Source of the DNA: a virus
DNA length: 22,191 nucleotides
Strand: one strand, 5' to 3'
IMG/VR virus record: IMGVR_UViG_3300033144_003624
Coordinates: 1-22,191 of that record
A model generated the notes under the pieces. It was not told the origin of the DNA. It searched no databases and saw nothing but the letters and a program-made list of their open reading frames with translations. How positions within the stretch are numbered: position 1 is the first letter of the stretch; each line of letters begins with the position of its first letter. Below, piece by piece: positions 1 through 22,191 of the stretch. The translations under genes and the position numbers were made by a program.

Positions 1-39
1 GTAATTCATTGGGCTATGGATGGTCGCCCACAATCTTAG
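1..39 (+). CDS. C-terminal end of an upstream gene (terminase small subunit by position)
   Basis: The first bases hold an open reading frame ending at TAG 37-39, three bases before the terminase large subunit start; its last residues read VIHWAMDGRPQS. A second frame is also open from base 3 to TAA 54-56, ending in SPTILEDENK and overlapping the next gene by 14 bases. I cannot decide between them. A small terminase subunit is expected immediately upstream of the large one in P22-type phages, but nothing in these few codons identifies it; this is inference from position only. Confidence 0.3.
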   Translation, partial: VIHWAMDGRPQS

Positions 40-42
40 AAG

Positions 43-1332
43 ATGAAAATAAATAAAAGTTTTAAGCCTATATCTCCAAAGCTTAAGCCTCTATATGAGA
101 AACACCGTTATAAGGTTTTTCATGGTGGTCGTGGATCTGCCAAATCTTGGGGTATAGCTGAGGCTATTATTTTCTATTTAACAAACCATGCGGTTAGGGT
201 TCTTTGTTGTAGGGAAATCCAGAAAAGTATAAACGATTCTAGTTATCAATTGCTTGTAGATACTATTTACAGGTATGAATTACAAGATCTTTATGAGATA
301 ACAAAAACTAAGATTCTAAATAAAAATAATGGTGGTTATATAATTTTTGAGGGTATCAAGTCAAATACATCAAAAATAAAGTCTATGGAGGGAATAGATA
401 TTTGTTGGGTGGAAGAGGCTGAGAGTTTAAGTAAAGAGTCCTGGAAGATATTAATACCTACTATTAGAAAGAAGGGTTCCGAGATTTGGATTTCATTTAA
501 CCCTTTTGCTACTGATGACGACACTTGGAATATGTTTGTTGTTCCTAAATCTGCTATAGTTGTTCAAATGAACTACCCAGATAATCCAGAGTTCCCCCAA
601 GTTTTAGAAGATGAGAGGCTTGAAGAATATGAAACAGGTGTGAAAACTGGTGATATGGCTGTTTATGAATGGATATGGGAAGGAAAACCATTGGGGCAAG
701 CTTATAACACTTTGATAACTCCTAGGATGATAGAGAATTCAAAAAAACGTGTTATAATGCCTACTGAGGAGATCCCTATAGCTGGGTTAGATGTTGCTCG
801 CTTTGGTGATGATGACATTGAACTTGTAGTTCGTCATGGTAATCAATTACTTTGTAGAGAAACCTTGTTTAAGGGTAGTACAGATGAAGTTGCGGAATGG
901 GCTGCTGAGATTCTTGTGAAATATGATGTTTCAATTTGCGTTGTTGATGCTGCTGGTTCTGCTGGTGTCTATGACAGGCTTGCCTCTATTATGGGCTCTG
1001 CTTGTGAGGTTGTTGAATACAATGGTGCGTATTCAGCTAAGGACGTTAAAAAGCATTTAAACTTGCGCGCCGAGTCTTGGGATATGATGAAAGATTGGGT
1101 TTTGAATACTGGTGTATTGACAAACGATTCTAAATGGGATGAGCTTACACGTGTTCGATATACGTATAAAGGCAAGAATCAAAAAGCTTTATTAACAAAA
1201 GAACAAATGAGGGCTAAGGGGATAATGTCCCCCAATGCTGGGGATGCTTTAAGTATGACCTTTTCTAGACACGCCAAAAAGAAAGAAAAAGTAAAAGCGA
1301 GCAGTTTTTTACCGAATAGTTGGCACGGATAA
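43..1332 (+). CDS. terL: Terminase large subunit (DNA-packaging ATPase/nuclease)
   Basis: This is the motor that pumps phage DNA into the procapsid through the portal and cuts the concatemer. The 429 residues are a normal length. The ATPase half shows a Walker A loop HGGRGSAKS (residues 27-35), a Walker B strand ending ICWVEEAE (120-127) and a coupling motif SFNP (151-154). The RNase H-like nuclease half shows the three expected acidic positions: D250 in GLDVARFGDDD, D302 in VVDAAG and D401 in NAGDAL. The layout fits the PBSX/SPP1-type Terminase_3 families. It precedes the portal gene by 45 bases. The C-terminus is Lys-rich, as is common for the portal-docking tail. Start ATG 43 has a weak AGAAG upstream; no better start exists before the Walker A loop. 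Confidence 0.97.
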   Translation: MKINKSFKPISPKLKPLYEKHRYKVFHGGRGSAKSWGIAEAIIFYLTNHAVRVLCCREIQKSINDSSYQLLVDTIYRYELQDLYEITKTKILNKNNGGYIIFEGIKSNTSKIKSMEGIDICWVEEAESLSKESWKILIPTIRKKGSEIWISFNPFATDDDTWNMFVVPKSAIVVQMNYPDNPEFPQVLEDERLEEYETGVKTGDMAVYEWIWEGKPLGQAYNTLITPRMIENSKKRVIMPTEEIPIAGLDVARFGDDDIELVVRHGNQLLCRETLFKGSTDEVAEWAAEILVKYDVSICVVDAAGSAGVYDRLASIMGSACEVVEYNGAYSAKDVKKHLNLRAESWDMMKDWVLNTGVLTNDSKWDELTRVRYTYKGKNQKALLTKEQMRAKGIMSPNAGDALSMTFSRHAKKKEKVKASSFLPNSWHG

Positions 1333-1343
1333 CTAAAAAAATG

Positions 1344-1371
1344 TTAAATTTCCTTTAAACCTGGTTAAAAT
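1344..1371 (+). promoter_or_regulatory. Possible weak promoter directly before the portal gene
   Basis: The 45-base gap between terminase and portal contains TTAAAT (1344-1349), a 16-base spacer and TAAAAT (1366-1371), a five-of-six match to the sigma70 -10 box. With usual spacing, transcription would begin on the A of the portal ATG, giving a leaderless message; no Shine-Dalgarno sequence precedes that ATG. Two GTTAAA copies lie 21 bases apart here (1343 and 1364). The -35 match is poor and the region is AT-rich, so this may be chance. Confidence 0.2.
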
Positions 1372-1377
1372 TTTTGT

Positions 1378-3477
1378 ATGAAAATAGACGAACTCCCTGA
1401 AGATCTAGAAGAAACTACACGTGAAATGTCGCGCCGATTGTCACAGGGTGACGGTCATTTTAGAACCCAATATGAAGCAGTAAAGAATGATTTAAAATTC
1501 ACTACTGCCGGCCAACAATGGGGAAATGGTGAGGGATTTGGAAGTAGTAGAGGGTCTAATAGGCCTAATTTAGTTTCAAATCAAACTTTAACTATTTGTA
1601 ATAGGGTGGTGAATGCAGTTAGAAAAAACCCTTTTGGAATAAATGTTTCTACTGATAAACAAGACGTTACTGAAAAAATACAATCCAAGATTAGACAAAT
1701 TGAATACGAATCAAGAGCTTCAGAATCTTATGAAAATGCTTTTGAATGTGCTGTAATTGCTGGTATTGGCTTTTACTATATAACAACTGAGTATTTAAAT
1801 GATACGGACTTAAATCAAAAAGTATCTGTAAAAACTATAATAGACCCGACAAGCGTTATTTTAGATTCTTATGGGGAAGAGGTTGATGGATCTGACGTTA
1901 ATTGGGGTTTTATTAGAAATTATATAGACCGTGAATTGGCTATTGATTCTCATGGGGATGAGGTTTTAAGGGGGACTCTTTCAGGGTTTAACATCTATGA
2001 AAATTATGACGTTCCTCCTGACTCTGTAGCTCAGTTAATTTATTATTATAAAGAATCAAAAATGAAAATGCGCTATTGGTTAGAAGATGGCTCATTTACT
2101 GATGATAAACCAGAATTTGAAGAAATGATTGTTGGTAAACGTAAAGTTTCCCATGATGCTGTTTATTGTTGTGAGTTTATTGGCAATAAATTTATAAGCA
2201 AAACAGAAGTAGGATCTAAGTTTATCCCTATTGTTCCAGTGTATGGGGATAGGTTACGTACTTATGGATCAAATCTTTTTTGGGGTGGGATGGCTCGAAG
2301 AGTTAAAGACTCCCAGAAGATGATAAATTACTATAAAAGTAATGAGGCTGAAACTGTTTCTCTAATACCTAAAGCACCCTATATTGCAGAGCATAGTCAA
2401 ATAGCTAAATATGAAAGTATTTGGAAAAACGCTAATAATGAACCTTATGCGGTTTTACCTTACGATGCAAAGGACTTAAACGGGACGCCTTTGCCACCAC
2501 CTCAAAGAGCGTCTAATGTTGCTAACACTGGGCCTATAATTCAATCAAGGATACAAACCCAGCAAGATATGGCTTTAGAGTCTGGTGTTTTTATTAATCA
2601 GCTAGGCGGTCAAGAAACGGCGGGACAATCTGGGAAGGCTATACTTTTAAGAGATGGCCAGGGTGAAATAGCAAACGCTCAATACTTAGACAATTACAAA
2701 AAATCTATGAATCAAGCGGGTAGGATTGTCTTATCCATGATTAAGACTACGAGTGATATTGAAAGACGTGAAGCTTTTAGGTCTGAGGATGGGGAAGTAA
2801 CCTATGAGAAAGTAAATCTTTCTGAAATGATTGATTCGGTTGACGATTTAGATGTTACAGTTTCGGCTGGGCCAGCTTATGAAAATGCTAGAAAAGAAGC
2901 TGTTTCGACGATCAATGAGCTTATTTCTGGAAATCCTCAATTAAGTGGCTTAATTTCTGACTTAATGATTAAAAACATGGATGCTCCAGGATCTAAAGAA
3001 ATTGCTAACAGACTTTATAAGGCTTTACCGGCTGAGTTTAAGGACGAAGAAGATCCAAATGCGCCAGATCCTCAAGCAATGCAAGCATTACAAGCCCAGG
3101 AAGCTACGATTCAAGAACTTGAAGCTACTTTGCATAAAGTTACTGAAAATGCTAAACAAGTTATAGGCGAGTTACGCAACGAAATTATCTCAAGCGATAG
3201 AGACAATCAAACGAAGATAATTACAACTAAAATGCAAGAGGAAAGCGATATTGCTCAAGCAAAGTTAAAAGCTGAAGTAGAGTTATTAAAAACAGGTGTT
3301 CAGGAGACTGCTAAGGGTGAGCGTGAGCTTACGAAAATAAAAGCAGAAGCAGTTGGGAAGCTTACTGATATTGCTAGTGGTATTCTTGAAAAAGAAAGCC
3401 AATCAGTAGAAGTTGAATTTGCTGATATTCCAAACCCACCTAGTGTTGGTGGAGATATAGATTTACAGTCGTCTTAG
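1378..3477 (+). CDS. Portal protein, P22 gp1 type
   Basis: The dodecameric portal sits at one capsid vertex, acts as the DNA channel, docks the terminase and later carries the tail. At 699 residues it is close to P22 gp1 (725). The core matches that family by recognition: IIDPTSVILDS in the N-terminal half, the segment WGGMARRVKDSQKMINYYKS near residue 305, then QLGGQETAGQSGKAILLR. The last ~110 residues (about 565-675) are Gln/Glu/Lys/Ala-rich with heptad character, predicted long helix or coiled coil. That is where P22 forms its internal barrel; a barrel here is inference. The ATG has no visible Shine-Dalgarno, yet the N-terminal region is typical, so I keep this start. Confidence 0.95.
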   Translation: MKIDELPEDLEETTREMSRRLSQGDGHFRTQYEAVKNDLKFTTAGQQWGNGEGFGSSRGSNRPNLVSNQTLTICNRVVNAVRKNPFGINVSTDKQDVTEKIQSKIRQIEYESRASESYENAFECAVIAGIGFYYITTEYLNDTDLNQKVSVKTIIDPTSVILDSYGEEVDGSDVNWGFIRNYIDRELAIDSHGDEVLRGTLSGFNIYENYDVPPDSVAQLIYYYKESKMKMRYWLEDGSFTDDKPEFEEMIVGKRKVSHDAVYCCEFIGNKFISKTEVGSKFIPIVPVYGDRLRTYGSNLFWGGMARRVKDSQKMINYYKSNEAETVSLIPKAPYIAEHSQIAKYESIWKNANNEPYAVLPYDAKDLNGTPLPPPQRASNVANTGPIIQSRIQTQQDMALESGVFINQLGGQETAGQSGKAILLRDGQGEIANAQYLDNYKKSMNQAGRIVLSMIKTTSDIERREAFRSEDGEVTYEKVNLSEMIDSVDDLDVTVSAGPAYENARKEAVSTINELISGNPQLSGLISDLMIKNMDAPGSKEIANRLYKALPAEFKDEEDPNAPDPQAMQALQAQEATIQELEATLHKVTENAKQVIGELRNEIISSDRDNQTKIITTKMQEESDIAQAKLKAEVELLKTGVQETAKGERELTKIKAEAVGKLTDIASGILEKESQSVEVEFADIPNPPSVGGDIDLQSS

Positions 3478-3524
3478 TGGACTAAAACACTATGTTCATT
3501 TAAAAAAGGATAGTACTTAGGGCT

Positions 3525-4442
3525 ATGGAAAAAAATACCTATGAGCAAGAACCAGTTGAAGAGACTGGGATGCAGGAAAGTACCGAATTGGAAGGTACAG
3601 AAATAAACCAAGAGCTAGAAACAGAAGTTCAAGAAGCGGAAGCTTTAGAAGAAACGGACTCTCAACCAGAGGGAACCGAGGAAGCTAAAGAGGAGGTTAA
3701 AGAACAAGAAACGGACGGCACCGAGGAAGAACAACCAGCTTGGTTTCAAAAGCGGATCAATAAGCTAACCTCTAAGCGTAAAAACGCTGAAAAGGAAAGT
3801 GAAGTATATCGAGCCGAAAATGAAGCTTTAAAAGCAAGGATAGAACGCCTCGAAAACCCAACTCAGCCAGAGACTGAGGAGCTCTCAAGAGCGGATTTTA
3901 ACACAGATAAAGAGTATATGGATTATGCTTTTGATTTGCGGGAAAAGAGAAGACAAGAGCAGTATTCTAAACAGCAACAAGAACAGGGCCAGAAAATTCA
4001 GGCTCAAGAGAGAGCTCAGCAAGAGTTTGCTCAAAAGTTTGAAGCTGTCAAAGAAACGTTGCCTAAAGACTATGCTCAGGTGGTACAGCGTGCCCCTAGT
4101 GTTCACGTTCCCCAATCGGTAGCTAAAATTATAGGAGAGTCTGATTACTCACCTGAATTGCTCTATTACTTTGCTAAAAACCCAAATGAGGCTACTCGTT
4201 TAGATGGTTTGAGTGACTACGCAAGATTTAAATTCTTTATTGATATTGAAAAAGATATTGAAGAAGGTAGATCGAGTGCAGTTAAAACCCCTACAACCCA
4301 GGCGCCCAAACCAGCACCAAAACCCAAACAGGTTTTAAGGGATGGGCCCGTTAACATGGATTCACTCGCCTCAAGAACTTCAAAAGAAAGTTTCGGTAAT
4401 CAATATTACCAGGAACACTTGAGGAAAAAACAAAATAGGTAA
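3525..4442 (+). CDS. Procapsid scaffold protein, P22 gp8 type
   Basis: Scaffold proteins guide coat assembly into a procapsid and leave before or during packaging. Position between portal and coat, 305 residues (P22 gp8 has 303) and composition support the call. The first ~75 residues are extremely Glu-rich. A long Gln/Glu/Lys/Arg helical region follows, about residues 78-180. The C-terminus is basic with PKPAPKPKQ and ends YYQEHLRKKQNR; in P22 the basic C-terminal helices bind coat. No enzymatic motif or protease is visible. Sequence identity is not diagnostic because scaffold genes are low-complexity; the call rests on context and charge pattern. The gene ends 3 bases before the coat start. 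Confidence 0.85.
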   Translation: MEKNTYEQEPVEETGMQESTELEGTEINQELETEVQEAEALEETDSQPEGTEEAKEEVKEQETDGTEEEQPAWFQKRINKLTSKRKNAEKESEVYRAENEALKARIERLENPTQPETEELSRADFNTDKEYMDYAFDLREKRRQEQYSKQQQEQGQKIQAQERAQQEFAQKFEAVKETLPKDYAQVVQRAPSVHVPQSVAKIIGESDYSPELLYYFAKNPNEATRLDGLSDYARFKFFIDIEKDIEEGRSSAVKTPTTQAPKPAPKPKQVLRDGPVNMDSLASRTSKESFGNQYYQEHLRKKQNR

Positions 4443-4445
4443 AGA

Positions 4446-5657
4446 ATGGCTAATACGCTACTCACCATTGACAAAATCACCCCTCGCTCACTTGCTGAGC
4501 TTCACGATGAATTAGTATTCATCAAATCAATTAACCGTGAATATGATGATCAGTTTGCACAATCTGGTTTAAAGATTGGTTCAAATCTACGTATTCGTAA
4601 ACCTCAACAGCCTGTTGTTAACGTTGGTAAAACGGCAGTTGTTCAAGATGATATTGAGCAATTCTTGAATCTTACTTTTGACGTAAATGTTGATCAATTG
4701 AACACTACTTTCCAATTTGGTTCTGCTGAAATGGCTTTAGATTTAGATATGTTTGCTGATCGTGTTTTATCACCAGCAGCTAAAATCTTAGCCTCTAAAG
4801 TTGAGCAAAAAGAAATCAATAACGTAATAAAAGGCGTTGATAACTTAGTTATTTCTAGCACAACTCTTTCCTCTTTGGATGTTTTGCGTGCTAACTCTTT
4901 TATGACTGAGCAAACTTGTCCAACAAGTGACCGCTTTTTCTTGGTTAACCCTACAGACGAAGTAGACTACATTAATGCGAATGCAAACTTGTTTAATGCT
5001 GCTGACTCAATTAGCTCACAGTATAAAGACGCTTTTGTTGGTCGTGCTAATGGTAACACTTGGACACGTTCCAACCGTATTGATACCATTACTAATGGTG
5101 CTGTCGTTGTTGGTACTCTTTCAGCGACTACTATCGAAGGCGGAAACACTTTAGAACTTGCTGGTTTAGATCCTAACCAGGTTATACCAGCAGGTACAGT
5201 AATTACGGTTGCGGCTGTTTTTGGTGTTCAAGTTGAGACAAAAAACAACACTGGGCGTTTACGTCAAATGTCTGTTTTAGAAACTGTTACGGCTACAGGT
5301 GGCGGTGCTGCTACTGTTACCGTTAATCCTCTTTTTGCTTCATCTACTGATGGACGTCAAAATGTTGATGCGTTGCCACAATCTGGCGCGGCTTTCAACA
5401 TCCAAGGTAATGCAGATACTACTTACCGTCAAAACATCGTATACAATAAAAACGCCTTTACTTGTGCTTCTGCTGATTTAGAGTTGCCTCAAGGCGGTGC
5501 AAAAGGTTCGCGTTCTGTAATGGAAGGTTTATCAATGCGTATCAATAAAGGTTGGAATATCTTAGGAGATGATGACATCACTCGTATGGATATCTTTACT
5601 ACTTCGGCCGTTCTACGTCCTGAGTATGCTTCTAAAATCTGGGTTCCAGTAGTATAG
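4446..5657 (+). CDS. Major coat protein, P22 gp5 type
   Basis: This is the main capsid shell protein. It has 403 residues (P22 gp5: 430) and the gp5-like order: N-arm, HK97-fold region with LKIGSNLRIRKPQQPVV near residue 40, a mid-protein stretch FFLVNPTDEVDY where gp5 has FFNPQDY, a beta-rich inserted domain (about residues 220-310, with GGAATVTVNPLFAS) like the P22 I-domain, and a C-terminal return to the core fold. The start has AGGT five bases upstream, overlapping the scaffold stop. All 18 arginine codons are CGT or CGC, unlike the AGA/AGG-rich gp4-type gene nearby; high expression is the simplest explanation. An intrinsic terminator follows the stop by 14 bases. Confidence 0.92.
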   Translation: MANTLLTIDKITPRSLAELHDELVFIKSINREYDDQFAQSGLKIGSNLRIRKPQQPVVNVGKTAVVQDDIEQFLNLTFDVNVDQLNTTFQFGSAEMALDLDMFADRVLSPAAKILASKVEQKEINNVIKGVDNLVISSTTLSSLDVLRANSFMTEQTCPTSDRFFLVNPTDEVDYINANANLFNAADSISSQYKDAFVGRANGNTWTRSNRIDTITNGAVVVGTLSATTIEGGNTLELAGLDPNQVIPAGTVITVAAVFGVQVETKNNTGRLRQMSVLETVTATGGGAATVTVNPLFASSTDGRQNVDALPQSGAAFNIQGNADTTYRQNIVYNKNAFTCASADLELPQGGAKGSRSVMEGLSMRINKGWNILGDDDITRMDIFTTSAVLRPEYASKIWVPVV

Positions 5658-5671
5658 ATGCTAAAAAATAT

Positions 5672-5699
5672 AGGTGCGGGGATTTTCTCGCACCTTTTT
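5672..5699 (+). terminator. Intrinsic terminator after the coat gene
   Basis: A perfect 7-bp stem AGGTGCG/CGCACCT (5672-5678 with 5689-5695) closes a 10-base loop and is followed by TTTTTA. The stem may extend inward with G-T pairs. It lies 14 bases after the coat stop and before the next gene's ribosome site. It probably attenuates transcription so that coat messages exceed those of the tail genes; that role is inference. Confidence 0.75.
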
Positions 5700-5711
5700 A
5701 AAAGGCTTTCA

Positions 5712-5933
5712 ATGAATACAATCGAATTTGCAAAAAAACGCCACATTGATAATAATCAATTCCCTATGCTTGTTTATCCTAAAAAACAAAAATGGGACGG
5801 TAAAGATATTAAAAGCTTAAAATCAATATCAATTCCAAATATTGAAGAATTACAGAAAATAAAAGGTGAAGTTTTCCTAAATTGGAAAGATCTTTTAAAG
5901 AAACCAAAAGTAAAGACTAAACAAAAGGCTTAA
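5712..5933 (+). CDS. Small basic protein of unknown function between coat and gp4-type gene
   Basis: I do not recognise this 73-residue protein. It starts MNTIEFAKKRH, is strongly lysine-rich and ends in a basic tail KKPKVKTKQKA. An in-frame ATG at 5658 exists, but it lies upstream of the terminator hairpin; ATG 5712 has AAGG (5702-5705) at good spacing, so I choose that. The stop is one base before the gp4-type gene, so translation is probably coupled. P22 has no gene at this place. Possible roles include a DNA-binding head or connector accessory, but nothing in the sequence shows one. No membrane segment or cysteine is present. Confidence 0.6.
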   Translation: MNTIEFAKKRHIDNNQFPMLVYPKKQKWDGKDIKSLKSISIPNIEELQKIKGEVFLNWKDLLKKPKVKTKQKA

Positions 5934-5934
5934 C

Positions 5935-6657
5935 ATGGCTTTAAATACGGCTAAAGATTTAATAATAGAATCCTATAGAGTTTCAGGTCTTATAGATTTA
6001 ATAGAAGTTCCAGAAGCGAACGAAATTACTATAGGTTTAAATCAGCTTAATCAACTTATAGATTCTTTAGATCTGGATTCTCTTTGGCCGTACACTAAAA
6101 AACTCTACAATGGTAATTTTGTAATAGGTCAAGATGAGTATACTATAGGTTTAGAGCCTGGTGATGATATTCAAATAAGAAGGCCGGATTCTATTGAAAA
6201 CTTTGGTTTTGTTATTAGCGGTAATAGCTTTAGACCTCTTCAAGAGGTTGGAATGAGTGATTATCAAAACTCATATAGAACTAAAAATATCTCGACTCTC
6301 CCTCAATTCTTTGTTTATTATCCAGATTTTCCGAGCTCTAGAATACAGCTATACCCTAAGCCGAATGACTCCTATCAGTTTACTTTGCAGTATAGTGTTA
6401 AATTAAAAGATTATACTCTCAACGAAGATTTAGAATTGCCTTCTGGATATGCTGCTTATTTAACTTGGGGTTTGGCTGATGTCCTTTGTGATATGCTGCA
6501 GCAAAATAATCCTCAGGTTAGAATCAGGGCTTCAAAATACTTGGATGCGATTAGGAAAATGAATGTCGAGCCTATAACTATGGCTTATGGGAATTTACCA
6601 AGTGGAGGCCCCCTTACTTGGGATGTTATAGCAGACGGTTACAAGGATTTTAGATAA
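5935..6657 (+). CDS. Tail accessory factor / head completion protein, P22 gp4 type
   Basis: In P22, gp4 is the first protein added below the portal after packaging and forms the adaptor ring for gp10. The N-terminus (TAKDLIIESYRVSGLIDLIE, then LNQLNQLIDSLDLDSLWPY) carries the helical pattern typical of this family, and the gene sits directly before the gp10-type gene. At 240 residues it is longer than P22 gp4 (166); the extra length is in a beta-rich middle (IGQDEYTIG, DIQIRRPD, RIQLYPKPNDSYQFTL) and a C-terminal part, as in many gp4-like proteins of non-enteric phages. All ten arginine codons are AGA or AGG. The stop TAA is followed at once by the next ATG. Confidence 0.85.
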   Translation: MALNTAKDLIIESYRVSGLIDLIEVPEANEITIGLNQLNQLIDSLDLDSLWPYTKKLYNGNFVIGQDEYTIGLEPGDDIQIRRPDSIENFGFVISGNSFRPLQEVGMSDYQNSYRTKNISTLPQFFVYYPDFPSSRIQLYPKPNDSYQFTLQYSVKLKDYTLNEDLELPSGYAAYLTWGLADVLCDMLQQNNPQVRIRASKYLDAIRKMNVEPITMAYGNLPSGGPLTWDVIADGYKDFR

Positions 6658-8148
6658 ATGCCAATGGTTCCCTTTATTACTGAAACCTATCAACACAGGT
6701 CTTCAAATGTCGCAGCTTCTCAAACATTAAATTTATATCCTGAATTAGTGGGGCCAGATTCTAAAGGTGCTGCACGTGTAGACATAATTTTAATAGGTAC
6801 AGAGGGTACAAAGGTTTTTAGTGAGTTAGATACTCTTCCTAGTAATGTGAATTGTAGAGGGATGTATTACACGGCCACGAGTAGAAGTTTTGTGGTTTAT
6901 GGTCCTAATTTAGTTGAGTTAGATCCTAATGGGGTCGAAATAATTAGAAGTACAGCTCTTGGCACTTTGTCGAGTGTTGTTTCAATGGTTGATAATGGAA
7001 GAGAATTAATTATTTGTGATGGACAAAATTTATTCTCTTATGATTTGGATGCAAATACTATATCAAGTCCTGTATTGCCGTTTACCAACCCAACAAAAGT
7101 ACTTTATCTAAACCAAAGATTTGTTGTTATAAATAATGGTACTGATTCTGTTAACCCAAGTATTTCAACGAAGAACCGTTTTTACTGGTCTGATCTTAAT
7201 GATGGTAATAGTTGGCCCGACCTTAATTTTGCATCTGCAGAGCAAAGCGCAGACTCTATAATTTCATTTGCTTCTAGGCAAAATCAAATCTGGTTTTTTG
7301 GTGAGCGTTCTTATGAAGTTTGGGGAATTGCTGCAAACCCAGATTTGCCGTTTTCTTTTGTGGATGGATCTGCTACAAATGTTGGGTGTGGTGCTAAAAA
7401 TAGCGTTGTTTCATTTAGTGATAACGTTTTTTGGCTTGGTTCTTCTAGTGCTGGAACAAATCAAATATTTATGTCTAATGGGTATAATCATAGACGTATT
7501 TCAAATCACTCTATTGAGAATATTTTAAATGACACAGGTGACAGAACAGACGACGCAATAAGCTTTTCCTATCAATCAAACGGTCATATTTTTTATGTTA
7601 TAACTTTTATAACTGCAAATAAGACTTTCACTTACGATGTTTTGACTGATATGTGGCATGAGCGTGGAACACGTGACCCTCTTTTTAATATTGTTAATCG
7701 TTGGGAACCAATTTTTGCCTCTTATGCTTTTGGAAAAACCATTGTTGGCGATTCTAAAACTTCCAAAGTTCTTCAATTAGATTTAAATAAATATGATGAA
7801 TGGGACAGTAGGCCAATAGTAAGGCAGCACCAAAGCCCTATTTACTGGGATGATTTAAGAACGGTTATACATAGGCGTTTTTTGTTGGACATGGAGAACG
7901 GTGTAGGATTACAAAACGGACAAGGTTCAAATCCTCAAGTTATGTTACAGCACTCTGATGATGGCGGTCATACCTGGTCTAGTGAACGCTGGACTACAAT
8001 CGGTAGGATTGGTAAGTTTGAGTCTCAATGTTCTTGGCGTTTCCTTGGTAGAGCTAGAGAAAGAGTTTATAGAGTTAGGATAACAGACCCAATAAAAGTA
8101 ACTTTGATAGGCGCTAGAGTTATATCTGAAACGGTTAGAAATCCATGA
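6658..8148 (+). CDS. Packaged-DNA stabilisation protein / tail hub, P22 gp10 type
   Basis: P22 gp10 is a beta-propeller-rich hexameric hub that closes the portal channel and holds tailspikes and needle. This 496-residue protein (P22 gp10: 472) starts MPMVPFITETYQHRSS and NVAASQTLNLYPEL, as gp10 family members do, and then shows repeated short beta blades: RSFVVYGPNLVELDPNG, RELIICDGQNLFSYDLD, QRFVVINNGTDS, NQIWFFGERSYEVWG and VFWLGSSSAGTNQIFMS. The C-terminal part contains QHSDDGGHTWSSERW and RVYRVRITDP, also typical. It begins directly after the gp4-type stop. Its own stop overlaps the next start as ATGA. Confidence 0.93.
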   Translation: MPMVPFITETYQHRSSNVAASQTLNLYPELVGPDSKGAARVDIILIGTEGTKVFSELDTLPSNVNCRGMYYTATSRSFVVYGPNLVELDPNGVEIIRSTALGTLSSVVSMVDNGRELIICDGQNLFSYDLDANTISSPVLPFTNPTKVLYLNQRFVVINNGTDSVNPSISTKNRFYWSDLNDGNSWPDLNFASAEQSADSIISFASRQNQIWFFGERSYEVWGIAANPDLPFSFVDGSATNVGCGAKNSVVSFSDNVFWLGSSSAGTNQIFMSNGYNHRRISNHSIENILNDTGDRTDDAISFSYQSNGHIFYVITFITANKTFTYDVLTDMWHERGTRDPLFNIVNRWEPIFASYAFGKTIVGDSKTSKVLQLDLNKYDEWDSRPIVRQHQSPIYWDDLRTVIHRRFLLDMENGVGLQNGQGSNPQVMLQHSDDGGHTWSSERWTTIGRIGKFESQCSWRFLGRARERVYRVRITDPIKVTLIGARVISETVRNP

Positions 8149-8600
8149 ATATTACACCATCACCAATAAAAGAAGTTTTATTAAATGAAACAGGTTTATT
8201 AAATCAAGTTTGGATCCAATTCTTTTCAAGTATTGGTACAGGTTTAAAGGGTGAGTGGTCGAAAAGTGAATACAAGATAGAAATAAACAATACACCTACA
8301 GATTTGATACCAGATAGGACGGTATTAGCTCAAAAAGGTAGTACAATAGCTTTAAGCATCCATTTTAATGGCTCAACAACGTTTAACAATGCTAATTTTA
8401 ATATAAAGGGTTCAAACAATAAAGATTTGAATTTTGAGGATAGTTATTTGAATATTTATCAAGATGGCGGGACTTTATTGGGTGGCGCCTTTGTTAGTGG
8501 TAACACTATTTCAATTCCTAACGTTTCAAGTGTAGGACATTGTAATATATCTGGAACTTTAATTTTAAAAGAAACAAAAAATAATATAGGTGGTAACTAA
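8145..8600 (+). CDS. Small tail protein in the tail-needle position, unknown fold
   Basis: This 151-residue protein begins within the gp10-type stop (ATGA overlap), so it is probably translationally coupled. The N-terminal ~40 residues include NQVWIQFFSSIGTGLKGEW; a WxQFF segment of this sort recurs at the start of small tail proteins in diverse podoviruses, from memory. The rest is Asn/Ser/Gly-rich and probably beta (about residues 55-145), without P22 gp26's long trimeric coiled coil. In P22 the gene after gp10 is the needle gp26, which plugs the tail; equivalence here is positional inference. It could also be a small hub or spike-binding protein. Its stop overlaps the next start as TAATG. 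Confidence 0.7.
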   Translation: MNITPSPIKEVLLNETGLLNQVWIQFFSSIGTGLKGEWSKSEYKIEINNTPTDLIPDRTVLAQKGSTIALSIHFNGSTTFNNANFNIKGSNNKDLNFEDSYLNIYQDGGTLLGGAFVSGNTISIPNVSSVGHCNISGTLILKETKNNIGGN

Positions 8601-9451
8601 TGGATCCGGCAACTATGGCGCTTGTTTCTTCTGGTGTTGGTTTGGTTGGTGGATACTTCCAGAGCCAAGCTCAAGCAGATGCAGCAAGAGCTCAAGCAGC
8701 TCAACAAAGGGAAGCTTTAGCAGCAGCTCAAAAAGCAGCCGATGAGGGTTATGTTGATATTTCTCAACTTTACAATCCTTATGTTATGGCAGGAAATAAA
8801 GCGTTTCAAGAATATGGAGAAAGAGACTTTTCTTATGCTCCTGAACAATTCCAATATGATCAAACTTTAGGCGATTTTTTAGACCCTTCTATGCAGTTTC
8901 AAATAGATCAAGCTATGCAAGCGATTCAAGGAAGTGCGGCGGCTGGTGGTTCCCTTGGTTCTGGGGCGACTTTAAAAGCTATGCAAGACAGAGGACAACA
9001 AATTGCTTCTACTGGTTATGGTCAAGCACAAGACCGAATGATGCAAGATAAGAATTTTGCTTATAATCAATTTTTAAATAATGCAAATGCAAAACGCCAA
9101 CAACTTGCAGCTCAAGAAAATCAATTACTAAACATTGCGAATACAGGTTTCCAAGGAACACAACAGCAAGCGGGAAGCCGTGCTAAATTGGCGGGTTCTA
9201 CTGCTGATTTTGCACAGCAAGCGGGAAACATTGCGGCACCTGGATATATTAGTAATATGAGAAATGCGGCAATGATTGGGCAGATGACAGACCCGCAAAT
9301 GCTTGGTGCTTTAGGTGGTAGCTTTTCCTCTATGGGTGGAAACCCTCAAGGTATGGCGCCAGTAAATGCAACGGCACCTGGTGGAAATCTTGGGGGCGGT
9401 CAACCTATGGCGGCAGCTCCTAATTATTATCAAAGGGAAGGGTTAGCATAA
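8600..9451 (+). CDS. DNA transfer/ejection protein (P22 gp7 / APSE P32-like)
   Basis: The 283-residue protein has the composition and landmarks of podovirus DNA-transfer proteins, injected ahead of DNA to form a conduit through the envelope. A short Gly-rich hydrophobic N-terminus (ALVSSGVGLVGGYF, residues 7-20) is followed by an Ala/Gln helix (about 21-48), then QLYNPYVMAGNKAFQEYGE and a Gly/Ala stretch SAAAGGSLGSGATLKAMQDR leading into another Gln/Ala-rich helical region. The tail end is Gly/Pro/Ala-rich and disordered. P22 gp7 is processed at its N-terminus; I see no certain cleavage site here. One-base TAATG overlaps join it to both neighbours. Confidence 0.83.
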   Translation: MDPATMALVSSGVGLVGGYFQSQAQADAARAQAAQQREALAAAQKAADEGYVDISQLYNPYVMAGNKAFQEYGERDFSYAPEQFQYDQTLGDFLDPSMQFQIDQAMQAIQGSAAAGGSLGSGATLKAMQDRGQQIASTGYGQAQDRMMQDKNFAYNQFLNNANAKRQQLAAQENQLLNIANTGFQGTQQQAGSRAKLAGSTADFAQQAGNIAAPGYISNMRNAAMIGQMTDPQMLGALGGSFSSMGGNPQGMAPVNATAPGGNLGGGQPMAAAPNYYQREGLA

Positions 9452-10554
9452 TGCCTATTGATTACAGATTAGCTTTTGAAGCTTTAGAAGGCATGGGCAA
9501 GCCTATCGGTCAAGATGTTGTTGCGGGCGTGGATGCTTTTAATAGAATTCAAGATAGACAGCGACAAAATGAGCAATTTGAAAAAATGCAAAGTTTAGGC
9601 CAGTTTGTAGGTCAAGAGTTTACAGGTGGTCAACCAGATTACCAAGCTATTACAGGAAGAGTTGCGGAAGTTGACCCGATGCAGGCTATCGCTATTGATC
9701 AACAAAGAAGGGCGATGGCTGATAAATTTAAGCTTGCTCAACTTAAGAATCGCCCAGATATTGCGCCAAGTGTTTTACAAAGTGGTGCAGCAGCTAAGTT
9801 AAAGTCAAGGCAACTTTTAAATACAATAGCTAATTCTGATGATCAAGCTATGGTGGATCAAGCTAAGCAAGAGTATGAACAATTATTTCAAAATTATTCT
9901 ACCACAACTCAACCACAATTATTAGGCCTTAAGGATTCTAGTAATAAGTTAGAGCAGTTAGAAATAAAGCCTTTGGATGATGCGTTGATGTCTCTAAAAG
10001 AAAGAAAGATGGAATTAAGTAGTGGGCAGGCAGACTTAAATGAAAAATTAAGAGCAGGGGCTATAAAAGATTCTCAATTTATAACTAAATCAATAAGCGA
10101 CTATGATGATTTAGCTAGTAGAGACGGTATGTCTTTGAATCAAACGTCAAACATAGCAACAACTTTGGAGACTGCTAAAAGATTAGCTGATCAAGGTAGT
10201 GTAGCTGGAATGCACGCTTTGAATATTTTGACAAATAAAACCTTAGACCCTAATAGTGCGGTTCTATTATCAGAAGCAGAAGCTTTTGACGAACAAGATT
10301 TAGCCTCTATTCTTAAAAGACTTGGCGCTTCTCTTGTTGGTATTGATCCTAAAACTTTTAATGTCCCTAATGTCTATAAGCTTGCTAAGGAAAATATTTC
10401 TGCACGATCTGCGAATGCTAAAAAATTGGCTGAGGGTAAAATGGAAAGGATTAATAAAGAACTTAAACATATGAAAAGTCCGAGGCAAATAAAAATAGAA
10501 GATATGAGTCCGTTCGCTGGTACTGAAAAAAGAGTTTCATACGAGGATTTATGA
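9451..10554 (+). CDS. Probable second ejection protein (P22 gp20 position)
   Basis: This 367-residue protein begins on the last base of the previous stop (TAATG) and is mostly predicted helix, rich in Gln, Ala, Lys and Asp. Early residues MPIDYRLAFEALEGMGKPIG are followed by RIQDRQRQNEQFEKMQSLG and later SLKERKMELSSGQADLNEKL. No catalytic motif, signal peptide or clear membrane segment is visible. Its place between a gp7-type and a long Gly-rich protein matches P22 gp20, one of three ejected proteins. Similar Q/A-rich helical proteins are found in this slot in many podoviruses. Identification is by context and composition, not by motif. Its stop lies inside the start of the small lipoprotein gene (ATGA). 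Confidence 0.75.
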   Translation: MPIDYRLAFEALEGMGKPIGQDVVAGVDAFNRIQDRQRQNEQFEKMQSLGQFVGQEFTGGQPDYQAITGRVAEVDPMQAIAIDQQRRAMADKFKLAQLKNRPDIAPSVLQSGAAAKLKSRQLLNTIANSDDQAMVDQAKQEYEQLFQNYSTTTQPQLLGLKDSSNKLEQLEIKPLDDALMSLKERKMELSSGQADLNEKLRAGAIKDSQFITKSISDYDDLASRDGMSLNQTSNIATTLETAKRLADQGSVAGMHALNILTNKTLDPNSAVLLSEAEAFDEQDLASILKRLGASLVGIDPKTFNVPNVYKLAKENISARSANAKKLAEGKMERINKELKHMKSPRQIKIEDMSPFAGTEKRVSYEDL

Positions 10555-10685
10555 GATATTTGATTTTAATTTTATTGCTAACAGGTTGTAATTTAGAGCT
10601 TAAATACTGTAGTTCTCACACAGATTGCACAGAAGTTTTTGATATTGGAAGTAAGGGCGAGCGTCCTTCTTGGGATGAATTGTAA
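10551..10685 (+). CDS. 44-residue lipoprotein embedded in the ejection gene block
   Basis: The frame opens with ATG 10551, overlapping the previous stop as ATGA, and closes with TAA 10683-10685 directly before the next ATG, so it fills this gap exactly. The protein begins MRYLILILLLTGCNLELK: one positive charge, a hydrophobic stretch and the lipobox LTGC with Cys13 as the lipidated residue. The mature peptide of 32 residues has two further cysteines (Cys20, Cys26; CSSHTDC) that could form a disulfide, and ends PSWDEL. Asn follows the lipid Cys, which in enteric bacteria favours outer-membrane sorting. Candidate roles are superinfection exclusion (as for T5 Llp or phage Cor proteins), an outer-membrane spanin-like part, or an aid to ejection; none is shown by sequence. 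Confidence 0.75.
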   Translation: MRYLILILLLTGCNLELKYCSSHTDCTEVFDIGSKGERPSWDEL

Positions 10686-12794
10686 ATGGATGAGAAGATA
10701 AAAGAGCTCTATGAAAAAAAATTAATCACAGTAGAGCAGGCAAGAGAATTAAAATATGCTTCCCCAGAGGAAAGAGAAGTAATTGTTCGTAGATTTTTTG
10801 ATAATCAAGAGGTTGATGATGATGTTGTAAAGCAATTAAAATCTTCCTTTACTGATTCTTTAGATTTAGATGTTGCGCCAGGTGCTCAAGATGTATTAAC
10901 AACTCCTGAGATGGCACCAGAGCAAGCCAACATAGAGCCTTTGTTTTTAGCTCAAGAGTTGTCTAAAGAAACAGGAATGCCTTTAGAACAAGCTCAGCAA
11001 GAAGTTGCACAATTTCCCAGAAGAACAATGTCATTTCTTGGTGGTGAAGAATCTCACATACTGCCAACTATCGGGGATATTGGCAGTGCTCCAGGTCGCT
11101 TATTGAGCGGTGCTTTACTTGGTGATGAACCAGTTATAGAATCTATGGGTAGAGTTGACCCGACTCCATTTACACAAAGTGGAGAGGAAAGAGGGTTTTT
11201 TCCAATGCTTGCAGAGAGTGTTTTGAGAGACCCTACTTTACCAACAACTCCTTTAACTGGTGGGGCTGGTTTAAAAATAGCTTCTAAGATTCCAGCTTTA
11301 ATGACTGGAACAAGAGGAGCCAATATTGGGCGTGCTGCTGTGGGTGGGGGCTTGGCTTCTTTGGGTGAAACTTTTTTAGAGCAGCAAACAAGACCTTCTC
11401 AACTTCCTCAGTTAGAGTTAGGTGATTACGCTACTATAGGCGCCCTTGGGGGCGGTCTTGGTGGTTTAGCTGGTGGGTTAACTAAGCCTAGAGTTGCTCC
11501 TACTGCAACACCTAGGCAGCAGCAAAGAGAATTTTTAAAAGAAACAAAAGGTATTGAAGAGGCTGGAAAACTTAAAGGCGTTGATGTTGAAAATATTAAC
11601 CCACTTTATAGACAAGATTTCTTTTCAGAGCTTACGAACCTAGATGTCCCTTATAAAGAATACGCTAAAGTTGCTAAGCAAAAAATGAGCCCTGGTTTAG
11701 AGCCTGGTGCGCCTCGTGCAAAATCTTCTTTAGAGTTTGCGGTTGATAAGGTTGCAGCCCCAGCATTTGAAAAATACAAGGCGGAAACTGCTAAAGTTGG
11801 TGAGAAGATTGGTGAGGTTAGAGAGAAGCTTTTACCAGAGGTTCAACCGATTTCTAAGGATGAGTTTGTCCAGAGAGTTAGCGAAGCCATGGGGGATGAG
11901 GTTGTTCGTTTAGAGCGTGAGGTGATAGATGGGCAAGAATTTATCCGACCAATAAATAAAATTAACGGGAAAGTTTTGCCTCTTGATTCTGACACTAAAA
12001 AAATCGTTGATGCTTTAGGTAAGCTTGATGAAAGTGTTGACGGTGGAGATCTTCGCTTTTTCCAAAATAAAATAAATAAATTAATTCCAGTTGATCCAGT
12101 TAGCTCCCAAAGAATTATAAGCCCAGAAACTAGAAGTCTTATAGGTATCGAGAAGATGTCTAGGGACGCAATTGATGAAGGTATTGAGGGTGTTGCTGGA
12201 AAAGATGTTGCTCAATATTTTAGAACATTGCGCTCTAAATATGGGCCGATGCGTTCAAATGTTGAAGAACTTGGTAGGCAATTAGGAAAGACTATAAATT
12301 TCACTCCTAATGATGCTATCAAAGAAACTACACAAAAAGGCTTTAAAAAAGGTGAAGGTGCAATAGCTCGCATACTTCAAAGTAAACAGTCTCAGGGTGC
12401 TAAATTCCTTTGGGATGATGTTAAAAATGTTACTGGTTATAATGTTCCTAAAGCTGCTGCTTATGCTTTACAGGCTGGTGAAGAGGCTGGAGACGCAACA
12501 ACACGCTCCCTTTTAGATCAAATGGGGCAAATTCAAAAACAACTTCCTAAAGATATGCAAGGAAGATCAATGTTTGAGGCTGGTGCTGGGCTTGGTAAAA
12601 AAGCTTTACAAGTTGGTAAGGAGATAGTTAGGCCTTCTCAGGGTAGGGGTGTTTTGGCTGCTGCTCAATCTGCTGCGCCAACTATGCAAGCTCCCCAAAG
12701 TTTTGTTTCTCTAGGAGATTTTTTAGGTCGTGGATTAATAGACCAGCCTTTAGCAGAAGAAGTTATATTTCCTTATATCGACGAAGAGAGATAA
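10686..12794 (+). CDS. Large probable ejection protein (P22 gp16 position)
   Basis: The 702-residue protein is the last of the ejection set and the longest, as gp16 (609 residues) is in P22, where it helps DNA cross the inner membrane. Visible parts are a charged helical N-terminus (MDEKIKELYEKKLITVEQA) and an acidic/Gln-rich section to about residue 110. A Gly/Ala-rich weakly hydrophobic region follows (about 185-270) with GRAAVGGGLASLGE and GALGGGLGGLAGGL, which could insert into membrane. A long mixed helical region (about 330-640) and an Ala/Pro-rich end complete it. I see no lytic transglycosylase or peptidase motif. Family membership rests on position and composition. The next ATG follows the stop directly. 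Confidence 0.75.
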   Translation: MDEKIKELYEKKLITVEQARELKYASPEEREVIVRRFFDNQEVDDDVVKQLKSSFTDSLDLDVAPGAQDVLTTPEMAPEQANIEPLFLAQELSKETGMPLEQAQQEVAQFPRRTMSFLGGEESHILPTIGDIGSAPGRLLSGALLGDEPVIESMGRVDPTPFTQSGEERGFFPMLAESVLRDPTLPTTPLTGGAGLKIASKIPALMTGTRGANIGRAAVGGGLASLGETFLEQQTRPSQLPQLELGDYATIGALGGGLGGLAGGLTKPRVAPTATPRQQQREFLKETKGIEEAGKLKGVDVENINPLYRQDFFSELTNLDVPYKEYAKVAKQKMSPGLEPGAPRAKSSLEFAVDKVAAPAFEKYKAETAKVGEKIGEVREKLLPEVQPISKDEFVQRVSEAMGDEVVRLEREVIDGQEFIRPINKINGKVLPLDSDTKKIVDALGKLDESVDGGDLRFFQNKINKLIPVDPVSSQRIISPETRSLIGIEKMSRDAIDEGIEGVAGKDVAQYFRTLRSKYGPMRSNVEELGRQLGKTINFTPNDAIKETTQKGFKKGEGAIARILQSKQSQGAKFLWDDVKNVTGYNVPKAAAYALQAGEEAGDATTRSLLDQMGQIQKQLPKDMQGRSMFEAGAGLGKKALQVGKEIVRPSQGRGVLAAAQSAAPTMQAPQSFVSLGDFLGRGLIDQPLAEEVIFPYIDEER

Positions 12795-15326
12795 ATGAAG
12801 CTAATTAATTTCACAGCACCACGCCCTCAATTTTCAGATGTTAATGGTGATCCTCTCGCATTGGGAAGGGTCACTTTTTACGAGGCTGGAACAACTACCT
12901 TAAAAACTGTTTACTCTGATGCTGATAAGACGGCTACAGCTCCTAATCCTCATGAGTTAGATGCGGGTGGTTTTGTTCAGGATGGGGGTGTTTGGCTTGA
13001 TGATGGCCGATATAAAATTTTAGTAGAAAAATCTGATGGCGCTGGTGGATGGATTGAAGAATATACAATTGATGATGTGCCAGGTACTCCTGGCGTACCA
13101 AGTGAATTAACTGGTGCAATTATTGGAACTATTGCGGATTTAAGATTATTAGATCCTGGTGCTTTTGGTGCTGTTTTTATTACTGGTTACTATGAGGTAG
13201 GAGATCGTGGGGAAGGTTGGTTTGTTTGGGATGAGAACTCAAATGCTGTTGACAACGGCGGGACGGTTATTTCTCCAAATGGAGCGCCTTCTTTTGGTCG
13301 TTGGAAAAGATTAATTCAACAGACTAAAATAATACCTCAAATATTTGGAGCCATGACAGAAACGGCTTTTGGCGTTTCCTCAAATATGCAATCTTTGGTT
13401 GATTGGTGTAATGAATCTGGTAATGAAGAATACACAAAGTTGCGTTTAGACCCTGGAAGCTATTTTGTAGATGGTAGTGTTGGGATTGATGGACAAATTG
13501 ATTTAGAGGTCGCAGATGGTGTTGTTTTTGATAATCACCCCGCAACAAGTGGAACAGTTAGTATTACCTGTAAGAGTGCTATAATTGAAACTAAAACAAG
13601 TTCAATTGTTGGTGATGATATTACTTTAATTTTTAATCCTACTGACATGACTATTAGGGTTAATAATGCTTGGTTTGGCAGTTCTGATTTTGCTTTATTG
13701 GATCATATTTTAAGCACTTCGGGCCTTAATAGGGACTGGGATGTTTATACTACTTTAGAAATTGAAAATGGAGCGGTTGGGGTTTTAAATTTTCCTGACC
13801 TTTATTTTTTCAACAATGCAGTGTTTAATATTATAAGTACTTCAGCTTTAGTTAATATCAATACTATAATTTCTTTGGCTAGAAATACTTTTATTTTTCC
13901 AAATCAATTCTCAAATGTTCGAATAGCTAAAGGGGAAATTTTTGCCTCTTGGTTTAATTTTTCGGATTCTTTTAAGTTTGAGGATATGTTAGAGTGTATT
14001 ACTGATGCAAATACACGTTTTAGGAATTTAAAGTGGGATAGTGATGTAGTTATGAGTGGGGGGAACACTACTAATTACAAAGTTAATCATGATTTTACCT
14101 ATGGTGGTAGTGTTTCGTGTTCCTCTGGTACTATTAGGTTTCAATCCATTACCGCTGGAAAAATCAAAATTTTTGATGAGAATGCTACAGGCTTTTATGA
14201 GGTGATTAGTGGAACTATTAAACCTGAATGGTTTGGGGCTATGGGTTACGACTTTGCACAAGCCTCTCAAAACGTTATATCTTTTAATAAAATGTTTGCA
14301 AACTGGGTTAGTTCTTCTTTAGCTTATATAGATGGTGATGGTGTTTTATATTCTTTTAATTCTCAAATAACTTACGCTGGACCTTTTACAACTTTAAGAA
14401 TGCGAAATATCCAGTTTTTGGAAAATACTTTAGTTGCTGGAACATTTTTTTCTATAGATGGAGCTTTTAATTTTGAAAACATAAGTTTTGAAACCAATGC
14501 AACAAATATCATAGATACAAACGCAGCGGGTGATTATAATCAAAGTTTTATAAATTGTAAATTTGTTGGTGGTGGAGCTCTTAATAGAAGTGTAGATGTT
14601 AAAGGGCCTTCTACTCATAAGAAAATGGTTACTTTTTCTAATTGTCGTTTTGAAAACGCTGCTTTAAATTGTAGAAACGCAACTGTTTTAGGTTGTTATT
14701 TTCTTTATTCAAATATTGTTTACCAAAGAGATTCTATTTTTGATTCAACTTTTTTTGTTTGTAAGAACAATACTTTTCAAAGTAAAGATTTAAAGCTTGC
14801 TACAATAGAAATAGATTGTTTAATTCCTAACTCAAAAATTATGGGTCTTGTTGTTACTGGGAATATTTGGATTGATTTAATTGGCGAAATTACTGCAAGT
14901 TATAAGGCTATAGATACCACGAATGCAGATATAAACGGTCATAATGCGGACGTTTACGACAACACTAATGCTACTCCTTCAAGGTTTTCAAAGATTCCAA
15001 CGACAAGGCCTAAAGGGGTTAGGGAGTTTGTAGGAGCTGCTAGCCCTTTTAATATTACTCTTAACACAAACCCAGGTCTTCCGGATGAGGTATTTTTACC
15101 ATTAGGAACGGCTCCAATTGCTGGCTATGTTTGTGGTGCTGGTCAATGGCAAGGAGCTACAACAGGTTTATTAGATGTTTCTTTTAATAATGATAACTCT
15201 AATGGAGCAGTGGCTTTTCCAAACGTAAAATGTGAATTTGGTGGCTCTGGCCTTGGTAATGATATTGTAGTTACTTATGAGTTTATAAATTCAACAAATG
15301 AAAAATTGGTTAATATAGTACAATAA
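12795..15326 (+). CDS. Tailspike / receptor-binding protein with beta-helix body
   Basis: This 843-residue protein probably binds, and may cleave, surface polysaccharide. Residues ~9-95 form a phage adaptor domain of the kind PQFSDVNGDPLALGRVTFYEAGTTT ... NPHELDAGG (shown in part), also found in the next gene. A linker with GWFVWDENSNAVDNGGTVI and GRWKRL leads to IIPQIFGA (179-186), the usual entry to a pectate-lyase-like beta-helix. A second full entry motif IKPEWFGA lies at 475-482 and a weaker one (GEIFASWFN) at 380-388, so the body looks modular. After about residue 740 a beta-rich C-terminal domain follows. I cannot point to catalytic acids, so enzyme activity is not shown. The start follows the previous stop without a gap. 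Confidence 0.86.
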   Translation: MKLINFTAPRPQFSDVNGDPLALGRVTFYEAGTTTLKTVYSDADKTATAPNPHELDAGGFVQDGGVWLDDGRYKILVEKSDGAGGWIEEYTIDDVPGTPGVPSELTGAIIGTIADLRLLDPGAFGAVFITGYYEVGDRGEGWFVWDENSNAVDNGGTVISPNGAPSFGRWKRLIQQTKIIPQIFGAMTETAFGVSSNMQSLVDWCNESGNEEYTKLRLDPGSYFVDGSVGIDGQIDLEVADGVVFDNHPATSGTVSITCKSAIIETKTSSIVGDDITLIFNPTDMTIRVNNAWFGSSDFALLDHILSTSGLNRDWDVYTTLEIENGAVGVLNFPDLYFFNNAVFNIISTSALVNINTIISLARNTFIFPNQFSNVRIAKGEIFASWFNFSDSFKFEDMLECITDANTRFRNLKWDSDVVMSGGNTTNYKVNHDFTYGGSVSCSSGTIRFQSITAGKIKIFDENATGFYEVISGTIKPEWFGAMGYDFAQASQNVISFNKMFANWVSSSLAYIDGDGVLYSFNSQITYAGPFTTLRMRNIQFLENTLVAGTFFSIDGAFNFENISFETNATNIIDTNAAGDYNQSFINCKFVGGGALNRSVDVKGPSTHKKMVTFSNCRFENAALNCRNATVLGCYFLYSNIVYQRDSIFDSTFFVCKNNTFQSKDLKLATIEIDCLIPNSKIMGLVVTGNIWIDLIGEITASYKAIDTTNADINGHNADVYDNTNATPSRFSKIPTTRPKGVREFVGAASPFNITLNTNPGLPDEVFLPLGTAPIAGYVCGAGQWQGATTGLLDVSFNNDNSNGAVAFPNVKCEFGGSGLGNDIVVTYEFINSTNEKLVNIVQ

Positions 15327-15338
15327 GGATTTATTTAA

Positions 15339-18300
15339 ATGGCTACAGGATCAAGAACCCCTTGGGTAAGACAGCAATTTTTTGACGATAACGGCGAGCC
15401 TTTAAGCGGTGGCCTTATTGATACATATATAGCAGGATCAACTACAGCGGTAGATACTTATACAGATATAACTTTAACTACAACTCATACTAACCCTATA
15501 GTTTTAGATTCTAGGGGCGAGGTAACGATATTTTTAGACCCTTCAGTTGCTTATAAATTTGTTTTAAGAAATCCTCTGCCTAATGGTTCTGAAATTTGGA
15601 GCGAAGATAATATTACTGTGAATGGTGGGGGTGGTGTTTTAAGTTCTCTAGGTGTAATACGTTCTAACATTGCAGCTCCTGGCAATATAAATATACCTCA
15701 TGACGTAGAGACTCTTCTCCCTTTTGACAATGCAGAGTATGAGCAAAATTTAACGGGTTTTGATGGTGTTTTAAATAAATGGGTTTGCCCTCTTGATGGT
15801 GTTTACCAATTAAGGGCATCAACTGATTTTAGTTATAGCGGGCAAACTTCGGACACAGCAGCTCAAATTTATTTTAAAGTTAATGGATCATTAGTTAAAA
15901 ACCCTTTTACATGGTCGAGTGATGAGGAAACGCAAAATAACAATACGACTATTTTAGCTATTGGAACGTTGAATCTTTCTAAGAATGATGAAGTTAGTGT
16001 TTACTTTTTTGGATTTCATTCTACTCCTGCAAGTGTGATGACGGTAACGCCTACAGGTGCGAATACTTTTTGGGAAATAATTTCTTTGTCTGGTGTGCAA
16101 GGTGAAAAAGGTGATAAGGGTGATAAGGGTGATAAGGGTGATCCAGGTGTTGGAGTTCCTGGGCTTTCTGGACAGTTACTTTCATCGGATGGCGCAGGTA
16201 GTTTAAACGCTCTGGACGGTTCTGCTCCTTCACAGCCTTTAGTAGCTTACGATCCATTAAAGGGCCACATAGATGCGCCAACTACCCCATGGGGGTCTCT
16301 TGGGTTTATTGCTAGTAATGGGTTCTTATATCTTCAAAATAACGTGCAAAGCCAAATACAATTCCAAGACACGGGAGCCTCTACTTATGGAAGAATAATA
16401 GGTATTCAATCAACGGGTGATTTGGCATTTGTAACATTTAATAATGTTTCTATAGGGGCTCCATTAACTGTTGTAGGTACGACTACTTTAAATAGTGTTG
16501 TAGACCCTGGAACAGATGTAAATAAATCCATGCTTGTTAGGGATGACACTAGTGGTGAAGTTGAAAAGAGACCTATACCTTCGTCTGGTATTTCATTTGT
16601 AAACATTGGCGACTTTGATTTTGTGGCTTCTCAGTACGATGCTTTTAAAGTTGATGCTGATAATTTTATAGCTGAGGGCAAGTCCTCCATTCTTGAAATT
16701 GTTTTAACTGAGAATTCAAGCGGAACAGTTCAGGCGGTTGGACATATAATGGTAGGGTCAAACAACTCTGGAGGAGCACAAAGTTGGGTTTTAGACTGGT
16801 CTTATAATAACATTGCGCATGAATATGGTGGTAATGGTTGGCAGTTTTGGACTGGACAAGGTGGGCCTAGTACTTTTCAGTTTGGAATAACTACAGGAAC
16901 AAATTTTACAGACTATAATCTAAGCATAGCTACTATTGGGGCTCTACCTATTGGGATAAACGGGCTAGATCAAAATGTTACACCATTAGCACAAGAGTTA
17001 ACGGCTTTGTTTGATATAACAAAAAACACTGGCGGTGGTGGCTCACTCCCTAGTGACTTTATAATATGCACGACAAGCCAAGAGGTTTTAGATGCTTGGG
17101 CATTAGCTGAACAAGTTAAAACAATATTCATACATGAGGGTGCTCAAAATGTTTCCCCAACGTCTGATACTCCTATATTGGTTTATGGTAAGAATTTAGT
17201 ACTTGGATCTACCCACTCATTGATAGTTTCTTCTTTTGACCAGTTTAGCACTCTAAAATTTCAAAGTGTTGGGGATACTGCTTTTTTAAATATTAATAGA
17301 ATGTTGACAGGTTTTGCTTCTGGTTCTCCTCCTAGTGATTTAATTGAGGTTAATGGAGTTAGAATTCACTGTGATATATTCACAACACCATCAGAATACG
17401 TAATTAATGGAACCGGATACATAGGCTGGAGTAGGTTTTTAGGTGTTGCGCCTCCTATTGCTGGAACTGGGTCAACTGGTCAGGATTTTATAAACAACTG
17501 GGGATTGAAAAACACTTATAGTGCATCTAATAAGATTGAGCTTATAGATATTCTAAAACTTAAAGCCCCAAGAAAGATTATAAACGTTACGGCTGAGGTT
17601 TTTAATTTTGATGATGCTGAAATTGTAAATGATATTTATGGAATAAATGAAATATACGGGCCCATAACTGGTATTGATATTCAAACCCCTATTATCGGGT
17701 CTATACGTCTAGCCGGAGACTTATCCAACCCAACCAATGAAATAAACTTTCATAATAGCTTCTTTTCTGTGGGCTCTGGAGTTTCGGACATTATTTTAGA
17801 CAGTATTACTGTTAAGACTAAAAACTTTACTTCTGGAATTGTAAATAAAATAGGATTAGGGATTTTTATTTATGAAAATGCTGGAAGCATGCCACAGATA
17901 ACAGGAGCAACCAAACAGATTTGGGACAACACTGCAGCCGGTGGCTTCTTTTCGGAAAAGTTTTGTTATCCGGGGAGCCCTACTCAATTTTCACCGGTAA
18001 ACTACGGAAACACTGTAGGGAATGGAGGGGTTACAACTTACGCAGACTTACAACCAGCAAATGTTGGTTATTTATCTTCTTTGAATTATATAGCCGTTAT
18101 GATGTCCAGAGGAAAAACAGGGGCTTCACTTAAAAATGTTAGAGTTCATGTTAGGATATTCAATGAAACACAAGACGGCCCTTTAAGTTCTTACATAACC
18201 GATTTAAGCCTTCCAAACTCAGCAAATTGGAAAACTTTATACGATCAAGTTCAAGTATGGCCTGCAAACAACGGAGCCTCTAGACCTTACGACACTATAG

Positions 18301-18458
18301 ACAACATACTTGTAGGTCAGCCAACTGTAGGCTCTTTAGATGTTGGTTGGTTGCCTACTGATACATATTTAGCAATAACACAAATAACTTTAACAGACAG
18401 TGGATCATGGTCCGCATCTCCTCAGGGAATAACTGTAACTACTGATTGGAGTTTTTAG
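15339..18458 (+). CDS. Tail fibre with adaptor, C1q-like and collagen-like segments
   Basis: A 1039-residue probable receptor-binding protein. Residues ~9-90 repeat the adaptor of the upstream tailspike (QFFDDNGEPLSGGLIDTYIA, then NPIVLDSRGEV). Residues ~105-248 look like a C1q/TNF-type jelly roll: FDGVLNKWVCPLDGVYQLRA, IYFKVNGS, LNLSKNDEVSVYFFG and a final FWEIISLSG. Seven Gly-X-Y triplets follow (252-272; GEKGDKGDKGDKGDPG), a collagen-like trimeric helix. Then come a fibre shaft, a GGGGS-type linker near 564-570 and a long beta-rich C-terminal half. AAGGA lies nine bases before the ATG. The N-terminal adaptor suggests attachment to the same virion site as the tailspike, or to it. Confidence 0.87.
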   Translation: MATGSRTPWVRQQFFDDNGEPLSGGLIDTYIAGSTTAVDTYTDITLTTTHTNPIVLDSRGEVTIFLDPSVAYKFVLRNPLPNGSEIWSEDNITVNGGGGVLSSLGVIRSNIAAPGNINIPHDVETLLPFDNAEYEQNLTGFDGVLNKWVCPLDGVYQLRASTDFSYSGQTSDTAAQIYFKVNGSLVKNPFTWSSDEETQNNNTTILAIGTLNLSKNDEVSVYFFGFHSTPASVMTVTPTGANTFWEIISLSGVQGEKGDKGDKGDKGDPGVGVPGLSGQLLSSDGAGSLNALDGSAPSQPLVAYDPLKGHIDAPTTPWGSLGFIASNGFLYLQNNVQSQIQFQDTGASTYGRIIGIQSTGDLAFVTFNNVSIGAPLTVVGTTTLNSVVDPGTDVNKSMLVRDDTSGEVEKRPIPSSGISFVNIGDFDFVASQYDAFKVDADNFIAEGKSSILEIVLTENSSGTVQAVGHIMVGSNNSGGAQSWVLDWSYNNIAHEYGGNGWQFWTGQGGPSTFQFGITTGTNFTDYNLSIATIGALPIGINGLDQNVTPLAQELTALFDITKNTGGGGSLPSDFIICTTSQEVLDAWALAEQVKTIFIHEGAQNVSPTSDTPILVYGKNLVLGSTHSLIVSSFDQFSTLKFQSVGDTAFLNINRMLTGFASGSPPSDLIEVNGVRIHCDIFTTPSEYVINGTGYIGWSRFLGVAPPIAGTGSTGQDFINNWGLKNTYSASNKIELIDILKLKAPRKIINVTAEVFNFDDAEIVNDIYGINEIYGPITGIDIQTPIIGSIRLAGDLSNPTNEINFHNSFFSVGSGVSDIILDSITVKTKNFTSGIVNKIGLGIFIYENAGSMPQITGATKQIWDNTAAGGFFSEKFCYPGSPTQFSPVNYGNTVGNGGVTTYADLQPANVGYLSSLNYIAVMMSRGKTGASLKNVRVHVRIFNETQDGPLSSYITDLSLPNSANWKTLYDQVQVWPANNGASRPYDTIDNILVGQPTVGSLDVGWLPTDTYLAITQITLTDSGSWSASPQGITVTTDWSF
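16101..16145 (+). repeat. 9-bp tandem repeat encoding Gly-Asp-Lys triplets
   Basis: Three identical GGTGATAAG units (16110-16136) are flanked by one variant unit on each side (GGTGAAAAA, GGTGATCCA). They encode the collagen-like core of the fibre. Identical codons in each copy suggest recent slippage, so copy number may vary among related phages while the frame is kept. Confidence 0.85.
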
Positions 18459-18459
18459 A

Positions 18460-19545
18460 ATGGAAACTATAAAAGAATTAAAATTCATTAAAGCAATGGT
18501 TTTAGATGGAAACTCTTACTCAATTGGTGATGTGGTTCCTATTACTTCTGATTTAATGACAAAAGAATGGTATAACCAACTTGTACATGATAGGGATGAT
18601 TTAACAATTGGCGCAAAGTCTGTTGAGCTCACCTTGTCCGACGACACAATTATCGATACATTGGGAGCTAGTGACTCAAATTTTTATGCATACTTAAGTA
18701 ATTCGTATAATAGACTTGTAGAATATGAAGTTAAAGATTATGTAGACAACTCAAGTGGTGGTGCACCTTCAGGATTATCAGCTCACCCTGAATTTACTAA
18801 TGGTTGGGTTTCTGGATCTGAATATATTACCGCTGACTTTTCTGAACTTGTTCCAATTTTCTACCGAATAAATGAAGTTGGAGAAGTTTTTTGGAAAGGT
18901 AAGTTAATGAACTCTGTTAGAATGAACCATACAGGTTGGTATGATTGCTTTGAGAATTTGCCCACTTATTTGATTCCAGAAAATCCACAAATGAGCCTAG
19001 AGATTTCTTATTATGAGAATGCAGAGAACAAGATATTTTCCTGTAATTTTGGGTATTATGCCAATCGCTCTGCTATGGCTATTCATACTCCTAGAATAAC
19101 CCAAGCAGAGTCAAATGCTAGGATCAACTTGTCACAAGTATCCTATCTTTGTAGTGTTGAAAAAGGTCTTTCAAGCATAAAACAATATTGTACAGTTCAC
19201 TCAGAATTTACAGACGGTGTTGTTTCTGGTTCATCAATGTTTAACTCTAATGTTTCTAATTTTGATGTAACTTACCAAATTAATGAAACTGGGGAGTTTT
19301 CTCTAAATGGTGTTGGGTGGGTTTCTAATCCTTTAAATGATGGCTCTACTATAATAGTCGGTAGTGCCCCTTTTAACCCTTCCACCACTCAAAGGGCGTT
19401 AGAAGTGTGTTACGACAATAGCAAGACTTTTGGGAGTTTGTTAGAAATAGATACCTCTGGGGTTATCACTCTTAAAAATATAAGTGGCGAACAAATACCG
19501 TTTTTTACTTTTGTAAACTTCGGGCAAATAAGATTTCAATTATAA
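18460..19545 (+). CDS. Probable receptor-binding or fibre-tip protein with a duplicated domain
   Basis: I do not recognise a named family for this 361-residue protein. The first ~100 residues form a separate mixed domain (MVLDGNSYSIGDVVPITSDL), without the adaptor of the two upstream genes. Residues ~109-230 and ~245-361 are two copies of one beta-rich domain: HPEFTNGWVSGS against HSEFTDGVVSGS, FYRINEVGEVFWKGK against TYQINETGEFSLNGV, SLEISYYEN against ALEVCYDNS. Such tandem beta modules at the end of a fibre block suggest ligand binding, as inference. GGAG eight bases upstream of the ATG is a good ribosome site. It may bind the preceding fibre as its tip or be a separate accessory. Confidence 0.75.
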   Translation: METIKELKFIKAMVLDGNSYSIGDVVPITSDLMTKEWYNQLVHDRDDLTIGAKSVELTLSDDTIIDTLGASDSNFYAYLSNSYNRLVEYEVKDYVDNSSGGAPSGLSAHPEFTNGWVSGSEYITADFSELVPIFYRINEVGEVFWKGKLMNSVRMNHTGWYDCFENLPTYLIPENPQMSLEISYYENAENKIFSCNFGYYANRSAMAIHTPRITQAESNARINLSQVSYLCSVEKGLSSIKQYCTVHSEFTDGVVSGSSMFNSNVSNFDVTYQINETGEFSLNGVGWVSNPLNDGSTIIVGSAPFNPSTTQRALEVCYDNSKTFGSLLEIDTSGVITLKNISGEQIPFFTFVNFGQIRFQL

Positions 19546-19555
19546 AGGTTAAAAA

Positions 19556-19885
19556 ATGGCAAAAGTAGAAAGAATAATTAAAGGGCTTCCTTGTGTTTTT
19601 CATGCTAGCAGGATAGTTATACAGGAGACTGACACAGCTACACCTAGCGTTTCTTTTCATTCGTATGCAAAAGCAACATATCCAGATGGGTCACAGTCTA
19701 AAGTAGAGAATTCAGGAGATAATTTTGCAATATCTAATAAAAGGCTTTTAGAAATTTTAGCGAATAATAATATTTCTGTAGAGGCTTTTTTTAATAGTGT
19801 AACTCTTGCATTTGAGGAGGCTCAAGAAGAAAGACGAAAAGAATTAGAAAATCCAGATACAGAAATTAAACTAACTGTTTTATAA
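19556..19885 (+). CDS. Unknown 109-residue protein between fibre and lysis-side genes
   Basis: No family is recognised. The protein starts MAKVERIIKGLPCVFHASRI. A Ser/Thr-rich beta-like middle (ATPSVSFHSYAKATYPDGSQ) is followed by a helical C-terminal half with RLLEILANNNISVEAFFNSV and an acidic/basic helix EEAQEERRKELENPDTE. No membrane segment or signal peptide is visible. AAAGG, overlapping the upstream stop codon, lies seven bases before the ATG. The next ATG follows its stop directly, so it belongs to the same operon. It could be a small tail-fibre chaperone, given its place after the fibre genes and its charged helical end, but this is only a guess from position. Confidence 0.62.
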   Translation: MAKVERIIKGLPCVFHASRIVIQETDTATPSVSFHSYAKATYPDGSQSKVENSGDNFAISNKRLLEILANNNISVEAFFNSVTLAFEEAQEERRKELENPDTEIKLTVL

Positions 19886-20500
19886 ATGATAGAAGTTTTT
19901 GAAGCGGTTCTAAAATTTGGGGCTTGGCTGGAATCTATGGGGATGGCTAGGGAGCACGTTTCCCCTTTTGTTCTTAGTGTTTTTGTATTTGTATTGGCCC
20001 CTGTGTTTTTTGTGCTCAAGGTAAAGAGCTATAAGCGTGATAAGGGTTTATTTGAGTTCATAACAAGGCAGCAAAGTTATTTAATTTCTTTACAAGATGA
20101 AGATACGGTAACGAAAGACCAATCTAAAATAATATTTAAGAAGTTTATCGAATCAGAAAAACGAAATATTGAAAGATTCTTTTTTAAATCGTTTAGATCT
20201 CAAGAGCTTAATACAATTTTTACTGATTTCTTTTATAGTTCATGGAGTGAGAACCTAGAGCAGTTAGTTTGTTTTAAAGTTAAAGGTTCAAAGCTTTCTG
20301 ATTATTGGAAAAGTATTCGTAAAGAGCATGAGGCAATAAAAAAATCACTTATTGAACTTGCTATTATGAAGGATTCTGATTCAATACCGGAGGGAGATGA
20401 AGTTTACCACCTTTTAAAAACTAGGTTTGGAATAATTGAAAGCCACTTTAGTTTATGGCTTGAGGATGGTTACAACTTCGAGGAAAGGAAAGAACTTTGA
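19886..20500 (+). CDS. Single-span membrane protein in the lysis-side cassette
   Basis: The 204-residue protein has one clear membrane segment, PFVLSVFVFVLAPVFFVL (residues 27-44), followed by a basic stretch KVKSYKRDK. By the positive-inside rule the large C-terminal part (about 160 residues, charged and helical, rich in Phe) should face the cytoplasm. That is opposite to an i-spanin, and the protein is larger than a usual holin. No family is recognised. Its place upstream of DUF1353 and an endolysin makes a lysis or lysis-timing role possible; membrane-anchored exclusion or immunity is an alternative. There is no Shine-Dalgarno; the ATG follows the previous stop directly, so coupling is likely. 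Its stop overlaps the next start as TTGA. Confidence 0.67.
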   Translation: MIEVFEAVLKFGAWLESMGMAREHVSPFVLSVFVFVLAPVFFVLKVKSYKRDKGLFEFITRQQSYLISLQDEDTVTKDQSKIIFKKFIESEKRNIERFFFKSFRSQELNTIFTDFFYSSWSENLEQLVCFKVKGSKLSDYWKSIRKEHEAIKKSLIELAIMKDSDSIPEGDEVYHLLKTRFGIIESHFSLWLEDGYNFEERKEL

Positions 20501-21030
20501 TTGTTAAAGGAAAATTTAGTTTCAATGATTACCCTTATGGTAAGCATTTGCTGGTAGAGAGAAAAGAATCTAATTGGATTTTTTGGGATAAAAAAGTTTT
20601 AAAACGTGAGTTCAAGCTAGGGAAGGATTTTGTTTGCACCTTTGTTTTTAAAGATTATAGGTATCGAATTGTTATAAAAAAGGGTTTTATCTATGATGGT
20701 GCAAGTATTCCAAAATTAGCCTGGTCTTTTGTTGGTAGCCCTTTCACTGGTCTTTATTTGGAAGCTGCTACTGTTCACGATGCTATCTATTACGCAATGT
20801 GGAAGTATGGGAGAAAGTTAGCAGATGAAATATTTTTATTTATCATGTTAGAAGTGGGGGTTTCTGAAGCTAAAGCATACACTATGTATGAATGTGTCCG
20901 AGTTGGTGGTAGTGGTGCATTTAATAAACGTAAGAAAGTTGACATTTCGCCGTTTCTAATCGTAGAACGAAATAAGGAAACAAGTGAAAGATTAGTTTAT
21001 GGTGAATACTCCAATAGGTTGGGGGAGTGA
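20497..21030 (+). CDS. DUF1353 family protein
   Basis: A 177-residue member of DUF1353, a phage-associated family of unknown function. Landmarks are YDGASIPKLAW (residues 66-76), AATVHDAIYY (90-99), GRKLADEIFLFIMLEVGV (105-122) and MYECVRVGGSGAF (130-142). These match the conserved family blocks YDGASIP, AAxxHDxxY and AD-x-xF. The HD pair and the aspartates could bind metal, but no activity is established. The start is TTG 20497, overlapping the previous stop; a strong AGGAAAGGA (20481-20489) seven bases upstream supports this rare start. It overlaps the endolysin gene by 32 bases. Family members often lie beside endolysin genes, which suggests a lysis or envelope role (inference). Confidence 0.86.
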   Translation: MIVKGKFSFNDYPYGKHLLVERKESNWIFWDKKVLKREFKLGKDFVCTFVFKDYRYRIVIKKGFIYDGASIPKLAWSFVGSPFTGLYLEAATVHDAIYYAMWKYGRKLADEIFLFIMLEVGVSEAKAYTMYECVRVGGSGAFNKRKKVDISPFLIVERNKETSERLVYGEYSNRLGE

Positions 21031-21472
21031 GTGGTCTTTACGCACAAAGAAAATACATTTACCTTTAGAGGATTCAAAAAGGTTGGTTTCTGTGGGTGAT
21101 ATTACTGCACATTTTTCAAGGCATGAATTTAAATGCAAGGGTTTACATTGTTGTGGTGGATCTGATCCAATAAATATAGAGTTGGTTAGGTGTTTACAAA
21201 GCCTTAGGGATATGGTGGGGAAGCCTTTAATCATTAGCTCTGGTTTTAGGTGTAGAAAACATAATAAAGATGTTGGGGGTGCTCACAACTCTCAACATAT
21301 ATTTGGTGACGGTGTTGACGTTAAAATCCCAACTGGGATGAACGCTACAACCCTTAAAGAATTAGCTGAAAAGATACCAGCTTTTAGAATGGGTGGTATT
21401 GGTTTATATAATACTTGGGTTCATCTTGATATTAGAAAAAATGGGCCCGCCCGTTGGGATTCAAGAAAATAG
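20999..21472 (+). CDS. Endolysin, peptidase M15 family
   Basis: A zinc peptidase that should cut peptidoglycan stem peptides (D-Ala-D-Ala carboxypeptidase-like or L-Ala-D-Glu endopeptidase) at lysis. The M15 signature is complete: SSGFRCRKHN (80-89), SQHIFGDGVDV with zinc ligands H100 and D107, and WVHLD with H142 as third ligand and D144 at the catalytic position. N-terminal to the domain is FSRHEFKCKGLHCCG, the Cys-containing block frequent in Peptidase_M15_3 proteins. With 157 residues it is a single-domain enzyme with no cell-wall-binding domain or signal peptide, so it needs a holin or similar for access. The start is uncertain: ATG 20999 or GTG 21002, both inside the DUF1353 gene; no clear ribosome site. 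Confidence 0.93.
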   Translation: MVNTPIGWGSEWSLRTKKIHLPLEDSKRLVSVGDITAHFSRHEFKCKGLHCCGGSDPINIELVRCLQSLRDMVGKPLIISSGFRCRKHNKDVGGAHNSQHIFGDGVDVKIPTGMNATTLKELAEKIPAFRMGGIGLYNTWVHLDIRKNGPARWDSRK

Positions 21473-21509
21473 ATTGTTTTTTATTGTTTAAAATATTATG
21501 TTTGATATA

Positions 21510-21528
21510 CGCAAAATTTCCTTTTGCG
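21510..21528. terminator. AT-rich hairpin in the convergent junction
   Basis: A 7-bp stem CGCAAAA/TTTTGCG (21510-21516 with 21522-21528) with a 5-base loop lies 11 bases before the main terminator hairpin. It lacks a clear T-run on either side. It may assist termination or stop minus-strand read-through from ssb; weak evidence. Confidence 0.35.
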
Positions 21529-21538
21529 CTTGTTTGTT

Positions 21539-21570
21539 AAAGCCCTAGTGTTCCTCTAGGGCTTTTTTTA
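21539..21570 (+). terminator. Strong intrinsic terminator at the end of the late operon
   Basis: A perfect 10-bp stem AAAGCCCTAG/CTAGGGCTTT (21539-21548 with 21556-21565) with a 7-base loop runs into TTTT. It follows the endolysin and precedes the stop of the convergent ssb gene by only a few bases. It should end + strand late transcripts; it may also serve ssb, although the T-tract on that strand is short. Confidence 0.88.
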
Positions 21571-21571
21571 T

Positions 21572-21970
21572 TTAGAACGGTAAATCATCGTCTTGGATTG
21601 GTGGAGCTGCTTGCTGGGTTGGTTGTTCTTGTTGGTTAGAATTTTTTTGTCCTAACATTTGTAAAGAATTTCCAACCACTTCGGTCGTGTATCTTTTAGA
21701 ACCGCTTTGATCATCCCAGGATCTAGTTTGAATTTTGCCCTCGATATAAACCGGTGAGCCTTTTTTCAAATACTTATCCGCAATGTCTGCAAGCTTGTTC
21801 CATAAAACAATGTTTACCCATTCCGTTTTTTCTTGCTGGTTTCCTTCACGGCTTTTAAATTTTTCAGTAACTGCAATTGAAAAATTCACAACTTTTGCAG
21901 ATCCCGCCATTCTAACCTCTGGATCTTTTCCAAGGTTCCCAATTAGCATTATTTTATTTAGTGCTGCCAT
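21572..21970 (-). CDS. ssb: Single-stranded DNA-binding protein
   Basis: A 132-residue SSB that coats single-stranded DNA in replication and recombination. The OB-fold is intact: [16 protein letters not shown] (5-20), [20 protein letters not shown] (49-68), [16 protein letters not shown] (70-85) and [15 protein letters not shown] (93-107). DNA-stacking aromatics of E. coli SSB are kept: W51 for W54, W57 for F60, W85 for W88, and F38 for W40. A short Gln/Pro linker of about 18 residues ends in the acidic tip DDDLPF that recruits partner proteins. On the minus strand, AGGAACA lies ahead of the ATG at usual spacing. It is the only complete gene opposite to the late operon and probably starts the replication region. 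Confidence 0.97.
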
Positions 21971-21995
21971 TTAGATTGTTCCTGTAACTGTTTTC

Positions 21996-22001
21996 ATTAT
22001 A
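21996..22001 (-). promoter_or_regulatory. Candidate -10 box for ssb
   Basis: On the minus strand a perfect TATAAT lies 25 bases before the ssb ATG, giving a leader of about 18 bases that holds the ribosome site. No good -35 box lies 16-18 bases further upstream (ACTACC at 17), so it may need an activator or be fortuitous; ssb could also be co-transcribed with the repeat-tail gene ending 70 bases upstream. Confidence 0.35.
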
Positions 22002-22040
22002 AAGACCCTTTTAATTTAGGTAGTGTTTTTAAATTGACTT

Positions 22041-22191
22041 TTAATTATTGCCATCGCCATCGCCATAGCCATCGCCAGAGCCATCGCCAGAGCCAGAGCC
22101 ATCGCCATCGCCAGAGCCAGAGCCATCGCCATAGCCAGAGCCAGAGCCATAGCCATAGCCATAGCCATAGCCAGAGCCAGAGCCATCGCCA
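22041..22191 (-). CDS. C-terminal Gly-X (Asp/Ser/Tyr) low-complexity tail of an upstream gene, cut by the window end
   Basis: Read on the minus strand, the last 150 bases are open and end at TAA (22043-22041). They encode 49 visible residues: strictly alternating Gly with Asp, Ser or Tyr, then a final Asn-Asn. Every glycine codon is GGC; the other position is GAT, TCT or TAT. Read this way there are eight Asp, nine Ser and six Tyr repeats. The gene lies in the same direction as ssb, 70 bases upstream, so it may share an operon with it. Such Gly/Ser/Tyr tails are disordered and in other proteins can self-associate or bind nucleic acid. The folded part lies outside, so the function is unknown. 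A non-coding repeat is the alternative. Confidence 0.55.
   Translation of the reverse strand, partial: GDGSGSGYGYGYGYGSGSGYGDGSGSGDGDGSGSGDGSGDGYGDGDGNN
22050..22191. repeat. Hexanucleotide tandem array, at least 23 units
   Basis: Uninterrupted 6-bp units of the form GCCATC, GCCATA or GCCAGA run to the window end: 8, 6 and 9 copies in the 23 complete units. Only the last two or three bases vary; GCCA is invariant. The array is much richer in GC than its surroundings. Pairs of GCCAGA recur every 24 bases between units 7 and 16, so there is a higher-order period. The array's true length is not visible, and it may be where an assembly ended. Confidence 0.95.

Follow-up and report, generated by a model that had tools for sequence, protein, structure and literature searches.

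Introduction

A hexamer repeat, (KMGCCG)35, has been reported at positions 46,046-46,255 of phage phiPLPE, where it was published as a DNA repeat and was speculated to be a new kind of attachment site (PMC3391216). The repeat lies directly after phiPLPE_84, which is a gene of the DUF6948 family. The repeat belongs to the GGC-NNC codon class and is open as MSRLVNNKNGDGSGYGDG... when translated. The coding capacity, the partner gene, and the spread of the array were not recognised in that publication (PMC3391216). The phages of the proposed Ymer genus, which infect Pectobacterium, carry the same pair of a DUF6948 gene and a Gly-X (GX) gene (e.g. WCD42788 and WCD42787), and both products are annotated as 'hypothetical protein'. 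The accessible part of the genus description reports these phages to be without lysogeny and integration genes and does not mention array variation (PMC11445585). Beyond the phiPLPE publication, the literature that was searched for alternating-Gly phage proteins or DUF6948 yielded nothing relevant.

A cellular protein of comparable build is the Hfq of Acinetobacter, which carries a covalent Gly-rich tail of GGFGGQ repeats with an acidic tip, and the number of repeats matters for its function (PMC11617691). This Hfq resembles the phage pair in having an Sm-fold domain, predicted in the case of DUF6948, together with a Gly-rich and aromatic-bearing disordered repeat. However, Hfq is one host protein with the GGFGGQ unit, whereas DUF6948 and GX are two overlapping phage genes with a Gly-X unit and no demonstrated homology to it. 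By analogy, Acinetobacter Hfq may be considered the nearest functional parallel of the pair and not its homologue.

In this work, we describe an array of Gly-X codons at the end of a virus contig. The window is the whole stretch of DNA that was analysed, which is a linear virus record of 22,191 bases. With a probability of about 0.93, the window array represents the 3' end of a GX gene. The GX gene is the second of two in a conserved module, and DUF6948 is the first. DUF6948 (PF22253) is a Pfam family with no assigned function. It is the upstream partner of the GX arrays and not the array protein itself, and it is not found inside the window. The two-gene module of DUF6948 and GX is previously undescribed.

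The Gly-X array in the window

The plus strand of the window carries a late block that consists of terminase, a P22-like portal, tail proteins, DUF1353, and an M15 peptidase, and this block is followed by ssb and the array on the minus strand. A 9-base repeat at 16101-16142 (+) encodes a short collagen-like stretch, GEKGDKGDKGDKGDPG, within the tail protein at 15339-18458. The features at the array end of the window are listed below.

22041..22190, minus strand: very probable 3' end of the Gly-X (GX) gene, from the translation, the array statistics, and the frame and context of relatives
22047..22190, minus strand: hexamer array of TGGC followed by GA, TC, or TA, GGC-NNT codon class, 24 units to the contig end
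22041-22043, minus strand: stop codon of the Gly-X frame
21971..22040, minus strand: 70-nt gap that separates the stop of the Gly-X frame from the start of ssb
21572..21970, minus strand: ssb, co-directional and downstream of the array, with an OB-fold SSB domain (PF00436, E 4.5e-36); a neighbour and not a constant partner

The minus-strand translation from 22190 is GDGSGSGYGYGYGYGSGSGYGDGSGSGDGDGSGSGDGSGDGYGDGDGNN-stop, which is (Gly-X)24 followed by Asn and the stop codon, such that the protein ends in GNN-stop. The Gly codon is GGC in all 24 units and the third base of the X codon is T in all of them. The units differ only in positions 1 and 2 of the X codon, which are GA, TC, TA, and, in one unit, AA. 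The X codons are TCT (9, Ser), GAT (8, Asp), TAT (6, Tyr), and AAT (1, Asn), and D, S, and Y together make up 23 of the 24 X residues. These observations bear out the earlier note on this DNA, which had described a strict Gly-X frame on the minus strand that ends in Asn-Asn and a stop, with invariant GGC and a partner residue that changes among Asp, Ser, and Tyr. Tandem Repeats Finder reports the array with period 6, 23.7 copies, and a score of 165. A 30-base pattern of five units occurs 19 times compared to 0 expected from 100 shuffles.

The other two minus-strand frames (Ala-Met/Leu and Trp-Leu/Arg) and one plus-strand frame are likewise open across the array. The hexamers of TGGC with GA, TC, or TA are stop-free in every minus-strand frame, and the open Gly frame alone is therefore no evidence of coding. 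As judged from sequence comparison, the coding frame is fixed only by the relatives of the array and not by the window. The contig terminates within the array, and the start codon, the N-terminus, and the true repeat number are outside the window. No second contig that carries the 3' junction of this array was found by exact search.

A GX gene was recognised by a strict Gly-X run of at least 12 units with X mainly D, S, or Y, by a single Gly codon and a single X third base, by a stop codon at the array end or an in-frame C-terminal domain, and, at its 5' end, by an overlapping DUF6948 gene directly before it. The window array exhibits the run, the single codon choice, and the stop at the array end. 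Since DUF6948 itself is not in the window, the window array is assigned to the module from its own sequence, its frame, and its stop.

Relatives of the array and their spread

Viral contigs were scanned with a pattern of seven GGCKMT units and with a codon-degenerate pattern that accepts any Gly codon and either pyrimidine. Each scan returned at least 120 matches. Gly-X arrays were identified at more than 180 loci and nearly all of these are viral. Among the matches listed, the mixed Asp/Ser/Tyr arrays share the same architecture in the Gly frame, which begins with a start codon and a short peptide and continues with the array. The frame then closes with a stop codon or, in a subset of them, runs on into a conserved C-terminal domain. 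The choice of frame in the earlier note, that of a coding Gly-(Asp/Ser/Tyr) low-complexity sequence, was thus correct. Within any one array among the matches listed, Gly is written with a single codon and X with a single third base. Most of these arrays are GGC-NNT or GGC-NNC, and GGT-NNC and GGG-NNC also occur. These codon classes span flanking GC contents of 25 to 73%. The same amino acids are encoded by different hexamers, which argues for selection at the level of the protein. The strict GGC-NNT pattern was found in only 12 stretches when one genome each from 84,980 bacterial and archaeal species was scanned. On sequence grounds, GX is an undescribed hypervariable phage gene that occurs in viruses of many bacterial phyla.

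The DUF6948-GX pair is also present in isolated phages, which are those of the Pectobacterium Ymer genus, Dickeya phage Setonix, Iodobacter phage phiPLPE, Vibrio phage IKEMa6-1, and Chlorobiaceae phage CV-1-33. The Ymer-genus phages differ from the window in their GGC-NNC class and in the other genes that lie between the pair and ssb. The GX gene is annotated as 'hypothetical' in Ymer, is absent from the annotation of phiPLPE, and is called in the wrong frame (Ala-Met/Leu) in CV-1-33 (L314 3352-3597, MT192033.1, QOE32032.1). GX genes have been missed because their sequence is that of a microsatellite, where assemblies break, BLAST masks, and gene callers skip or misframe the gene.

Whole GX genes with the same ends are tandemly multiplied at some loci, with five copies in L058 (1719-2929), seven in L115 (9399-11860), and four in L085 (13285-14053). 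The pure (GGCTCT)n loci (e.g. L056, L065, L077, L080, and L084) were rejected as unrelated Ser-Gly runs that lie on other genes. The matches of arrays to Pfam 'TrAA12' and PHROG 10432/18306 were rejected as low-complexity matches. No convincing match was found in NCBIfam, and neither DUF6948 nor the domains associated with GX matched a PADLOC model at E values up to 0.1. A PLSDB call of 'BPU-1 beta-lactamase' on a hypothetical gene of 189 bases (L316 4956-5144, NZ_OY725740.1) concerns a gene that is too short and is probably a false positive.

The partner gene DUF6948 and the overlap

The gene directly upstream of the array was identified as DUF6948 in all five cases tested (E 3e-10 to 1e-19). 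A profile was then built from the upstream genes, and among arrays with at least 450 nt upstream, DUF6948 precedes the array on the same strand in 130 of 134 loci and mostly lies 2-60 nt away. In the reverse test, a Gly-X ORF is directly downstream of the gene in about 42 of the 45 DUF6948-centred loci, which had been fetched by DUF6948 similarity or from annotated phages, apart from one (a Monoglobus plasmid) that was fetched through the GX C-terminal domain. Some arrays of these loci use a wider X alphabet that includes Ala, Asn, Phe, Thr, and His. A third sample came from searches of about 1,190 bacterial genomes with the PF22253 model, where DUF6948 is present in 0.5-2% of genomes. All eight informative new loci in this sample have GX after DUF6948, and one of the arrays is nearly lost. 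No fusion of DUF6948 to GX was found among the relatives.

The GX gene usually starts just before the DUF6948 stop codon in another frame, and the overlap is exactly 13 nt in 75 of the 181 genes. The start codon is ATG in 167/181. An SD-like motif precedes it in 122/181 compared to a proportion of 0.18 for random ATG codons, where the choice of start favours SD-like motifs. The conserved overlap of start and stop is strong evidence for a translated GX gene that is coupled to DUF6948. The contig ends within the array, 56-285 nt past DUF6948, in 9 of 39 DUF6948 contigs, which is the same break as that of the window. We predict that the DUF6948 of the window phage is probably within a few hundred bases past the contig end, with its stop codon overlapping the GX start.

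The neighbours of the pair include Erf, RecE, exonucleases, SSB, NinB, resolvase, helicase, and methyltransferases, which indicate a DNA-metabolism region. The GX gene of the window sits in such a region, and its ssb neighbour is in keeping with this setting and is not the key to it. The ssb gene noticed beside the array in the earlier note is genuine, on the same strand, and 70 nt downstream, but it is not a recurrent partner. SSB is present in only 16 of 193 loci, adjoins the pair directly in only about four, and was rejected as the constant partner against 130/134 for DUF6948. The SSB-centred loci L002-L047 contain no Gly-(D/S/Y) array, and only a Gly-Val run was seen in L033.

The relatives also revise the idea of a folded protein with the array as its tail. 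A GX protein typically consists of a short N-terminal peptide (median 11 residues), the array, and the stop, and a folded C-terminal domain is present in a subset only. Neither a break of the frame nor a lack of a start codon, which the earlier note had considered, is seen in the relatives, where the frame runs unbroken into the array from a start codon a short way upstream. That note had known of no phage replication protein with such a tail, but GX genes are common in viral contigs and sequenced phages, though they are unannotated, miscalled, or labelled 'hypothetical'. The composition of Gly with Asp, Ser, and Tyr would suit condensation or multivalent binding.

Scrambling of the arrays and probable selection on composition

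The Pectobacterium phages Ymer and Amona exhibit 100% identity over 900 nt upstream of the GX gene, which includes DUF6948, and over 700 nt downstream. Their arrays, by contrast, agree only at the ends and are otherwise unlike in order and in length. The flanks of L306 and L307 are identical and their array lengths differ. One genome has two GX paralogues (L333 and L336) that have the same N-terminus and the same C-terminal domain with about 3 and at least 25 units, respectively. Several other pairs of near-identical phages keep identical arrays, and scrambling is thus not universal. Array turnover, as seen in these comparisons, is fast and not instant. Mis-joining of short reads could produce some of the differences, and it would be an incomplete explanation given the distinct arrays in separately isolated phages.

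Arrays that had been found only through DUF6948 were used to measure deviation, which is the share of units that differ from the majority base of the array. The deviation is 6.3% at the Gly third base, 5.4% at the X third base, and 58% at positions 1 and 2 of the X codon. For the arrays in general, these two positions vary in about 55%, mostly among D, S, and Y. All 26 of these arrays contain an aromatic residue, an acidic residue, and a Ser, Thr, or Asn residue. Across 164 arrays, X is Ser in 35%, Tyr in 31%, and Asp in 24%, and the dispersion of composition is only about twofold above multinomial. The order of the units is close to random, and internal duplication is above that of shuffles. 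The ratio of X to synonymous variation is 9 to 19, compared to about 1 to 3.5 in a neutral slippage simulation that is a simple sketch with no fitted model. The simplest reading of these patterns is that the arrays are homogenised and reshuffled, unit by unit, through slippage or recombination, while selection retains the residue mix.

Predicted folds of DUF6948 and the GX C-terminal domains

The model of DUF6948 is a five-stranded barrel with pLDDT 97.5. The PDB matches listed for this model are Sm/LSm or spliceosomal Sm chains, of which the best has Z 8.4 at 2.0 A over 65 residues, a Z that only just exceeds the level common small barrels attain. The listed Sm/LSm matches range from 1.6 to 2.0 A over 63-67 residues. 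Foldseek gave a modest best E of 3e-3 for the model and none below 1e-3. Among weaker viral matches are proteins that bear the names Sm-like or RNA-binding. The DUF6948 profile matched no Sm entry among PDB sequences up to E 1. G17, G21, G55, R12, R37, R38, and W42 are among the residues that are invariant or nearly so, and the conserved residues show no obvious match to the canonical Sm RNA-binding loops. The model supports a predicted Sm-like fold for DUF6948, and this support does not extend to RNA binding.

A subset of GX proteins is fused in frame to one of several conserved C-terminal domains. Domain 1 was modelled with pLDDT 95 and has no convincing match in the PDB by Foldseek (best E 0.6) or by sequence search. 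Domain type 2 is ~116 aa long with a remote match to DUF7666 (L122, L181, L219, L243, L251, and others). A motif like GSC..GV..W on the N-terminal side of the array in L106 and L188 resembles LTGSC..GR..F of domain 1 (L073 etc.), and the two segments are possibly one small domain in two positions. In Vibrio phage IKEMa6-1, tandem NTGDYSAATNTG-like repeats also occur in a further, separate protein (L312 10898-11824).

Alternative explanations

The Gly-Tyr/Gly-Ser alternation recalls the repeats of silk fibroin. GX could be a self-assembling silk- or amyloid-like protein, possibly a toxic one, with DUF6948 as its chaperone or antidote, as a fibre or a toxin-antitoxin-like pair, for which the near-constant pairing and the overlapping genes also speak. 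We consider this rather improbable, as Asp occupies about a quarter of the X positions and disfavours beta-stacking, no convincing family match was found, and the neighbours are DNA-metabolism and not structural genes. A variable binding code is unlikely but somewhat better placed. Here the order would matter, rapid reshuffling would yield new binding surfaces or decoys directed at host factors or defences, and DUF6948 would be the scaffold. Scrambling between flank-identical phages, near-random order with internal duplications, and a residue choice of D, S, and Y with little Ala would be expected of such a code. It is hard to reconcile with an array reduced to about 3 units with its flanking domains retained (L333), with the identical arrays of several near-identical phages, and with the lack of a defence link among the PADLOC models.

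The suggestion of an SSB-related role, in which the array would be a replication-protein tail for the binding or condensation of DNA coated with SSB, is improbable. It draws on the ssb 70 nt downstream in the window, on the ssb that adjoins the pair in about four other loci, and on neighbours that include Erf, RecE, exonuclease, and helicase. However, the constant neighbour is DUF6948 and not ssb (16/193 loci), and the GX frame is usually without a folded domain. Very little weight can be given to the array as a DNA-level signal for attachment, recombination, or another process with an incidental open frame, despite the attachment-site guess for the phiPLPE repeat (PMC3391216), the location among recombination genes, and the open frames of the window array. 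One amino-acid alphabet is written on different hexamers, the start-stop overlap with DUF6948 is conserved, and in-frame fusions to conserved domains exist. The attachment-site reading is further argued against by the Ymer-genus phages, which carry the array and which the accessible part of their description reports to be without lysogeny or integration genes (PMC11445585). A functionless microsatellite that expands after DUF6948 is scarcely credible. Its length changes would be microsatellite-like as observed, but many phage lineages keep the D/S/Y mix together with uniform synonymous sites, and the start overlap is conserved.

Proposed mechanism and implications

Our overall best explanation, to which we give slightly less than even odds, is the DUF6948-GX module together with a mechanism that joins an Sm-like protein to a low-complexity one. 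The module part takes up the coding frame, the partner, the overlap, the codon lock, and the scrambling that were observed in the relatives. For the mechanism itself, we tentatively infer an Sm-like DUF6948 oligomer with GX as its low-complexity partner in trans. DUF6948, as a predicted small beta-barrel of the Sm/LSm/Hfq type, would probably form a ring or a similar oligomer that acts on nucleic acid in the early phase of infection. GX, through translational coupling, would be the flexible, acidic, and Tyr-bearing partner supplied in trans. The Tyr and Asp residues of GX would engage R12, R37, R38, and W42 of DUF6948 and one another, and these contacts may lead to a multivalent, perhaps condensed, assembly. 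The function would come from composition and rough length and not from order, such that slippage or recombination could scramble the array while selection would keep aromatic, acidic, and small polar residues mixed. Kept composition with free order would also be expected of Gly-rich proteins of many functions. A further and more doubtful step is that this two-gene module of tailed phages would be a split counterpart of the Gly-tailed Sm/Hfq proteins that builds a condensate for handling RNA or ssDNA, with the composition of GX selected and its order free.

The GX array accounts for breaks in phage contigs and shows how such breaks can be recognised. The recognition of GX gives the DUF6948 family a constant partner together with a predicted Sm-like fold. 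In GX, one low-complexity sequence has also retained its composition through many rounds of rescrambling, which makes it a test bed for composition versus order.
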